The notes beneath the pieces were generated by a model. That model searched no databases. It was given only the letters and a program-made list of their open reading frames with translations, and was not told the DNA's origin. From contig NZ_CADDWI010000008.1 in assembly GCF_902809845.1 (NCBI RefSeq), positions 434,001 to 498,000 of the forward strand: a stretch of DNA of 64,000 nucleotides. Direction: 5' to 3'. Origin of the DNA: Chelativorans sp. Marseille-P2723 (GTDB taxonomy: Bacteria > Pseudomonadota > Alphaproteobacteria > Rhizobiales > Rhizobiaceae). Below are positions 1 through 64,000 of this stretch, one piece after another. Position 1 is the first letter of the stretch. Each line of letters begins with the position of its first letter. The translations under genes and the position numbers were made by a program.

Positions 1-1
1 G

Positions 2-304
2 GCCATCATGCAGGCTCACCCGAACCTCAAGGGCTGGGTTGCCTGCGATGCCGCAGGGCCTATTGGTATCGGCCAGGCCATTCAGGAAGCCGGGAAGGTG
101 GGCGAGGTGCTCCTCGTCGGTCTCGACGACCTTCCAGAGATGCTGCAGCTCATCCGCGACGGGGTCGCTGACAGCAGTTCCTCCACCAAGCCGGAGATGC
201 AGGGCTACTGGTCAGTCATGACCATGTGGCAGAAGGCGTTGGGCATCGAGACGCCCAAATACATCGATACCGGCATCGCGGTTATCACCCAGGACGATGT
301 CTGA
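2..304 (+). CDS. Sugar ABC transporter substrate-binding protein, C-terminal part (5' cut by window)
   Basis: The frame is open from the window edge, so the start codon lies upstream; about 100 residues are visible. They match the C-terminal lobe of type-4 periplasmic binding proteins (RbsB/RhaS-like), with the segment GWVACDAAGPIGIGQAIQ and a later VGLDDLPEML stretch typical of the hinge-proximal fold. Such proteins capture a sugar or polyol in the periplasm and deliver it to the membrane permease. The next two genes encode the matching ATPase and permease, so this is the first visible gene of the transporter operon. The ligand cannot be read from this fragment. Confidence 0.85.
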   Translation, partial: AIMQAHPNLKGWVACDAAGPIGIGQAIQEAGKVGEVLLVGLDDLPEMLQLIRDGVADSSSSTKPEMQGYWSVMTMWQKALGIETPKYIDTGIAVITQDDV

Positions 305-415
305 CCAGAACAGGCTGTCCATCCAGCGGCAGCTTTAACGGAAAGGCTCTCTCGGCAGATGCTGGGAGAGCCAGTTCACAACAGGAACGATCCGTCCGGA
401 TCATCGAGGACAGCA

Positions 416-1921
416 ATGGCGTTTGTCGAAGTTCGCAACATAGGGCGCGATTTTCCCGGCGTGACTGCTCTCGACGATGTGGATCTGGATCTTGAATTGG
501 GGCGGGTTCACATCCTTGCCGGAGAGAATGGCGCCGGCAAATCCACGCTGGTGAAGCTTCTCACCGGCGCAGATACTCCAAGCCGCGGCACCATTAGGAT
601 AGACGGGCGCGATACGGCAGAGCATCCGGAGGTGTTTGACCTCGTCGCCTATGTGCCGCAGGAGCTCAGTCTTTTCCCGCACCTGAGCGTTGCGGAGAAT
701 CTCTTCATTCCATATGAGCGCTCGGGCTTCAGCGGCGCTACCGTGAATCATCGGGAAATCCAGCGCAAGGCGCAGGAGTATCTCGACCGTTTTGCCATTG
801 CGGCGCGCCCGACCGAGCTTGTTCGCAATATTTCGGTTTCCGACCAGCAGCTTTTGCAGATCGCCCGCGCCTCCACCAACAAGCGCATGAAAGTGCTGAT
901 CCTGGACGAGCCGACCTCTTCGCTCACGCAGGCGGAAGTTGACCGTGTCTTCCGGGTGATCTCCAGCTTTCGTGATGGCGATCATGCAATCGTCTTCATC
1001 TCGCACAAGATGCAGGAGTGCTTCGCCATCGGTGATGATTACACCGTCCTCAGAAACGGCCGGAAGGTCGCATCCGGCCGCATGGCCGATACGGATGAGG
1101 AAGGGCTGATCCGCGCCATGTCCGGCGAGGAATTGAAGCTTGGCGAGAATTTCCGGCCTGTTTTGCCGCCTGGCGGTCCGGGCGAGGCGATCATGCAGGT
1201 GCGCGGCCTGAGCGGCTACCGCTTCGAAGATGTCTCATTCGTTCTGAAGCGTGGCGAGATCCTGGGGTTTGCCGGTCTTGTTGGAGCCGGCCGCTCGGAA
1301 GTCATGCAAACTTTGTTTGGCTTCCGCAAGCCTTCTGCCGGGAGCGTGACGGTGCTCGGCAAGTCTTGGAAGCTGGGAGATACCAGCTATTCGGTCGAGA
1401 ATGGCGTGCTTTATCTTTCCGAGGAGCGCAAGCTTCACGGAATTCTGCCGCTGCTTAGCCTGAGGGAAAATATCGGCATCGCTATCCTGGATGAGACGCT
1501 GTCCAAGTTTGGCATCTCCACCTCACGCGAGCGCTCCAAGGTTCTGGAGATCATCAACGCCTACGACATCAAGACCTCCGACATGGAAAAGAAGATCATG
1601 TTCCTGTCTGGCGGAAATCAGCAGAAGGCGATCATCGGCCGTGCCATGGCTACACGCCCGAGCGTCCTCATCTTCGACGAGCCCACAAAGGGCATCGACG
1701 TCCGAACCAAAGCCGAGATCTACAAGATCATGAAACGGTTGGCCGAGGACGGTGTAGGCATCATTCTCATTTCCTCAGAGATGGAGGAACTGCGCAAATG
1801 CGCAAACCGTATCATTACGATGTATTCAGGGCGAGTAACCGGCGACTTCGACGCGGAAGCGACATCAAACGAGACGCTTGTCGGGGCGATCTTTGGTGCG
1901 GAGAAAAAGAATGCAGCCTAA
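416..1921 (+). CDS. Sugar ABC transporter ATP-binding protein (RbsA-like, two ABC domains)
   Basis: The 501-residue protein is the usual length for the RbsA/MglA/XylG family, cytoplasmic ATPases with two fused nucleotide-binding domains that drive sugar import. The first domain has a full Walker A (GENGAGKST) and an LDEPTSSLT Walker B. The second has the degenerate P-loop GLVGAGRSE, normal for this family, followed by LSGGNQQK and FDEPTKGID. I chose ATG 416 rather than 359 because CGAGGA sits five bases before it and residue 2 onward matches the usual N-terminus. It overlaps the permease gene by 11 bp, so the two are translationally coupled. Confidence 0.93.
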   Translation: MAFVEVRNIGRDFPGVTALDDVDLDLELGRVHILAGENGAGKSTLVKLLTGADTPSRGTIRIDGRDTAEHPEVFDLVAYVPQELSLFPHLSVAENLFIPYERSGFSGATVNHREIQRKAQEYLDRFAIAARPTELVRNISVSDQQLLQIARASTNKRMKVLILDEPTSSLTQAEVDRVFRVISSFRDGDHAIVFISHKMQECFAIGDDYTVLRNGRKVASGRMADTDEEGLIRAMSGEELKLGENFRPVLPPGGPGEAIMQVRGLSGYRFEDVSFVLKRGEILGFAGLVGAGRSEVMQTLFGFRKPSAGSVTVLGKSWKLGDTSYSVENGVLYLSEERKLHGILPLLSLRENIGIAILDETLSKFGISTSRERSKVLEIINAYDIKTSDMEKKIMFLSGGNQQKAIIGRAMATRPSVLIFDEPTKGIDVRTKAEIYKIMKRLAEDGVGIILISSEMEELRKCANRIITMYSGRVTGDFDAEATSNETLVGAIFGAEKKNAA

Positions 1922-2876
1922 TTTCCTGACGCGTCTTGCCACGAACCAGCTTGCTGGCGTGATCGTGGCCTTTCTCATCATATTTGCTATTTCCGCATTT
2001 CTTTCTCCCTATTTCCTTTCCAGTTACAACATGTCGGTTGTGGCCCGTTCACTCGCCTTTGTCGGACTGGTGACAATCGGGCAATCGATGCTTCTGATTC
2101 TAGGAGAACTCGACCTTTCGTTGGGTGTCATCGGTGGCCTTTGCGGGGTAATTTCGGGCATCCTGATGGTCAATTACGGGATCAACCCGGCAGTAGCCAT
2201 GGGGCTGGCCCTTGTAATGGGGGCAGCGCTCGGCTTCATCAACGGCGCACTGGTTACCACTCTAAGCCTCCATTCTCTGGTCCTGACTATCGGCACGGCT
2301 GGGATTTACGGGGGCGTGACCCTGGTGCTCACCAGGGGCGTGGCTATCACCAACATTCCCACGGAAATCCAGTTTCTTGGGCGCGGCAGCCTTTTCGGCA
2401 TACCCGTACCCTTTCTGATCATGCTTGCGGCGCTTGCGATCGCCACCTTCATTACGTTCAAGACGCGCTTCGGACGCTATATGTACGCAGTAGGCAACAA
2501 CACGGCTGCCGCAAAAATGCTTGGCATCAAGGTCGATCGCGTCCGCGTCGCTATATTCACATTGGCAGGTTTTCTGTCGGCGCTTGCCGGAATCCTGATG
2601 GTGGCGCGATTGGGGACAGCTCAGCCGTCAATCGGTGACACCTGGGTGCTTCCGCCAATCGCGGCCGCGGTCATTGGCGGGGTTGCGACAACAGGTGGGA
2701 TCGGCACGCCGCTCGGCGCCATATTCGGTGCGGCCATCATCGCAACTATCGAGAACATTATCGTTCTCTTTGGCGTATCTCCTTACTGGCAGGGCCTTGT
2801 CAGCGGAACAATCGTGGTTCTTGCAATTTCCTTCGACTCGATCTCACGCCGCTACATCCGGCGGGAAGACCGATGA
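1911..2876 (+). CDS. Sugar ABC transporter permease (RbsC-like)
   Basis: This 321-residue hydrophobic protein belongs to the BPD_transp_2 permease family that forms the inner-membrane channel of ribose-type (CUT2) importers. About eight to ten membrane segments can be seen, and the family segment EGELDLS-like (GELDLSLGVIGG) lies near residue 70. Start ATG 1911 is preceded by a GGAG-containing ribosome site within the end of the ATPase gene. The next gene begins 28 bp after the stop with its own strong ribosome site, so catabolic genes follow transport genes in one operon. No membrane segment appears to be missing. Confidence 0.92.
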   Translation: MQPNFLTRLATNQLAGVIVAFLIIFAISAFLSPYFLSSYNMSVVARSLAFVGLVTIGQSMLLILGELDLSLGVIGGLCGVISGILMVNYGINPAVAMGLALVMGAALGFINGALVTTLSLHSLVLTIGTAGIYGGVTLVLTRGVAITNIPTEIQFLGRGSLFGIPVPFLIMLAALAIATFITFKTRFGRYMYAVGNNTAAAKMLGIKVDRVRVAIFTLAGFLSALAGILMVARLGTAQPSIGDTWVLPPIAAAVIGGVATTGGIGTPLGAIFGAAIIATIENIIVLFGVSPYWQGLVSGTIVVLAISFDSISRRYIRREDR

Positions 2877-2904
2877 CATCGAAGTCTCATCACAGGAGGT
2901 TCAC

Positions 2905-3789
2905 ATGAAACTTGGCGTAAACCTTTGTTTCGCGGTCAAGCGGTGGTTGGGCGGCGGCCGTCTTGCAAGCCTGGTGAAGGAGGACCTCGGTCTTGATTAC
3001 GCCCAGTTCAGTTGGGATCTGGTGGATCCATGGTGGCCGGCTGCGGAGCGCGACCGCATCGCTGCTGACTATGCGCGTGGCTTCAAGGCAGCGGGCGTGA
3101 CAATCGAGAGCAGCTTTGGCGGCCTTGCTTCCTACACCTATAATCACTTTCTGGCGCCGACGCCGGAACTGCGCGCTCTTGGCAAGGAGCATCTCAAGCG
3201 CGCCATCGACATGACCGCCGCGATGGAGGTGCCTGCCGCCGGCATGCCCTTTGGCTCCTACTCTGCCGATGACGCACTCGATCCCGCCCGCCGCGAAGAA
3301 ATCTACAAGCAAGCGTTGGAGACGTTCGTCGATCTTGCCCGCCATGCCAAGCAGAGCGGTCTTTCCATGCTGATGGTCGAGCCGGTTCCCCTGGCAACCG
3401 AGTTTCCGTCTTCGGCGGCCGATTCACTGCGCTTGATGAAGGATCTTGACGGCGCCACCGAGGTTCCCGTCCGCCTGCTCGTGGACTGGGGCCATGCGCT
3501 GTTCAAGCCCCTCTTCAAGGAAGAGGCCGATATGGACCACTGGATGCGCGTCTGTGGGGAATACATCGCCGCCTTTCACATCCAGCAGACGGATGGCATG
3601 CTGGACCGGCACTGGAACTTCACCCGCGACGGCATTGTCACGCTCGACGGGCTGGCTGATTTCTGGAAGCGGCATCACTTGGCGGATCAAACCTATCTTC
3701 TTGAAGTCATTTATCCGTTCGAGGAGACGGATGAGTTTGTTCTTGAAGACATGAAGAAGAGCGTCCAGCTTCTCAAACAGGCAAGCTGA
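2905..3789 (+). CDS. Sugar-phosphate isomerase/epimerase, xylose-isomerase-like TIM barrel
   Basis: The 294-residue protein starts at ATG 2905 behind a textbook AGGAGGT. It has the features of the AP_endonuc_2/xylose isomerase-like TIM barrel: VEPVPLATEF with a metal-ligand Glu, LLVDWGHALF with Asp and His ligands, AAFHIQQTDG, and a late EVIYPFEE Glu. These enzymes isomerise or epimerise small keto sugars or their phosphates using a divalent metal. The neighbours are a sugar importer upstream and a DhaK/DhaL-type kinase downstream. With that context a tetrulose-phosphate (erythrulose-phosphate) epimerase of the EryC/LerI kind is an attractive inference, but the substrate is not proven by the sequence. 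Confidence 0.8.
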   Translation: MKLGVNLCFAVKRWLGGGRLASLVKEDLGLDYAQFSWDLVDPWWPAAERDRIAADYARGFKAAGVTIESSFGGLASYTYNHFLAPTPELRALGKEHLKRAIDMTAAMEVPAAGMPFGSYSADDALDPARREEIYKQALETFVDLARHAKQSGLSMLMVEPVPLATEFPSSAADSLRLMKDLDGATEVPVRLLVDWGHALFKPLFKEEADMDHWMRVCGEYIAAFHIQQTDGMLDRHWNFTRDGIVTLDGLADFWKRHHLADQTYLLEVIYPFEETDEFVLEDMKKSVQLLKQAS

Positions 3790-3856
3790 GCCAGGTTCCA
3801 AGTCTGTTTCCAGCGCCGGCGAGACCGGCTCCTCCGTAAAGCCGCAGGACGATCCC

Positions 3857-5659
3857 GTGACCAAGACTAAGAAGCTTATCAACAATCCCGACAGCATCAT
3901 TTTCGAGATGGTGGAAGGTTTTCTTGGCGCGCACCCGCACCTTGTGACGCGCCATGGTCAGACCGGGCGCGCGCTGGTTGCGGTGGATGGCCCCCGCGAG
4001 GGGAAGGTGGGGATTGTTATCGGCGGAGGTTCGGGCCATGAGCCAGCCTTCCTTGGCTATGTTGGACGAGGGCTGGCCGACGCTGTCGCCGTCGGCAATG
4101 TCTTTGCGTCTCCTTCGCCGGAGCCAATTCTTGAGGCCACTCGGGCTGCGGATGGCGGTGCGGGCGTCCTTTACCTTTACGGGAACTATTCGGGCGATGT
4201 CATGAATTTCGACATGGCCGCGGAGGAGGCCGCAGCGGAGGGTATTGCGGTACGTACCGTCGTGGTCACGGATGACGTTGCCTCCGCGCCAACCGAACGG
4301 GCTCATGAACGCCGTGGCATTGCGGGCGACTTCTTCGTCTTCAAGATAGCCGGTGCTGCAGCCGACCGAATGGCGAGCCTGGAGGAAGTCGTTGCGGTAG
4401 CCGAAAAGGCGAACCGCTCGACCTTTACAATGGGGGTAGCGCTGGGATCCTGCTCGCTGCCGCAAACCTTGAAGCCGAACTTCTCCATCGGCGAGGACGA
4501 GATGGAAATCGGCATGGGCATTCATGGCGAGCCGGGTATTGGCCGTGAGCCGCTGGAAAGCGCTGATAGCGTAACGGACAAACTGCTCGACCGCATTTTT
4601 GCCGAACTTACCCTTTCCCCGGGCGACGAGGTTGCCGTTCTGGTCAATGGGCTTGGCTCTACCTCCCTGATGGAGCTCTACCTGCTGCACAGGCGTACCA
4701 AGCAAAGGCTGGACGAGAAGAAGGTGCAGATCTATCACTCCTTCGTAGGCGAATATGTCACGTCGTTGGAGATGGCGGGCGCGTCGATCACGCTTCTCAA
4801 GCTTGACGAAGAACTGAAAACACTGCTCGACCATCCCTGTCACACGGCGGCCCTTCAGGTGGGTTCCGTGACCAGTGGGCAGCGCGTCAGCCGATCCTCC
4901 GGGCCAGAACACCGGGCATCTTCAACCCATCCCGGGCGGCGTTCCGAAAGTGCCGGTGAAGGCGCTGCGCAGGGCGAACGTCCGGGCGGCGAGGTGACGC
5001 CGCAGATTTTCCGGGCCATGTTTCGCAATGTTGCAGCAGCAATCCTTGCCAGGAAGGACTGGCTCAGCGAACTCGACGGCGTGATCGGTGATGGCGACCA
5101 TGGCGTCACCATGGCGCTTGGCTGGGCAGCGGTTGACCGTGCGCTGGATGAAGTCACCGCCGAAGAGGATATCGAGGCGGTCTGCAAGCGCATGGCGAAG
5201 GCATTTCTGGACGCGGTGGGAGCCTCGTCCGGGCCATTATATGCGACGGCCTTTCTGCGGGCCGGAGCCAGCGCCAGCGGTCGTATCGGGCTCGATGCCG
5301 CCGCCCTGGTGGCCTTCCTCGAAGCGGCGGCGGCAGGCATCCGCGAGCGCGGCAAGGCGGAGCCGGGCGACAAGACCATGGTAGATGCATGGGTGCCAGC
5401 AGCAGAAGCGGCTTCACGTGCGTTGAGGGAAGGGGGCTCTGCGCTCGCCTGCCTGAAAGCCGCCGCCAGGGGAGCCGAAGAAGGCATGAACGCTACAGCG
5501 AAGATCGCAGCACGCAAAGGACGCTCCAGCAAACTGGGCGAGCGCTCGCTGGGCCATATAGATCCGGGTGCGGCATCGACTTTCGTCATGCTGAGCGCCA
5601 TGGCCGAGGCGCTGGAGCAGGAATTGTCCAGCTCCTCCGGCGCAGCGTCGGGTGAGTAG
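3857..5659 (+). CDS. Dihydroxyacetone-kinase-family protein (DhaK-DhaL fusion)
   Basis: This 600-residue single-chain kinase starts at GTG 3857, 67 bp after the epimerase. The DhaK domain (about 1-330) has GGGSGHEPA and His223 in GMGIHGEPG, the histidine that binds the carbonyl of the substrate in this family. A low-complexity linker (about 335-380) leads to a DhaL domain (about 385-590) with GDGDHG at 411-416, which binds ATP-magnesium. Having both domains in one chain points to an ATP-dependent rather than a PEP:phosphotransferase-dependent kinase. Related enzymes phosphorylate dihydroxyacetone or D-/L-erythrulose; the epimerase next door favours a tetrulose. It is the last gene of the operon. 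Confidence 0.88.
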   Translation: MTKTKKLINNPDSIIFEMVEGFLGAHPHLVTRHGQTGRALVAVDGPREGKVGIVIGGGSGHEPAFLGYVGRGLADAVAVGNVFASPSPEPILEATRAADGGAGVLYLYGNYSGDVMNFDMAAEEAAAEGIAVRTVVVTDDVASAPTERAHERRGIAGDFFVFKIAGAAADRMASLEEVVAVAEKANRSTFTMGVALGSCSLPQTLKPNFSIGEDEMEIGMGIHGEPGIGREPLESADSVTDKLLDRIFAELTLSPGDEVAVLVNGLGSTSLMELYLLHRRTKQRLDEKKVQIYHSFVGEYVTSLEMAGASITLLKLDEELKTLLDHPCHTAALQVGSVTSGQRVSRSSGPEHRASSTHPGRRSESAGEGAAQGERPGGEVTPQIFRAMFRNVAAAILARKDWLSELDGVIGDGDHGVTMALGWAAVDRALDEVTAEEDIEAVCKRMAKAFLDAVGASSGPLYATAFLRAGASASGRIGLDAAALVAFLEAAAAGIRERGKAEPGDKTMVDAWVPAAEAASRALREGGSALACLKAAARGAEEGMNATAKIAARKGRSSKLGERSLGHIDPGAASTFVMLSAMAEALEQELSSSSGAASGE

Positions 5660-5749
5660 CCGGAAGTCCCCTCAAGCCCTTAGCAATTCCAGAAAAGCGA
5701 AGGCTGCGTCTCGTGTACTAGCGCGAAATCAGGGGCTTGGGTCGTTTCA

Positions 5750-5772
5750 GTGTTTTCATGAAATGAAGACAC
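5750..5772. terminator. Possible weak bidirectional terminator hairpin
   Basis: GTGTTTTCAT and ATGAAGACAC form a 10-bp stem with one mismatch around a three-base loop. It lies between the convergent kinase and efflux genes. There is no clear U-tract, so its role is tentative. Confidence 0.3.
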
Positions 5773-5781
5773 GATCCTAGT

Positions 5782-7035
5782 CTAATCGGTGGTCCGCGCT
5801 GGAACGGTCTGGCGGAAAAGCTTTCCACGCTCACCTATTAGAACGAAGACAAGTGCAATCGCGGCAACGCCAAAATAGCCGGCAGCAAGGGGCGTCAGCG
5901 TTCCATCAAATGCCTGACCGATCAGGGCTCCCAGAACTCCGCCGCCCAGTGTCGTTACAAAGCCCTGTATTGCTGCTGCTGTTCCTGCCACATGCCCCAA
6001 AGGTTCCATCGCGATGGCGTTGAAATTCGCGCCGACCCAGCCGAACTGGAACATGGACAGCGCGAACAGTACAAAGAATACAGGAAAGGAAACCGGGCTG
6101 ATCAGCGTCAGCGCCAGCCAGATTCCGTTTACGGTGAGAAAGCCGATCAGCGCACCGTGCGACAGGAGGCGCATGCCGAGGCGGCCGACCAGGCGCGCAT
6201 TGGTAAAGGAGGAAATCGCCATCAGCCCTGCGCCAATGGCGAAGAGAAGCGGGAACCAGTCACCCAGATCATAGATCTCGACATAAATCTGCTGCGCCGA
6301 GTTGATGAAGCCGAACAGGGCACCGAAGATGGCTGTCGATGCAAGAGTATAGCAAAGCGCAACGCGGTTTGTAAGAACGAAACCAAAACCCTCGGCGATG
6401 GAGCTTAGTGAAAGGGCTCGGCGCATTTCAGGCGCTAGGGTCTCCGGAAGGCGCAACAGCGCCCATATGGTGATAGCGAGCGACATGACGCCCATCGTGA
6501 TGAAAATGATCGGCCAGTCGCCGAAGATCATCGCCGCCTGGCCAAGACTTGGCGCGATGACCGGAATGATCATGAACACCATCATGACCATCGACATCAC
6601 TTCTGCCATCTGGCGGCCGCCAAAGACGTCGCGGATTGCAGAGACAGCGATCACGCGGGTAGCGGCCGCTCCGACACCCTGGAGGAATCGCAGCACCAGA
6701 AGAACCGCAAAGCTCGGCGCGAAGGCGGCAGCAAAGGCCGTCACAGCGTAGAAGATGAGCCCGACTAGAAGCGGCCCCCGACGGCCAAAGCGGTCCGAAA
6801 TCGGGCCGTAGAAGAGCTGAGCGGCCCCGAGGCCAAGCACATAGGCCGTGATGACAAACTGGCGATGGTTCTGGTCCTCGACCCCGAGCGCGGCGCCGAT
6901 CTCCTGAAGTCCCGGCAACATGACGTCAATGGCCATGGCGTTGAGTGCCATAAGAGCTGCTGCCAGCGCAATGAACTCGCCCTTGCCGATCCCCGTAGTG
7001 AAACCGGGATCACGTGCAGTAGCGTCGCTCATCAT
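5782..7035 (-). CDS. Bcr/CflA-type drug-resistance MFS transporter
   Basis: The 417-residue protein has twelve predicted membrane segments and the DHA1 motif A region LFYGPISDRFGRRGPLLVG after the second helix. It also has the MLPGLQEIGAALGV segment common to Bcr/CflA efflux proteins, which export drugs by proton antiport at the inner membrane. Start ATG 7035 has GGAG five bases upstream. It is the most downstream gene of a minus-strand series after grxD, but a strong terminator at 7110-7140 lies between them, so it is probably transcribed on its own. Its substrate cannot be told from sequence. Confidence 0.88.
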   Translation of the reverse strand: MMSDATARDPGFTTGIGKGEFIALAAALMALNAMAIDVMLPGLQEIGAALGVEDQNHRQFVITAYVLGLGAAQLFYGPISDRFGRRGPLLVGLIFYAVTAFAAAFAPSFAVLLVLRFLQGVGAAATRVIAVSAIRDVFGGRQMAEVMSMVMMVFMIIPVIAPSLGQAAMIFGDWPIIFITMGVMSLAITIWALLRLPETLAPEMRRALSLSSIAEGFGFVLTNRVALCYTLASTAIFGALFGFINSAQQIYVEIYDLGDWFPLLFAIGAGLMAISSFTNARLVGRLGMRLLSHGALIGFLTVNGIWLALTLISPVSFPVFFVLFALSMFQFGWVGANFNAIAMEPLGHVAGTAAAIQGFVTTLGGGVLGALIGQAFDGTLTPLAAGYFGVAAIALVFVLIGERGKLFRQTVPARTTD

Positions 7036-7109
7036 TTCACTCCGGGGAGAATGCGCGTACAGGCAATCGAAGGCTACGAAATGCCTGTGTGTTCAAAAGG
7101 ACAATGGGG

Positions 7110-7140
7110 TACAAAATGCGTCGGCCGCAAACCGACGCAT
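7110..7140 (-). terminator. Rho-independent terminator after grxD
   Basis: ATGCGTCGG (7116-7124) pairs perfectly with CCGACGCAT (7132-7140) over nine bases around a seven-base loop. On the minus strand it is followed by TTTTGT. It is placed to end the bolA-grxD transcript before the efflux gene. Confidence 0.65.
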
Positions 7141-7207
7141 CCATAAACAATCGTATTCAGCTCGTCGAAAACAAGCCCGATCTGGAGAACCGGACCGAAG
7201 AAGGGCT

Positions 7208-7540
7208 TCAGGCAGCGGTGGCGCTTACGCCCTTTTCCTCCAGAAAGGACTGCAATTCACCCGCCTGGAACATCTCGCGGACGATGTCACAGCCGCCGAC
7301 GAATTCGCCCTTCACATAAAGCTGCGGTATGGTCGGCCAGTTGGAGTAATCCTTGATGCCCTGGCGCATCTCGTCAGAGGCGAGCACGTTAATGCCCTTA
7401 TAGTCGACGCCGAGATAGTCGAGTATCTGCACCACCTGACCAGAAAAGCCGCATTGCGGGAAGCCGGGCGTGCCCTTCATGAAGAGAACGACGTCGTTCG
7501 TCTTCACCTCATTGTCGATGAATTCGTGGATACCACTCAT
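7208..7540 (-). CDS. grxD: Monothiol glutaredoxin (Grx4/GrxD family)
   Basis: The 110-residue protein carries the monothiol CGFS active site in FPQCGFSGQ and the glutathione-binding WPTIPQLYV and GGCDI segments. Proteins of this family carry or transfer [2Fe-2S] clusters, usually together with BolA. I start at ATG 7540 (MSGIHEF) rather than 7567 because AAAGGA lies six bases upstream and the family N-terminus matches. The bolA gene lies immediately upstream in the same direction, with a 160-bp gap, as in many Alphaproteobacteria, which supports a joint iron-sulphur or iron-sensing role. Confidence 0.95.
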
Positions 7541-7700
7541 CGCTTGTCCTTTCATTGACGGGTTCAAGGCCCGACATTGTAAGCAGTGTGATCAATATCT
7601 ATTGCACGGGAGCGCCCCATGCAATGCAGTGAGGGAAACTATTACCCTTCGCTAGGCAGGACGCACGATTTGCATCGCGTCGTCTGCGGCTGGCTGCACG

Positions 7701-7943
7701 TCAGGACGTCGGTTCAGGAACACTGGTTTGCAGCGCCAGGGCGTGTAGCGTACCGCCCATATTTCCCTTCAGCGCCTCATAAACCATCTGATGCTGCTGG
7801 ACACGCGTCTTACCCCGGAAACTTTCCGACACAACTTCCGCCGCATAATGGTCTCCGTCGCCCGCCAGATCGCGGATCGTGACCTTGGCGTCGGGAATGG
7901 CCTCCTTGATAAGGCGCTCTATATCGCCGGCGCTCATAGCCAT
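7701..7943 (-). CDS. BolA family protein
   Basis: The 80-residue protein has the BolA/IbaG signature: a short N-terminal helix (IERLIKEAIPDAKV), the GDGDHYAAEVVSESF strand pair, and the conserved His in QHQMVYEAL. BolA proteins bind monothiol glutaredoxins and share an iron-sulphur cluster with them. A GGGGAG ribosome site is six bases before ATG 7943. It sits between purL and grxD, only 27 bp after the purL stop, so it may be read from the purine transcript. The exact sub-type (BolA or IbaG/YrbA) is not settled; the short length favours the IbaG type. Confidence 0.92.
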   Translation of the reverse strand: MAMSAGDIERLIKEAIPDAKVTIRDLAGDGDHYAAEVVSESFRGKTRVQQHQMVYEALKGNMGGTLHALALQTSVPEPTS

Positions 7944-7970
7944 GATCGTCTCCCCTGTAAATCCGCCCGT

Positions 7971-10196
<2,226 letters not shown>

Positions 10197-10221
10197 TGTC
10201 CTTGTGCCCTGCATCCTTTGA

Positions 10222-10665
10222 TCAGCTGCGGCAGGTAAGCCCACCGCGGGACCAGCGCCCGATGTCGGCTGTCATACGCTGACCGGCCGGAGTTCCAGCG
10301 AGCGGGCCGTAGGTTTCAACCCCGGCGGGCGTGCCGCTCGCTTCGATCACCATCAGCGGCAAGCCGCCTGCTTTGCCCTTATCAAAAACCAGAATGCGAG
10401 GTCTGCCTGCCGTTGTATCCAGTTCTGGAATCAGGGTGAGATTACGGAAATCACGATCCGTTGAACGCATCCAGCACCTTGCACCTGCTTCGTTGATGCG
10501 TTGCAGTGTGCGGACGCTGGCCGACACTTCCGCGCCCTGTGATGACGGCGCTGCCGGGAAATTGCTTTGGCAACCCGCCAGTAGGGCAGGGATGCAAATC
10601 GCCGCGAAAGGAAGAGTGCAGGGCAAGCCCCTTGTGAAGGGCAACCGGAATCCTCTCCGCCTCAC
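10222..10665 (-). CDS. Putative lipoprotein of unknown function
   Basis: The 147-residue protein has a short basic N-terminus, a hydrophobic stretch and the lipobox LLAGC near residue 32, so it should be lipid-anchored. The rest resembles no family I can name; it contains a compact domain with [14 protein letters not shown] and ends with cysteine-containing LTCRS. It begins at a GTG whose first bases overlap the purQ stop (GTGA), so it is coupled to purQ, and it ends 25 bp before purL. Its location inside the purine operon is common in this order, but a link to purine synthesis is not implied. Confidence 0.75.
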
Positions 10666-11333
10666 GCAGCTTTTCCCAAAATGCCTTCAAATAGCGGGCG
10701 CCCATCAGTGCCTCCGTGGGCGGTCTCGATCAGGTTTTCTGGATGCGGCATCATCCCCAGCACATTGCCGGTTTCATTGACGATCCCCGCGATATCGTTG
10801 ACGGAGCCGTTGGGGTTCGTTCCTTCCGCGTAGCGAAAAACCACCTGACCCTCGCCTTCGATACGGGCCAGCGATTCAGGATCGGCAAAATAGTTGCCGT
10901 CCTGGTGCGCCACGGGACAGCGGATGATTTGGCCGGACGAGTAGGCGCGGGTAAAAGCAGTGCCGGCATTCGATACCTGAAGCTTGACCTCACGGCAGAC
11001 GAATTTTAGCGAAGCGTTGCGAAGCAATGCGCCCGGCAGCAGGCCGGCCTCTATAAGGATCTGAAAGCCGTTGCAGACGCCCATGACGAGCACGCCCTTC
11101 TTCGCCATCTCCGCCACCGCTCGCATCACCGGTGTGCGGGCAGCGATCGCTCCGCAGCGCAGATAGTCGCCATAGGAATAGCCACCCGGAATGATGATGA
11201 GGTCAAGGCCGGAAGGCAATGCGGTTTCGGTCTGCCAGACGATGAGGGGTTCCCTGCCTGAAACCAACCTCAAAGCGGCTATCATGTCGCGGTCTCGATT
11301 TAGGCCGGGAAGCTGGACTACTGCGGATTTCAT
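10662..11333 (-). CDS. purQ: Phosphoribosylformylglycinamidine synthase subunit PurQ
   Basis: The 223-residue class-I glutamine amidotransferase supplies ammonia to PurL. The nucleophilic cysteine lies in GVCNGFQ and the catalytic His/Glu pair in the C-terminal [11 protein letters not shown]. The length and the N-terminal PGLNRDRDM segment are normal. It is preceded by a 242-bp gap to purS, wider than the usual few bases in related operons, and its stop codon overlaps the start of the downstream lipoprotein gene. Confidence in the function is high. Confidence 0.97.
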
Positions 11334-11575
11334 GCGCTCAGATCGTGGGGTTCGGTTTGTAGGTTACTGTAAGTTCTCGCAAATGAAGCCGGTGCTTGCT
11401 GCTCGAACCGTTCCAAATGGCGCAGGGACTAAGGTCGCAAACATCACACATCAACCGGCCCAGGATGGAACAGGCTCCGGCGCCACCCTCGTCCAATCCA
11501 TCGAATGAGGTATTTTCCGTTGCATCTTTCAAGAATTCCGCCGTGCGATCCTTCCCGAGACAGGCCGCCGCTACC

Positions 11576-11818
11576 TCACTCGATTGAGATGCTATAGTTC
11601 TCGATCACGGTGTTCGCCAGCAGACGCTCGCACATCTCCTTCAGATCGGCCTCCGCCGTTGCCTTGTCAGCCGTATCGAGCTCTATGTCAAAGACCTTGC
11701 CTTGGCGCACAGAGCCGATGCCAGAAAATCCCAGCCCTGCAAGCGCACCCTCTATTGCCTTCCCCTGTGGGTCCAGCACCCCATTCTTCAATGTGACGGT
11801 GACGCGTGCCTTGATCAC
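11576..11818 (-). CDS. purS: Phosphoribosylformylglycinamidine synthase subunit PurS
   Basis: The 80-residue protein matches PurS, the small dimeric subunit that bridges PurL and PurQ. Visible marks are the first strand ARVTVTLKNGVLDPQGKAI, the VRQGKVFDIE segment and the C-terminal VIENYSI. It lies 27 bp downstream of purC in the same direction. The 242 bp between its stop and purQ hold only a weak 64-codon minus-strand reading frame (11338-11532) that starts without a good ribosome site; I do not call it a gene. Confidence 0.95.
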   Translation of the reverse strand: MIKARVTVTLKNGVLDPQGKAIEGALAGLGFSGIGSVRQGKVFDIELDTADKATAEADLKEMCERLLANTVIENYSISIE

Positions 11819-11845
11819 GTCGATCAGTCTCCCTTGGCTTTCGCT

Positions 11846-12637
11846 TTAATGTTTGGTCTCGCCATTGGGCTTGGATGACACAAGTACCGGGCCGGTGGGC
11901 TTGATCGGCTCGTTCTCGTTCATGATGCCGAGCCTTCGCGCGACTTCTTGATAGGCCTCCACCAACCCGCCCATGTCGCGGCGGAAGCGGTCCTTGTCCA
12001 GCCTGTCACGGGTGGAAACATCCCACAACCGGCAGGAGTCGGGCGATATCTCGTCGGCCACGACGATGCGCATCATATCTCCTTCCCAAAGGCGTCCGCA
12101 TTCGATCTTGAAGTCTACGAGCTGGATGCCGACTCCGAGGAAAAGGCCGGAGAGGAAATCGTTGATGCGAATAGCGAGTGCCATGATATCGTCGAGCTCC
12201 TGGGGGCTCGCCCATCCGAAAGCCGTAATGTGCTCTTCGGACACCATCGGATCGTCGAGCGCGTCTGCCTTGTAGTAGAACTCGATGATGGAACGCGGCA
12301 GAACCGTGCCTTCCTCAAGGCCAAGCCTTTTTGCCAGCGAGCCTGCGGCAATATTGCGCACGACGATCTCCAGGGGGATCATCTCCACTTCCCTGATGAG
12401 CTGCTCGCGCATGTTGAGCCGGCGAATGAAATGGGTGGGGACGCCCATCCGGTTCAGATGCTCGAAAATGAACTCGGAAATCCGGTTGTTGAGGACGCCC
12501 TTGCCATCGACAATCTCGTGCTTCTTCTTGTTGAAGGCAGTGGCATCGTCCTTGAAGAACTGGATCAGCGTGCCGGGCTCAGGCCCTTCATAAAGAATTT
12601 TGGCCTTGCCTTCATAAATGCGGCGGCGACGGTTCAT
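11846..12637 (-). CDS. purC: Phosphoribosylaminoimidazole-succinocarboxamide synthase
   Basis: The 263-residue SAICAR synthetase joins aspartate to CAIR in purine synthesis. N-terminal [14 protein letters not shown], the nucleotide-binding [13 protein letters not shown], and the late KIECGRLW and [13 protein letters not shown] segments are intact. Residues after about 240 form a polar tail rich in Pro and Lys that extends past the usual 235-254-residue end. The start ATG 12637 faces the zeta-subunit gene across a 253-bp divergent region, which probably holds the promoter of the purC-purS-purQ-purL series. Confidence 0.96.
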
Positions 12638-12890
12638 AGCTTTCTCTGGTGTTGGTGCCGGCCTTTAAGGTGATGTTCATGGGCCGACTCGACAAGATGG
12701 AGGGCCAGATGGCTCCCGCGCTCTCTAGCCTAATCGTTGCCTCATCTCAATCTGCAATTCCCCGCTTCAACGGATTCTGTCCGCCATGTGAGCGCTCTAT
12801 TGACGCTTCGCAACGCTTCTGGTCTCTAACGCTTATCGCTGTCAACCGCCGTCCTGCTTTGCGGCGGCGCATAAGCCGGAGTTTCGATCG

Positions 12891-13211
12891 ATGAGCAGCA
12901 TGAAAGAGCGTGAGGAAGCATTCGAGCGGATGTTCGTTCGCGATGAGGAACTGAAATTCAAGGCCGTTTCTCGCCGCAACAGGCTGCTCGGATTATGGGC
13001 TGCCGAAAAGCTGGGTAAATCGGGGGTGGCTGCGGAAGAGTATGCGAAGGAAGTGATCAGGGCAGATCTCAAGGAACCCGGCCATGAGGACGTCTTCCAG
13101 AAGATCCGGAAGGACTTTGACGCGGCCAATGTTGACGCGTCCGATGAAACCATTCGCAACAGGATGGTGGAGTTGCTCGCGGAAGCGGTGGAGCAGGTGA
13201 AGAGCGAGTAA
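12891..13211 (+). CDS. DUF1476 protein, F1-ATPase inhibitor (zeta subunit)
   Basis: The 106-residue, charged, mostly helical protein matches DUF1476, known in Alphaproteobacteria as the zeta subunit that blocks reverse rotation of the F1-ATPase through its N-terminal segment. The typical N-terminus KEREEAFERMFVRDEELKFK and the RRNRLLGLWAAEKLG helix are present. Start ATG 12891 has GGAG about ten bases upstream. It is divergent from purC and convergent with the next gene. The family is almost confined to Alphaproteobacteria and supports the taxonomic placement. Confidence 0.93.
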   Translation: MSSMKEREEAFERMFVRDEELKFKAVSRRNRLLGLWAAEKLGKSGVAAEEYAKEVIRADLKEPGHEDVFQKIRKDFDAANVDASDETIRNRMVELLAEAVEQVKSE

Positions 13212-13253
13212 TCGCCTCGAAATGAAGAGAGGCGGCAGCTCCTTAACGGGCCC

Positions 13254-13802
13254 TTAAAGCTTCGACAGGAAGCGGGCGAAAGCGAGCGTTCCTTCTGGCC
13301 ACGGCCCGTAGCCCGACTCAGCATTGATATGCCCAGCCTCTCCGGCATCGAGAAACTGGGATCCCCAGCAGAAAGCAATCTCTTCGGCTGCTTCGAAACT
13401 GCCGAAGGGATCGTTGCGACTTACCACTACCACGGACGGGAAGGGCAGGGGCGCGCGCGGGTAGGGGCCAAAGGTTAGAAGATGCTTCGGCCTAATCGAC
13501 GGGTTTGTCACTTCTGGCGGTGCGACGAGAAATGCTCCGGCTACTTTCTTGCGGAACAGCGGAACCGCATGAACTGCCGATGCCGCGCCCAGCGAATGGG
13601 CAATGAGGATGACGGGCCTTTCCGCCGCGTTCACTGCATCCGCAACACTTTGAACCCAATCCTCGCGCCGGGGCTTTGACCATTCGGCCTGTTCCACGCG
13701 GCGCGCGGTGGACATGCGGGTCTGCCACCGGGTTTGCCAATGATCCGGCCCCGAATTGGTGTAGCCGGGAATGATGAGGATGTCGGCGTCCTTTACTTTC
13801 AT
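13254..13802 (-). CDS. RBBP9/YdeN-family serine hydrolase
   Basis: The 182-residue protein has the small alpha/beta-hydrolase layout of the RBBP9/YdeN family: LIIPGYTNSGPDHWQTRW at the N-terminus, the nucleophile elbow HSLGA, an acid in RNDPFG, and a C-terminal His in GHINAESG. I start at the internal ATG 13802 (MKVKDAD) because the family begins here and the 26 residues upstream are not conserved-looking. It converges on the zeta gene. A plus-strand hairpin CGCCTC/GAGGCG at 13213-13234 lies between them. Substrate unknown. Confidence 0.9.
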   Translation of the reverse strand: MKVKDADILIIPGYTNSGPDHWQTRWQTRMSTARRVEQAEWSKPRREDWVQSVADAVNAAERPVILIAHSLGAASAVHAVPLFRKKVAGAFLVAPPEVTNPSIRPKHLLTFGPYPRAPLPFPSVVVVSRNDPFGSFEAAEEIAFCWGSQFLDAGEAGHINAESGYGPWPEGTLAFARFLSKL

Positions 13803-13982
13803 GATCGCGCATCTAGCGGTTGGCTCCGGCTGGATCAACCCACGGGCAGCAGGTCGCGGGAGATCGCGATTGGTAAACAACGTGTTCTCTTTCCACGCGC
13901 TTGTACACTTAGCTCGGCAGGATCAAATTGGGTGCACAAGCATTTCCCGTGTCCTTGAGACCGGGTTTTCAGGAGCTCAGAT

Positions 13983-14792
13983 ATGACCCATCTTCCCTTC
14001 GCCGCCGCGACGCCGGTCAGGATCGCTTCGGTCGCTCTCAAGGCGCGAGACGCCGACGCGCTCGCCCAGTTCTATCGTACTGTGGTGGGACTGGACGAAC
14101 TCGGTCGGAGCAATGGCTCAATCCAATTGGGTGCCGGTGGCCGTCATCTTCTGACGATCGAGGCTGCCCCGGATGCAAAACCCGACAATCCGCGCGAAGC
14201 GGGCCTGTTCCATACGGCTTTCCTGCTGCCTTCACGGAAGGCCCTTGCACAATGGGCGCGACGTGCTGTGGAGGAGCCACTCCCGATTGATGGTGCTTCC
14301 GATCATCTGGTTAGCGAAGCCATCTACCTGACCGATCCTGAAGGAAACGGCATTGAGATCTATGCCGACAGGCCGCGCGAGCAGTGGCTCTGGGAAGGCG
14401 ATGAAGTCTCCATGAAGACTTTGCGGCTCAATTTCGAAGATCTGCTCGCCGAGGGGGGCGACGATCCCTGGAAAGGCGCACCTGACGGAACGGTAATCGG
14501 CCATGTCCACCTTCGTGTGGGTGATCCGGCAGAAGCCGAAAGGTGGTGGCACGAGACAATCGGCCTCGACGTCATGGCGCGATATGGGCCGCAGGCTGTC
14601 TTCCTCGCCTCAGGCGGCTATCACCACCATGTCGGCGCAAATTCCTGGCACAGCCGCGGCGCGGGCCGTCGCGATCCCGCCCGGACGGGCCTTGCATGGA
14701 TCGAACTGCACTCGTCAGAAGCCGGGGAGGAAAGGCTTCTGGAGGATCCATGGGGTACTGCGATTCGCCTTGTGCCTTCGTCTGGAGCCTGA
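13983..14792 (+). CDS. VOC-family (glyoxalase/dioxygenase) protein, CatE-like
   Basis: The 269-residue protein has two vicinal-oxygen-chelate halves, about residues 10-130 and 155-265, as in CatE-like extradiol dioxygenases. ASVALKARDADALAQFYR and TVIGHVHLRVGDPAEAERWW start the two halves. The metal-ligand candidates are His in GHVHLRV, His in YHHHVGANSW and Glu in LAWIELHS. Proteins of this family cleave catechols or act on related small molecules; the neighbouring genes give no substrate. Start ATG 13983 is the first in the frame with a family-like N-terminus. Confidence 0.82.
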   Translation: MTHLPFAAATPVRIASVALKARDADALAQFYRTVVGLDELGRSNGSIQLGAGGRHLLTIEAAPDAKPDNPREAGLFHTAFLLPSRKALAQWARRAVEEPLPIDGASDHLVSEAIYLTDPEGNGIEIYADRPREQWLWEGDEVSMKTLRLNFEDLLAEGGDDPWKGAPDGTVIGHVHLRVGDPAEAERWWHETIGLDVMARYGPQAVFLASGGYHHHVGANSWHSRGAGRRDPARTGLAWIELHSSEAGEERLLEDPWGTAIRLVPSSGA

Positions 14793-14795
14793 TTT

Positions 14796-14814
14796 GGGGA
14801 GGTTAGTCCTCCCC
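14796..14814. terminator. Hairpin between convergent VOC and purB genes
   Basis: GGGGAGG and CCTCCCC form a perfect 7-bp stem around a five-base loop that contains the purB stop codon. It could terminate both convergent genes. Neither side has a proper U-run. Confidence 0.35.
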
Positions 14815-16110
14815 GAACACCCTCCTGAAGAGGGTATCAACGTGCTTGGTATGATAGGCCAGATCGAATTTCTCCCGGATCTCTGCTTCCGGGAGCGCCG
14901 CGCGCACCTCATCGTCGGCGAGCAGTTCCTCCAGGAAATCTGCCCCTTTCTCCCAAACTTTCATCGCGTTGCGCTGAACCAGCCTGTAGGCGTCCTCACG
15001 GCTCACGCCCGCCTGCGTCAGCGCCAGCATGACACGTTGCGAATGGACCAGCCCGCGGAATCGGTCGAGGTTGCGCTGCATGTTCTGAGGGTAAACGACG
15101 AGCTTTTCCATGAGACCGGTCAGCCGGACAAGCGCGAAATCGAGCGTCACGGTGGCATCAGGGCCGATCATGCGCTCCACCGAGGAGTGGGAGATGTCGC
15201 GCTCATGCCATAGGGCGACATTTTCGAGGGCCGGAATCGCGTATGCCCGTACCATCCTAGCAAGGCCCGTAAGATTTTCCGACAGGACGGGATTGCGCTT
15301 ATGCGGCATGGCCGACGAACCTTTCTGGCCCGGCGAGAAGTATTCTTCCGCCTCTAGCACTTCCGTGCGCTGCAGATGGCGCACTTCGGTTGCCAGCCTT
15401 TCAATCGACGAGGCGATAACAGCGAGCGTGGCGAAGAACATGGCATGTCTGTCGCGCGGTATGACCTGGGTCGAAATGGGCTCGGGGCTGAGCCCCATTC
15501 TTTTCGCTACATGCTCTTCAACACGCGGGTCGATATTGGCAAACGTCCCCACCGCGCCGGAAAGGGCGCAAGTCGCCACCTCCTCACGAGCGCGCGTTAA
15601 GCGATCACGGCAACGGGCAAATTCCGCGTAGGCTTGAGCCAGTTTCAGCCCGAAGGTCGTAGGTTCGGCATGAATGCCATGGCTTCGGCCAATGGTGATC
15701 GTGTCCTTGTGCTCGTAGGCGCGGTTCTTCAACACCGAAAGAAGCTGATCGAGATCGGCAAGCAGTATGTCGCTTGCACGCACCAGTTGTATATTGAAGC
15801 AGGTATCCAGCACGTCGGACGATGTCATGCCCTGATGCACGAAGCGCGCCTCCGGCCCGACGATCTCGGCAAGATGGGTGAGGAAGGCAATGACGTCGTG
15901 CTTTGTCTCGCGCTCGATCTCGTCGATGCGCTCTATGTCAAAGGTGGCCTTGGCGCCCTTTTCCCAGATCTTCTGGGCTGCCTCCTTCGGTACGATGCCC
16001 AGCTCCGCCATGGCATCGGCTGCGTGAGCCTCGATCTCGAACCAGATGCGAAATTTCGACTCGGGCGACCAAATCGCTGCCATTTCGGGGCGGGAATAAC
16101 GCGGGATCAT
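14803..16110 (-). CDS. purB: Adenylosuccinate lyase
   Basis: The 435-residue enzyme performs two steps in purine synthesis, releasing fumarate from SAICAR and from adenylosuccinate. The fumarase/aspartase superfamily signature GSSAMPHKRNP is intact, and so are MTSSDVLDTC, SHGIHAEP and the catalytic-loop Ser region. Length is normal for the short, PurB-type lyase. It lies apart from the purC-purL cluster by about 2 kb of unrelated genes. The gene begins at ATG 16110 with the typical MIPRYSRPEMAAIWSPE N-terminus. Confidence 0.97.
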   Translation of the reverse strand: MIPRYSRPEMAAIWSPESKFRIWFEIEAHAADAMAELGIVPKEAAQKIWEKGAKATFDIERIDEIERETKHDVIAFLTHLAEIVGPEARFVHQGMTSSDVLDTCFNIQLVRASDILLADLDQLLSVLKNRAYEHKDTITIGRSHGIHAEPTTFGLKLAQAYAEFARCRDRLTRAREEVATCALSGAVGTFANIDPRVEEHVAKRMGLSPEPISTQVIPRDRHAMFFATLAVIASSIERLATEVRHLQRTEVLEAEEYFSPGQKGSSAMPHKRNPVLSENLTGLARMVRAYAIPALENVALWHERDISHSSVERMIGPDATVTLDFALVRLTGLMEKLVVYPQNMQRNLDRFRGLVHSQRVMLALTQAGVSREDAYRLVQRNAMKVWEKGADFLEELLADDEVRAALPEAEIREKFDLAYHTKHVDTLFRRVFGED

Positions 16111-16167
16111 GAGATTTGCCTGCTTTGTGGAGAGTTGCGAGCCTCCTATCAGAGCGGCCCCTAAAGC

Positions 16168-16683
16168 TCAACGTGGGCGCGCGGCAAACCAAATGCTGGC
16201 GGCGAAGAGCCCCAAAAGGCCGATCGGAAAATAGAGCCGCAGGCCGATTACGGCAAATTGATAAGCGGCGCTCGCCAGCGTGAAGACGAACTGTAGGATC
16301 CAGACGAAAGAGAACGGCCCGGCATGCCACTGTGCGTAATAGGCGCGGTATTCAAGCGCGAAGAGGGCAGCGGTCACGGCTCCCGTCGCCACTGCAAGCG
16401 CGAGGAAGAATGTGGCGAAACGCTGGGTGAAGCCCTTGGTGCCTGAAACAAGCGTTGCTGCCAGCAAGGCGATGGGAAAGGCGAGGGCACCACCTGCCAT
16501 GTAGAGCACCAGCAATGCCGCGATGTGGGAGAGCGTCGCCCAATGGGCAAGCCCGGAAAAAGCGCTTGCTGCCATCAGCACTGTCCAGAGCACAGTTCCG
16601 CCAAACAGCTCACGTGCGGAAGGCGCAGCGCGGCGCAGCCACGTGACAAAGCCGTTCGTCCGTTTGAACGTGGAGGAAGACAA
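16168..16683 (-). CDS. Integral membrane protein of unknown function
   Basis: The 171-residue protein has about four hydrophobic segments (roughly residues 28-48, 50-75, 82-108 and 130-165) and no recognisable catalytic motif. The C-terminus ends with FAARPR, a basic tail on the cytoplasmic side by the positive-inside rule. The frame starts at TTG 16683, three bases after the stop of the upstream DUF2259 gene, so re-initiation is likely; a later start cannot be excluded. I do not recognise its family. Confidence 0.65.
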   Translation of the reverse strand: MSSSTFKRTNGFVTWLRRAAPSARELFGGTVLWTVLMAASAFSGLAHWATLSHIAALLVLYMAGGALAFPIALLAATLVSGTKGFTQRFATFFLALAVATGAVTAALFALEYRAYYAQWHAGPFSFVWILQFVFTLASAAYQFAVIGLRLYFPIGLLGLFAASIWFAARPR

Positions 16684-16686
16684 ATG

Positions 16687-17412
16687 TTACAACCTGCCGG
16701 TCACCGCAAGGAAGCGGTGGTCTGGACCTTCAAACCCCACTTGCCGGATTGCTATGAGGACGGCGTAAACGGGCGCGGACCCTTCAGGGTGGAAGGTCTG
16801 GATGCCAGCGATGCGATAGCCGAGCGGGCAACCGCGGCTTGAGGGTATGCTCGAATCTTCGTGAACGATCCGCGTTTCCTCGCCAGCAGCGGCGCCGACG
16901 CGCAGGAGGCGAAAGCCAGCCACCGGTCCGAAATGGCGGCATCGTTCCGGCTCGCCAAGCACAAGCTCCTCCAGACGGAATTCCAGCGCCTCATCGAGCG
17001 GAGGCATGATCGGCCGAGGATTGACCATCATGCGATGCGGGTCCGCTGATAGCTCCGTCACAGCGTTCCAGCCAGCCCGGAAACCGATGTTCCGTCTGAG
17101 TTCTTCGTCCGCGACGATTCTTTGGCCGCGGGTTTTCGCCTGGTCCCTTGCCTCCTCCAGCCTCGCCCGCTCATCATCGAGCCGGACTCGGATGGGCGTG
17201 TTCGCAACAAAGCTATCCGTTGCCGTCTCGATATAGAAGCGGTTCGCGTAGGGAAAGCCCGAACCGTCCTGAATGCCATATTCTTCAAAAGCGAAAATGC
17301 TTCCGTCTGAACTGAAGCCAAGAACTTCCACCGCAGCCATATCTCCGGCCCGAGTGGCCAGCGGCGCAAGGAGGAAGGCAAACAGGAACAATGCGAAGCG
17401 GAATTCCCGCAT
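16687..17412 (-). CDS. DUF2259 secreted protein
   Basis: The 241-residue protein has a signal peptide (FALFLFAFLLAPLATRAGD, cleavage near residue 22) followed by a mature domain that starts VEVLGFSSDGSIFAFEEYG, the typical opening of DUF2259 proteins. These are predicted periplasmic proteins of unknown role, common in Hyphomicrobiales. Two cysteines (CRHFG and RGCPLGY) may form a disulphide. The gene is immediately upstream of a small membrane protein gene, with which it is probably co-transcribed. Confidence 0.8.
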   Translation of the reverse strand: MREFRFALFLFAFLLAPLATRAGDMAAVEVLGFSSDGSIFAFEEYGIQDGSGFPYANRFYIETATDSFVANTPIRVRLDDERARLEEARDQAKTRGQRIVADEELRRNIGFRAGWNAVTELSADPHRMMVNPRPIMPPLDEALEFRLEELVLGEPERCRHFGPVAGFRLLRVGAAAGEETRIVHEDSSIPSSRGCPLGYRIAGIQTFHPEGSAPVYAVLIAIRQVGFEGPDHRFLAVTGRL

Positions 17413-17441
17413 GAAGTTTTCCCTCGCCGTAACTAAGGTTA

Positions 17442-18458
17442 TCAGAGTCCGTGGCGGTCGCGGAAGGTGGGCATGATGTCTCCATCGGCTTTCTGCGCGG
17501 AATAGACGCCTCGGGCGATGGCTCGTGCCATGGTCGCTGTCGCAGCAGCGTAAAGCTCGATTGTTGTATCCAGCTCGAGTTCGCTTTCGCTGCGTCCGGT
17601 CGCCAGCGCAAAGACCAAATCGCCGTCCATGGGGGTGTGCGCGGGCCAGATGGCGCGTGCAAATCCGTCATGCGCTGCGATGGCAAGCCGTTGAGCAGCA
17701 GGTTTTGATAGTTTTGCATCGGTCGCGACCACAGCGATGGTCGTGTTACCGCCCGGGCCGGACGGAAGCCGCCTGAGCTTTGTTACCGGATCTTGAGCCT
17801 GGGCAGGCATTGGCGCGGGAAGGCCAAGACCGCCGAACTCGTTGCCAGCCTCGAAGGGAGCGGCCCAGAAGTGGGGCATATCGGCCACCGTGGCAGAGCC
17901 TACGGCATTGACCGCCACCAGCGCTCCTACAGTAATACCGTTCTCAAGCCGGGTAGAAGCGGAACCGAGTCCGCCCTTGAGCGTCGCCGTCGTCGCGCCC
18001 GTACCCGCGCCGTCGGAGCCGAGGGTAAAATCCTCCCTCGCAGCCAAGGTGGCTTCATAGCCCAGTTCGCGGTAGGGCGGAAAGCGGCCCCAGTCTTTGT
18101 CGCCACCATTGACGAGATCGAAGAGGATGGCGGCAGGTACGATCGGCACACGTTGCCCGCCGACGGCGAAACCTCTTCCAGCTTCGCGCAATGCGGCCTG
18201 CGTGCCCGAGGCCGCGTCGAGCCCGAAGGCCGAGCCGCCCGCAAGCACCACCGCATCCACGGTTTCGACCAGATTTTGCGGTGCCAGCAGATCCGTCTCG
18301 CGCGTGCCGGGCGCCCCGCCCAGCACTTGAACACCGGCGACCGCCGGCTCCTCACAAAGGACGATAGTGACGCCCGACTTCAACCGGTCGTCTCTGCTGT
18401 TGCCGACCTTCAGGCCGGCCACGTCTGTAATCAGGTTCCTCGGCCCCGTCCGGAACAC
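17442..18458 (-). CDS. P1-family (S58) aminopeptidase/amidohydrolase
   Basis: The 338-residue protein belongs to the DmpA/NylC family of self-cleaving N-terminal nucleophile hydrolases. Family marks are ITDVAGLKVGN, VVLAGGSAFGLDAASG and the cleavage region GPGGNTTIAVVATDA. The likely processing site is Asn238-Thr239, so Thr would be the nucleophile as in the nylon-oligomer hydrolase NylC; DmpA uses Gly-Ser. The gene starts at a GTG directly after the stop of the LivK-like gene (TAAGTG), so the two are coupled. It may process an imported or periplasmic amide; the substrate is unknown. Confidence 0.88.
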   Translation of the reverse strand: MFRTGPRNLITDVAGLKVGNSRDDRLKSGVTIVLCEEPAVAGVQVLGGAPGTRETDLLAPQNLVETVDAVVLAGGSAFGLDAASGTQAALREAGRGFAVGGQRVPIVPAAILFDLVNGGDKDWGRFPPYRELGYEATLAAREDFTLGSDGAGTGATTATLKGGLGSASTRLENGITVGALVAVNAVGSATVADMPHFWAAPFEAGNEFGGLGLPAPMPAQAQDPVTKLRRLPSGPGGNTTIAVVATDAKLSKPAAQRLAIAAHDGFARAIWPAHTPMDGDLVFALATGRSESELELDTTIELYAAATATMARAIARGVYSAQKADGDIMPTFRDRHGL

Positions 18459-19589
18459 TTACTCCACCTCTACGAATTGCTCTCCGTCGTAGCGGAAGAG
18501 CCGGTAAAAATTGCGGTCCAGGTTGCCCCCCTTATCGAACAGGATCGTGCCGATGGCGGTCTCGAAAGACTGGCCGGACAGGACGTCATCGATGGCAAGA
18601 CTTTCCGCTGCCGCTTTCTGCGTGGCCTGGGCAGCGACTTCAAGAGCGGCGTAACCCGGAAGCACGTATCCTTCCGGCAGGATTGCCGCTTCGCGGAGCC
18701 GGTCCACAACTTCCGGCCTTGCGATCTCCTGCCATTCCGGCAGCCCCACCATCAGGACGCCTGCCGGAAGCGGCTCGGGTCCATCGTCCGCACGCAGCGC
18801 TTCGCCGCCGACAAATGTCACCTCATAATCCATGGACGCTGCATCACGCGCCATTATAGCGATGTCTGCTCGGTCTCCGCCGACAAAGACATGGGTTGCA
18901 CCCGCTCGCCGCAGGCGGCCCATAAGACCAATCTGATTTTCAAGCTGGGGACGAAAGGTGTCGAAGAAGACCGGCCTCAGTCCCGCAAGTTCCGCTTCTC
19001 TACGCAGCGTCTCTGCTAGTTCGCGGCCGTATATCGTGCCGTCGTCTATGATGGCGAAGAAGACGCCGCGCCACTGCCGCACCAGGATTTCGGCGACCGC
19101 TCTCCGTTCATCGTCATCGCGCGGTCCCAGCCGGTAGACCGGCCAACCGGAACGGGAGCGCTCGTTGGTGAGGCTGCTGGTTCTGACTGGCGAGACAACG
19201 GGAATGCCTGCATCCGCAAGAATGGGCATCGCGGCTGCGATGGCTGGCGTACATAGAAAGCCGATAACAATGGACACACCCGAGTCGACGAGCGTCTGTG
19301 CCGCTGCAGCTCCCTGCTCTTCCGAACAGCCGCCATCCGCCTCGACGAGTTCGATGCCTGCAAATTGCTGCGCGGCGGCGCCTGCGCCACGGACCCATTG
19401 TTCGCCGAGCAGGCGGAAGTTGCCGCTAAGCGGCGCCGCAACGCCGATGGTCTGCTGTTGAGCCTGTGCCGGAAGCGCTGATGCGAGAGCAAGCATCGCA
19501 AGAAATACACGGATGAGGTGTTTCGAAAATGCTGTGATCCTGTTTTCCTCCACTTCACCAGAGGAGACTCGTAAATGGTAGCAGGGCAA
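18459..19589 (-). CDS. Branched-chain amino-acid-type ABC transporter substrate-binding protein
   Basis: The protein (376 residues from ATG 19589) has a signal peptide around LIRVFLAMLALASALPAQAQ and then a Peripla_BP_6 (LivK-like) fold, including TIGVAAPLSGNFRLLGEQW and the closing YALEVAAQAT-type helix. A GTG at 19553 would give a more usual signal-peptide length and could be the true start. No permease or ATPase gene lies beside it, so it is an orphan binding protein. The coupled downstream P1 peptidase suggests that the two share a substrate, perhaps a small peptide or amide. Confidence 0.82.
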   Translation of the reverse strand: MPCYHLRVSSGEVEENRITAFSKHLIRVFLAMLALASALPAQAQQQTIGVAAPLSGNFRLLGEQWVRGAGAAAQQFAGIELVEADGGCSEEQGAAAAQTLVDSGVSIVIGFLCTPAIAAAMPILADAGIPVVSPVRTSSLTNERSRSGWPVYRLGPRDDDERRAVAEILVRQWRGVFFAIIDDGTIYGRELAETLRREAELAGLRPVFFDTFRPQLENQIGLMGRLRRAGATHVFVGGDRADIAIMARDAASMDYEVTFVGGEALRADDGPEPLPAGVLMVGLPEWQEIARPEVVDRLREAAILPEGYVLPGYAALEVAAQATQKAAAESLAIDDVLSGQSFETAIGTILFDKGGNLDRNFYRLFRYDGEQFVEVE

Positions 19590-19615
19590 GGCGCAACACG
19601 CTATGAGGCGCTTGT

Positions 19616-20152
19616 ATGCGGATGCATAAAACCTATATCGGTGCGGCGAGGACTGATTTGCTGAAGACTAACGACGTAGCGCCACAGGATTATCGTGATG
19701 CCATGGCTCGCTTTGCGGGTGCCGTGCATGTTGTCACGACGGACGGTTCCCATGGCCGACGTGGCGTGACCGTGATTGCTGCCTGCTCGGTGTCGGATAA
19801 CCCTCCTACCGTTCTGGTGTGCCTTAATCGGGAAAATCCTAGAAACGATGCCTTTCTGAAGAATGGGATCTTTGCGCTCAATACGTTGAGCGCAGGGCAG
19901 GAGCACATCTCCAACGCCTTTTCGGGTTTTTCCGGCCTGCCGCAGGAAGAGCGTTTCGCGCTTGGCGAGTGGGAGACGCTGTCTAGCGGCGCCCCCACAC
20001 TGGTCGACGCGCTCACCGTCTTTGACTGCCGCATCATCGATACGAAGGAATTTGCAACCCATCGCATCTATTTCGGAAGGGTGACGGGATTGCGTATTGG
20101 AGATAAGCTGCGGCCGCTCCTTTATCATGACCGTGGCTACCGCGTGTTGTAA
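19616..20152 (+). CDS. Flavin reductase family protein
   Basis: The 178-residue protein matches the flavin_Reduct domain (HpaC/RutF group), which uses NAD(P)H to reduce FMN or FAD for a partner mono-oxygenase. DYRDAMARFAGAVHVVTTDG, GVTVIAACSVSDNPPTVLVCLN and the late FGRVTGL/PLLYHDRGYR segments are diagnostic. No partner oxygenase gene is visible nearby. It starts divergently from the LivK-like gene and ends 13 bp before the MoxR gene, so it may be the first gene of the molybdo-enzyme maturation operon. Confidence 0.88.
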   Translation: MRMHKTYIGAARTDLLKTNDVAPQDYRDAMARFAGAVHVVTTDGSHGRRGVTVIAACSVSDNPPTVLVCLNRENPRNDAFLKNGIFALNTLSAGQEHISNAFSGFSGLPQEERFALGEWETLSSGAPTLVDALTVFDCRIIDTKEFATHRIYFGRVTGLRIGDKLRPLLYHDRGYRVL

Positions 20153-20165
20153 TCCGGGAGGCTTC

Positions 20166-21092
20166 ATGCCGCAACAGCCCCGCCCACTTCCCCAGAGCAT
20201 AGACGAAACCGTCGCGCTTCTTTCGGGCGCAAACTACGTTACCGACCGGGCGCTTGCGACTGTGCTGTTTCTCAGCCTGAGGCTACAGCGGCCCCTGTTT
20301 CTTGAAGGCGAGGCGGGAGTCGGCAAGACGGAGATCGCCAAGGTTCTTGCATCCTCTCTCGGTCGCCAGCTCATTCGGCTGCAGTGTTATGAGGGCCTCG
20401 ATATTTCCTCCGCTGTGTACGAATGGAATTATGCGGCCCAGATGATCGAGATCCGCATGGAGGAGGCCGCCGGCGTCAGCGATCGCAGCGCAATGGAGCG
20501 CAATGTCTTTTCCGAGAAGTACCTTATCAGGCGTCCGGTGCTGGAGGCGCTTGCGGGAAAGGCAGGCGCAGCACCTGTCTTTCTGATCGACGAGCTTGAC
20601 CGCACCGACGAAGCATTTGAGGCCTATCTTCTAGAAATCCTTTCGGACTATCAGGTGACCGTTCCGGAGCTTGGCACCATCCGGGCAGAAGAGCCGCCCA
20701 TCGTAGTCATCACCACCAACCGCACCCGCGAAATCCACGACGCGCTGAAGCGCCGTTGCCTCTATCATTGGGTGGATTATCCCGATGCTGAGCGCGAATT
20801 GGAGATTGTGCGCCGGCGCGTTCCGCATGCCAACCAACGGCTGTCGCGCCAGGTGGTCAGCTATATCCAGAAGCTGCGGCAGATCGACCTGTTCAAGGTC
20901 CCCGGCGTGGCCGAATCGATCGATTGGGCCAATGCGCTTACCGAGCTCGACAAGGTGGCGCTCGATCCTGAGACGATCTCCGACACGTTGGGTGTGCTCC
21001 TGAAGTACCAGGACGACATCGCCAAGGTCCAGGAGGGTGAAGGCAACAGGATACTGGAGGAAGTCAAGGCCGAATTGGCGGCGGTCGGATAG
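20166..21092 (+). CDS. coxD: MoxR-type AAA+ ATPase (CoxD-like)
   Basis: The 308-residue AAA+ protein has Walker A GEAGVGKT (48-55), Walker B VFLIDELDR and the sensor-like ITTNRTRE. MoxR ATPases remodel metallo-enzymes during maturation; CoxD is the version that acts with CoxE on molybdenum CO dehydrogenase. ATG 20166 follows GGAGGCTTC, a good ribosome site. It is followed four bases later by the VWA gene, then by XdhC-type and MocA-like genes, which fixes the assignment to the Cox-type maturation set. The enzyme that is matured is not encoded in the window. Confidence 0.88.
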   Translation: MPQQPRPLPQSIDETVALLSGANYVTDRALATVLFLSLRLQRPLFLEGEAGVGKTEIAKVLASSLGRQLIRLQCYEGLDISSAVYEWNYAAQMIEIRMEEAAGVSDRSAMERNVFSEKYLIRRPVLEALAGKAGAAPVFLIDELDRTDEAFEAYLLEILSDYQVTVPELGTIRAEEPPIVVITTNRTREIHDALKRRCLYHWVDYPDAERELEIVRRRVPHANQRLSRQVVSYIQKLRQIDLFKVPGVAESIDWANALTELDKVALDPETISDTLGVLLKYQDDIAKVQEGEGNRILEEVKAELAAVG

Positions 21093-21096
21093 ATCT

Positions 21097-22344
21097 ATGG
21101 GCCACGCCGATGAGGTGAGTCGGGAGGGCGATCCGCAGGGACGGATTGCCGATAATATCGTCTATTTTGCCAGAGCCTTGCGCAAGGCGGGCTTGCCCAT
21201 AGGGCCTGCCGCCGTTACCGACGCGATTCAAGCTGTGCTTGCGGCCGGTATAGGCTCGCGCGAGGACTTCTACTGGACGCTTCATGCGGTGCTAGTCTCC
21301 CGGCATGAGGATCATAACGTCTTCGACGAGGCGTTTCGGCTTTTCTGGCGCTCGCGCGGACTGATCGAGAAAATGCTCGCCATGCTTTCCCCAGTCGCTC
21401 CGGCGCGAGGGGCGCAGGAGAAGCCGCGCCCGGCGCAAAGCCGCGTAAGCGAAGCGTTGCTCGACAATCAGCATCGTAAGGAGAACCTCCACGAGGAGGT
21501 CGAGATCGAAGCCCGCCTTTCGATCTCCTCGCGCGAGGTGCTGCGCAAGAAGGACTTTGCACAGATGACGGCTGAGGAATTGGTTCAGGCCCGACAGGCG
21601 ATTGCCGAGCTTGTCCTGCCGGACGACCGGGTTCTTACGCGCCGTTTCCGTACCGATCCGTCCGGCAGGCGTATAGACCCGCGGGCCATGATGCGTCTTG
21701 GCCTGCGCACCGGAGGCGATTTCATCGTTCCGTGCTACCGCTCACCGCGGCAGGTATATCCGCCGCTTGTGGTGCTAGCCGATATTTCCGGCTCGATGAG
21801 CCAGTACACGCGCATTTTCCTGCACTTCCAGCATGCGCTGACGGAGAACCGCCGCCGCGTTTCAAGCTTCGTCTTCGGCACGCGGCTTACCAACCTTACC
21901 CGGCAGTTGAAAAACCGCGACCCGGACGAGGCGCTGGCAGAGTGTGCGTCCGCTGTCGAAGACTGGTCCGGCGGCACGCGCATCGGCGAGGCCATCGGCA
22001 CCTTCAACCGCCTGTGGTCGCGCCGCTTGCTCGGACAAGGCGCGGTGGTGCTTCTCATCACAGACGGCCTTGAACGCGACGACACCGACACTCTTTCGCA
22101 GGAAACGGCGCGGTTGAGGCGATCCTGCCGCCGGCTTATCTGGCTCAACCCACTGCTGCGTTTCGAAGGCTTCGAAGCCCGGGCGCGGGGCGTTCGGGCA
22201 ATGTTACCGCATGTGGACGAGATGAGGCCGGTGCATACGCTGGAAGCCATGTCCGACCTTTGCGCTGCGCTTTCTGCTTCACCGCTGCAAAGGTTGCGCA
22301 GCGGCCGGCCGGGAACGGGGATTGGCAAGCGAGTTGCCTCATGA
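21097..22344 (+). CDS. coxE: VWA-domain CoxE-family protein
   Basis: The 415-residue protein has a long charged N-terminal region and a C-terminal von Willebrand A domain with the MIDAS motif DISGSMS in VVLADISGSMSQYTR, followed by GGTRIGEAI. CoxE-family proteins work with the MoxR ATPase to insert the sulphur and copper into CO dehydrogenase or to mature related molybdenum hydroxylases. I use ATG 21097, four bases after the coxD stop. The spacing and order match cox clusters elsewhere. The fourth gene onward handles the molybdenum cofactor. Confidence 0.9.
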   Translation: MGHADEVSREGDPQGRIADNIVYFARALRKAGLPIGPAAVTDAIQAVLAAGIGSREDFYWTLHAVLVSRHEDHNVFDEAFRLFWRSRGLIEKMLAMLSPVAPARGAQEKPRPAQSRVSEALLDNQHRKENLHEEVEIEARLSISSREVLRKKDFAQMTAEELVQARQAIAELVLPDDRVLTRRFRTDPSGRRIDPRAMMRLGLRTGGDFIVPCYRSPRQVYPPLVVLADISGSMSQYTRIFLHFQHALTENRRRVSSFVFGTRLTNLTRQLKNRDPDEALAECASAVEDWSGGTRIGEAIGTFNRLWSRRLLGQGAVVLLITDGLERDDTDTLSQETARLRRSCRRLIWLNPLLRFEGFEARARGVRAMLPHVDEMRPVHTLEAMSDLCAALSASPLQRLRSGRPGTGIGKRVAS

Positions 22345-22392
22345 TGATACTGGCACGTGTACAGTATCGGTTCAGAATCGGAGTGAGCGGAT

Positions 22393-22731
22393 ATGTCCCA
22401 GACCATGCAATCGGCGCCGCCGAAGGACCCTCTGACGATCGCGGAGGAGTGGCTGAAGGACGGCAAGGAGGTTGCTATCGCGACTGTCATTGAGACGTGG
22501 GGGTCGGCCCCAAGGCCCATTGGCAGCCATCTTGTGATCAATAAAGATGGCCTCTTTGAAGGATCCGTCTCCGGGGGCTGTGTGGAGGGCGCCGTGGTGA
22601 CCGAGGCAGCGGACGTGATAGCCGATGGCAAGCCGCGCCTGCTCGAGTTCGGCGTCGCCGATGAAACCGCATGGGAGGTCGGTCTTTCCTGCGGCGGACG
22701 CATCAAGGTCTATGTGGAGCGGCTGGGCTGA
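22393..22731 (+). CDS. XdhC/CoxI family protein, N-terminal-domain half
   Basis: This 112-residue protein consists only of the XdhC_CoxI N-terminal domain, with VIETWGSAPRPIGSHLVI, the SVSGGCVEGAVV core, and SCGGRIKVYVE at the end. XdhC proteins bind the molybdenum cofactor, help its sulphuration and hand it to xanthine dehydrogenase-like enzymes. The C-terminal Rossmann half is encoded separately by the next gene, five bases downstream. In many bacteria the halves are one chain. Function is inferred from family and context. Confidence 0.9.
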   Translation: MSQTMQSAPPKDPLTIAEEWLKDGKEVAIATVIETWGSAPRPIGSHLVINKDGLFEGSVSGGCVEGAVVTEAADVIADGKPRLLEFGVADETAWEVGLSCGGRIKVYVERLG

Positions 22732-22735
22732 CATC

Positions 22736-23443
22736 ATGGACCCTCATTCCCTAACGAAGCTCAACCAGTGCCGCCGGGAACGCCGGGCGGCAATCCTGCT
22801 CACCGATCTGGGTGACGGCAGTGACCGTGTGATTGTTGAGGGCGATGCCGTTGACGGAGCATTGGGCGATGCGGTTGCAAACGCCTTCCGCTCCGGCAAG
22901 TCCGGCACGAGGGAAGTGGATGGCCGCGCATTTTTTCTCAATGTGCATCTGCCTCCACCGCGGCTTGTGATGATCGGCGCTGTCCATATCAGCCAGGCGC
23001 TGGCTCCCATGGCGGCCATTGCCGGTTTCGACCTGCAGATCATCGACCCGCGTACCGCCTTTGCTTCGCCAGAGCGCTTCCCGAATGTGCGGCTCGATGC
23101 CGAATGGCCGGAGGACGTTCTTGCCAGAGAACCCCTTGATGCTTACTGCGCCTTGGCAGCACTTACCCATGATCCGAAGATCGATGATCCGGCTCTGACA
23201 GCGGCACTGAAGGCAGATTGCTTTTATATTGGGGCGCTCGGCAGCCGGAAAACCCACGCCCGGCGCGTGGAGCGCCTCACAGCAGCAGAAATTTCCAGCG
23301 CTTCGATCGGGCGCATCCGGGCGCCGATCGGCCTGGCGATCGGTGCCGCAAGTCCGGCGGAAATTGCCGTTGCCGTCCTAGCGGAGATAATCGAGGCGCT
23401 GCGCTCACGCGGGGTTGGCGCTGAAAGGGGAAAAGCAGCATGA
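22736..23443 (+). CDS. XdhC family protein, Rossmann-domain half (CoxF-like)
   Basis: The 235-residue protein has a variable N-terminal part and the XdhC_C Rossmann domain, seen in RLVMIGAVHISQALAPMA, FDLQIIDPR, and the closing GALGSRKTHARRVERL and IRAPIGLAIGAASPAEIA. These features belong to XdhC-type molybdenum-cofactor chaperones. Start ATG 22736 is directly after the half-sized XdhC gene. Its last four bases overlap the start of the MocA-like gene (ATGA), so translation is coupled. Confidence 0.88.
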   Translation: MDPHSLTKLNQCRRERRAAILLTDLGDGSDRVIVEGDAVDGALGDAVANAFRSGKSGTREVDGRAFFLNVHLPPPRLVMIGAVHISQALAPMAAIAGFDLQIIDPRTAFASPERFPNVRLDAEWPEDVLAREPLDAYCALAALTHDPKIDDPALTAALKADCFYIGALGSRKTHARRVERLTAAEISSASIGRIRAPIGLAIGAASPAEIAVAVLAEIIEALRSRGVGAERGKAA

Positions 23444-25056
23444 AGTTCGGTCCCGTTGCCGTGGAGGAGGCGAAGGGCGCCATTCTCGCTCATGCAATGG
23501 TGGCGGAAGATTTGCGCCTGCGCAAGGCACACCGCCTTACGGCAGAGGATGTGGAGGCACTTGCCCGGGCAGGCATCCGCGAGGTGGTGGCGGCTGTTCT
23601 CGATCCCGACGACCTGGATGAAAATCTCGCTGCTGACCGTGTCGCCCGCGCATTGCGAACGGTGCATGTCGAAACGCGGGCACCATCTACCGGCCGTGTA
23701 AATCTGCATGCCACCGAAGCAGGGATCTTCATGGTCGAGCCGCGGGTGATCGACGCTATCAACCGCATCGACCCAGCAATCACCATAGCCACACTCGCTC
23801 CTTACGCCAGGGTTGAGGCGGGGCAGATGGTGGCAACGGTCAAGATCATTCCGTTTGCGGTGCCGGAAAATCTCATAGCGCAGGCCGAGACCGCGTGTCG
23901 CGCCATGGAGGCTTTTTCCGTGCAGCCTTTTCTGCCGCGTCGTATCGCCCTTGTACAGACCGTTCTGCCCGGCGTGAAGATGAGCGTGCTGGACAAGACC
24001 ACGCGCATGACCAAAGCGCGTTTATCACGCTCAGGCAGCAGGATCGTTGCGGAGCTGCGCCCGCCGCACCGGGAGGAAGCGGTGGCGGAAGCCATCCGTT
24101 CGCAGGCTGCAGACGCCGACATGCTTCTTATCTTTGGCGTTTCGGCAGTTTGCGACGAAGACGACGTCATACCGGCTGCGATCAGGCGCGCGGGCGGCAA
24201 GGTGTTACGTGTCGGCATGCCTGTCGACCCTGGCAATCTGCTGGTGCTGGGGACATTCGATGGCAAGACGGTAATGGGAGTTCCGGGGTGTGCGCGAAGT
24301 CCCAAGCTCAATGGCTTCGACTGGGTTCTTGACCGCCTCGTGGCCGGCCTTGACGTAACGCCGGAGGAGATCGGCGGCATGGGTGTGGGTGGGCTGCTGA
24401 TGGAGATCCCCACCCGGCCACAACCGCGAGAGACGCTCAGCCGCAACATGTCTCCAAAGGTATGGGCGGTTTTGCTCGCTGCTGGTCAATCCCGCCGCAT
24501 GGCGCCTGCCAACAAGTTGCTCGTAGAATTTGAGGGAAAGCCGCTTGTGCGGCGTACCGCAGAGCGTCTTCTGGACTGTGCCGTGGCCGCCACTGTTGTG
24601 GTGCTCGGTCATGAAGCTGCCGCCGTCAGCCGTGCTTTGTCCGGGCTCAGCCTGCGCAAGGCGGAAAATGCTGATTACGCCAGCGGGCTTGCCAGCTCGC
24701 TGAAGGTGGGCGTGCGCAATGTGCCACCCTCCGCCGATGGTGTGCTGATCGCGCTGTCAGACATGCCGGGCATCTCCACGGCCGATCTGGATCTGCTGAT
24801 CAAGACGTTTGTCGAAGCAGGCGGAAAGGCAGTCGTGCGTGCCACGCACAATGGGAAGCGGGGCAATCCAGTCATTCTACCGCGCGTGCTTTTCTCGGAA
24901 ATTGAGCAGCTTGAAGGGGATGTCGGTGCGCGGCAGATCATCGAGGCATCGGCGCTTGAAGTGATTGATGTCGAGATTGGCTGTGCCGCCAGTTTCGATG
25001 TTGATACGCCGGAGGCGCTGGAGCTCGCGCGCGGCGCGCTTGTCGGGCAGGAATGA
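23440..25056 (+). CDS. Molybdopterin-binding / nucleotidyltransferase fusion (MocA-like)
   Basis: The 538-residue protein combines a molybdopterin-binding (MoeA/MogA-like) region (about 1-335) with an NTP-transferase domain (about 338-535). The latter opens with AVLLAAGQSRRMAPANKLL, the signature of MobA/MocA enzymes that add CMP or GMP to molybdopterin. Such fusions probably make the cytosine-dinucleotide form used by xanthine dehydrogenase-type enzymes. The N-terminal half contains GVSAVCDEDDVIP and GMPVDPGNLL, usual for this fusion family. It ends the maturation operon. Confidence 0.88.
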   Translation: MKFGPVAVEEAKGAILAHAMVAEDLRLRKAHRLTAEDVEALARAGIREVVAAVLDPDDLDENLAADRVARALRTVHVETRAPSTGRVNLHATEAGIFMVEPRVIDAINRIDPAITIATLAPYARVEAGQMVATVKIIPFAVPENLIAQAETACRAMEAFSVQPFLPRRIALVQTVLPGVKMSVLDKTTRMTKARLSRSGSRIVAELRPPHREEAVAEAIRSQAADADMLLIFGVSAVCDEDDVIPAAIRRAGGKVLRVGMPVDPGNLLVLGTFDGKTVMGVPGCARSPKLNGFDWVLDRLVAGLDVTPEEIGGMGVGGLLMEIPTRPQPRETLSRNMSPKVWAVLLAAGQSRRMAPANKLLVEFEGKPLVRRTAERLLDCAVAATVVVLGHEAAAVSRALSGLSLRKAENADYASGLASSLKVGVRNVPPSADGVLIALSDMPGISTADLDLLIKTFVEAGGKAVVRATHNGKRGNPVILPRVLFSEIEQLEGDVGARQIIEASALEVIDVEIGCAASFDVDTPEALELARGALVGQE

Positions 25057-25063
25057 GGCCGCT

Positions 25064-25978
25064 TTGCGTGCATGGTTGATGTGGGCGGCGCTCCTTGGCC
25101 TGGCCTTCAGCGCTTCGCCGGCCCAGACCTGGGAGCTTGCTCCCTTCAAGGACCGCCTCTTTGCCTATCCACCCGTGCTCGAACAGCGGGATGGCGGCGC
25201 CTATCGCATTGTCGACTACCGCGAGCAGCGCGACATAAACGGCCGCGACGCAGTGCCGGAGCGCAGGGCGCACAGCCGCTACCTGTCGCTAGGCATACGC
25301 CGCCTGCAGCGTGATCTTGCAGTTCGCAGCGAGGCGGGCTCAATTGCGCATCATGCCGTGGGCGAAGCCGAAGGAGCGATCGCGATCACGGTCTATCTCC
25401 ATGGCCAAGGCGGGAACCGTCATCAAGGCATGAACGACTATTCTTTCGGAGGAAATTTTAACCGCATCAAGAATCTCATGGCGCGCAATGGGGGCCTATA
25501 CCTGTCGCCGGATTTTTCCGATTTCGGTGCGCGGGGTGCACGAGAAGTGGCTGAACTCTTGAGTTATTATACCGCCCGTTCGCCCCAGGCTCCGATCTTT
25601 ATCGCCTGTGGTTCGATGGGAGGGGCACTGTGCTGGCGGCTTGCGAGGAATGCGAAGCTGGCGCCCCGGCTTGGCGGGCTGCTTCTGCTAGGCTCGTTTC
25701 CGGATGAAGGCTTCCTCACCTCCGCAGCCTTCAGGCGGAATGTGCCGGTGTTTTTCGGACATGGAAGCCGTGATACCGTCTTTCCGGTCGAAACGCAGGA
25801 AGCACTGTACGCGCGCATCCGCAAGGTTGCACCGGGCTATCCCGTACGCTTCGTCCGTTTCGAGACAGGCACGCACGGTACGCCCATCCGCATGACTGAC
25901 TGGCGGGACACGCTCAACTGGATGCTGACACGCGGCGTCAAGGGCCGGTCAGATAGTCCAGCACGGTTTCAGGATTGA
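25064..25978 (+). CDS. Secreted alpha/beta-hydrolase of unknown substrate
   Basis: The protein has an N-terminal signal-like stretch (LRAWLMWAALLGLAFSASPAQT) and then a hydrolase fold with VYLHGQGGN as oxyanion-hole loop, nucleophile elbow CGSMGGA, acid in GSRDTVFP and His in TGTHGTPI. I place the start at TTG 25064, with AGG upstream just after the MocA stop; ATG 25079 is the main alternative. The gene probably shares the preceding transcript. Its 3' end overlaps the convergent next gene by 41 bp. No substrate can be inferred. Confidence 0.75.
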   Translation: MRAWLMWAALLGLAFSASPAQTWELAPFKDRLFAYPPVLEQRDGGAYRIVDYREQRDINGRDAVPERRAHSRYLSLGIRRLQRDLAVRSEAGSIAHHAVGEAEGAIAITVYLHGQGGNRHQGMNDYSFGGNFNRIKNLMARNGGLYLSPDFSDFGARGAREVAELLSYYTARSPQAPIFIACGSMGGALCWRLARNAKLAPRLGGLLLLGSFPDEGFLTSAAFRRNVPVFFGHGSRDTVFPVETQEALYARIRKVAPGYPVRFVRFETGTHGTPIRMTDWRDTLNWMLTRGVKGRSDSPARFQD

Positions 25979-26996
25979 TCTTCCCGTCATAGGAAGCATC
26001 CACTTCATAGCGGACGAGGGAAAAAGAGCCCGAGCGGAACATCCACACGCCGTTCGACGAAGCATCTCCGAGGCCGCGCCACATTGCGCGGGACGATATC
26101 GTCAACTCCTGCGGATCGAACGAGGAGTTCACAAGCAGACCCTCGGTCTTGTAGCCGACGATCAGTATTTCCTCCACGGCAGCGTCGGGATCATCGTTTT
26201 CGTAGCGGATGTCGAGGTCTGGCACCGCGAACTGCAAGGGGGAAAGCTCGCCGAAATCATTTGCGAGAACATAGGCGTGCCTTTCGTTATAGGCACCGCG
26301 TGAGCAGAAGAAGCGGAACAGATGCGCTTCCCTCGGTTCTTCCTCCGGCCCATCATAGGCATAGTTGAAGCGGATCGCATGGCTTTGCGGCTCGTCCGCC
26401 GTCTCCATCATCCTGTCAGGACACTCATCTTCATAGACCGTGTCGAACAGGCGCTTTGCGCGTTCCTCAAGGGGCAGCGCGGGCAGTGCTTCGCCATTGC
26501 CGCAGTTTGCAGGAAGCTGCATCTCAAGCGGTTCATTCAGCTCCCCGGCCTCCAACCTACCGCTCTCGATCTGGAGCGGCTGATAGGGCGTTGTCTGGAC
26601 GGAAGGCTGGATGAAGCGCAGCGTGTAACATCCCTTAAACACCTGCTCGCTCCCGTCGGTGCCATAGGCGCGGATTGCTACCGGGATCCCATAGAAGATG
26701 CTGCCAGCCGCTCCATCTGCGGTCACAGCACCTGTGGTTACTTCCACCCTCTGCGTTTTCTCATAACCTTTTTTATAATCATCGAGGCTCTGTGCGGGCG
26801 GCGTTCCGAAATAGGCATATGCGCGGGCATATTCCTTGCGGTTGATTGCATTGTAGAGCGAGCGAACCAGCACCTCGGGGGACGAACGGTCGTCCAGATA
26901 GGCAGCTTCAGCTCTTGCGGCCTGAGGCCCCGCCGCCAAGGTTAGCCCTGCCATCAGCCACAGACGCTTAATCATCGGGTTCAGCTTCGTTCCCAT
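25938..26996 (-). CDS. Secreted protein of unknown function
   Basis: The 352-residue protein starts at ATG 26996 with a signal peptide (IKRLWLMAGLTLAAGPQAARA). The mature part has a long region with SPEVLVRSLYNAINRKEYARAYAYF, which resembles NTF2-like or DUF1176-type openings, and paired cysteines (CYTLRF, CGNG, DECPD, FFCSRG) that suggest disulphides. The C-terminal third has GLGDASSNGVWMFRSG, a segment seen in DUF1176 proteins. I am not certain of the family. Longer starts upstream would run into sequence without a signal peptide. Confidence 0.7.
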   Translation of the reverse strand: MGTKLNPMIKRLWLMAGLTLAAGPQAARAEAAYLDDRSSPEVLVRSLYNAINRKEYARAYAYFGTPPAQSLDDYKKGYEKTQRVEVTTGAVTADGAAGSIFYGIPVAIRAYGTDGSEQVFKGCYTLRFIQPSVQTTPYQPLQIESGRLEAGELNEPLEMQLPANCGNGEALPALPLEERAKRLFDTVYEDECPDRMMETADEPQSHAIRFNYAYDGPEEEPREAHLFRFFCSRGAYNERHAYVLANDFGELSPLQFAVPDLDIRYENDDPDAAVEEILIVGYKTEGLLVNSSFDPQELTISSRAMWRGLGDASSNGVWMFRSGSFSLVRYEVDASYDGKINPETVLDYLTGP

Positions 26997-27097
26997 GCTC
27001 TTACTGCAATCAATCGATCCACCTGGAACGTCATAACATGAGTCGTGTACGCGCGCAGGTGAGGGCTGGAGCCGACCGCAGCCGATACATGAAAATT

Positions 27098-28492
27098 TCA
27101 GCTCACCGGCGGCAGCGTTGTGCGCCCCAACCACCGCCAAATCAGGAGACAGGCCACCACCGACAGCCCTGCACAAAGCCCAATCCAGATGCCGGAACCG
27201 CCGAAACCCAGGTGAAAGGCTAGAACGATGCCCAGAGGCAGGCCAACTCCCCAATAGCCGATCGCGCCATAGATCATCGGGACAGTGGTATCGTGCAGTC
27301 CGCGCAACATGCCGGATGTCACCGCTTGCGCACCGTCGGCGATCTGGAAGAATGCGGCGAATGCCAGGAAGGTGGTTGCCAGTGAAATGACCTTCTGGTT
27401 TTGCGGATCATTGAGATCGATGAAGCCGGCAATGAGCAGGCGCGGCGCGAAGAACATCACCAGCGCCATGAAAGCCATAAAGCTCACGCCCATGATGAAA
27501 GCCGTCCAGCCGGCACGTGTGACGGCTACAGCATTGCGCGCCCCAAAGGCGCGGCCAACCCGCACGGTGACGGCTTGTCCCAGCCCCATCGGTACCATGA
27601 AGCTTACCGAAGCGATCTGGACGGCGATCGCGTGAGCGGCAAGCGATACGGTGTCGATTAATCCCATCAGCAGCGCGGCGAGATTGAAGACCGAGACCTC
27701 GAAGGTTAGGATTGCGGCTATCGGCAGGCCAAGGCGAACAAGCTTGCGAAAACGCGGCCAGTCAGACCGCCAGAAGCGGCCGAAGATTCGGTAACGCCTG
27801 AACTGCCGCTCGGTAACGACCACTACCGTCATGCCGGCGAACATGAGCAGGCTTGAAACCGTCGTCGCTAGCCCTGCGCCGGTTACCTCTAGGCGCGGCA
27901 TGCCAAGATTGCCGAAGATAAGCATCCAATTGGCAAGCGCATTGAAGCCTACGCAGGAAAAGGCGATGACGAGCGCCCACCCCGGCCGTTCCAAGGCTGA
28001 GATGAAGGAACGCAGCACAATGTAGCCGAGATAGGGCAGCATTGCCCATTGCAACGCACGCATGTAGCTGGCGGCTGCCGCACTCAACGCCGGATCTTGC
28101 CCCATGAAGAGAAGAACTTCCTCGGTATGCCAGAGAACAGCCCAGATGGGCAACGTCACGGCCACGGCAAGCCAAAGAGCCTGGCGTGCGGTTCGCCGCA
28201 CCTCTCTTACGGATTGTACACGCCGGCCCAAGCTGCTCGCCATCAATGGCGAGGCGGCACCGACGAGGCCGAGGCCGAAGATCATTGGCAGGAAGTAGAG
28301 ATTGTGGCCGAGCGTACCGGCAGCCATGGCCTGGGGCGAGAGACGGCCCAGCATCATGACATCCGTTACGGTCATGGCGGTCTGAGCCAGATTGGTCAGA
28401 ATCATCGGCCAAGCCAGCGCCAGAGTGGCGCGGGCCTCGACAAGCCAGGAATTGACCTGAGGCGCTCCTGCGCCCGCAGCCAAAGTTGTCAT
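27098..28492 (-). CDS. MATE-family efflux transporter (NorM-like)
   Basis: The 464-residue protein has twelve predicted membrane segments in two similar halves, with LAWPMILTNLAQTAMTVTD in the first and AVTRAGWTAFIMGV-type helices in the second. MATE pumps export drugs or metabolites in exchange for sodium or protons. ATG 28492 gives a normal N-terminus with a polar 20-residue lead. It lies apart from neighbours on both sides: a secreted-protein gene downstream in the same direction and a divergent GH25 gene upstream. Confidence 0.9.
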   Translation of the reverse strand: MTTLAAGAGAPQVNSWLVEARATLALAWPMILTNLAQTAMTVTDVMMLGRLSPQAMAAGTLGHNLYFLPMIFGLGLVGAASPLMASSLGRRVQSVREVRRTARQALWLAVAVTLPIWAVLWHTEEVLLFMGQDPALSAAAASYMRALQWAMLPYLGYIVLRSFISALERPGWALVIAFSCVGFNALANWMLIFGNLGMPRLEVTGAGLATTVSSLLMFAGMTVVVVTERQFRRYRIFGRFWRSDWPRFRKLVRLGLPIAAILTFEVSVFNLAALLMGLIDTVSLAAHAIAVQIASVSFMVPMGLGQAVTVRVGRAFGARNAVAVTRAGWTAFIMGVSFMAFMALVMFFAPRLLIAGFIDLNDPQNQKVISLATTFLAFAAFFQIADGAQAVTSGMLRGLHDTTVPMIYGAIGYWGVGLPLGIVLAFHLGFGGSGIWIGLCAGLSVVACLLIWRWLGRTTLPPVS

Positions 28493-28799
28493 GACCGTGC
28501 TTTCCTTGGATCGTGGCGGCTCTTCGTCCGCAATATGCGGAAGGTGCTACTCTCTACCGCTGACCGGGGTAGATTTCCACTGGCTAAACAAGCCAAAATA
28601 TCCTTAGCAGAATGAAGCGGATTGATTTTCCGCCTACCTCAATCGGCAACTTCTGTAATGACGTTGCTTCGTCTGCCCGAAGCGGGGGTAGTTGTTAACA
28701 AAACAATTTAAACTTTCTTGTCTATTTCCTGCCAAGGATCAAAGTTCGAGCTGCCCGGCGCCACCCGCGCCAGTCCCGTGCATCCGGTACAGGTTGTCC

Positions 28800-29786
28800 A
28801 TGCGTACGCCTCCGCTCCTGGTTCTTCTTGTTGCGTGCCTGAGTTTATCCGGCTGTTCGAACAGATCAATGATAGACGGATTGCAGATTTCGAAGCCTTC
28901 CGGTGAGGTGACGAGTTCAATCATTCGTCCCGACGCGCCGGTGCAGGGCAGCGCGGGTGCGAGCGTAGGCTATCCCATGGATGTGGAAAGTGTGATTGCA
29001 GCACTTGCCGAACCTGACCAGGCTGACGCCCAGGCGCTTCAGCAGGTGGCGATGATTGTCCCACGTCCGCCGGCAAATGGCAGGATCCACAGAAGCCGCT
29101 TCCGCGATGCCAAACCCGTCAATTTTGGCCGGATCACGCCGCAGCAACATGCTGTGCATGGCGTGGACGTCTCGCGTTGGCAAGGCGAGATCGACTGGGT
29201 GAAGCTGAAAGAGCAGGGGGCCAACTTTGCCTATATCAAGGCAACCGATGGGGGGGATCATCTCGATCCGATGTTCCGCCGGAACTGGGAAGCCACACGC
29301 AGGGCTGGCATTCCACGTGGAGCCTATCACTTCTTCTACTGGTGCCGGCCGGCTTCCGAGCAGGCCGACTGGTTCATACGCAATGTTCCGAAAGAGCCGG
29401 GTGCTCTCCCACCCGTCCTCGACGTGGAATGGAACCATTTGTCGAACTGCAAGCGCCGTCCTCCGCGCGAGGAGGTTCTGAAGAAGATGCAGATCTTCAT
29501 GGATCGCGTGGAGCGGCACTATGGCCAGCGCCCGATCATATACACTCCGCCCGACTTCTACCGTGATAATCTGAAAGGAGCGTTTCCGAACCATCCCTTC
29601 TGGCTGCGCTCGGTCGCCGCGCACCCCTCAAAGGTCTATCCGGGGCGCGACTGGGTGTTCTGGCAATATTCAGGCTCCGGTCTTGGCCATGGTGTGGATG
29701 GGAAAATCGACCTTAACGTGTTTCACGGCAATGAAGCTATGTGGTGGCAATGGCTTAGCCAGCGAGCGGGTCGGGCGGCCGGTTGA
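28800..29786 (+). CDS. GH25 lysozyme-like lipoprotein
   Basis: The 328-residue protein begins at ATG 28800 with a lipobox (LSLSGC, Cys19), a spacer of about 95 residues, and a glycoside hydrolase family 25 domain (about 118-325). Catalytic candidates are Asp123 in GVDVSRWQG and the pair Asp208/Glu210 in PVLDVEWN. GH25 enzymes cut the muramic acid linkage of peptidoglycan. A lipid anchor would hold it at the membrane, facing the cell wall, where it may serve in wall remodelling. Its promoter lies in the divergent region from the MATE gene. Confidence 0.9.
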   Translation: MRTPPLLVLLVACLSLSGCSNRSMIDGLQISKPSGEVTSSIIRPDAPVQGSAGASVGYPMDVESVIAALAEPDQADAQALQQVAMIVPRPPANGRIHRSRFRDAKPVNFGRITPQQHAVHGVDVSRWQGEIDWVKLKEQGANFAYIKATDGGDHLDPMFRRNWEATRRAGIPRGAYHFFYWCRPASEQADWFIRNVPKEPGALPPVLDVEWNHLSNCKRRPPREEVLKKMQIFMDRVERHYGQRPIIYTPPDFYRDNLKGAFPNHPFWLRSVAAHPSKVYPGRDWVFWQYSGSGLGHGVDGKIDLNVFHGNEAMWWQWLSQRAGRAAG

Positions 29787-30002
29787 GCACTGCCTTTGAA
29801 GTTGACGGTTGATTACATCAACGCTCGCCCTAGTTTTATGAGGAGCGATCCTGCGGATCGGCATTTCAGCGACGTTTGGCTTGCCCGCAGAAGGTCCTGA
29901 GCTTGCCTCCGGCCTCTGATTGCGGATGCGTCCCAACCGGCTGGTGAAGCCTGAGGAGGGTACGGGTCCCGTCCCACTTTCCCCTCAGCGTGGAGGATTT
30001 CA

Positions 30003-30230
30003 ATGGTAACGAAAGACACGCTCTTCAAGCCAAAGGGCACGAGCGCCGAAACGAAAGCTGACGCGACGGACAGAGCTTTCCGTGCGATCGTGGAGGATGA
30101 AACGCGCAGGCGCGACGCTAAGACAGAGCGGCTTCGCCAAGCAAGACTGGAAAAGGAAGCGCAGGAAGCTGCTGAAGCGGCGGCCGAAAAGCCCAAGACC
30201 AAGGGGCGGAAGACAAAGGCCGCCGGCTGA
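30003..30230 (+). CDS. Small, highly charged helical protein
   Basis: A GGAGG site seven bases before ATG 30003 supports translation of this 75-residue protein. It is rich in Lys, Glu, Ala and Arg, predicted to be a continuous helix or coiled coil from about residue 22 to 62, with a basic C-terminal tail (KTKGRKTKAAG). No family is recognised, although similar small proteins are common in Mesorhizobium relatives. Low complexity makes homology hard to judge. Confidence 0.6.
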   Translation: MVTKDTLFKPKGTSAETKADATDRAFRAIVEDETRRRDAKTERLRQARLEKEAQEAAEAAAEKPKTKGRKTKAAG

Positions 30231-30500
30231 AGGCGCAGACAGCGCCTCCGTCAAACAGCCGGGAGCAAAGCTGCCGAACACTCATAGCGCCGAGGCGGGA
30301 CGATTTTCCAGTGTCGACGAACGCAAGAACCTGAGCAGATATGGCCCTGCGGCGGCAGCCACTTCGTGAGTGTGGCACGGCCGAGGAAAGGCTGATTGCG
30401 GCCTCTCGATCAGGACGTGGGGCACGTACATTACGTTTCTACCATTGGCATTGCGGAGGGTTGAGAGAGCGGCCATCGTACATACCTCCCGCACGTAAGA

Positions 30501-30839
30501 TTACCCCGCCCTTGGCGCGAAGAGGATGACCGCCGCGGCAACAAGAGCCAGCGACCCACCAGCCAGATCCCAGGCGTCCGGGCGATTGCCCTCCGCAGCC
30601 CATAGCCAGGCCAGTGAAGCGACGATGTAAATGCCGCCATAGGCCGCGTAGGCACGTCCCGCATAATCGCTTGGAGCGAGCGTCAACAACCAGGCGAAGG
30701 CCATCAGGAAGGATATGCCAGGAATAAGCCACCAGACCGACTGCCCGTTCCGCAGCCAGGCCCAGAAGGCAAAGCACCCGGCGATCTCGCAAAGAGCCGC
30801 GGCCGCGAAGATCACATAGCTGCCAAAGATCGAAGGCAT
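30501..30839 (-). CDS. YnfA-type (UPF0060) small membrane protein
   Basis: The 112-residue protein has four membrane helices, with the family marks [14 protein letters not shown] and [12 protein letters not shown]. It resembles the small drug-resistance transporters but belongs to the separate UPF0060 family; drug export has been suggested for E. coli-type homologues. I use ATG 30839 with AGGGGA upstream, rather than the longer frame from 30902. Flanking regions are noncoding, so it is a single-gene unit. Confidence 0.93.
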
Positions 30840-31101
30840 TGCTGTCCCCTGTGACGGCGGGCTGCCGGTAACAGCCACGAGGCCCCCGCCATACCGCCTC
30901 AATTACAGGATGCCGCAAGCAGCCTCAACGCCAACGTTGAAGCCTACAAATCCCGTCATCGCCGAAGCCAACTCGCCTCATGCGTGCCAGGTTTGTGCAT
31001 TGCAGATACGGGTGCCAGTAGCGGTTTTCTTCAAGCCTTCTGCGCGCTAACCTATTTGGATAATGAAACGTTGATCCGGCCGAACCGGTCAAGAAATCCC
31101 G
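30840..31101. other. Noncoding stretch with no clear feature
   Basis: This stretch lies between ynfA and the small frame at 31102. A minus-strand frame covers it (30925-31512), but its translation has no family-like segments and it lies opposite a more protein-like plus-strand frame. I see nothing functional here. Confidence 0.4.
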
Positions 31102-31275
31102 ATGGACTGGGATCTTCCAGACAGCGTCTTTCGGGAAGCCTATAGTCCCGAAGTATCTTCGTCGGGGTTCGGGCACGGCAGCTTCGGCATGGATGACGTT
31201 ATGTTCTACTTCTATCCTTCGACCGCCTCGAAGGCTTTGCCTGATGAAGTCTGGTTTGATGACAGCTCGCGCTAG
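31102..31275 (+). CDS. Possible 57-residue protein or gene remnant
   Basis: An ATG at 31102 opens a 57-codon frame whose translation (MDWDLPDSVFREAYSP, then GFGHGSFGMDDVMFYFYP and DEVWFDDSSR at the end) looks protein-like, with acidic and aromatic residues and no low-complexity stretches. There is no strong ribosome site, only AAGAAA ten bases upstream. It may be a remnant of a larger gene or a genuine small protein. No family is recognised. Confidence 0.35.
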   Translation: MDWDLPDSVFREAYSPEVSSSGFGHGSFGMDDVMFYFYPSTASKALPDEVWFDDSSR

Positions 31276-31517
31276 TTCCCTTCCATATGAGTTGGCGTCA
31301 AAGCAGGCGGAGTGGACGCTGATCCGCTTCTGGAAATGACCTATTGCGATGTGGCTGACAGATGAAGTTGGCCGCGCGCTATGCTCGAATGCAAACCTGG
31401 AACGCCGCACATGCCGCGGCAGGTGTAGCATGCCGGCCGCACCGCTCGCGGCATGTCGGGCATATCGGAAGGCGAGAACTTGCAGGTACAGTTCGCGGGA
31501 AGCGGGGGGCAATGCCG

Positions 31518-32504
31518 CTACAGGAACTCCGCGCGCAACTCGTTCGCGCTCATAGGCGACAGGAGCCCCGGCGCAACGTCAAACACGGTATGCGCGCCAT
31601 AGCTTCCCATTGCATGCAGGCGATGGACGGCGCGGGCATAGGCGACCAGGACGCTGGCAGTGAACTCAGGATTGCTCTGGAGCTTGAGGCTGTACTCAAT
31701 GACCTGCGGGTTCTCCGGCGAGGTGTTGCCGCTGCGGATCACAAATCCACCATGCACCATCTGGCTATGGTCGCGCTCCAGTTCTTCTGCGGTGATGAAG
31801 TGCACCGTCGTGTCGTACTCGTCGAAATAGTGAGGCATTGTGATGATGGCATCCCGCACGCGCTCGGGATCTGTCCCTTCCTCCAGTACGACGAAACACT
31901 CACGCCGGTGCCTCTCCCGGGTGGCGAGCGCCGGTCGTGAACCGCTACGGACGCGGTCAACCGCCTCGTTGATCGGGCGGGTGTACTGCACGGCTCCCGC
32001 GACGCCCGGCAATCTTCGGATCGCCTCGGAATGGCCCTGGCTCAACCCATCACCCCAGAAGGTATAGGTGGCACCATCGGGTAGCAGGGCCTCGCCCAGG
32101 ACTCGGTTGATAGAGAACATGCCAGGATCCCATCCTGCCGAGATCAGGGCAGTCCGCTGGCCCGCTCGTGCGGGCGCATCTACCGCCGCGAAATATTCCG
32201 GAATGCGTGCATGCGTATCGAAGCTGTCGACCGTGTTGAACGAGGCTGCCAGTTCGGGCACCTGGCGGGGCAGATCCTCCTTGGAGCCGCCGCAAAGGAT
32301 GAGCACGTCGATGCGATCCTGGTGGGCGGCTAGCTCTGTCATGCCGTGGACGGCTGTCGTTGCGTAAAAAGGAGCAATGCGTTCGGGTGGCCGGCGAGTA
32401 TAAATACCCACGATCGTCATATCAGGGTTCTTTGGCACTGCCAGTTCGACCCCGCGGCCTAGATTGCCATAACCTACGATTCCAATGCGGATCTTTTCCG
32501 CCAT
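31518..32504 (-). CDS. ddh: meso-Diaminopimelate D-dehydrogenase
   Basis: The 328-residue enzyme has an N-terminal NADP-binding Rossmann fold (GIVGYGNLGRGVE, then IVGIYTRRPPE) and a catalytic domain with the DAP-binding segments SAGWDPGMFSINR and WGDGLSQGHSEAIRR. Ddh makes meso-diaminopimelate in one step from tetrahydrodipicolinate, or runs in reverse, and has D-amino-acid specificity. ATG 32504 follows AGGAG with seven-base spacing. It is a single-gene unit. Most Alphaproteobacteria use the DapL or succinylase routes, so Ddh may be an alternative or catabolic enzyme here. Confidence 0.93.
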   Translation of the reverse strand: MAEKIRIGIVGYGNLGRGVELAVPKNPDMTIVGIYTRRPPERIAPFYATTAVHGMTELAAHQDRIDVLILCGGSKEDLPRQVPELAASFNTVDSFDTHARIPEYFAAVDAPARAGQRTALISAGWDPGMFSINRVLGEALLPDGATYTFWGDGLSQGHSEAIRRLPGVAGAVQYTRPINEAVDRVRSGSRPALATRERHRRECFVVLEEGTDPERVRDAIITMPHYFDEYDTTVHFITAEELERDHSQMVHGGFVIRSGNTSPENPQVIEYSLKLQSNPEFTASVLVAYARAVHRLHAMGSYGAHTVFDVAPGLLSPMSANELRAEFL

Positions 32505-33012
32505 TACGCAACTCCTGCAACGGGATTCGACTTGCCGGCAGACATAACAAATGTGCGCGCGAAGTCCATCGGGGCCAATCCGGTAGCAGGAGTACCGATC
32601 CTGCCATCTCCTCAATTAGCTCCCGACCACGAAGTCGAGCAGAGACGAGGCTATTAAAACTCTGGCTGGCTCCGTCAGCGCGCCAGCCTAAAAGGTCAAG
32701 GAGTCAGGGCTCATTCGCCATCTGCCCCACGCGGAGTGGACGGTTTGTTGCTCACCAAGGATCGCGATGATGACCCGAACTGGAAGAAGAACTAAGAAGA
32801 CACGCTCCCGTGGTGTTAATCATCGGAAGGTTTCTTCTAATGCAAATTCGTCGAAGTCGTGGATGGACCAGCGCTCCGCAGCAGAGCAAAGGTGCTGCAC
32901 GGGCACTGGAAAGCGATGACGTTCATGGGGCGTTGCGTCGGTTGCGTCCTCGTCGCGTCGAGGCGCACGGCTTGCAGATGGGCCGATCCACTGCGAGGAA
33001 CAGGGCTGATCC
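32505..33012. other. 508-bp region without a recognisable gene
   Basis: The region upstream of ddh must hold its promoter. A short plus-strand frame without a start codon, ending at 32794, reads DGLLLTKDRDDDPNWKKN before a stop and looks like the tail of a lost gene, but it cannot be extended upstream past a TAA. I found no other feature. Confidence 0.4.
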
Positions 33013-33246
33013 TCAGGTACGATCCCGCAGCCCTTCTACGCCTTCCTGGCTGGCGCAATGCGCGCAGCAGAAGATGGTCCCGTCCTTTTCGACCCCGTGT
33101 CCGATCACCCGGCAGCCGCAATGCGCACATTGAGGCGCCATCATATGAATCGCGCACTCGAAGCTGTCAAAGACGCGGCGCTCACCGCCCATTTCAACGG
33201 TGAATGCCTTGTCATACTCGTTGCCGCACATTTCACATCGGGCCAT
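33013..33246 (-). CDS. Small cysteine-rich zinc-ribbon/metallothionein-like protein
   Basis: The 77-residue protein carries nine cysteines: Cys4/Cys7, Cys31, Cys40/Cys43/Cys45 and a FCCAHC cluster near residue 60, with His residues between. The pattern suggests one or two zinc sites, as in proteins often labelled prokaryotic metallothionein. AAAGGAGGACC upstream of ATG 33246 is a strong ribosome site. Its role could be zinc binding or metal-linked regulation. The neighbours are an unknown small protein and ddh, which give no further hint. Confidence 0.72.
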   Translation of the reverse strand: MARCEMCGNEYDKAFTVEMGGERRVFDSFECAIHMMAPQCAHCGCRVIGHGVEKDGTIFCCAHCASQEGVEGLRDRT

Positions 33247-33368
33247 GGCCGGGTCCTCCTTTTCCGGAGGCCCAACCGCTCATCTGCCTGCATGTTCCAG
33301 CGCGGTGGCCTTGTGGCTCGATAGCTCAGGATGAGCGCTTCCCGAACCCGGATTTTCACGACGCTGAA

Positions 33369-33656
33369 CTAAAGGGAAAGGGCCCGGCGCTCGATCTTGA
33401 TCTGTCCGTCGACAACGGCTGCCCTGAACACAAAACGCTCGTCGTCCCGGTGCAGCTTCACTGCGATGACCCCTTCTTCCCCATCAGTGACTTCCGCGAA
33501 TGTGATCACCCCCGCTTCCATCAACTCGGCAAAATCGTCCTCGATCTTGCGGTCGAATGCCTTCCTCGGATCAGGTTCGTACATGGTCTCCATGAGCCGC
33601 GTACGAACCATCCACTTCAGAATGGCCAGCGCCTCGCTGTTGTTAAATTTTATCAC
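33369..33656 (-). CDS. Small protein of unknown function
   Basis: The 95-residue protein starts at GTG 33656 with AAGGAAA about eight bases upstream. It is acidic, mixed helix and strand, with LAILKWMVRTRLMETMYEPDP near the N-terminus and a C-terminal strand pair (DERFVFRAAVVDGQIKIERRA). No family or motif is recognised. It lies between the zinc-ribbon protein gene and tRNA-Lys and is read in the same direction as both. Confidence 0.6.
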   Translation of the reverse strand: MIKFNNSEALAILKWMVRTRLMETMYEPDPRKAFDRKIEDDFAELMEAGVITFAEVTDGEEGVIAVKLHRDDERFVFRAAVVDGQIKIERRALSL

Positions 33657-33875
33657 CCCAGTATTTCCTTTTCTTTTGTCTGGCAGCCTTCATGCTTTCC
33701 AGCAGTGGTTTCAAGCTTCATCCTGCATCGCGTTGGATCGGCGAGAATAGCTTTAAAGAACGGCCTTCCTTATGGATCAGCAGGCAGGCGCATGCCTTGC
33801 CTTTCATCATCCCAAGAGTCCCCGCGGACCAGGGTTACGCTAGAATTTGCCCGGAATAGGGAAACTCAGGCTCTT

Positions 33876-33951
<76 letters not shown>

Positions 33952-34439
33952 GGCCAAGCGGCAGGACTGCATTTGCGGTCTACCGGTATGCCCACCAGGC
34001 AAGCCTGACGAGTTGGCGCTCCTTAACCTGTTTGAGCCGGGCATGCAACCCCGTCCTGAACGGTCCTCAATCAGCTACAAATCTACCCTCTTGCAACTGT
34101 CGCTGCCATATGGGGTTGCTAGGTGGAAGTTTCAAAGGCTGGCGTATCTGGCAGCACCTCGTGTCTTGAAGGATGCGTGCGAAGGAGCCTTGGCCGTCAG
34201 GCGGGAGCGCGGTACGGCGTTGGTGTGTCGAGCGCGATCTGCTGGTTGCACGCGCGACGATTCGCGAACCGGGCGTCGACGGCCGGGCGGCGGCGTACGT
34301 CGCGGCTCGATGGCTTTGCGGGCTTCATCGTTGGATCCGCGGCAGGAATGGCGGCAAAGCGGTGCTTCTGTAGCAATGAAGCGGTTCGCAAGTTCTCAGA
34401 CGCATGATAGTCAAGGCACTCTAGACGGTTGCCGCCGTG
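33952..34439. other. 488-bp region without a recognisable gene
   Basis: The region runs from the tRNA to the Lrp gene. Several overlapping frames on both strands exist but are rich in Arg, Gly and Ser with no family-like segments and no ribosome site. It holds the tRNA promoter; nothing else could be supported. Confidence 0.4.
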
Positions 34440-34910
34440 TCAGCGTAACGGAAACAGCTCCGACCGCTTTACCTGTCCTAGCGCGAAGCTGGTCTCGATC
34501 GAGGCAACATTGTCGAGCCGGGTGAGCTTGTCCTTGATGAAGCGCTCGTATTCTTCCAGATCCGCAGCAACTATGCGCATCAGGTAATCGCGCTGGCCGG
34601 TCATCAGATAGCAATCAAGGACCTCCGGCCAACGGGAGACCGCTGCTTCGAACCGATCGAGGTCTTCTTCCCGCTGGCGTTCCAGCTTGATTGAGGCGAA
34701 GGCGCTGATGGGCAGACCGACCTTCTTCTGGTCGATAATCGCGGCATAGCCTTTAATGATGCTCGCCTTTTCCATCAGCCTTACACGCCGCGCGCAGGGG
34801 GAGGGGGAAAGGCCAACCTTCTCCGCAAGCTCGCCGATCGAGATCTTACCGTCTTCCTGCAATGCCCGCAGGATCTTCCGATCAATGGCGTCAAGTTTTG
34901 GAGTTGGCAC
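34440..34910 (-). CDS. Lrp/AsnC-family transcriptional regulator
   Basis: The 156-residue protein has the N-terminal AsnC helix-turn-helix (DAIDRKILRALQEDGKISI, then LAEKVGLSPSPCARRVRLME) and the C-terminal RAM ligand-binding domain (VLDCYLMTGQRDYLMRIVA). Lrp proteins sense amino acids or related acids. It is divergent from an AceE-like dehydrogenase across 123 bp that contain a perfect inverted repeat. This arrangement resembles MdeR, the Lrp-type regulator of methionine catabolism in Pseudomonas, beside MdeB; that parallel is an inference. Confidence 0.92.
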   Translation of the reverse strand: MPTPKLDAIDRKILRALQEDGKISIGELAEKVGLSPSPCARRVRLMEKASIIKGYAAIIDQKKVGLPISAFASIKLERQREEDLDRFEAAVSRWPEVLDCYLMTGQRDYLMRIVAADLEEYERFIKDKLTRLDNVASIETSFALGQVKRSELFPLR

Positions 34911-34934
34911 GGTTTACCCAATTCTAGTTCGTAG

Positions 34935-34953
34935 ATTAGCTGATCAAGCTAAT
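34935..34953. promoter_or_regulatory. Candidate Lrp-type operator
   Basis: ATTAGCT and AGCTAAT form a perfect 7-bp inverted repeat around the five bases GATCA. It lies in the 123-bp divergent region between the Lrp gene and the E1 gene, 25 bp from the regulator start. AT-rich sequence surrounds it, and the size agrees with an Lrp-type box. Confidence 0.6.
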
Positions 34954-35033
34954 ATAAGGCCGAGATATAGGCAAGATTGGTCTGAATAGCCTCAGTTTCT
35001 GACGTACTCTGTTTTCGAAATGGGAGTACCGCT

Positions 35034-37421
35034 ATGACTGACCTGAAGATGCTGGCCGAGCTGGAGCGTAAGGTGCTGTGGCTGGCCACATGGATGATCC
35101 ACAACGCGAACCATTTGCGCGATAACGGCGACGGGCTAAAGGTTGGTGGTCATCAAGCCTCATCTGCTTCGCTCGCAACCATCATGACCGCGCTCTATTT
35201 CCACGCGCTCAGGCCCGAGGACCGGGTCGCAGTCAAACCCCATGCGAGCCCGATCTTCCACGCTATCCAGTATCTCTTCGGCAATCAGAGCCGCGAAAAA
35301 ATGGAGAACTTTCGCGGCTACCAAGGGGTCCAATCCTATCCTTCGCGGACCAAGGACGTCGACGATGTCGACTTTTCGACCGGCTCGGTCGGGCTCGGCG
35401 TCGCGCAGACCTTATTCTCCTCATTGGTTCAGGACTATGTGAAGGCGAAGGGGTGGAAGACCGGCATGCCCGAGGGCAAGATGGTCGCGCTTGTCGGCGA
35501 TGCCGAGATGGACGAGGGCAACATCTTCGAGGCGCTGCTGGAAGGCTGGAAGCATGGTCTTCGCAACACCTGGTGGGTGGTGGACTACAACCGCCAGAGC
35601 CTCGATGCCATCGTGCGCGAGGGGCTGTGGGCGCGCTTCGAGGCGATCTTCCGCAACTTCGGCTGGGATGTCGTTGTGCTCAAGCATGGCAAGCTGCAGC
35701 AGGCGGCCTTTGCCGAGCCTGGTGGCGAAGCGCTACGCGAATGGATCGATGCTTGCCCAAACCAACTCTATTCAGCGTTGACCTTCCAGGGTGGGGCGGC
35801 CTGGCGCGAGCGTCTGATGAACGAGATTGGTGATCAGGGTGATGTGACACGTCTCCTCGAATCACGCAGCGACGAAGAACTCGCCGCGCTTATGGGCAAT
35901 CTCGGCGGCCACGATCTTCCCTCGCTTCTGGAGGCCTTTGAGGCTGCACGCCAGCATGACCGTCCCGTGTGCTTTATTGCCTACACGATCAAGGGTTTCG
36001 GCCTGCCGCTCGCGGGGCATAAGGACAACCATTCCGGGCTCCTTGCTCCAGCCCAGATCGACACGCTGCGCAAGAACATGAACATACGCGATGGCCACGA
36101 ATGGGATAAATTCGAAGGGCTGGCCGTTCCGGACGACGCGCTAACCGCGTTCCTCAAATCGGTGCCGTTCGCCGCGAAGGGCCGCCGCCGCTACACCGCC
36201 GACGCCATTCCCGTGCCAGACAAGCTGGAATTTGGCGCACGGCCCTCCATGTCTACGCAGCAGGGTTTTGGCCTCGTCATGCACGAGATCGCAAGGTCTG
36301 ATAACAAGCTTGCCGAACGCATCGTCACCACTTCGCCGGACGTCACCGTCTCGACCAATCTGGGCGCTTGGGTCAACCGGCGAGGCCTGTTCTCCAAGGA
36401 GACGACGGCAGACATCTTCAAGGCCGAGCGGATCCCTTCGACCTACAACTGGTCGTTCTCGCCCGAGGGCCAGCACATGGAGCTTGGCATTGCCGAGATG
36501 AACCTCTTCATCATGCTTTCGGCGCTCGGCTTGTCGCACTCGATCTTCGGCGAACGCCTCCTGCCTGTCGGTACGCTCTACGATCCGTTCATCGAGCGGG
36601 GTCTCGATGCGCTCAACTACGCCTGCTACCAAGATGCCCGCTTCATGCTGGTCGCTACGCCGTCCGGCGTGACGCTTGCGCCGGAAGGCGGCGCGCACCA
36701 GTCGATCGCAACCCCGCTGATCGGCATGGCACAGGACGGTCTCGCCAGCTTTGAGCCAGCCTTCGTTGATGAGCTTTCAGTGATGATGCGCTGGGCATTC
36801 GAATACATGCAGCGGTCGGGCGAGGCGGAGCCTGACAAGCTTTCCTGGCTGCGCGATGCGACCGGCGGCTCGGTGTATCTGCGTCTTTCGACCCGCACCA
36901 TCGAGCAGGTGAAGCGCGAGATCACGCCGCAGCTCGAACGGGATATCATTAATGGTGGTTACTGGATGCGAAAGCCCGGTCCAAATGCGCAGGTCATCGT
37001 TGCCTATACTGGCGCGGTTGCCCCAGAGGCGATCGAGGCCGTGGGGATGATGGCTGAGGACCGACGCGATGTCGGGCTTCTTGCGATCACTTCCGCTGAC
37101 CGGCTCAATGCCGGATGGACGGCGGCGCAACGTGCGCGCGAGGGCGGCCTTGTACACGCCTCAAGTCATATCGAGCGTCTGCTTGCCGAGATTCCGTCGC
37201 ATTGCGGTATTGTCACGGTGATTGACGGTCATCCCGCGACGCTCGCTTGGCTTGGTTCCGTCTACGGTCATCGCACGCGTTCGCTCGGTATCGAGCATTT
37301 CGGGCAGACTGGCTCGATTGCCGACCTCTACCGCCACTACGGCATCGACGCGCGAGGCATCATCCAGGCCACCGAAGCACTAACGCCTGGCAAGCCCATC
37401 CGGAATTTGCGGGTCGTGTAG
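35034..37421 (+). CDS. Homodimeric 2-oxo-acid dehydrogenase E1 (AceE-like, possibly 2-oxobutyrate-specific)
   Basis: The 795-residue thiamine-diphosphate enzyme matches the AceE/transketolase-like E1 group: a cofactor segment GDAEMDEGN (about residue 155-163), NWSFSPEGQHMELGIAEMNL and a later PVGTLYDPFIERGLDALNYA. It is shorter than AceE of about 890 residues. ATG 35034 is directly downstream of the candidate Lrp operator. In Pseudomonas the similar MdeB acts on 2-oxobutyrate made from methionine. No methionine gamma-lyase gene or E2/E3 genes are adjacent, so the substrate is a guess. A hairpin follows the stop. Confidence 0.82.
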   Translation: MTDLKMLAELERKVLWLATWMIHNANHLRDNGDGLKVGGHQASSASLATIMTALYFHALRPEDRVAVKPHASPIFHAIQYLFGNQSREKMENFRGYQGVQSYPSRTKDVDDVDFSTGSVGLGVAQTLFSSLVQDYVKAKGWKTGMPEGKMVALVGDAEMDEGNIFEALLEGWKHGLRNTWWVVDYNRQSLDAIVREGLWARFEAIFRNFGWDVVVLKHGKLQQAAFAEPGGEALREWIDACPNQLYSALTFQGGAAWRERLMNEIGDQGDVTRLLESRSDEELAALMGNLGGHDLPSLLEAFEAARQHDRPVCFIAYTIKGFGLPLAGHKDNHSGLLAPAQIDTLRKNMNIRDGHEWDKFEGLAVPDDALTAFLKSVPFAAKGRRRYTADAIPVPDKLEFGARPSMSTQQGFGLVMHEIARSDNKLAERIVTTSPDVTVSTNLGAWVNRRGLFSKETTADIFKAERIPSTYNWSFSPEGQHMELGIAEMNLFIMLSALGLSHSIFGERLLPVGTLYDPFIERGLDALNYACYQDARFMLVATPSGVTLAPEGGAHQSIATPLIGMAQDGLASFEPAFVDELSVMMRWAFEYMQRSGEAEPDKLSWLRDATGGSVYLRLSTRTIEQVKREITPQLERDIINGGYWMRKPGPNAQVIVAYTGAVAPEAIEAVGMMAEDRRDVGLLAITSADRLNAGWTAAQRAREGGLVHASSHIERLLAEIPSHCGIVTVIDGHPATLAWLGSVYGHRTRSLGIEHFGQTGSIADLYRHYGIDARGIIQATEALTPGKPIRNLRVV

Positions 37422-37439
37422 AGGTTGTTTCGGCATCAC

Positions 37440-37471
37440 GCTTGCAGGCCGCAGTAACGCGGCCCGCAAGC
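37440..37471 (+). terminator. Hairpin after the E1 gene
   Basis: CTTGC and GGCCGC pair with GCGGCC and GCAAG around the six-base loop AGTAAC, with one mismatch. This GC-rich stem 20 bp after the E1 stop could end its transcript. The U-tract is missing, so the call is moderate. Confidence 0.45.
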
Positions 37472-37690
37472 TGATGAAATCCATCTGCGCAGCAACGTGT
37501 TAGCCGGCTTCAGCAACACGCCCGGGGAACCCATCACGTTGTGAAGGCGAGCATAGTTTGTCCCAAACATTTCACTAAAACATTGAAAACATTAGATATA
37601 TGTTGGAAACCGGCAATGCGGTTTGTCCGCAATGGCAGCTTGGCGATGTCCCAAAGTCGGGTGTTTTGAGCGGCGGGGAGGGAAGTGGCC

Positions 37691-37723
37691 AAAAAGAAAG
37701 CGCCCCGGCATTGCCGAGGCGCT
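37691..37723 (-). terminator. Rho-independent terminator of the transposition operon
   Basis: On the minus strand AGCGCC pairs with GGCGCT, with an inner CGGCA/TGCCG stem. It is followed by TTCTTTTT. It lies 28 bp after the tniQ stop and is the clearest intrinsic terminator in the window. Confidence 0.8.
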
Positions 37724-37750
37724 GAATTGATATCCCGTATATAGGAAGAC

Positions 37751-39577
37751 TTACTGGAGTTCGGCTCGTGTATAGAACCGCGCCCCGATCACATCGGCCG
37801 CGAATGCAGTCTCGACACCACGGTTCTCAAGCTCCTTTTTGGTGCTGGCAAAATGCTCTCCGCGCTCCTTGGCGAGATTCATGAGGGAGACATAGGATCG
37901 TTGGAAGCGAGCCAGGTCCTCCGGCATGACGATCGTCTGCGGGCACCGATTGATTGGGTTCACCGCAGTGCGCGCAGGGAGGTGCCCATGCTCGATCAAA
38001 GCTTTCACTACCTGCGTCTTCGTCCCCAGGCGATGCTCGACCTCCCGGAGCGACAGTCCGCCGTGGTCTTTGAGCATCGTCTTTTCGCGAAGCTCGGTCG
38101 GGTCGACGAGCACTGTCATGTAGCCGCGCTTGTCGGGATCGCGGAAAGCACGCTCCAGCTTGCCCGCCAGCAATAAATCCAGGATCTCGACAGCCTTGCA
38201 GTTCGCCTTCCGAACGGCCTGAGGGATGCTGCACAACTCGGGTTCCTGGCCCGTCAACAGCTTCGTGTTCGCCAGCAATCGGTCGAGAAACACGCTGATA
38301 TCTTCGCGACGAAACCGGAATTGGAGGCCATGTTTGGCTCCCGCCTTGACGTGGGGTGCAAGGTAACCCCGGTCGACCAGGATGCCCCAGTGAACCCGTG
38401 GTGCGTTGACGAGTTCCTGCGCCTCCTTCGCGGACACGGTGTCCTTGATCTCCGCAACAAATTCCGCGATCTCCTCAGCATCGAGCATGATGCGGGCATT
38501 GGCCAGCGTCGCAGTATCCTTGGAGAGGACATCCGCTTCGATGAGAAGCTTTCGCAGGCGCTTTGGGTGCACGCCGAATTCCTTGGACGCAGATTGTACA
38601 GAGTGCCAGCGTCGATCAGTGATCGGACCGAAGAGCTCGTCTCCCGGACCAAGGGGAAGGGTGTCAATGGCGTGCGCCCGGATCAGCTTTCGAACCGGAT
38701 CGTAGGCGCTGTCGTCGGAATCATGTGCGAGCGCCTCGTACAGCCGACCGTAGAGTGCCCGTCCACCAGCATCTCCGGTCTTGCCCTTGAATGCGGCCTG
38801 CATCTTCGACAGCCAGCTACGGATTCCATCCTCCCCACCGGAGGTAACTACAAATCCGGCGGCTCCAGCCTCCCACCAGTCGTCACCGCTAAAACTACGG
38901 ATCGGAGCCTTGAGGCCGCGCGTCACCACGGCACCCAACAACTCGGTGAATCTCGCGGCGGCATAGAAGGGCAGGGCGTCGAGGAAGGGGAATGCACCGA
39001 CGCGTCCGGTCATCCGGTCGTGGAGATAGCGTTCGAAAGCCGACGGCTCGCGCGCAACCGAATGCTGGGCCGCGTCGGGGATCTCCCGGCGGTCCGCCTG
39101 CACCATGGCGGCGAAATCGTGGATCATGGATGGCTCCTGCTGCACGGAGCACTCGACAAGCGACACGTTGTGGACGTCACATGTCCGGATGAACGAGATC
39201 AGCCATTTCCTGCGGCCCCATGCCCGTGCCAGGGGGTGCTCATCCTGGCGGCGCATGTCTTCAGCCAGGCATTCGGGACAGAAACGCAGGCGGTTGCGGA
39301 TCATCAGGTTCCGCGTCATCCGCTGGCCGTCGACTTGGTACCCGTCCGCCGTTTTCAGGATCGCGCTGTCTCTGAGAGAACTCACGTCGATGTCTGCCAG
39401 ATATGCAAGTCTCGAGAGGGCAGCGTCACGGCCATCCACCACGTCCTGAAAGTTGAAGCCCAGATCGGCGCAGAAGTGGCGTGCTTTCAGGCGGCCGTTC
39501 ATGGCCGCCAGTCTGGAGCAGAAGCTTGCCGGGGTTTCGCCGGAATGAAGACGGGTTCTGATAGTTAACTGGGTCAT
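37751..39577 (-). CDS. tniQ: TniQ-family target-selection protein
   Basis: The 608-residue protein begins TIRTRLHSGETPASFCSRLA, the standard TniQ opening, and has a zinc site from Cys100 and Cys103 (FCPEC) with Cys133 and His136 (RTCDVH). TniQ/TnsD proteins recognise the target site and recruit the transposase through the AAA+ regulator. The region after about residue 330 is helical with SLREVEHRLG-type helix-turn-helix stretches that may bind DNA. ATG 39577 has GAGGAG upstream; the longer frame from 39649 is not needed. It is the last gene of the element. Confidence 0.9.
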   Translation of the reverse strand: MTQLTIRTRLHSGETPASFCSRLAAMNGRLKARHFCADLGFNFQDVVDGRDAALSRLAYLADIDVSSLRDSAILKTADGYQVDGQRMTRNLMIRNRLRFCPECLAEDMRRQDEHPLARAWGRRKWLISFIRTCDVHNVSLVECSVQQEPSMIHDFAAMVQADRREIPDAAQHSVAREPSAFERYLHDRMTGRVGAFPFLDALPFYAAARFTELLGAVVTRGLKAPIRSFSGDDWWEAGAAGFVVTSGGEDGIRSWLSKMQAAFKGKTGDAGGRALYGRLYEALAHDSDDSAYDPVRKLIRAHAIDTLPLGPGDELFGPITDRRWHSVQSASKEFGVHPKRLRKLLIEADVLSKDTATLANARIMLDAEEIAEFVAEIKDTVSAKEAQELVNAPRVHWGILVDRGYLAPHVKAGAKHGLQFRFRREDISVFLDRLLANTKLLTGQEPELCSIPQAVRKANCKAVEILDLLLAGKLERAFRDPDKRGYMTVLVDPTELREKTMLKDHGGLSLREVEHRLGTKTQVVKALIEHGHLPARTAVNPINRCPQTIVMPEDLARFQRSYVSLMNLAKERGEHFASTKKELENRGVETAFAADVIGARFYTRAELQ

Positions 39578-39587
39578 GTCCGTCTCC

Positions 39588-40430
39588 TCAAACCTTTCGG
39601 CGGCGTTTCGGGGCAGGGGAGACCTCTTCGGCTGGACGATCTCGGACAAGAGCAGCCGAAGGCTGAAGCATTTGCCAGTCGGCGCGAAGAAATACGTTCT
39701 CGTCCTCAGTACAACCGGAGAAGCGGCTGTAAGCCGCCGCGAAATGTCTCGCCTTCACCTGTCCGCCTGCAGCTTCATCGAACATCGCTTGCTCGATCGC
39801 GCCGCGGACGAGTTGAATTACAACGCCGAAGCGGCCGTAGGCGGCGTGGAGCAGGCGGTGGATGAACTCGTCTGGCAGGGCCGAGGCGAGCTGCATTTCG
39901 GCGTGCTTTGTCACCATGTGTTCGATCATTTTTCGTACGGAGACGGCGTCTTTCGCAAATTCCAGGTTGCTGAACTCGAAGATGCGGGATCTGCGCATCA
40001 GCTGCACATCGGATGAGACCAGGCGCGCGAGTGTCGGAATACCAGACAGGATGAAACACACAGGCCAGTCCGGCTGTTGCATGACGTTCTTGATTGTATC
40101 CGACAGCTTTTGCCGTTCGGTGTCGTTCAGCGTGTTCACGGCATGCTGCATCTCATCGATGTGAATGAACATCACCTTGCGAATCCGGATCTGCTGACGG
40201 ACGAGCTCCCACACCATGTGTTCTTTGATTTCTCGGGAGAGGGGATATCCCAACGCCCTAAGTACTTCCCGCCCCAATTGCTTCAGCGTGCAAGGGGAGG
40301 GGGCCACGACGCTGATCAGGGGAGATGTCGAGATGCCATAGCGGTCCTGGTAGGGCTGAAATTCGGCTCTGTTCGCGACGATACGTTTGAGGAGTGTCGT
40401 CTTACCCGCTCCGGAATCTCCGATGACCAC
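39588..40430 (-). CDS. tniB: TniB-like AAA+ transposition regulator, unusually short N-terminus
   Basis: The 280-residue protein has Walker A GDSGAGKT (4-11) and Walker B FIHIDEMQH (88-96). TniB/TnsC proteins link the target selector to the transposase. The frame opens at a GTG just ahead of the P-loop, while relatives carry 40-80 residues before it. Upstream, the same frame runs back through EEKGTSVRRDGSAL to two TGA codons and then into tniA. There is AAAGGA but no normal start codon at a proper distance. Either the N-terminus was lost or translation starts in an unusual way. It ends 10 bp before tniQ. Confidence 0.85.
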   Translation of the reverse strand: MVIGDSGAGKTTLLKRIVANRAEFQPYQDRYGISTSPLISVVAPSPCTLKQLGREVLRALGYPLSREIKEHMVWELVRQQIRIRKVMFIHIDEMQHAVNTLNDTERQKLSDTIKNVMQQPDWPVCFILSGIPTLARLVSSDVQLMRRSRIFEFSNLEFAKDAVSVRKMIEHMVTKHAEMQLASALPDEFIHRLLHAAYGRFGVVIQLVRGAIEQAMFDEAAGGQVKARHFAAAYSRFSGCTEDENVFLRADWQMLQPSAALVRDRPAEEVSPAPKRRRKV

Positions 40431-40472
40431 CAGAGCCGACCCATCGCGCCGTACGCTCGTTCCTTTCTCTTC

Positions 40473-40502
40473 TCAGTCGTCGAACGATCAGTCGTCGAAC
40501 GA
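40473..40502 (-). repeat. Tandem 15-bp duplication at the tniA/tniB junction
   Basis: TCGTTCGACGACTGA occurs twice head-to-tail on the minus strand. The first copy contains the tniA stop codon; the second repeats the last residues (SFDD) and a second in-frame TGA. Both copies are identical. Confidence 0.9.
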
Positions 40503-42737
40503 CCAGTCGTCAGCGCGACCGGCTTCATCGGATCCGTCGTCATCATCGGCGGAGGGTTCGACGTCCATCGCGTAAGGGGACGGTTGCGGTTCCGGCGTCA
40601 CCGGTGCGGCGCGCACGCGATCGTCATCGGGATTAAGGTCGTCAATGATCGGGTAATCCCTACTGTCCTCCGGGAGGGCGACGACGTCGCCAGCTTCGGA
40701 TGCAGGCACCTCACCGTCTTCCATCATCTCGAAAGTACGGAAGTGGGCCCGCTCGAGTTCGCGGAAGTGCTCGCTGTTCATTACCGGAGAACCAAGTTCG
40801 GCGCGTTGTGCAGCCATATCGCCATAGGCACGGCATTCGGAAATTGTCTTGGCGACCACCGATTGCGGCACGCGGGCGTTATAGGCATGGACACGGGAAA
40901 GGTGTTTGACAGCTTCAACCCATTCCCAGATGCTGACACCCTGAAAGCCATCGAAACGTGCCCGGGCGACCGCCCACCCGCCTTCTTCCTCATGCCAGAA
41001 GGAGATCTCGCCAAGGTCGAAACGATTCACGCGGATGTGGACAGAAGGGTTCGCCTTCGATGCCCGGATCTGCTGGAGGAGGGGAGATTGGTAGTGGATC
41101 CCGAGGAAACGGACGCCTTTGCTGCCGACCCGGCACTCGCAGTGGACCCCAAAGATGCTCCGACGGATAAAGGGAGCTGGCGGTGGAATGACCGGGTTCC
41201 GCTGCGTCATCCGTAGCCAGGCATTGCGGGGCGTTTCACCGGCAAGGCCCGTATGCGGCGTGTTGTGATAAGCATCCACGATGGCGCGGACGAGAAGGCG
41301 GTTCAGTTCCTCCACGGAGATGGACGCGTTGCTTTCCGAGTCGTAATCACCCCGGACCACCACATTCGCAAATGTCTGACCGGAGAACCAAACGAGGAAC
41401 CGCTGGCGAATGATCAGAAACATCCGCTCCACCGTCCCTCTCAGGTGCGGCTTCCCCGATGGCGGGATGACAGCGTTGCCGGTCAGCGCCAGCACTGTCG
41501 CCTTGAAAGAGTTGGCCACATAGGCTGCACCTGCGTCCGTGTAGATACTTTCCGGCGTGCCGTGCATTTCCCAGGGTGTTTCGGCTCCCACTGCATCGGC
41601 GATGTGCGATTTGTCGTGAACGGCCATTTCCAACGTGACGATGGATGACTCCGCCGACGGTGGCTTGTCGATGAACCGCATCGCCAGAATGCACCGCGTG
41701 GCAACGTCGATGGCGATCGAGAGCCAGACACGGGCAGGTTTGATCGCCTCTTTCTCTTTCTCGGAAAGGGTTTCCCAGACGCCGATATCCATGAGAATCG
41801 TCATCAACTCGACCTCGTACTCGTCCATCTCCACGCGCTGCAGTGGACGGTCGACGTCGACGCCTGATTGGGTAATCTGAAGCTTTCTTGCTGCGTAGTC
41901 CTTGCCCTTTCTTCCGGCCAGCACGAAAAAGTGGTCGAGTTTGTCGATCATGGTTTCGAAGGTGCGCCGGCTCGGCGAACGGAGAGGTTTCAGGCCTTTC
42001 AACGCCCGTTCCTTGTTCAGCAGAACGAGTTCCGCATTCATGTCGCTGAATAGGGTGGCCTTCGATGGCTGGTTCGAACTGGCATAGCCCGCCGCCCACT
42101 TGCGGTGGATTTCAGTTTCCTCGGCCGTGAAACGCGACGGGCGCGTGCCGGGATACCGGTATCCGTCTCGGAGAGAACGGGCGTCAAACCCGGCTTGCTC
42201 GTATCTTTTCAACCAGCGACGGAATGTGCGCGGCGATACGGCAGCTCGCCGCACTTCTTTGGTTCCTCCGCGAGGTTTCCTGCCCTTTGCGCACGCCTCG
42301 GCGTCATCGAGTTCCATTTGCCGTGCACGCATGTATGCGGCGAGGCTTTCATCTGAGCGGGAAAAACGGCCCTCGGCTTCCAGCTGGAAGAAATTATGGA
42401 TCAGCGAATGCCGCCACAGGATAATATCCTGGGCTTTCTCGGTGAGATCCGTGACCTGCAACTCGCCATGTTTGGCGCGAACATAAGCGTCAGAACCCTG
42501 AAACCAGTCCCTGTCGACGACGAGTTCTCCGTTGGCGATCTTCCGGTAGACTTGCTCATGCGAGAAATGCTCCACGAGTTCGAGGTCGTCGTGACGGCGG
42601 AACAAATGCCCGTCACCGCTGTCACCGCCGTAGACGTATGCGGTGTTGCCGATCGTGATGCGATCGTGCCGGCCGAAACGATAGAAGGGAACGGTCGGAA
42701 CATTCGCCCCAACGGGCGAGGTGGTTGTGTTGCTCAT
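40488..42737 (-). CDS. tniA: TniA/TnsB-type DDE transposase
   Basis: The 749-residue protein has an rve (retroviral integrase) catalytic core with Asp305 (VEMDEYEVE), Asp401 (YTDAGAAY) and Glu437 (GTVERMF), a DD(35)E set, followed by a Mu-type C-terminal barrel. The N-terminal 200 residues carry helix-turn-helix-like stretches (VSPRTFRRWLKRYEQAG) for end binding. It cuts and joins the transposon 3' ends. ATG 42737 follows AAGGAGATTCAA, 10 bp after the tnsA stop; the frame extends to 42770 but lacks a better site. The acidic C-terminus is rich in Asp. Confidence 0.93.
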   Translation of the reverse strand: MSNTTTSPVGANVPTVPFYRFGRHDRITIGNTAYVYGGDSGDGHLFRRHDDLELVEHFSHEQVYRKIANGELVVDRDWFQGSDAYVRAKHGELQVTDLTEKAQDIILWRHSLIHNFFQLEAEGRFSRSDESLAAYMRARQMELDDAEACAKGRKPRGGTKEVRRAAVSPRTFRRWLKRYEQAGFDARSLRDGYRYPGTRPSRFTAEETEIHRKWAAGYASSNQPSKATLFSDMNAELVLLNKERALKGLKPLRSPSRRTFETMIDKLDHFFVLAGRKGKDYAARKLQITQSGVDVDRPLQRVEMDEYEVELMTILMDIGVWETLSEKEKEAIKPARVWLSIAIDVATRCILAMRFIDKPPSAESSIVTLEMAVHDKSHIADAVGAETPWEMHGTPESIYTDAGAAYVANSFKATVLALTGNAVIPPSGKPHLRGTVERMFLIIRQRFLVWFSGQTFANVVVRGDYDSESNASISVEELNRLLVRAIVDAYHNTPHTGLAGETPRNAWLRMTQRNPVIPPPAPFIRRSIFGVHCECRVGSKGVRFLGIHYQSPLLQQIRASKANPSVHIRVNRFDLGEISFWHEEEGGWAVARARFDGFQGVSIWEWVEAVKHLSRVHAYNARVPQSVVAKTISECRAYGDMAAQRAELGSPVMNSEHFRELERAHFRTFEMMEDGEVPASEAGDVVALPEDSRDYPIIDDLNPDDDRVRAAPVTPEPQPSPYAMDVEPSADDDDGSDEAGRADDWSFDD

Positions 42738-42747
42738 TTGAATCTCC

Positions 42748-43437
42748 TTATCCTTGCGCGAGCAGCTCATGGTTCACACGCACGATCGAGCCGTCCTGGA
42801 TGCGCGTGTGCCGAGGGTCGCGTGCGACCAGTTCGAGGACACCCTCATCGATCAGGCACCAAAAAGCTGTCCTGGCGGGGCCTGGGTCCGGAGTTGCCTT
42901 GAGCAGATCGTAGACACGCACCAGGCCGTTGATGCCGGAGGCGATGCGTCGAAGCTCTGCGCAATCCTGCTCGTTACGCATCCGCCGTGCCTTGAGCACT
43001 TGTTCGGCGTTGTACACGCGTGCGCGGGAGATCTGCCTCTCGGTGAGGATGACCGCTTTGTCCGCAACGCCAACCAGGCTTTGTCGGCGGATCAGCTCGA
43101 TCTCGAGGTCGAGGCGGGTTCGTCTGACGCGGCTCGAAGGCTTGACGGCATACGCCACCCGGCAGCCGCTCTCGAACACCGCGAGCAGGTCAAACGTGTG
43201 TTTGCGTTCCACCCCGTCCAGGTCGACGTACCAGACGGCTTTCGGTTGCTCCCAGACTTCGCGGACATCTCGCTTGGCCAGCAGAACAGTCATCGCTTTG
43301 GCCTCAAGCAGGCTTTCAGCGATCATCTTGCGGTTCGATGATGCATTCGCGACGCTTGCGCGTGCGGACGCGTTCGTCTTCCAATCGAAGCGTCGGGAAG
43401 CTTTAGACTCTCCGGGCGGCACCCAAACTTGGGTCAT
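42748..43437 (-). CDS. tnsA: TnsA-like transposon endonuclease
   Basis: The 229-residue protein matches the TnsA nuclease domain: Glu45 (ESLLEAKAM), Asp83 (KHTFDLLAVF) and Lys99 (YAVKPS), preceded by the EQPKAVWYV segment. TnsA cuts the 5' ends of the transposon, so with TniA it makes the element move by cut-and-paste; elements without TnsA form cointegrates. The C-terminal half (RIASGINGLVRVYDLLK onward) is a winged-helix-like region for contact with the partner. It overlaps a small upstream gene by 35 bp. Confidence 0.87.
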   Translation of the reverse strand: MTQVWVPPGESKASRRFDWKTNASARASVANASSNRKMIAESLLEAKAMTVLLAKRDVREVWEQPKAVWYVDLDGVERKHTFDLLAVFESGCRVAYAVKPSSRVRRTRLDLEIELIRRQSLVGVADKAVILTERQISRARVYNAEQVLKARRMRNEQDCAELRRIASGINGLVRVYDLLKATPDPGPARTAFWCLIDEGVLELVARDPRHTRIQDGSIVRVNHELLAQG

Positions 43438-43621
43438 GCTCAGAACCTCGTTCGCGCGGAAGGCACGGTATTTCGCACCCTCCTCCCGAGGTCTCGATCA
43501 CGCGGCCCGTGAACAGATGGTCAGGGCGCAGGAAGCTCATTGCCGCGGGAATGTTTCCCGCCGCCAGGGCAATGCCCGCACGACGATCATGGAGATGATT
43601 CAGAAAAAGCCGTTCGCTCAT
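43403..43621 (-). CDS. Small protein encoded upstream of tnsA
   Basis: The 72-codon frame starts at ATG 43621 with GAAAGGAC nine bases upstream, a good ribosome site. The protein begins MSERLFLNHLHDRRAGIALA and overlaps the tnsA start by 35 bp, so it may serve as a leader that couples tnsA translation. It has a Cys pair (GGGCEIPCLP) but no recognised family. It could have been an ORF that only starts the operon. Confidence 0.5.
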   Translation of the reverse strand: MSERLFLNHLHDRRAGIALAAGNIPAAMSFLRPDHLFTGRVIETSGGGCEIPCLPRERGSEHDPSLGAARRV

Positions 43622-43872
43622 GAAGCTGTCCTTTCAAAGCTGATGATTTGCTTGTCGAAAGGACGATCCGGACGCCGATGCTGGACATCGGCGTTGAACA
43701 CACACCGATGTTTAGGCCTTCGCCGTGCGGTCGTCCCGCTCAACTATCGATATGAGCTTCATCATGTATTCCGGTCCTGTGTTGCCGACGGCGCGCGTCG
43801 GGAGGCGGCTTATGTCAGCAGCAGAGACGAAGATCAAGATCCCGAAACCGGCGCGACGTTCTTGACCATGGT

Positions 43873-43894
43873 ACTGTGTCCGTTCGGTCACAGT
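43873..43894. repeat. Inverted repeat near the right transposon boundary
   Basis: ACTGTGTCCG and CGGTCACAGT pair over ten bases, with one mismatch, around TT. It lies between the transposon genes and the GNAT remnant. It may be a terminator, a transposon-end element or an unrelated hairpin. Confidence 0.4.
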
Positions 43895-43938
43895 AGTGTC
43901 CAGCCTTCATGCTGCCGAATCTCCTACCCCACAGATGA

Positions 43939-44166
43939 GTGTTCTCGCACGTTTCCGGCTTGGGCAGGGAAGCGTGGATTGCGTTGGGTGACAGCGGCGA
44001 ATTGGACGGCCAAATCCAGGTGGACTTTGACGAATCGGGGCAAGGATACATCGATTTTATGATCCGGCCGGATCTTCGTGGGCGTGGGGTCGGCAAGGCG
44101 GTACTCACTGCCTTTATGTCGGCCCTGGTCGCGAGTTCCCGATTCTGGAGGTCGTATCGAGCCTGA
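43939..44166 (+). pseudogene. Truncated GNAT acetyltransferase
   Basis: Translation from GTG 43939 gives AWIALGDSGELDGQIQVDF, then DFMIRPDLRGRGVGKAVLTAF, which is the acetyl-CoA-binding core (R-G-R-G-V-G) of a GNAT-fold acetyltransferase. The N-terminal part is missing and the frame diverges after about residue 60 (ALVASSRFWRSYRA, stop). The break toward the transposon suggests the gene was cut by its insertion or by a later deletion. Confidence 0.6.
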
Positions 44167-44803
44167 TAAACCTCGCAAACCTTTCCTGTGTCCAGTTCTG
44201 CGACTTCAGCCTGCTCCGTGATCGAGACGACGAGGGCTTCATTCGTGCAGTCTTCATGCGACACCCGTAGAGGAGGAAGTCACTTCCTTCCCCGTTTCCA
44301 AAAGGACGGTGGGCGGACACTGCGCCTTGGCTCGCTCGATTGGTCACTGGTACATGATCAGACATCAAGAAGAAGCAGGTTGCCGCCAAATATGCGAACA
44401 CCATATGCGTCGCTGGTCCGCGGAGGAGCGTCATCGCTCCTGGTGAAGCGCTCTGAAGCCACGCCAACGACCGTCCGGCGACGCGCGCCGGCTGGCCAGA
44501 GTTGATAGCCGCCGGGGTAACGTCCGGCCTGCGGATCCGCGCCTTCGCACGGAGATGGCCAAGAGAATCTCCGAACGGCACAGTAGCGGACGAACCAAAA
44601 CATCGACTTGAGAGATAAGCTCACCATGTACCGAAGAAGGCTGAACAAGCCAACAGCGCCGCCCCGCCAGAGTACTCGACAAGAATTGCCGGAAATTGAC
44701 CTCAAGGCGGGTAAGGCCCACCCGCCACGTCTGCCAAGCAAAGTATGCGGGCGATCACCGACATTCCGACGGTGTACGGCAGCCTGCCAAGGAAAGTTCC
44801 CGA
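44167..44803. other. 637-bp region of decayed sequence
   Basis: No intact gene. A minus-strand frame within it ends with GYQLWPAGARRRTVVGVASE, then DAYGVRIFGGNLLLLDV before a stop near 44358, which looks like the tail of a former protein, but it cannot be traced to a start. Confidence 0.4.
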
Positions 44804-46225
44804 CTACCCGGGATCATCCGTCAAATATGAAGTCGAGAATCTGAACTCTTGCTTTATGAAATATCGAGCAAGTCGCTGCATGATTTGTGATGCGTTCAGC
44901 AGACGACGAGATTCCTCAGTTCCATCAGGGTCGGAAGGCACGTCTCGTGCTGCATGTGCAGTCGCGACACGGCAGTTACGATAGACATACGTCCCAACAT
45001 CTACGCCTTCCGATTGCCGATCTGACTCGAAGGCTTTCAATGCACCTTCTGAGATGGACGGCTCGATCTTGGAGAAGACAATATTGACCCAGTTCTTCAC
45101 CTTTTTCCCGTCGTCGTAGCGGGTCTCAAAAACCCTGAAGAAGCTAAGGACTGCATGACTTGCCAATCCTACTGAGTAAGCGTTTAAGCCATCGCGGTAG
45201 TAGGCCAAGCATCGCAACAGATCTTGATTGTCTGGGAGAGTCCGATAGAAATGCCACTCGTGCATTGTCGTGAATGCTAAATTCTGCCTAGGTACCCGCA
45301 CTGGAACAGGGTTGCCGGACCAGCCTTCATGTAAAGACGCGGGCCGGTTGTCGCACCAGCTCATCACGCTCAACATGCGGTTCATTAGTGATCGCGCATC
45401 GTCTGCGGATAGGCGCTCATGAGCGAGATCGATACTAATGGAATGCGAATGATCTTTTGTCTTCGGGAAGAGAACCAGATGGTGCCCCCCAAACTTCATT
45501 CGTGTTGGGTCTTTTGGCCATGTGACCTGTGCGTCCACACGCAAATTCAAAAACCGTGATGATTGGCGGGCCCCGAGCTTCCGGCAAAACTCGGCTTTCT
45601 CCTCCTCGGTCTCATATTCGCGCCAATCGGTCTTGAGGGGGCGGTCTAGATGTCGCGAGATTGAGACCTCTCGTGATAGGTCTCGGAAGAATCTTGAACC
45701 CAACGACCTTTGGACAGCAGTCAGCTTGTCCAGTTGCTCGTGATCGTAACCTTCTTCTGCTCCAGATCCGAAAAGGCTGTGGGCGTATTTGGAGACGAAC
45801 GAGACTGGCTTCACTTGACCGTTCTCTCTAAAGTAAAGCACGCCTGCGTATTCGTCGCCCTTGAAATCCTGCTCCACGGACAAGGTCAGACGTAAAAGAT
45901 CAGAATTGGCATCTCCTGCTCCGATAAGTGCGGCAACCACATCTTTCAAGCTTGGTGCACTTCTGAATGATGCTTTCGGCCCCCCAACTGGACGCAAGCC
46001 ACCAAGAATGAGAGAGGCATGGCCAGCAACCTCGGGCATAGGGTGGGCGAAAGCGAGCACGGCGTTCGCAATCTGTTCGTTGGATAGTCGGACGCCAGCA
46101 TTCTGGCGGCCTCGCGGAAGAAGACCGTATCCTCTCAGGCATTCGAAACGCTTCTGCGTTTGATCAAGCGTGCCCCGTTCAGCAAGCCTCTGGTGAAGCC
46201 AAATCATCAAATCACGCGCGTACAT
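44804..46225 (-). CDS. MauJ-like protein of unknown function
   Basis: The 473-residue protein has an N-terminal region with no clear family and a C-terminal part that resembles MauJ/HEPN-like proteins: LLRCLAYYRDGLNAYSVGLASHAVLSFF, then a charged KVKNWVNIVFSKI stretch and YRNCRVATAHA near the end. The RNCRVATAH spacing (Arg then His) recalls an RNase-type HEPN site, which is speculative. No good ribosome site precedes ATG 46225. Flanking regions are noncoding. It stands alone at the edge of the island. Confidence 0.65.
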   Translation of the reverse strand: MYARDLMIWLHQRLAERGTLDQTQKRFECLRGYGLLPRGRQNAGVRLSNEQIANAVLAFAHPMPEVAGHASLILGGLRPVGGPKASFRSAPSLKDVVAALIGAGDANSDLLRLTLSVEQDFKGDEYAGVLYFRENGQVKPVSFVSKYAHSLFGSGAEEGYDHEQLDKLTAVQRSLGSRFFRDLSREVSISRHLDRPLKTDWREYETEEEKAEFCRKLGARQSSRFLNLRVDAQVTWPKDPTRMKFGGHHLVLFPKTKDHSHSISIDLAHERLSADDARSLMNRMLSVMSWCDNRPASLHEGWSGNPVPVRVPRQNLAFTTMHEWHFYRTLPDNQDLLRCLAYYRDGLNAYSVGLASHAVLSFFRVFETRYDDGKKVKNWVNIVFSKIEPSISEGALKAFESDRQSEGVDVGTYVYRNCRVATAHAARDVPSDPDGTEESRRLLNASQIMQRLARYFIKQEFRFSTSYLTDDPG

Positions 46226-46707
46226 ATAGGCAGATCGACGGCTATCAATTGAATTTGGTGGCGTTCATCATACATGGCAGCTTGGGGTTGCTGCAAAAGG
46301 GCTCAATCGAGCGGTTCAATACGCCGGAGGCCGATGACAGCAACGCGTCGCTTCTTTCCCGTTCCGATCCATCGCAGGTGCATTTTCTATCGGTTCCCGT
46401 TCGTCGGAAGAAAGTGAAAGCTGGTCCCTCGACACGCGACATTTATCTCTGGAAACGTTCGTCAATCGCGGACGTCTGATTCGTCCAAAGCAGCTTTTCC
46501 GAGCGATCCCGCGCCTAGTGCACCGACAAGCTGGATGCTTTGGTGCACCAAGAGCCGGCGGTGTGGTGCAGCATGAACCCGCTCCTCGATTGATTCCGCG
46601 TCGATCATACGTGGCTGATGGTTGCTGGAAACCCTTTCGCCTTCGACACCAAAACCTGTTGAGAAATCCGGGGATTAGTTGAAGATGCCGGTTCCGGACG
46701 ATGCGAG
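46226..46707. other. 482-bp region between the MauJ-like gene and the recombinase
   Basis: The two neighbours are divergent, so this holds both promoters. A 76-codon plus-strand frame at 46249 lacks a ribosome site and starts with TTG; I did not accept it. It may also contain an attachment site of the recombinase, which I cannot define. Confidence 0.4.
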
Positions 46708-49176
46708 ATGCCCGGTAATTCACTCCTGCTGGATTCTCCACCCCCTCCAGCCCATTCGGTTCCGCGCATTGCGCGGGAGCAGGTGAATATACTCCAGGAA
46801 CATATGAAAGACGTTGCCGCAACTTCTTCGTTTCCGCGCATGATCTCAGATTTTGTTCGGCAGCGAGCCGCACCAGTTCTGCCGCCACGAGAGCTGGAGA
46901 AAATGCATGCCTACATGCTCGAGCTCGTCCGAACACCTCGAACGCCACCGCGGCGAGGGGCCAGACTGGATTGGTTGGCCATTGAACAGGAGTGCGGAGT
47001 AGAGGCGGAATATATGCAAGTCGCGAGATCGGTACTGCAGCCCGGATTCGAGGCAATTGTGCGGTATCTTTCGAAACGGCCTGTTCCAATTAAGCACAGC
47101 AGGCAGCCGGATAAACCAACAGAGAAAGTCTCCCGCAAGAAGTCTTGTGACCGCCCAAAGCGAGGGGTGCATCGCCAGGAGAGCCGGACCACGCAATGTG
47201 TGACGTCTGAAGAAACGGCGTCGGAACCACGAAAGAAGAGGGGCCGCCGGCCGCGAGGCGTCATCGAGTTTCCCAAGCCGCTCTGGGAGAGCTGGCGGGA
47301 TCCATCCGCATTTCATGAAGCCCTTGAGCTCCACATGAAAAGACACGGGGACACCTATTGGTATCTGCATCGAGCCGTAGTGAAGCCGGACGAAACCCTG
47401 GACAGGAAGACATTGATAACATGGGTGCATGGCACCCGCGCACCGCGGAGCCTGGAGAGCTTCAAGATACTGGGGCGGATCGAGCGGCGATACCGACTTC
47501 CGGAGGGCTATTTCAAAGCGAAGCTTCCCGACCCGTCGCGTTCGGCACATGGCCATAAGCCAGCGGGGATCACTCCATCCGAACGTCGGAGAATCGCGTG
47601 GCATTTGCCAGATGACTTCGACCGCCGTTCCGCATCCGAACAGGAAGAAATTCTGGAATGGGTTCGCAGAGTGATCGTTGCGGGCTCAACCGACTATCGC
47701 CGATATCAGTCCGCCGCCATGAAGCACCGCTATGCGGTTCGTTTCCCGGACATTCTGACGAATATGGCCACGCGGGCCTCATCGATCCGGCAGTTCGGAG
47801 ACGTTCAGCATGACCTGGACTTTGAGTTTCCTGACGACATGGAAACTGAACCGGCGACCACGACGGTTGTTGCTCCACCGCGGTTGCGCGGGGAGATGGC
47901 CGATCTATTGCGTTTCAAGACTTCAACCCTGACGGCGTTCGGCTATCAGCGCTCTGGCGTATGGGGCGAGAAAACCGCAGCGCAAAAGGTTGAGCATTTG
48001 GGGCTGCTTTTTGGGGCTCTTGTCGCCTCTTCCCGCAGTGCAGTCCGCGGGCTTGGTGTGCCCTTGCAGTCGTTGACATTCGGGCTGCTGGTGTTTCCGT
48101 CGGTGTGGGATTGGTACCTGCAGTGGCGTGAGCGCCGGCGCGGGTTCTTCACCGCTTGGGAAGTCGACATGCTGCGGCTGGCCATGGCGCTCACGAGGGT
48201 GGAAACCGGCTGGATCAGACAAACTGACGAACTCGTAGAGAGCCTTCGCCCTATCGGCAGACTGGTGACCGCGCAGGATATCGACATTGCCAGGCAGGAC
48301 TGGGATGCCGCCTGCGACCGATGTCACAAGCACTGCGGTGTTCGTGCAAAGGAGGTCCAGCGAGTGGCCCGGGTGCATAGGGATCCATTCGAAGCCATCC
48401 TTCCGATCCTGGAGACTGACAGTCCCGTTGGCGAATACAAGAAGATCGCGGACGAGATCCTTTACAGGATGCCGGACGAACGGCGTTATCCGCGTGCTGC
48501 GGCCGAGTCCGTTCGCTCATTTCTGATGATCCGTTTGGGCTTGCACCTCGGGACCAGACAAAAGAACCTGCGCCAGCTGCTGTTCTGCCAGAAGGGCCGC
48601 TTGCCACTGTCCGAGCGTCAACTGGCCGAACTGAAGCGGGGTGAGCTGCGCTGGAGCGAACGCGAGAACGGCTGGGAAGTACTCATTCCAGCCGCTGCCT
48701 TCAAGAACGCCCATTCTTCCTATTTCGGAGACAAGCCGTTCCGCCTGATCCTGCCGGATATCGGCGAACTCTATCGTTATCTTGACGCGTACGTCGATCG
48801 GCACCGGGCCTGCCTCCTCAACGGCGGAGCCGATCCCGGCACCTTCTTCGTCAAGACCATGAAGGCAACCAGCAAGACGGCCGAATATGATCAGAACACG
48901 TTCTACGAGGCCTGGAGGCTCATTATCCAGCGCTACGGGATCTACAATCCATACACGCAGCGAGGCGCGATAGCGGGTCTTCTCCCGCACGGGCCGCACA
49001 ATGTGCGCGATGTTCTCGCCACGCACATTCTCAAGAAGACCGGGTCGTATGAGCAGGCAAGCTATGCGATTCAGGACACGCCGGAGACTGTCGCCAACCA
49101 CTACGCGCGTTTCCTCCCGCAGGACAAGGCAGCACTGGCCGCACAGATCCTGAACAAGGTGTGGGACGCTGCATGA
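46708..49176 (+). CDS. Large tyrosine site-specific recombinase
   Basis: The 822-residue protein ends in a tyrosine recombinase domain: Arg617 (HLGTRQKN), the HxxR motif His764-Arg767 (PHNVRDVL) and nucleophile Tyr799 (ETVANHYARF). The N-terminal 400 residues are basic (PRKKRGRRPRG near residue 175) and may bind DNA. This size class is much longer than phage integrases of about 400 residues and is seen on alphaproteobacterial genomic islands. It probably moves the island that follows. ATG 46708 is the first start in the frame. Catalytic residue assignment is from motif reading only. Confidence 0.85.
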   Translation: MPGNSLLLDSPPPPAHSVPRIAREQVNILQEHMKDVAATSSFPRMISDFVRQRAAPVLPPRELEKMHAYMLELVRTPRTPPRRGARLDWLAIEQECGVEAEYMQVARSVLQPGFEAIVRYLSKRPVPIKHSRQPDKPTEKVSRKKSCDRPKRGVHRQESRTTQCVTSEETASEPRKKRGRRPRGVIEFPKPLWESWRDPSAFHEALELHMKRHGDTYWYLHRAVVKPDETLDRKTLITWVHGTRAPRSLESFKILGRIERRYRLPEGYFKAKLPDPSRSAHGHKPAGITPSERRRIAWHLPDDFDRRSASEQEEILEWVRRVIVAGSTDYRRYQSAAMKHRYAVRFPDILTNMATRASSIRQFGDVQHDLDFEFPDDMETEPATTTVVAPPRLRGEMADLLRFKTSTLTAFGYQRSGVWGEKTAAQKVEHLGLLFGALVASSRSAVRGLGVPLQSLTFGLLVFPSVWDWYLQWRERRRGFFTAWEVDMLRLAMALTRVETGWIRQTDELVESLRPIGRLVTAQDIDIARQDWDAACDRCHKHCGVRAKEVQRVARVHRDPFEAILPILETDSPVGEYKKIADEILYRMPDERRYPRAAAESVRSFLMIRLGLHLGTRQKNLRQLLFCQKGRLPLSERQLAELKRGELRWSERENGWEVLIPAAAFKNAHSSYFGDKPFRLILPDIGELYRYLDAYVDRHRACLLNGGADPGTFFVKTMKATSKTAEYDQNTFYEAWRLIIQRYGIYNPYTQRGAIAGLLPHGPHNVRDVLATHILKKTGSYEQASYAIQDTPETVANHYARFLPQDKAALAAQILNKVWDAA

Positions 49177-49421
49177 CGTCAGGTCGTTTGGAAGTTCCAA
49201 TTGTTCCTAGTTGATCATCAGCCCCGAGCCGGCTAGATTGACCGCCATGAACAAGCCGTTCCTGCAGATCGCCACGACAATGATGCCGCTGTCGGAGACA
49301 GAAGCGGTATGCGTGGGCACGTGATCTTTCCAGGCCTTTAAGAGTAACGCCAAGCCGCTTCAATCGAGGCGGCCTTTCATTCTTCGGAACCGCCTCGCAT
49401 GTAATCGAGAGGGTTCAGAAG

Positions 49422-51026
49422 ATGTCATTCCAGGGCAAATCGGACGCACCTGTCCGCTATCTCACAACATCGATTCCCTATGTGAATGCCGAACCCCATA
49501 TCGGCTTCGCATTGGAACTGGTGCAAGCCGATGTGTTGGCCCGTCACTATAGATCGTCGGGATGCGAGGTGCGGTTTCAAACCGGAACCGACGAAAACAG
49601 CCTGAAGAACGTGCGGGCTGCGGAAGCGCTTGGAGTTCCGGTTCCCCAACTGGTGGCGGAAAACGCGGCTAAGTTCCTCTCGCTGAAGGAAGCCTTGCGG
49701 CTGAGCTTCAACGATTTCATTCGCACCAGCTCTCATGATCGGCACAGGACAGGGGCGGAGCGGCTTTGGAGGGCATGTGTAGCGGCCGGCGATGTCTATA
49801 AACGTGCCTACCGGGGCCTTTACTGTGTCGGTTGCGAGGCCTTCTACAAGCCGGCGGATCTGATTGACGGCTGTTGTCCTGAGCACGGGATCCCTCCGGA
49901 GGACATCGATGAGGAGAACTGGTTTTTCCGCCTTTCGAGGTACGAAAAGGACCTACGTAACGCGTACGAGCGCCGTACCATCGAGATCGTGCCGGAGTGG
50001 CGTCGGGACGAAATTCTTGGATGGATCGAACAAGGCCTCGAGGATTTCAGCATTTCGCGTAGTGCGGCCCGTGCGCGAGGATGGGGCGTTCCGGTACCCG
50101 GCGATCCGGATCAGGTCATGTACGTGTGGTTCGACGCACTCGGAAACTACCTCACCGCTTTGGACTACGGGGCAGGGGGCGACGACTTCTCTCGTTTTTG
50201 GCTCAACCCCTCCTCTCGTGAGCACGTTATCGGGAAGGGCATTCTGCGCTTCCACGCCATCTACTGGCCGGCAATCCTGTTATCGGCAGCGTTGCCGCTT
50301 CCAACGCGTATTCTCGTGCATGGCTACGTCACCGTGGACGGCAAGAAAATTGGCAAGTCGCTCGGAAACGCCATCGACCCGGTTCCTCTCGCTCAACAGC
50401 TCGGTTCGGACGCGCTGCGCTATTACCTGCTGCGCCACATCCGCTCCACCGGAGATGGCGACTTTTCGTCAGAGCGCTTTGCACAGGCATACGATTCCGA
50501 ACTTGCCGGTCAACTGGGCAACCTCGCTCATCGCGTCCTTTCGATGATCGAGCGTTACTGCGATGGGGTCGTGCCAGAGCCACTCGCCGATTACGAAACC
50601 GGGAATAGTATCAGCCGCTCGGCTAGGGCGCTTCCCGACACGGTATCAAAGCACCTGGAGTCGTTCCGGTTCGACAAAGCGCTGGGCGCGATCTGGCGGC
50701 TGGTGGCCGAGGCCAACAAGTACGTTTCGGATGTTCAGCCGTGGTCGCTGGCGAAGGCAAACGGCGATGACACGGCAGCTCCTTCGAGGAAGAAACTCGA
50801 TCGCTGTCTGTATGACCTTGCTTTTGTACTCCATACCGTTGCCCGCTGCCTGGAGCCCTTGTTGCCTGAGAAAAGCAGGGAGCTGTTTCGCAAACTGGGC
50901 TGCGACGATTCTTTGCAGGACCTGCTGATTGGCAATGGAGTGGTGACCGGGATCCCGCTTTTCCCGAGGCACGATAGAGCCGACAAATGTATTAGAGAGC
51001 ACCCGAAAGGATACCGTGCAGGATAG
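49422..51026 (+). CDS. metG: Methionyl-tRNA synthetase, accessory copy
   Basis: The 534-residue class-I synthetase has HIGF (26-29) for the HIGH motif, KKIGKS (308-313) for KMSKS, and YCVGCEAFY with later Cys residues for the zinc knuckle. It charges tRNA-Met with methionine. It lacks the C-terminal dimerisation/EMAP domain. The location next to a recombinase and in an island of defence-like genes suggests a horizontally acquired extra copy; a housekeeping metG would be expected elsewhere. Such copies can give resistance to MetRS inhibitors or serve an element-encoded function. A 245-bp gap without features separates it from the recombinase. Confidence 0.85.
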   Translation: MSFQGKSDAPVRYLTTSIPYVNAEPHIGFALELVQADVLARHYRSSGCEVRFQTGTDENSLKNVRAAEALGVPVPQLVAENAAKFLSLKEALRLSFNDFIRTSSHDRHRTGAERLWRACVAAGDVYKRAYRGLYCVGCEAFYKPADLIDGCCPEHGIPPEDIDEENWFFRLSRYEKDLRNAYERRTIEIVPEWRRDEILGWIEQGLEDFSISRSAARARGWGVPVPGDPDQVMYVWFDALGNYLTALDYGAGGDDFSRFWLNPSSREHVIGKGILRFHAIYWPAILLSAALPLPTRILVHGYVTVDGKKIGKSLGNAIDPVPLAQQLGSDALRYYLLRHIRSTGDGDFSSERFAQAYDSELAGQLGNLAHRVLSMIERYCDGVVPEPLADYETGNSISRSARALPDTVSKHLESFRFDKALGAIWRLVAEANKYVSDVQPWSLAKANGDDTAAPSRKKLDRCLYDLAFVLHTVARCLEPLLPEKSRELFRKLGCDDSLQDLLIGNGVVTGIPLFPRHDRADKCIREHPKGYRAG

Positions 51027-51032
51027 ATCCTA

Positions 51033-52400
51033 TCACTCCGCAGGGATGTTCCGATCCGCCGCCGCAGCTTCCGCATCCTCGCGAAGGGCCTCGGTGCTGA
51101 CGTTCTCGGGTTCGTTCCTATCGGGCTTCACCTTGGGGGCCTGCGGTTGCCATGCCTTCAAATGCTGTCCAACCCGCTCGTAAAACTCGGGAATTGCCTG
51201 TTCAAGTTCGGCAATGAAGTTCTTCCGCTGCGTGAACCGAGCTCCTAGATCGCGCACGAAGACGACCTCGAACGAAGTGGCCACCTTTCCGTTCTGCTCT
51301 GCGATCTCAGGGGCTTCGCGCAGAGCGGTGAGGGGGTGTTGTGTAAAAGGTCCTCGACCGGGCCAAAAAGCCTGATGTGGATGTCTTCCGGCTTCGATTT
51401 CTGCAGCTGTCGGATCAACCAGTTCACGCGGGCCTTGGTGGATTTTCGGTCGGCTGGCGCATTCACTTTCATGGAAGCGAAGACGGCACGCTTGCGGAAA
51501 TCGGCCGCGACGTCGATGGCCGCGGCTGTGTTAGGTACCACAAACGTTGAGTGAAGACAGTGTTCCGCCGCCAGGTGCTGGGCATCCGCTTTTAGCCGAG
51601 CTGCCGGATCGGCGGCGTGGGCCCGAGAAACCTTCACCGAGACGTCCTCGCCCAACTGGCGGCTGAGGAATAAGGCTTAGATCCCGGGTCTCCTGATACC
51701 AAGCCCCGACGACCTCTTGGACCTCGTTCACCTTTGGCGAGATCGTTCCTCCAGCTTGGATGGTACTGGCAATGGAAGACCAGGACGCCGGCATCTGGTC
51801 GAAGCTCTTCACGCCGGCGCTTGGATGGCTCAGGAAACGCACCATTTCATTGAGAATGATACGTTGCTCTTTGTCCTGGATATCATCATTGCCGAGTTGG
51901 AGTGTGGCTTGGGTGAGCAGATACATCCACGACCAATGGAGCAGAGTAGCCTTCTTCAGCGATGATGCGCTCATCTGCACTGGGTGATGTGACGGCAAGG
52001 GAGCAAATTGATTGGATATGGTGATCAGCGCATCGACGCCGTTCAGCTTCGCAATATCGAGGTAACTGTCCAGTTGCTCTTGGGTTAACTCGGCGTTCCC
52101 AACCTTCGCTTCGACGAGGGCGGTCCAGGTACGGGAACCGGTTTTTAGGATGAGGAGACCGTCCGGCCGAGCCGCTTTTTCTCCACCCTTCTTCAGAACG
52201 ACCTCGGTATAGGCCTTGATCTTCGCACGTGTGCCTGCTCGGAGCCCGAAGTCTGCAAGGAGAGATTTTCCGAACTCATCGACGCTTTCGAGGCACGCGA
52301 GCAGGATTGAAAGTGTTCGGCCTTCTTTCGATGTCTCTGCAAGAACCGGGAAAAGCCGCGCACGCTCACCCCTGGCTAATATTGATGGCTTCTCGACCAT
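51033..52400 (-). pseudogene. PD-(D/E)xK nuclease-like gene with two frameshifts
   Basis: From ATG 52400 (GGAGGGGGCG upstream) the protein shows PD at 79-80 and EAK at 97-99, a PD-(D/E)xK arrangement in LLILKTGSRTWTALVEAKVG. The frame then changes twice. Near 51675 the reading should pass from RDLSL to FLSRQLGEDVSVKVS, and at a run of five G (51331-51335 on the plus strand) it must pass from LLHNTP to LTALREAPEIAEQNG and on to the end at 51033. The repaired product would be about 455 residues. Two breaks suggest decay, though assembly errors cannot be excluded. Confidence 0.72.
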
Positions 52401-52750
52401 CGCCCCCTCCATAAAATCCCGATGAGATTGGAACATATGGCTGATGAAAATGCAAAGTTCGCTCTTCGGGGACGATCACTCGTGCCTTCCGGAGCGCTTA
52501 CCAACAGCCATCCGATAAAGAAGGCTGACTGAGCGAAGCCGTCGGGTATTGTCTCGGTTTGAATTCTGCCCTCGACCCATACAAGACAGTCGCGGAGCAA
52601 TGTTGGATGGCTGGAGTGTGTGGCGCTTCGCGGACTCTCCCGAGCCCATTTTGCTACCGGTCAGCGGACATTCGGGTGATCCAGCCGTTTGAGCCCATAA
52701 GGGCCATATGAAAACCTGCGCGACAGCTTATTGATCGCCAGAGTAAGGCC
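52401..52750. other. 350-bp region without a gene
   Basis: The region lies between two divergent genes and should contain both promoters. Short frames on both strands have no ribosome site or family-like segment. I see nothing else. Confidence 0.4.
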
Positions 52751-53395
52751 GTGGCGAAAACAGCGTATTGGGGAGTGTATGGCGTGAGCGAAATGGCAGC
52801 TGCAATCGGGTTCTCAAAAGGTTGGCCTGCAAATGCCGAGGACGGCGACGAGATGGATGTGACGGGTTTGTTTACCTGGGCGAGTGCGTACTTCAGCGCT
52901 GCTGAACAGTTGAACTTCTCGGAAATCAACGATCATCATGCACCGTTCTACTGCGGCCCAGTTATGCAGAACGTCGGCTTGGCAACTGAGCTCATGTTGA
53001 AAACCATGCTCCGTGGTTGCGGAAAATCCATGCAGGAAATCAAGAAGTACAGCCATGATACCTACAAACTGTACTGTGACGCTCGGGCATGCTTCGATGA
53101 AGTGAAATTCATCAATTTGCATATATCAAATACAAATCACCTTGCTCTTCCTGAAGAGGTCCGACGTAGGTTCGATTTACGAGGCGAAGAGGATGTTGAG
53201 ACCCGATGGCGGGTCTATTTCGATCATCTGCGACTTCTGGATAGCGTTTACGATCGGCCATATCGCAGCCGCTACGTCACGCCTGGCGAGGCAATTCTTC
53301 CTGAGACGGAAATCGTGCTTATAGGGACAAAGATCCTACTGAACGCTATGGGCGAGCGCCTCGCCACGATCGGCTCCTATCGTGTCACGCGATAA
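52751..53395 (+). CDS. HEPN-like protein of unknown function
   Basis: The 214-residue protein starts at GTG 52751. It contains NVGLATELMLKTMLRGCGKS, then KKYSHDTYKLYCDA, an ELLLKAxL/GHDL-like pattern found in HEPN-type and AbiV-like proteins. The canonical Rx4-6H RNase motif is not visible. The N-terminal MAKTAYWGVYGVSEMAAAIG segment is not recognised. It faces a second HEPN-type gene downstream on the opposite strand. Function is unknown; a role in defence is inferred from location only. Confidence 0.55.
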   Translation: MAKTAYWGVYGVSEMAAAIGFSKGWPANAEDGDEMDVTGLFTWASAYFSAAEQLNFSEINDHHAPFYCGPVMQNVGLATELMLKTMLRGCGKSMQEIKKYSHDTYKLYCDARACFDEVKFINLHISNTNHLALPEEVRRRFDLRGEEDVETRWRVYFDHLRLLDSVYDRPYRSRYVTPGEAILPETEIVLIGTKILLNAMGERLATIGSYRVTR

Positions 53396-53485
53396 CGCTC
53401 ACCATCAGCGACAGCGCTGACTGCCGTCTTGCATGCTGTTGTGGTCGGTGATCGGCTCCCAAAGGCACGACATCACCTAGCTTCC

Positions 53486-54790
53486 TCATCCATCACCCTG
53501 CGACCGCTGGGCAAGCTCGCGGTACATCTGGACATAGAAGCCAAGGCCGTTGCTGTCCTTGAACCGACGGCGGTGCTCAACGCACTCATACCAAGCGCAG
53601 TTGAGCCGGAACACGTCAAGGGCATGTTCCGCTTCGTGTAGGTAGGTAGGCGTGTCCTGAGGATCTACAATCGGCAAGTGCACCGTGAACAGGGTAACCG
53701 GCATAATGTTAGGGATGGCCTCATAGGCAACCTTACCAGCGCGAAGGGCTTGAACGATCTGCTCGCTGTTCAACGGCCCCTGAACGGGCAGGATTTGTTC
53801 CACGAGTCGACGGGCGACATCATCTTCTTGGACATTCGCGATGACGGACCACTCGGACATTTCCGGCCTGAAATAAGGACTTGCAAACACCTCGAGTGCA
53901 GGCCTGACTGCCTGCTCGTGAGGAGCAATTGTTCGCTGCCAGTACTCACGCCAGAACTCGACCGCCTCTTTCGCTAATTCGCGATGTTGCGCCAAAGGCC
54001 CGTAATTCTCTTCGCCAGCATGGCGGGCGGCTAGGTAAAAGAACCGCTTGCGCTCCTCGTGGCCAAGCGTGCTAAACTCGGCCTCCGAGCGCCCTGCTGT
54101 CCAGTCGTATTGCTTGGTGATGGCGGTCCTCTCAATAGCGGCGTAGAGATGGGCGTCGATCCTTTCCAGGTTATTCCAGAGAATGCGTCCGATGTCGCGA
54201 ATTCGGAGAATCCCTGTATCATCCTTACGGCGTGTGATGGTTTCGTTGAGGTTGATCAGCTTCGCGGGCTTCGGCGCATTCGGGTCGGCTAGGCCCGTCA
54301 GTGCGATATAGAATAACATGTTCTGATTGACGTGCTCGATCTTGTCGAGGTGCGCCCTCGTGAGCTTCCGGGTGTCGCTTGGAAAGCCGCGCGCATCGAG
54401 CCAGTCCTTCTCATGCTCCTTCCATTGGCCATGAATAATTGTGTTGCGGAGGTACTTTATCGCAAGATAATCGTCGAAGATTTTTCTATCCGCCTGAATG
54501 CCCGCGTCTAAGAAGCCTTGATGAAGACTTGTGACACGCTCGCCATTCGGCACGTTCTGCGCGAAGTATTTGTTGAGCACATCAAAACTGTCGCGTTCAT
54601 TCCAAGCCTTAAGCATCGCCTCGATTCCACCGACGACAAAGACGGCGAGAATGCGGCAAAAGGAAGCGTCCAGAAGCGGCTCGGCGAAGGCGTAGTCAGC
54701 CCTAAGTGGGTGTGTGTACGCCGCGGACCGAGCTTCGTGGATAGTAATTAGATCATCCGAGTAGGTATCGATGAACTCACTTACGTCCAT
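53486..54790 (-). CDS. HEPN-like protein with Rx4H motif
   Basis: The 434-residue protein starts at ATG 54790 with AGGAGAG upstream. Residues 109-123 (YLAIKYLRNTIIHGQ) include Arg115-Asn-x3-His120, the RNxxxH pattern of HEPN RNases. The N-terminal 40-65 stretch (LDASFCRILAVFVVGGIEAML) is the first HEPN-like helix. The C-terminal 300 residues have no recognised motif. HEPN proteins often act as metal-independent RNases in toxin or phage-defence systems. Neighbours on both sides point to an island setting, and no partner nucleotidyltransferase (MNT) gene is adjacent. Confidence 0.6.
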   Translation of the reverse strand: MDVSEFIDTYSDDLITIHEARSAAYTHPLRADYAFAEPLLDASFCRILAVFVVGGIEAMLKAWNERDSFDVLNKYFAQNVPNGERVTSLHQGFLDAGIQADRKIFDDYLAIKYLRNTIIHGQWKEHEKDWLDARGFPSDTRKLTRAHLDKIEHVNQNMLFYIALTGLADPNAPKPAKLINLNETITRRKDDTGILRIRDIGRILWNNLERIDAHLYAAIERTAITKQYDWTAGRSEAEFSTLGHEERKRFFYLAARHAGEENYGPLAQHRELAKEAVEFWREYWQRTIAPHEQAVRPALEVFASPYFRPEMSEWSVIANVQEDDVARRLVEQILPVQGPLNSEQIVQALRAGKVAYEAIPNIMPVTLFTVHLPIVDPQDTPTYLHEAEHALDVFRLNCAWYECVEHRRRFKDSNGLGFYVQMYRELAQRSQGDG

Positions 54791-55104
54791 TGCTCTCTCC
54801 TGTTGCCGGTGGAGCACGTGTTTGTCACAATACCGTCCACCGGTTGGCTCACGGGTAAACGGCAGCAATGAGTCATGGGCGCGAATTCGGCAAGGGCGAA
54901 CGAACTTCCGCACCGGGTCGACTCACGCCGTAGAACGAGTGGCAGGATTAAAAGAGTGTCAGGAATGACGGCTTTTGGCGACCTCAGCCGTTCCTGCGAG
55001 CTGCAGCGGCCGACGGCTCTCCACCCTATCGAGACCTTCCTAGTTCGTGATTGAGGGGCGGCCCATTCGCCTGACGCCAGAGGGATGTGCATTAACCGCC
55101 CTCC
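54791..55104. other. 314-bp region without a gene
   Basis: It lies between two minus-strand genes and should hold the promoter of the HEPN gene. A short inverted repeat (AGGAATGACGGC and GCCGTTCCT, near 54961-54997) may be a terminator for the AAA-M41 operon or chance. Nothing else seen. Confidence 0.35.
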
Positions 55105-57036
55105 CTAAGCAATTTTCTTTTCGATGCCGGTCACTCGTCTCGGGGGGTGCTGTCGCGCGAAAATCTCTTCGACTTCTTCTCTGGAAAGCTTTTGCTTTCG
55201 CAAGAGTTCCTCTGCGATCTTCTCGAGTTCGGGCCGGTGATCGGCAACGATACCCTTGGCCCTCTCGAATTCACGGGACAGCAATTTGTCTACTCGTTGC
55301 CGAAGATCAATGTCCTTTCGGAGCAGGTACAGCATGTCGTCTTCGGTCATCCCCACGAGATAGGTGAGATGCTCTCCCAAGCCGAAGGAAGCTTCCACCA
55401 GCAACGCGTCGATAGTGGCCAGGTGGAGGTCAGCTCCCTCTCGCCCGCCTCCGCCTGCAGAGCGGGATCTTAGAATAACATCCTCCGCAGCGAGTCCCCC
55501 GAGCTGCATGGCGATTCTGTTCAGGAGATTGGATTTTGTCATTTCCGGAAACGCACTTTCGCTGAAGCACATTCCGCCCCCGGACTGCAGCGCGTCTACC
55601 CCGAGTTCGAGCGATTTGGCAATGGAGACATGTTCAAGCTGGCCGATCTCCAGGACATGCCTGACTACTGCGTGTCCGGATTCGTGCACCGCGTATCTCC
55701 AGAGCAGTTTTTCAGGAAGAGCAATCCGCTTCGGCAGCCCTGCCACCAAGTCCGCGACCATCATCGGGCGACGAGCACGGCGCGCGCAACGGCGTGCATC
55801 ACGTGAGAGCTGTTCCAGTCGGGCTCCCGTCCAGCCGTCGGTTCGTTCAACGACTTCGGACAGGTCGGCACCGACAAGATTGTCTCTCAAGTGCCACCTC
55901 AGGATTCCGTTGCGGGCTTCCCGATCGGGGAGGGGAATGCGGATATGCCGATCAAGCCTCCCCGGCCGGACCAAACCCGCATCTAGCTTCTCCGGATAGT
56001 TCGTGGCTGCGATCACGACCACGCCTTCACGCCCACCCACTCCATCGAGGCACTCCAGAAGGCCATTCACGACTTCCGTATAGTACTGGGCGCTGTCGCC
56101 GGAAAAGCGGGCCCTGTCGCCCACGCTGTCGATCTCGTCGATAAAAAGGACTGAAGGTGCATTCTCCGCCGCTTCCGCGAAAGCCGCACGCATGGCCTTC
56201 AGCAAATCTCCCAAATGACCGCGGGCTTGCCACTGGGCAAGCGAACCTGCCACAAGATGGACATTGCAGGTGCGTGCCAGAGCTTGAGCATATGTGGTTT
56301 TGCCACACCCCGGCGGGCCGCTTACCAGAGCTCCACGATCGACGTCGCCCCAAGGAATACCACCTGCTCGCCAATCATCGAGATCCCTGGCAAGCTCTAT
56401 TCCCCAATCGCCGGCTTCGCCCATGCCGCATAGATCGTCCAACGTCGGTCCTGATGCCAGGCTCCGCTTGGGACCGGCGACCCGCGTCATGGCCTCAATG
56501 GTTTGGGTGATGCTCCTTCCTTTCCGCCATGCGGCGGCGACGATCCGGAGGGGGAACGCAGCGATCCGGGCAGCCTGTTCCTCTGTAACTGTCAGGCCGA
56601 AGAAAAGCTTCGCTGCCGCCCGGACATGCCGCGTGTCGGGTTTCTGAATTTGGATGACCGCATCGGCAATGCCATCAACGCCGTCGGGGAGGGCCTCTCG
56701 GGAGTCCGCCAACAGGATGAGCTTCTCATGCCCGGCCGCCGCCTCCAGCAGATTGTAGCTTCGGTTGAATTTTCTTCGTGTGGCTTGAAACGCCTCGATC
56801 CAGGCATCGTCGGTCTTCGTCCGGCGGTTCGGCTGCCAGCCATGAAATGCGCGCTGGACAACCTCGTGGTAGAGATCGAAATCCTGCGGATTGGGGACAA
56901 GCAGCGCCAGGACCAGCGGCTCGCCTTTACGAAAGACCTGCTCCTGCCTGACCGAATGGACAATCGAGCAGAAGGCCAGGAACTCGGCTGGTTTGCGCAG
57001 CTGTTTCGGTGCTTTGGGTTTTCGCTTGCGGCTCAT
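55105..57036 (-). CDS. Soluble AAA+/M41 (FtsH-like) metalloprotease
   Basis: The 643-residue protein fuses an N-terminal region (1-195), a AAA+ domain with Walker A GPPGCGKT (240-247), Walker B LFIDEID (297-303) and VRPGRLDR (357-364), and an M41 peptidase domain with HESGH (451-455) and the third-ligand region GADLHLAT. FtsH unfolds and degrades proteins, but here no transmembrane helices are seen, so the enzyme should be cytosolic. It lies 64 bp downstream of a TnsA-like nuclease gene in the same direction. The pair may form a defence system in which the protease activates or removes a partner. Confidence 0.85.
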   Translation of the reverse strand: MSRKRKPKAPKQLRKPAEFLAFCSIVHSVRQEQVFRKGEPLVLALLVPNPQDFDLYHEVVQRAFHGWQPNRRTKTDDAWIEAFQATRRKFNRSYNLLEAAAGHEKLILLADSREALPDGVDGIADAVIQIQKPDTRHVRAAAKLFFGLTVTEEQAARIAAFPLRIVAAAWRKGRSITQTIEAMTRVAGPKRSLASGPTLDDLCGMGEAGDWGIELARDLDDWRAGGIPWGDVDRGALVSGPPGCGKTTYAQALARTCNVHLVAGSLAQWQARGHLGDLLKAMRAAFAEAAENAPSVLFIDEIDSVGDRARFSGDSAQYYTEVVNGLLECLDGVGGREGVVVIAATNYPEKLDAGLVRPGRLDRHIRIPLPDREARNGILRWHLRDNLVGADLSEVVERTDGWTGARLEQLSRDARRCARRARRPMMVADLVAGLPKRIALPEKLLWRYAVHESGHAVVRHVLEIGQLEHVSIAKSLELGVDALQSGGGMCFSESAFPEMTKSNLLNRIAMQLGGLAAEDVILRSRSAGGGGREGADLHLATIDALLVEASFGLGEHLTYLVGMTEDDMLYLLRKDIDLRQRVDKLLSREFERAKGIVADHRPELEKIAEELLRKQKLSREEVEEIFARQHPPRRVTGIEKKIA

Positions 57037-57100
57037 TGGAGTGACTCCGGATACGCCCGGGACAAGGTCCGGCTTATCAAGTTTGGGGGAAAGGACGTTG

Positions 57101-57733
57101 TCAGCCGCGCCTGCGCCTGACGGAGGTTTCCGGTCCGATCAACGCTTCGTCGAGATCCACCTCGACGAAGCGGTTCAGGATCAGGGAGGAGAGACCGGCT
57201 ATCGGCCGTGTCTCCTGGAACGCCGGAAAGCAATCGGCCACCGACAGTGTTCCGTGTTCGCCCAGCGCCGCCAGAAGGCGGATGCGGTCTCCAAGAGGGC
57301 AGTGCCACCGGGAATATCGAAGGAGGTCTACGGCGTTCCGCAGCCGGTAGCCGCTGCTGACCTCGTCAGCGCCCAAGGAGGCATATCGATATCCTCGGGC
57401 TGCGACCTCGTGGGCGATCCATGGGGGTGGAGTTCGAGCCTTCGCCTGTTTGACGTCCATGACGACCAGCCCGTGGTCCTTTTCGACCAGAAAGTCCGGG
57501 ATGTGAACGTCGTTGCCATTTTCCAGCGCCAAAGGCAGACAGGTCCAGGAGATCACCTCGCGGTCGACATCCAGCAGGCATCCAAGGTTCCGTGCCGCCT
57601 GGTTCCGGAACAATGGATCACCGAGGCATCGGACCGTGCCGTAGGGATGAAACGTACGTTGAGCTGCTTCGGCCCGGATGGAGGCAAGAAAATTCTGATT
57701 GGCGGTGGGGAGAGTGGTCACAGGACACTCCAT
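57101..57733 (-). CDS. TnsA-like endonuclease-fold protein
   Basis: The 210-residue protein resembles the TnsA nuclease N-domain: CLLDVDREVISWTCLPLAL, then IPDFLVEKDHGLVVMDVKQA, where Asp of PDFLV and Lys of MDVK match two catalytic positions. The first acidic residue (Glu in TnsA) seems replaced by Asn/Gln in FRNQAARNLG, so activity is uncertain. I list ATG 57733; a GTG at 57721 with GGAG six bases upstream is a good alternative. It precedes the AAA-M41 gene and is probably co-transcribed. No transposase gene is adjacent, unlike tnsA of the Tn7-like element. Confidence 0.65.
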   Translation of the reverse strand: MECPVTTLPTANQNFLASIRAEAAQRTFHPYGTVRCLGDPLFRNQAARNLGCLLDVDREVISWTCLPLALENGNDVHIPDFLVEKDHGLVVMDVKQAKARTPPPWIAHEVAARGYRYASLGADEVSSGYRLRNAVDLLRYSRWHCPLGDRIRLLAALGEHGTLSVADCFPAFQETRPIAGLSSLILNRFVEVDLDEALIGPETSVRRRRG

Positions 57734-57853
57734 ACGCAAAAACACAAGTATGAGACGCCGCCAGTCAGCGGTGTCGGCACCCGGTCAACGTATGAGGCGT
57801 ATGAGCATCCTGTTCATAATGACATGAACAGATAGAGAACAACTTCTGGCCTG

Positions 57854-58417
57854 TCAACCCGAACCGGGGCACATTCGAAATCCGGCGGGAAGATGCCCGG
57901 TTTCGGGGAGGGTGATAGTTTCCTCGATTCGCTTTTGCTGTCGGGGTGGGATCAACCATCGTTCCTGTTGTGGGTTGAACAGGCCCGGCAACGTGAAATA
58001 CCGATGAATGCGCAGGAAGTCCTTTGTATTCATCGTTGCGACAGGGGCGTCTTTGACGATGGCCGTGGCGGCGATCGCGAGATCCTGCCCAAGCTTCAAC
58101 CGCTTCGCATTCAAGGCCGGTACGCAAAGATGTCGCAAGGCAGGAACGCAAGTCATTCGGGCATAAAGGCGGGTTATTCTCGCGTCCATTTCAAGGAACG
58201 GAATATCAGACGCAAGTATGTCATCGAGCCATGAGGACAATTCTGATGCTTTTTCGGGATTCGTACCTTCCAGCATGGTGATTCCCCGCTGTATTTCGAA
58301 TACAGCGGAAAACGGAAGGGATATTGCTCTCGCTTGATTGTCAATCCAGCGCACGAGATTGAGGTCAGGATATTTCAGCTTCAGATTGCTGAGGACGCAT
58401 GTGTCTAGAATGAACAT
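57854..58417 (-). CDS. PIN-domain (VapC-like) protein
   Basis: The 187-residue protein begins MFILDTCVLSNLKLKYPDL, with PIN acidic residues at LDTCVLS, FEIQRGI and GQDLAIAA. PIN proteins of the VapC type are magnesium-dependent RNases in toxin-antitoxin systems. No antitoxin gene was found within 300 bp on either side; the usual VapB gene is upstream and in frame with it, but here upstream sequence is noncoding. The protein is longer than usual VapC by a C-terminal 50-residue tail after LFNPQQERWLIPPR. It may be an orphan toxin or a remnant. Confidence 0.72.
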   Translation of the reverse strand: MFILDTCVLSNLKLKYPDLNLVRWIDNQARAISLPFSAVFEIQRGITMLEGTNPEKASELSSWLDDILASDIPFLEMDARITRLYARMTCVPALRHLCVPALNAKRLKLGQDLAIAATAIVKDAPVATMNTKDFLRIHRYFTLPGLFNPQQERWLIPPRQQKRIEETITLPETGHLPAGFRMCPGSG

Positions 58418-58684
58418 TAAGAACGGGCCTTAATGTGCCTTGAGACCAGTTATTTTCCCCACCAGTTCTGTTTTCTGGAAAAAGTAGTTAAGAAACTACA
58501 AATACTCATGCAGGGGCTACTCAATTGAATTTTGACAGCCGCAGCTGAGGTGATCCGTCCCTGCAATGCGAACGCCGAACACCCTCGAGTTGACGAATCA
58601 GCGTGGCCGGGGAGCTGACACACCTGACACCAAATGCAGATGACGGATTCGAGTCGAGAAATCCTGTTAATCGGCCTGGAACGA

Positions 58685-59749
58685 TTATTCCGTTCTGAGC
58701 CCCGGACGACCTCCTCCACAGTTCGGGCAGCGGCGTTGGAAGATGTCCGAGCCGTTTGCTCCGTGGCGCGTGTCGCAGTTTTGGCAACGCAGAAGATAGA
58801 CAACTTGGTTATGGTCGCTGCCCGGCAGATCGGTGCGTGCGATCACTTCTTGCTTGTTCCGGTTCACGTGACCAGGTTCGGTCGTCTTACGATTGCGATT
58901 GGGTGCTTTGTTTCGGGCCTTCGGATTCCTTGGCTTCGGAGCCCATTCCACGCCCAGAATCCATCCCTCAACTCTCGCGGTCATTGCTACGTGCTCAGGC
59001 TTGGGCGGACGGAACGCGCGAAGCAGCGTCCCGTTCCGGCCTGCCTCTTGGAGCCAACGGGCAACTGCATAGGCATCGTGCTGATCGGAGCTTCTGTCCT
59101 CCACGGGATAGTTTGCACTCCAAAGCCGCGGATAGGCTTCGAAAATAACCGAGACACCAGGCTCTGGGATCCAGCCGTCGAACGGCCAGAAGTGAAGGCT
59201 TGGCCGTGCTTCCTTGATCCGGAGCAGCCAGGGAATTCCAGCATGCGTGGATTTGGCGACTGACCCCTGAACGTCAAAATGAAACACGGATTTCGCGGAG
59301 CCCGTCGCTTCTTCGGTCAATCTGCGCCAATGCCGTTCACCCAGCCGGGCAGCGCCGTTTCCGACCACTCCGCCACGTACGAAATCGACATAAGTATGTT
59401 GCCTGTCCGTCGGCCAGTGCTCGCAGAAGTCCTCAAGGAAGCTGACCCAATCTGGCGGAATCCCGTACCGCTCGAAGTACCGCATCGGGAACGAAAAGCC
59501 GTGATCGATCCCGACGATGGTCGGTACGCTGTCATCCAGTGTCTCGATCAACCATTCCGCCAGTCCGCGCCGGGTCCAGTATTTCTTCGGGCCTGGCGGC
59601 GGTGGAACCTCTTCGGGGGTACCGTCGCCAACTGTCTGATACACACGCAATCCCTTGAGGCTGGCTTCGGCCGTCTCGGCACCGGAGTAGTCGATGCCTG
59701 TCGTGCGTCCGAAGTGATGTCGCGTGGGATGATCTGCCTGCTTGTTCAT
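58685..59749 (-). CDS. RNase H-like (DUF429-like) protein with C-terminal zinc ribbon
   Basis: The 354-residue protein has acidic residues in an RNase H-like order: Asp20 (GIDYSG), Asp82 (GIDHGFSFP), Glu204 (IFEAYP) and Asp222/Asp225 (SDQHDAYAVA). A basic linker (PKPRNPKARNKAPNRNRK, about 275-292) leads to a zinc ribbon with Cys322, Cys325, Cys341 and Cys344. It overlaps the upstream DUF3883 gene by ATGA. Such a fold with four acids suggests a metal-dependent nuclease. I do not recognise the combined architecture; a defence role is inferred from location and coupling. Confidence 0.65.
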   Translation of the reverse strand: MNKQADHPTRHHFGRTTGIDYSGAETAEASLKGLRVYQTVGDGTPEEVPPPPGPKKYWTRRGLAEWLIETLDDSVPTIVGIDHGFSFPMRYFERYGIPPDWVSFLEDFCEHWPTDRQHTYVDFVRGGVVGNGAARLGERHWRRLTEEATGSAKSVFHFDVQGSVAKSTHAGIPWLLRIKEARPSLHFWPFDGWIPEPGVSVIFEAYPRLWSANYPVEDRSSDQHDAYAVARWLQEAGRNGTLLRAFRPPKPEHVAMTARVEGWILGVEWAPKPRNPKARNKAPNRNRKTTEPGHVNRNKQEVIARTDLPGSDHNQVVYLLRCQNCDTRHGANGSDIFQRRCPNCGGGRPGLRTE

Positions 59750-60576
59750 TGGAAGCTGGCTTGGAAACTGGTTGCTGTCAGCGAGACATGGGCATCGAGC
59801 GGTGGGCGTAACTCGAAGGCCTTGGGCGAACGCGCGAAATCGTAGAGGCGGAAGAGATACCAGTCCTCACGACGGGATTCGGCAACCTCAAGCTCGTTTC
59901 GCGAAATGTGGAAGGGGGTGCGTTCCCAACCGTTGGTCGTCTTCACTTCGATCAGGCGCTCACGCCCGTCAGCCGTGAAGCTGGCGATGTCGTAGCCAAC
60001 CCCGTCACCATCTTCCTGCGATACCCAGCGGACTCGACGGGCAAGGTCGTCGCGACCGTACTGGCGAAGCTGGCTGCACTCGTGGTGAAAGACCCTTTCC
60101 TCGCCTGCACGGCCCAAGGTCCGATTTCGTTCGTCGCGTCCGGCAACATCGAAACGGCGGGCGACGGTTTGCATCTGGACAAGTTCATCGGGCGGAGGAG
60201 TGTTCTTCAGCGTTGGAGCAATGCCGATGAAAAGTGGCGGAGCCTCTGCCAGTCCCGGTTTTTGCCTATTGTGTAGGGCAGCCTCCCACTCAGGATGCCG
60301 AGCCAGCCAGCGTGAGATCGCTTCGGCCAAAGACATCTGAAAGTTAAACCGGGGTTGGTAGCCTTTGACCATTGGCAGCCCGAACCCCTTGGCGGCGGCA
60401 GATATGTTGCAGTGCTTGAACTCGATCGAGCCTCGGCTGCGTCCGATCTGTTCCTGCAACAATCGATTCTGGGCAGCCTTGTTGAATGGACGGCCAGCGA
60501 GCTCATCGCTGAGCATCGCGAAATAAGCCGCGACAACTGCGTCATTCTCCGTATCTGACCAATCCCCCGAAACCAT
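59746..60576 (-). CDS. DUF3883-domain protein
   Basis: The 276-residue protein has an N-terminal region typical of genes with an HTH-like start (DWSDTENDAVVAAYFAML, then RSRGSIEFKHCNISAAAKGFG). Its C-terminal DUF3883 domain shows GRAGEERVFHHE, GYDIASF and LIEVKTTNG, a possible PD-(D/E)xK-type E-x-K site, ending SRREDWYLFRLYDFA. DUF3883 domains occur in restriction-like and defence proteins. The stop overlaps the next start (ATGA). I treat the two proteins as one operon. No strong ribosome site precedes ATG 60576. Confidence 0.75.
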   Translation of the reverse strand: MVSGDWSDTENDAVVAAYFAMLSDELAGRPFNKAAQNRLLQEQIGRSRGSIEFKHCNISAAAKGFGLPMVKGYQPRFNFQMSLAEAISRWLARHPEWEAALHNRQKPGLAEAPPLFIGIAPTLKNTPPPDELVQMQTVARRFDVAGRDERNRTLGRAGEERVFHHECSQLRQYGRDDLARRVRWVSQEDGDGVGYDIASFTADGRERLIEVKTTNGWERTPFHISRNELEVAESRREDWYLFRLYDFARSPKAFELRPPLDAHVSLTATSFQASFQ

Positions 60577-61296
60577 GTGTGAGGCTATTCCGTGCTTAAC
60601 GCGGTGTCATCTCGAAAGATCTTGAGGTGACATGCTTCCCGGCTTTTTCATCATGTGAATTAGTTGCATAGGATTAGGGGAGCGCCGCGGCAACCTCATT
60701 GTGGAGACAATGCTCGGGAGTCGCGGCCATGCTCCGGCGGTTTCGAACGTTCGCTTCTAAGAGGTTGATCGACGCGTGGTGTAGGATGACTTCCGGCCGG
60801 CTCCTCTTTGCTTATCTGTAGTGGCTTGAGATCATCCGCGCTCGGGCGCGAAATCATAGCGGTTTCTGGCTCACATTATTTGACCATAAATCCACTTTGG
60901 CTCAGATCAAATGAGAGCGGGCTCGGACTATTTGCGACAAGCTCACTTTCATGAGACCGGGCGCAGGGTTGTGAGACTGCAGTGAGAGCAGCTGAATTAC
61001 CGCTGTCGACCCTGATCGGAAGTTCGTTCGGCGAGCTCGAATTCACACTTCGAGCCCGGTCCGGTCGTTCCCGCCACGCCTTACGAACGGCGGCTTCGCG
61101 CCTTACAATTCAGCAATTCAATGCCGTTGGCGCAGTCCCCGAAAGCGGTCAGTGTGGGTATCCGAACCAAATGCCAGAACCCGGTAAAGCTCTCCTGAGA
61201 TTACATAGGAAGTGGGTGCAATCCGTACTCGAACGCCTTCGTTCTGAAGTCGAGGGTTTTGCACCGATTGAGACGGACAATTTTTGCGATACATAA
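60577..61296. other. 720-bp noncoding region with insertion-sequence-like repeats
   Basis: Between two minus-strand genes. A plus-strand frame (60982-61296) encodes GKALLRLHRKWVQSVLERL near its end but has no family and no ribosome site, so it may be a decayed gene tail. Segments at 60868-60959 are imperfect GGCTCA-type repeats, described separately. Confidence 0.4.
60868..60959. repeat. Imperfect repeats resembling an IS21-type terminus
   Basis: Four related units follow one another: GGCTCACATTATTTGACC, GGCTCAGATCAAATGAGA, GGCTCGGACTATTTGCGA and GCTCACTTTCATGAGACC, spaced by about 20-30 bases. Multiple short terminal repeats are typical of IS21-family ends. No transposase gene is nearby, so this would be a scar of a former insertion. 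Confidence 0.3.
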
Positions 61297-62382
61297 TCAG
61301 ACTACACGCAAGTCGGAAACTTCCACACCGTGCTGCACCACGTTCGCAGCGATAGTGCGCCCTCTTTCGAGAAGCCAGTCAAAGCCGACTATCCGCAGGT
61401 GATTGCCGCTCTGGTTCGCGTCATGGAGAACCTGCAACTGATTGGAATTCAGATCGCGTTCAAGGCCGATGACGACTAGGCAGTCCGGCTCCTGAAAGTC
61501 CGGCATATGTAGCCTGATGTCGGGATACTTCCGGACCAGGTTACGTCGATAGTCTGCTACTTGCTGTTCGGCGTGAGTCACGCTCGCGGAGATTTGTCCT
61601 CCAGCGGTAACCAGTGTTTTGCTGGGACATTCGATCTCCACCACCATGTACGTACCGTCCGCCCTTTTTACGATGAAGTCGGGCTCCCTGTAACCAAACA
61701 GGTTCGGCTGCGGCCAAACCTCATGCGCGAGCGGGTCGAGGAGTTGCGGGTGACGAGTCAAGAACGTTTGGAACGCGGGTTCATCGGATGGGCGAGTTTT
61801 GATCAACTCGTCAAATTCATCAAGAACCGGCGTGCTCATGGCCATCCACCGCCTAGACACTGCGGTAACCAATTGCTTGGCGGCTTTCGCCTGCGAAAAC
61901 GAAAAGCCCATGAGCGTGGTGCCGACATGTAAGGCGACATCGTCGTCGTCGAACGAAAGGATGAGATCAACAAGCATTGTATTCGCCAATTTGCGAACGG
62001 CCGGAGCATTTGCCGCGGCGTCTACCTTCTCGTCGACAATCGGATCGATCCGGAAGAGGCGGTTTGACACATCGCCGGAAGCGGCCATTGCCAGAAACTG
62101 CATTGCCAATCCCGAGTTCTTTCCGGTAGGTGTTCGCTTCGCAGCCTCCGTCAAAGCGAGCAACCCATTCTCTCTCCATGCTAGCAAAGCAGCGGCAGCC
62201 GGGCCCTTGACCTCCATGTTGAAGGTAATGCCATCGTACATGTCCTCGTAGAGACGGCACACGGACGTCAACGCTTCCAACCCTCCGTCCAGGACACACT
62301 CCCTCAGGAGCGTGGCGAGCCCATCGCGGCTCAATGGGCCGGAGATGAATTCTTCCGCCCTTTGCCTGAAGTTACTCGACAT
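61297..62382 (-). CDS. DUF4263 (Shedu-type) protein
   Basis: The 361-residue protein has a helical N-terminal part (1-195) and a C-terminal DUF4263 domain: FLTRHPQLLDP, EPDFIVKRADG (Asp235) and VVEIECPSK (Glu249), followed by THAEQQVADYRRNL. Shedu proteins are single-gene anti-phage nucleases. Here the usual E-x-K lysine is replaced (EIECP), a variation I also associate with some DUF4263 subfamilies, so activity is uncertain. I use ATG 62382 with AAGGTGA upstream rather than the longer frame from 62439. Confidence 0.75.
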   Translation of the reverse strand: MSSNFRQRAEEFISGPLSRDGLATLLRECVLDGGLEALTSVCRLYEDMYDGITFNMEVKGPAAAALLAWRENGLLALTEAAKRTPTGKNSGLAMQFLAMAASGDVSNRLFRIDPIVDEKVDAAANAPAVRKLANTMLVDLILSFDDDDVALHVGTTLMGFSFSQAKAAKQLVTAVSRRWMAMSTPVLDEFDELIKTRPSDEPAFQTFLTRHPQLLDPLAHEVWPQPNLFGYREPDFIVKRADGTYMVVEIECPSKTLVTAGGQISASVTHAEQQVADYRRNLVRKYPDIRLHMPDFQEPDCLVVIGLERDLNSNQLQVLHDANQSGNHLRIVGFDWLLERGRTIAANVVQHGVEVSDLRVV

Positions 62383-62851
62383 CGCTATCACCTTAAAGTG
62401 AGGCTTATAACCGACGGGGCCTACCGCCACGCCAGGCACTGGAAGTAGAACATTACGAGCAATTGTCTGGTACCGCGTGGTTTGTTACGCCCGACAAGTC
62501 GCGGACAGATACATATAGATATTTCTTTGTCCACAACGCGCCCTCAGGTCAGCGCGCTCGGGCAACTCGGAAGCGGACGTTTCTTCGGAGAGGACCCAAT
62601 ACCAGAACAGGCGGAAATCCGACTTTGATTACTATCTTCAGTTGATAACCTTCGCCTCCTGGAAGCGGATACTCAGTGCGAAAATAGGTGCCCCGCGCGC
62701 CCTGCCGTAAGAGGCTTGTCCAAGCCATATCGTAGCCTGACAATCCCGACCGCTTGGCTTGTAGAGCGACTGCTGGTTGCACCGATTAATACGGAAGGCC
62801 GACGACTGAATGAGTTTTTCGAATCAAACCTATCGGCTAAATTGCTGAGTT
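62383..62851. other. 469-bp divergent region without a gene
   Basis: It separates the minus-strand DUF4263 gene from the plus-strand thymidylate-synthase-like gene and should contain both promoters. Two short frames (62463-62645 and 62549-62782) lack ribosome sites and family-like segments. Nothing else seen. Confidence 0.4.
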
Positions 62852-63883
62852 ATGATGATAGAAGGGCGGTACTTGGATGAAATAATGCGAAAGCTCTACA
62901 GCGAGCTTTCGAAGAGCACTGACACGTTCGAAGCGAGCAAAGGAAAAGGACAAGATCTTCTAGGGCAAAAGATTTTGCTTAAAGACCCTCGCGCCCGAAT
63001 CAGCGCCACCGCAACACGCGGAAGACTCATTTCAGCGCTGGCGGAATTTTGCTGGTATATGGCTGGGAGTGCCGACCTAGATTTCATTCGCTTCTATTTG
63101 CCCGATTATCCTCCCGAAGGAGCCAAAGGGTCGCTTGAAGAAGCCTATGGACCTCGCCTTATTGGCACAGGTGAATTTGGCCGCTCATTCGACCAGATTA
63201 ACAGAGTGATCGACCGGCTACGGCGAAAATCTGACACGCGCCGCGCGGTGATTTCCATTCTTGAGCCAAGCGATCTTGAACCGGGGAAAGAGGAAGCCCC
63301 CTGCACCATAGCCCTGCAATTTATTCGCAGACGTGAACGCTTGCATCTCGTTGCGATGATGCGATCCAATGACGCCTATCTGGGCTTTCCCCATGACGTG
63401 TTCTGTTTCACGATGATCCAAGAGCTTGTTGCCCGTTCCCTCGGTATCCAGGTCGGCGAATATCATCATTTCGCGACGAGTTTGCATCTCTATGAGCGTG
63501 ACCAGGACAAGGTTTCCGCCTATCTCGATGAAGGATTCCAAAGTCCTACATTCGCGATGCCAAAAATGCCTTCCGGCTGTCAGCTCGCCAACCTTCAGGC
63601 TTTTCTCGATATCGAACAGTCGATCAGAAGCGGCAAGACCACAGCGGCGGCGCAGATAAAGCTGCCAGAATACTGGCGTGATTTGGCACTTGTACTCCTT
63701 CGCCTCGCGGATTCAAGATTTAGAAGGGGGCAGAAGACGCTTGAGGATAACTTCTCGAATATAAATAATAATTTTTACAGAAACTTCTTTATTAAGCGTC
63801 CAAAAAAGTTGCCGAAAGCGCCAGCACCCGTAATGATTCAAGACAAACTCGATTTAGGTGATGATGATGGCGTTAAGAATTAA
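62852..63883 (+). CDS. Divergent thymidylate-synthase-family protein
   Basis: The 343-residue protein keeps the thymidylate synthase core: DTRRAV (128-133), catalytic Cys151 in PCTIALQF, RSNDAYLGFP (171-180) and SLHLYERD (about 210-217). Two key positions differ. The His after Cys (PCH in ThyA) is Thr152. The Asn that reads uracil (LPFN in E. coli, Asn177) is Asp182 in GFPHDVF. Asp at this site is known to favour cytosine nucleotides, as in phage dCMP hydroxymethylase. The C-terminus lacks the usual ThyA end. Its last 23 bp overlap the next gene. A modified-nucleotide role is inferred. Confidence 0.8.
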   Translation: MMIEGRYLDEIMRKLYSELSKSTDTFEASKGKGQDLLGQKILLKDPRARISATATRGRLISALAEFCWYMAGSADLDFIRFYLPDYPPEGAKGSLEEAYGPRLIGTGEFGRSFDQINRVIDRLRRKSDTRRAVISILEPSDLEPGKEEAPCTIALQFIRRRERLHLVAMMRSNDAYLGFPHDVFCFTMIQELVARSLGIQVGEYHHFATSLHLYERDQDKVSAYLDEGFQSPTFAMPKMPSGCQLANLQAFLDIEQSIRSGKTTAAAQIKLPEYWRDLALVLLRLADSRFRRGQKTLEDNFSNINNNFYRNFFIKRPKKLPKAPAPVMIQDKLDLGDDDGVKN

Positions 63884-64000
63884 GGACCAACAAAAGTCCG
63901 ACGAAATTTCCGATTTGCTAGATAATTTTCCCAATGCCCAATTCCCGTTCGTGGGTCTGAATAGCCCTGAGCGCAAATCGGTTTTGGTTGCGCAACTTGT
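63861..64000 (+). CDS. Start of a gene overlapping the thymidylate-synthase-like gene (3' cut)
   Basis: The frame opens with ATGATGATG at 63861 and runs to the window end; 46 residues are visible, MMMALRIKDQQKSDEISDLL then NFPNAQFPFVGLNSPERK. TTAGGTG just upstream gives a modest ribosome site. It overlaps the preceding gene by 23 bp, so the two are translationally coupled and probably act together. The family cannot be named from so short a stretch. Confidence 0.6.
   Translation, partial: MMMALRIKDQQKSDEISDLLDNFPNAQFPFVGLNSPERKSVLVAQL

Follow-up and report, generated by a model that had tools for sequence, protein, structure and literature searches.

A thymidylate synthase homologue with a cytosine-type active site lies in a conserved four-gene cassette with a probable role in defence

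Introduction

The closest described relatives of the thymidylate synthase (TS) homologue considered here are the hydroxymethylase gp42 of the lytic phage T4 and MilA, the CMP 5-hydroxymethylase of mildiomycin biosynthesis (5b6d/5jnh). Statements attributed to published work refer to the parts of each source that were available. In T4 gp42, Asp179 is reported to select cytosine and Asp145, at times replaced by Glu, to activate water, with Ser94 and Tyr96 completing the published hydroxymethylase signature (PMC6400193). The double substitution A176S/K133R is reported to switch MilA from CMP to dCMP (PMC5175136), and positions 177 and 147 are described as those that best separate the TSs of modified contigs from those of unmodified contigs (PMC8670742).

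A second set of relatives is found in the thymidine hypermodification pathways of phages phi-W14 and M6, which combine a hydroxymethylase, a 5-hmdU DNA kinase and an aGPT-PPlase/amino acid:DNA transferase (AADT). To our knowledge, the formation of bases hypermodified with amino acids or amines from hydroxymethyl-pyrimidines is a chemistry familiar only from phages. A 2013 paper is said to have founded the aGPT-PPlase families and to have predicted bacterial base-modification systems. In phi-W14, hydroxymethyl-dUMP is reportedly made, built into DNA and pyrophosphorylated there, after which the pyrophosphate is replaced by putrescine (PMC5977210).

The third point of comparison is the anti-phage system PD-lambda-2, composed of a HigB-like protein A, an Xre-peptidase B and a component C, the last of which we take to be related to the P4 antitoxin. 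Its B protein is described as toxic and its A protein as rescuing (PMC9519451). The aGPT-Pplase domain is among the defence predictions of DefensePredictor (2026), given as unvalidated in the available text, and a system holding a thymidylate synthase is validated there (PMC13092281); these two systems were set beside the present cassette by text only, and either could be it. In the literature searched, no description was found of a fixed union of a hydroxymethylase, an AADT and a HigB/M78 pair. Taken singly, hydroxymethylase, AADT family and HigB/M78 pair are already known, and any novelty lies in their fixed union; given the known parts and the DefensePredictor predictions, we do not call the cassette categorically new.

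Results and discussion

Active site of the thymidylate synthase homologue

The window is the whole stretch of DNA analysed, 64,000 nucleotides long (G000:C8:434001-498000). Gene 1 lies near its right-hand end.

62852-63883, + strand: gene 1, TS homologue, predicted dCMP hydroxymethylase, 343 aa (PF00303, residue comparison)

The reading frame is open throughout and matches PF00303 at 2.4e-25 across residues 59-237 (Pfam), and its nearest PDB sequence is MilA (5b6d, 5.8e-39). A canonical ThyA is encoded separately on the same contig, ~578 kb from gene 1 (2.2e-123). In a MAFFT alignment with T4 gp42, the genome's own ThyA and relatives, Cys151 of gene 1 falls on the catalytic Cys, Thr152 on the His147 site, which is likewise Thr in T4 gp42, Asp182 on the site of Asn177 and T4 Asp179, and Glu148 on the T4 Asp145 site, three residues before the Cys. 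The own-genome ThyA has Asn, His and Leu at the Asn177, His147 and Cys-minus-3 sites, where gene 1 has Asp, Thr and Glu. T4 gp42 thus shares with gene 1 the Asp at the Asn177 site, the Thr after the Cys, the acid three residues before it, the Arg/Ser deoxy determinants and an 'SLHxY' segment. MilA shares the Cys-Thr pair and the Asp (MilA Asp186) and differs in its ribo-type Lys133/Ala176 (PMC5175136, available text), where gene 1 carries Arg130 and Ser172, the pair associated with dCMP. CMP is therefore not the expected substrate, and on the strength of these two residues it was rejected in favour of dCMP.

The same residues recur across the family, which comprises 54 non-redundant members including gene 1 itself, after L052, L058 and L065 were dropped as identical. 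Cys, Thr and Asp at the three key sites are each present in 54/54, so the substitutions in gene 1 are not due to chance. The MilA Ala176 site is Ser in all 54, the MilA Lys133 site is Arg in 46 and Lys in eight, and the T4 Asp145 site is acidic in 51 (Glu 30, Asp 21), with Ala in two and Asn in one. The T4 Tyr96 site is Tyr in every member, whereas Ser at the T4 Ser94 site is found in 0/54 (Gly 47, Glu 6, Asp 1), which sets the bacterial family apart from T4 gp42. Half of the Ser94-x-Tyr96 signature is thus present, leaving a methylase product conceivable, and this mismatch at Ser94 is the main caution on the prediction.

The initial annotation had proposed, from the letters of gene 1, a TS homologue that keeps its catalytic Cys151, has Thr in place of the following His, and carries Asp at the pyrimidine-selecting position. 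Both the alignment and the 54/54 counts bear this out, and the accompanying claim that an Asn-to-Asp change at this site shifts preference towards cytosine substrates agrees with the three published accounts, as far as their available text goes (PMC6400193, PMC5175136, PMC8670742). Gene 1 is probably a dCMP hydroxymethylase, with 5-hydroxymethyl-dCMP as its predicted product. An ordinary or duplicate ThyA was also considered as its identity, and is ruled out by the separate canonical ThyA together with the non-canonical active site. If the prediction is right, the label 'thymidylate synthase' is probably wrong for some of the genes that carry it in bacteria.

An amino acid:DNA transferase homologue overlaps gene 1

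Gene 2 begins inside gene 1 and runs out of the window into the neighbouring stretch L003 (G000:C8:496001-512000), in which a window coordinate equals the L003 coordinate plus 62000.

63858-64000, continuing to L003:2799, + strand: gene 2, aGPT-PPlase clade 3/amino acid:DNA transferase homologue, 313 aa
L003:1858-2799, + strand: full span of gene 2 (PF18746, PF18724)

The overlap with gene 1 is 26 bp if GTG 63858 is the start and 23 bp from ATG 63861; the 23 bp reported initially fits the latter start. The same annotation called the downstream gene unknown, a label that no longer applies once the contig is read beyond the window. The protein matches aGPT-Pplase3 (PF18746) at 2.9e-80, with 270.1 bits against a cut-off of 25, and ADDT (amino acid:DNA transferase; PF18724) at 1.3e-59, with 202.2 bits against a cut-off of 26.2. 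PF18724 also matches the phage M6 protein (2.3e-48). The two are distant from each other, having 12 of 34 near-invariant positions in common. The predicted model of gene 2 is all-helical, with a mean pLDDT of 89; a PDB profile search for relatives returned none, and a search of INPHARED gave no match at 1e-5 among 50,697 phage records.

The cassette thus shares with the phi-W14/M6 pathway the first and last of its three enzyme families, and departs from it in having a cytosine selector, a bacterial host and a toxin–antitoxin (TA)-like protease pair, and in giving no kinase match. The 5-hmdU DNA kinase model (PF18723) was found in 0/18 cassette genomes searched, phage M6 serving as the positive control (1.4e-57), which leaves no candidate for the activation on which AADT depends in phages. 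This step might be taken over by a host kinase, or gene 2 might work with a different leaving group or on the nucleotide itself; the activation step is the weakest link of the proposed chemistry. In T4, gp42 is paired with a glucosyltransferase, whereas gene 1 is paired with AADT, with no dNMP kinase among the four genes of the cassette.

The cassette is rare across the genomes searched. PF18746 occurs in 4/398 genomes of the own phylum, three of them with the cassette (the own genome included) and the fourth, G074, with a relative standing alone. A second phylum has it in 5/296 genomes, two with the cassette and three with weak matches and no cassette. The AADT alignment model (A2), scoring at most six candidates per genome, finds 1/385 genomes of the class, namely the own genome. 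Four AADT relatives therefore lie outside the cassette, one strong (L073) and three weak (L044-L046). The strong one, at L073:1651-2559 in G074, is related to aGPT-PPlase clade 3, and the 9 kb of sequence read there contain no partner gene of the cassette.

A protease and a HigB-like protein on the opposite strand

Two further genes complete the cassette, both wholly outside the window.

L003:2796-3887, − strand: gene 3, HTH(HigA-like)-M78 protease, 363 aa (M78 PF06114 1.1e-9, HTH_3 1.5e-5)
L003:3874-4206, − strand: gene 4, HigB-like protein, 110 aa, upstream of gene 3

Gene 3 stands tail-to-tail with gene 2, their ends overlapping by 4 bp. It matches the PADLOC model PD-Lambda-2_B at 6.3e-29, its HTH part resembles HigA (7.2e-10), and the same model (PDLC03982) matches 19/19 aligned cassette HTH-M78 proteins. 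The HExxH motif, His275 and Glu293 are each kept in 51/51 cassette proteins, L007, L005 and L053 being absent from these counts and from the tree described below.

The 110-aa ORF has no Pfam match, 0/17 cassette small proteins match any PADLOC model, and a PDB profile search found no relative. The AlphaFold2 model of the L009 protein (mean pLDDT 92) has the order E-H-H-H-E-E-E-E, which we take to be that of RelE/HigB. In hhalign comparisons the small protein reaches 97% with a protein annotated as 'killer suppression protein', which is encoded upstream of a solo HTH-M78 gene and matches HigB below threshold, and 87% with a RelE/ParE-annotated protein upstream of another, in an alignment that covers part of the length. 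The best R/K/H/Y column among cassette proteins holds 36 of 47 sequences, and two Arg and one His are each present in 5/5 solo small proteins.

The pair shares with PD-lambda-2 an Xre-M78 protein of B type, and the gene upstream of it may correspond to the HigB-like component A; it differs in a small protein without a PADLOC match and in the TS-AADT pair, which stands at the place expected for component C. Since the B protein of PD-lambda-2 is reported to be toxic and its A protein to rescue, gene 3 may be read as the effector and the HigB-like protein as its keeper.

When 62 HTH-M78 proteins are placed in a maximum-likelihood tree, for which the program warns of long branches, the 51 cassette proteins split from 11 solo relatives with support 100/99, and the tree needs one label change against 10.3 in shuffles. 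The solo set consists of 12 records opened from 34 non-cassette plasmid records, of which L097 was dropped as shorter than 300 aa. The topology looks as if the HTH-M78 pair had joined the TS/AADT enzymes once.

Four of the 12 solo genes opened lie divergently beside defence-like operons (at about 2400-4110 in each locus). That in L089 adjoins a cyclase, an E2 and a TIR gene; those in L090, L091 and L094 adjoin ThiF and multiubiquitin genes, with DUF6527 in two of the three. A small gene is annotated just upstream of the protease gene in three of these four loci. Such placement beside other defence-like operons suggests that the pair may be a general defence accessory.

Conservation and arrangement of the cassette

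Cassette loci were collected from three anchors, and the presence of the anchor gene in the loci that it retrieved is therefore given beforehand. In the search of genome contigs with the TS query, 21/21 loci have AADT next and HTH-M78 beyond, with minor exceptions: one extra gene precedes AADT in L023, AADT is in two pieces and HTH-M78 in pieces in L007, and HTH-M78 is cut by the contig end in L005. The AADT alignment query on IMG/VR gave TS upstream in 25/25 and HTH-M78 in 24/25, the contig ending in L053. The AADT protein query matched eight of 72,556 plasmid records, with HTH-M78 adjacent in 8/8 and an annotated TS upstream in all seven that were opened.

After removal of own-genome duplicates (L002, L027, L030), another duplicate (L042), the outside relatives (L028/L073, L044-L046) and solo pairs (L040, L041), the tally comprises 57 loci: TS in 57, AADT in 57, HTH-M78 in 56 and the small gene in 50. 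Of the seven loci without a called small gene, six run into the end of their contig, and in L034 the gene was missed at the threshold used. The arrangement TS>AADT><M78 holds in 56/56 loci. The 57 loci span genomes, plasmids and viral contigs and three phyla, with hosts in the Alpha- and Gammaproteobacteria, Actinomycetota and Spirochaetota; Methylobacterium, Sphingobium, Novosphingobium, Devosia and Actibacterium are among the hosts of the TS matches.

The pairwise distance matrices of the four proteins are correlated (r 0.84-0.93; 0/2000 permutations as high), and nearest neighbours agree among the four in 27 to 31 of 45 loci; the test used 45 rows, without L007, L038 and the loci in which a gene was not called. 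As shared descent alone could give such a correlation, it shows joint inheritance and not function, and the protease clade is stronger evidence.

These results bear on whether gene 1 is a moonlighting or degenerate TS captured by a mobile element, its Asp182 and its linkage having no shared function. Annotation pipelines do call the family thymidylate synthase. A canonical ThyA elsewhere in the genome, the uniform non-canonical active site and a linkage that holds from each anchor all point the other way, and we regard such a capture as very improbable.

Mobility and genomic surroundings

When the Pantoea copy was searched against complete Escherichia coli genomes at the DNA level, 4/5426 matched over 112 bases at 75%, a match length and identity at which others may be missed; one of the four matching records was opened. 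In E. coli TC24 (L099:3854-12112), found after the tally and outside the 57, the order is tRNA-Leu, integrase, thymidylate synthase and a hypothetical gene; ImmA/IrrE and a small gene come next, in the opposite orientation, followed by genes for a MazG-like protein and a type I R subunit. The matches of its four cassette proteins to the cassette models reach 6e-111, 2e-103, 5e-103 and 2e-24, and the six key sites of the TS read Arg, Asp, Cys, Thr, Ser and Asp, differing from gene 1 only by Asp for Glu148. Near-identical copies of the cassette lie on viral contigs of 13-119 kb (L057/L058, L063), and a Pantoea plasmid with the cassette (L036) also bears a 'head processing protein'. These observations suggest that the cassette is carried by phage-plasmids.

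The surroundings in the own genome include the following genes.

59746-60576, − strand: PDC-S36 candidate defence gene (1.7e-125), upstream of the cassette
61297-62439, − strand: SduA-like (DUF4263) gene, just upstream of the cassette
L003:6152-7810, − strand: C5-cytosine DNA methyltransferase, beyond the cassette
L003:8103-12902, + strand: large PDC-S37 protein, beyond the cassette

Across 13 cassettes, all 120 flank ORFs were compared with 120 control ORFs, out of 164, taken from contig 1 of each of these 13 genomes at arbitrary places, counting families rather than proteins. The flanks match 92 PADLOC families at 1e-20, with type I R-M, HerA, MADS, PD-T4-6, PDC-M66 and PDC-M68 among the matches listed (25 of 92); the controls match two, DndA and SspA, which we take to be cysteine desulfurases. 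Seventeen control stretches had been sought, of which two did not exist, and G241 and G339, with short cassette loci, were omitted. In L004 an interval of 23 bp separates an hsdR ORF from the TS ORF that follows it.

The gene had initially been placed at the end of a defence-rich island. Its richness in defence genes stands; the end does not, for the HTH-M78 gene, the C5-cytosine methyltransferase and PDC-S37 follow. The expectation that neighbours of close homologues would be related to nucleotide or defence genes is borne out by AADT at 21/21 TS-query loci and by the 13 flanks set against their controls. With the Asp182 site, these nucleotide and defence neighbours make the original suggestion, a modified nucleotide for defence or self-marking, the leading idea.

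An addiction-type element would account for part of this picture: genes 1 and 2 would modify DNA and the TA-like pair would stabilize the element, with no anti-phage role. TA pairs often stabilize mobile elements, the cassette occurs on plasmids, on viral contigs and in a tRNA-Leu island with an integrase, and none of the four own proteins has a nuclease match in Pfam at 0.1, the nuclease expected of an R-M system being absent from that search. Against this, the cassettes of 13 genomes sit among defence genes and a member of the protease family is validated in defence (PMC9519451, available text), so we consider an element of this kind improbable. The cassette itself probably has a role in defence.

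Proposed mode of action

At the sequence level, the comparisons establish the gene set, its fixed arrangement, the protease clade, the active-site signature and the defence surroundings of 13 copies. The mode of action that we favour would build on these as follows. Gene 1 would put a hydroxymethyl group from methylene-tetrahydrofolate onto dCMP to give 5-hydroxymethyl-dCMP, and gene 2, whose family in phages joins amino acids or amines to an activated hydroxymethyl-pyrimidine of the DNA, would use this group to form a hypermodified cytosine, most likely in DNA and possibly as a nucleotide. Genes 4 and 3 would act as a PD-lambda-2-like pair: the toxic effector would be the HTH-M78 metalloprotease, restrained by the HigB-like protein, in which no RNase-type residue is well conserved. 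Modification by genes 1 and 2 would mark self or keep the pair quiet, and phage infection would release the protease, whereupon the infection would be aborted.

That gene 1 belongs to a mobile four-gene anti-phage (or addiction-type) cassette working in this way seems to us evenly poised. A complete link between the modification arm and the protease arm, as described, is plausible at somewhat less than even chances. More tentative still is the wider notion of an immune system in which a cytosine hypermodified with an amino acid or amine is coupled to a metalloprotease in place of a nuclease, the state of the nucleotide pool or of the DNA, rather than a cut site, deciding on killing. If it were true, bacteria would be using base hypermodification of the phage type for defence, on cytosine, and linked to an effector protease.

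The chief rival to this self-marking or quieting role casts genes 1 and 2 as the weapon, making a toxic modified cytosine nucleotide or poisoning phage DNA as it replicates, and the HTH-M78 pair as an infection-responsive switch, as CapH/CapP is for CBASS. The CapP model does match 19/19 cassette HTH-M78 proteins at 0.01, and four of the 12 solo relatives have the regulator-like, divergent placement beside defence-like operons. dCMP is a product of DNA breakdown, so the substrate of gene 1 may rise on infection, which again counts for a weapon. A switch would sit less easily with the convergent orientation of the pair and genes 1 and 2 in 56/56 loci, where no promoter region is shared, and a search of 40 loci for an operator common to the promoters of gene 1 and the HigB-like gene found none (same-locus 16.0 against mismatched 15.6). 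In the other eight solo relatives such an operon is absent or the locus is unannotated. We therefore rate the weapon unlikely, though less so than the addiction-type element, and keep to self-marking or quieting as the favoured role.

If the pathway operates as proposed, bases or nucleotides derived from 5-hydroxymethylcytosine would be expected in cultured bacteria among the hosts, namely Methylobacterium, Sphingobium, Novosphingobium, Devosia, Actibacterium and E. coli TC24, a prediction testable by mass spectrometry.

Optional genes of the cassette

Two further genes accompany some copies. A gene of ~265 aa lies between TS and AADT in 6/57 loci, with conserved GxNPS and NHN(L/I)QSS motifs. 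Its motifs had raised the idea of a uracil-DNA glycosylase, which neither PDB profile searches nor Pfam support, no relative of the gene being found in either.

L023:8927-9715: optional TS-AADT insert gene
L038:3190-3993: optional TS-AADT insert gene
L051:4177-5004: optional TS-AADT insert gene
L052:4177-5004: optional TS-AADT insert gene, alike L051
L053:4127-4987: optional TS-AADT insert gene
L054:4129-4926: optional TS-AADT insert gene

The second optional ORF precedes the small gene in the same orientation in 14/57 loci.

L012:11444-11953, − strand: second optional ORF (also in L013, L017, L019-L021, L039, L059-L062, L064-L066)

It has no match to the gene annotated as MazG-like beside the E. 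coli cassette, and a PDB profile search gives a pyrophosphatase, weakly, at 0.025. The ORF looks MazG-like to us, and as such a candidate it could supply dCMP from dCTP.
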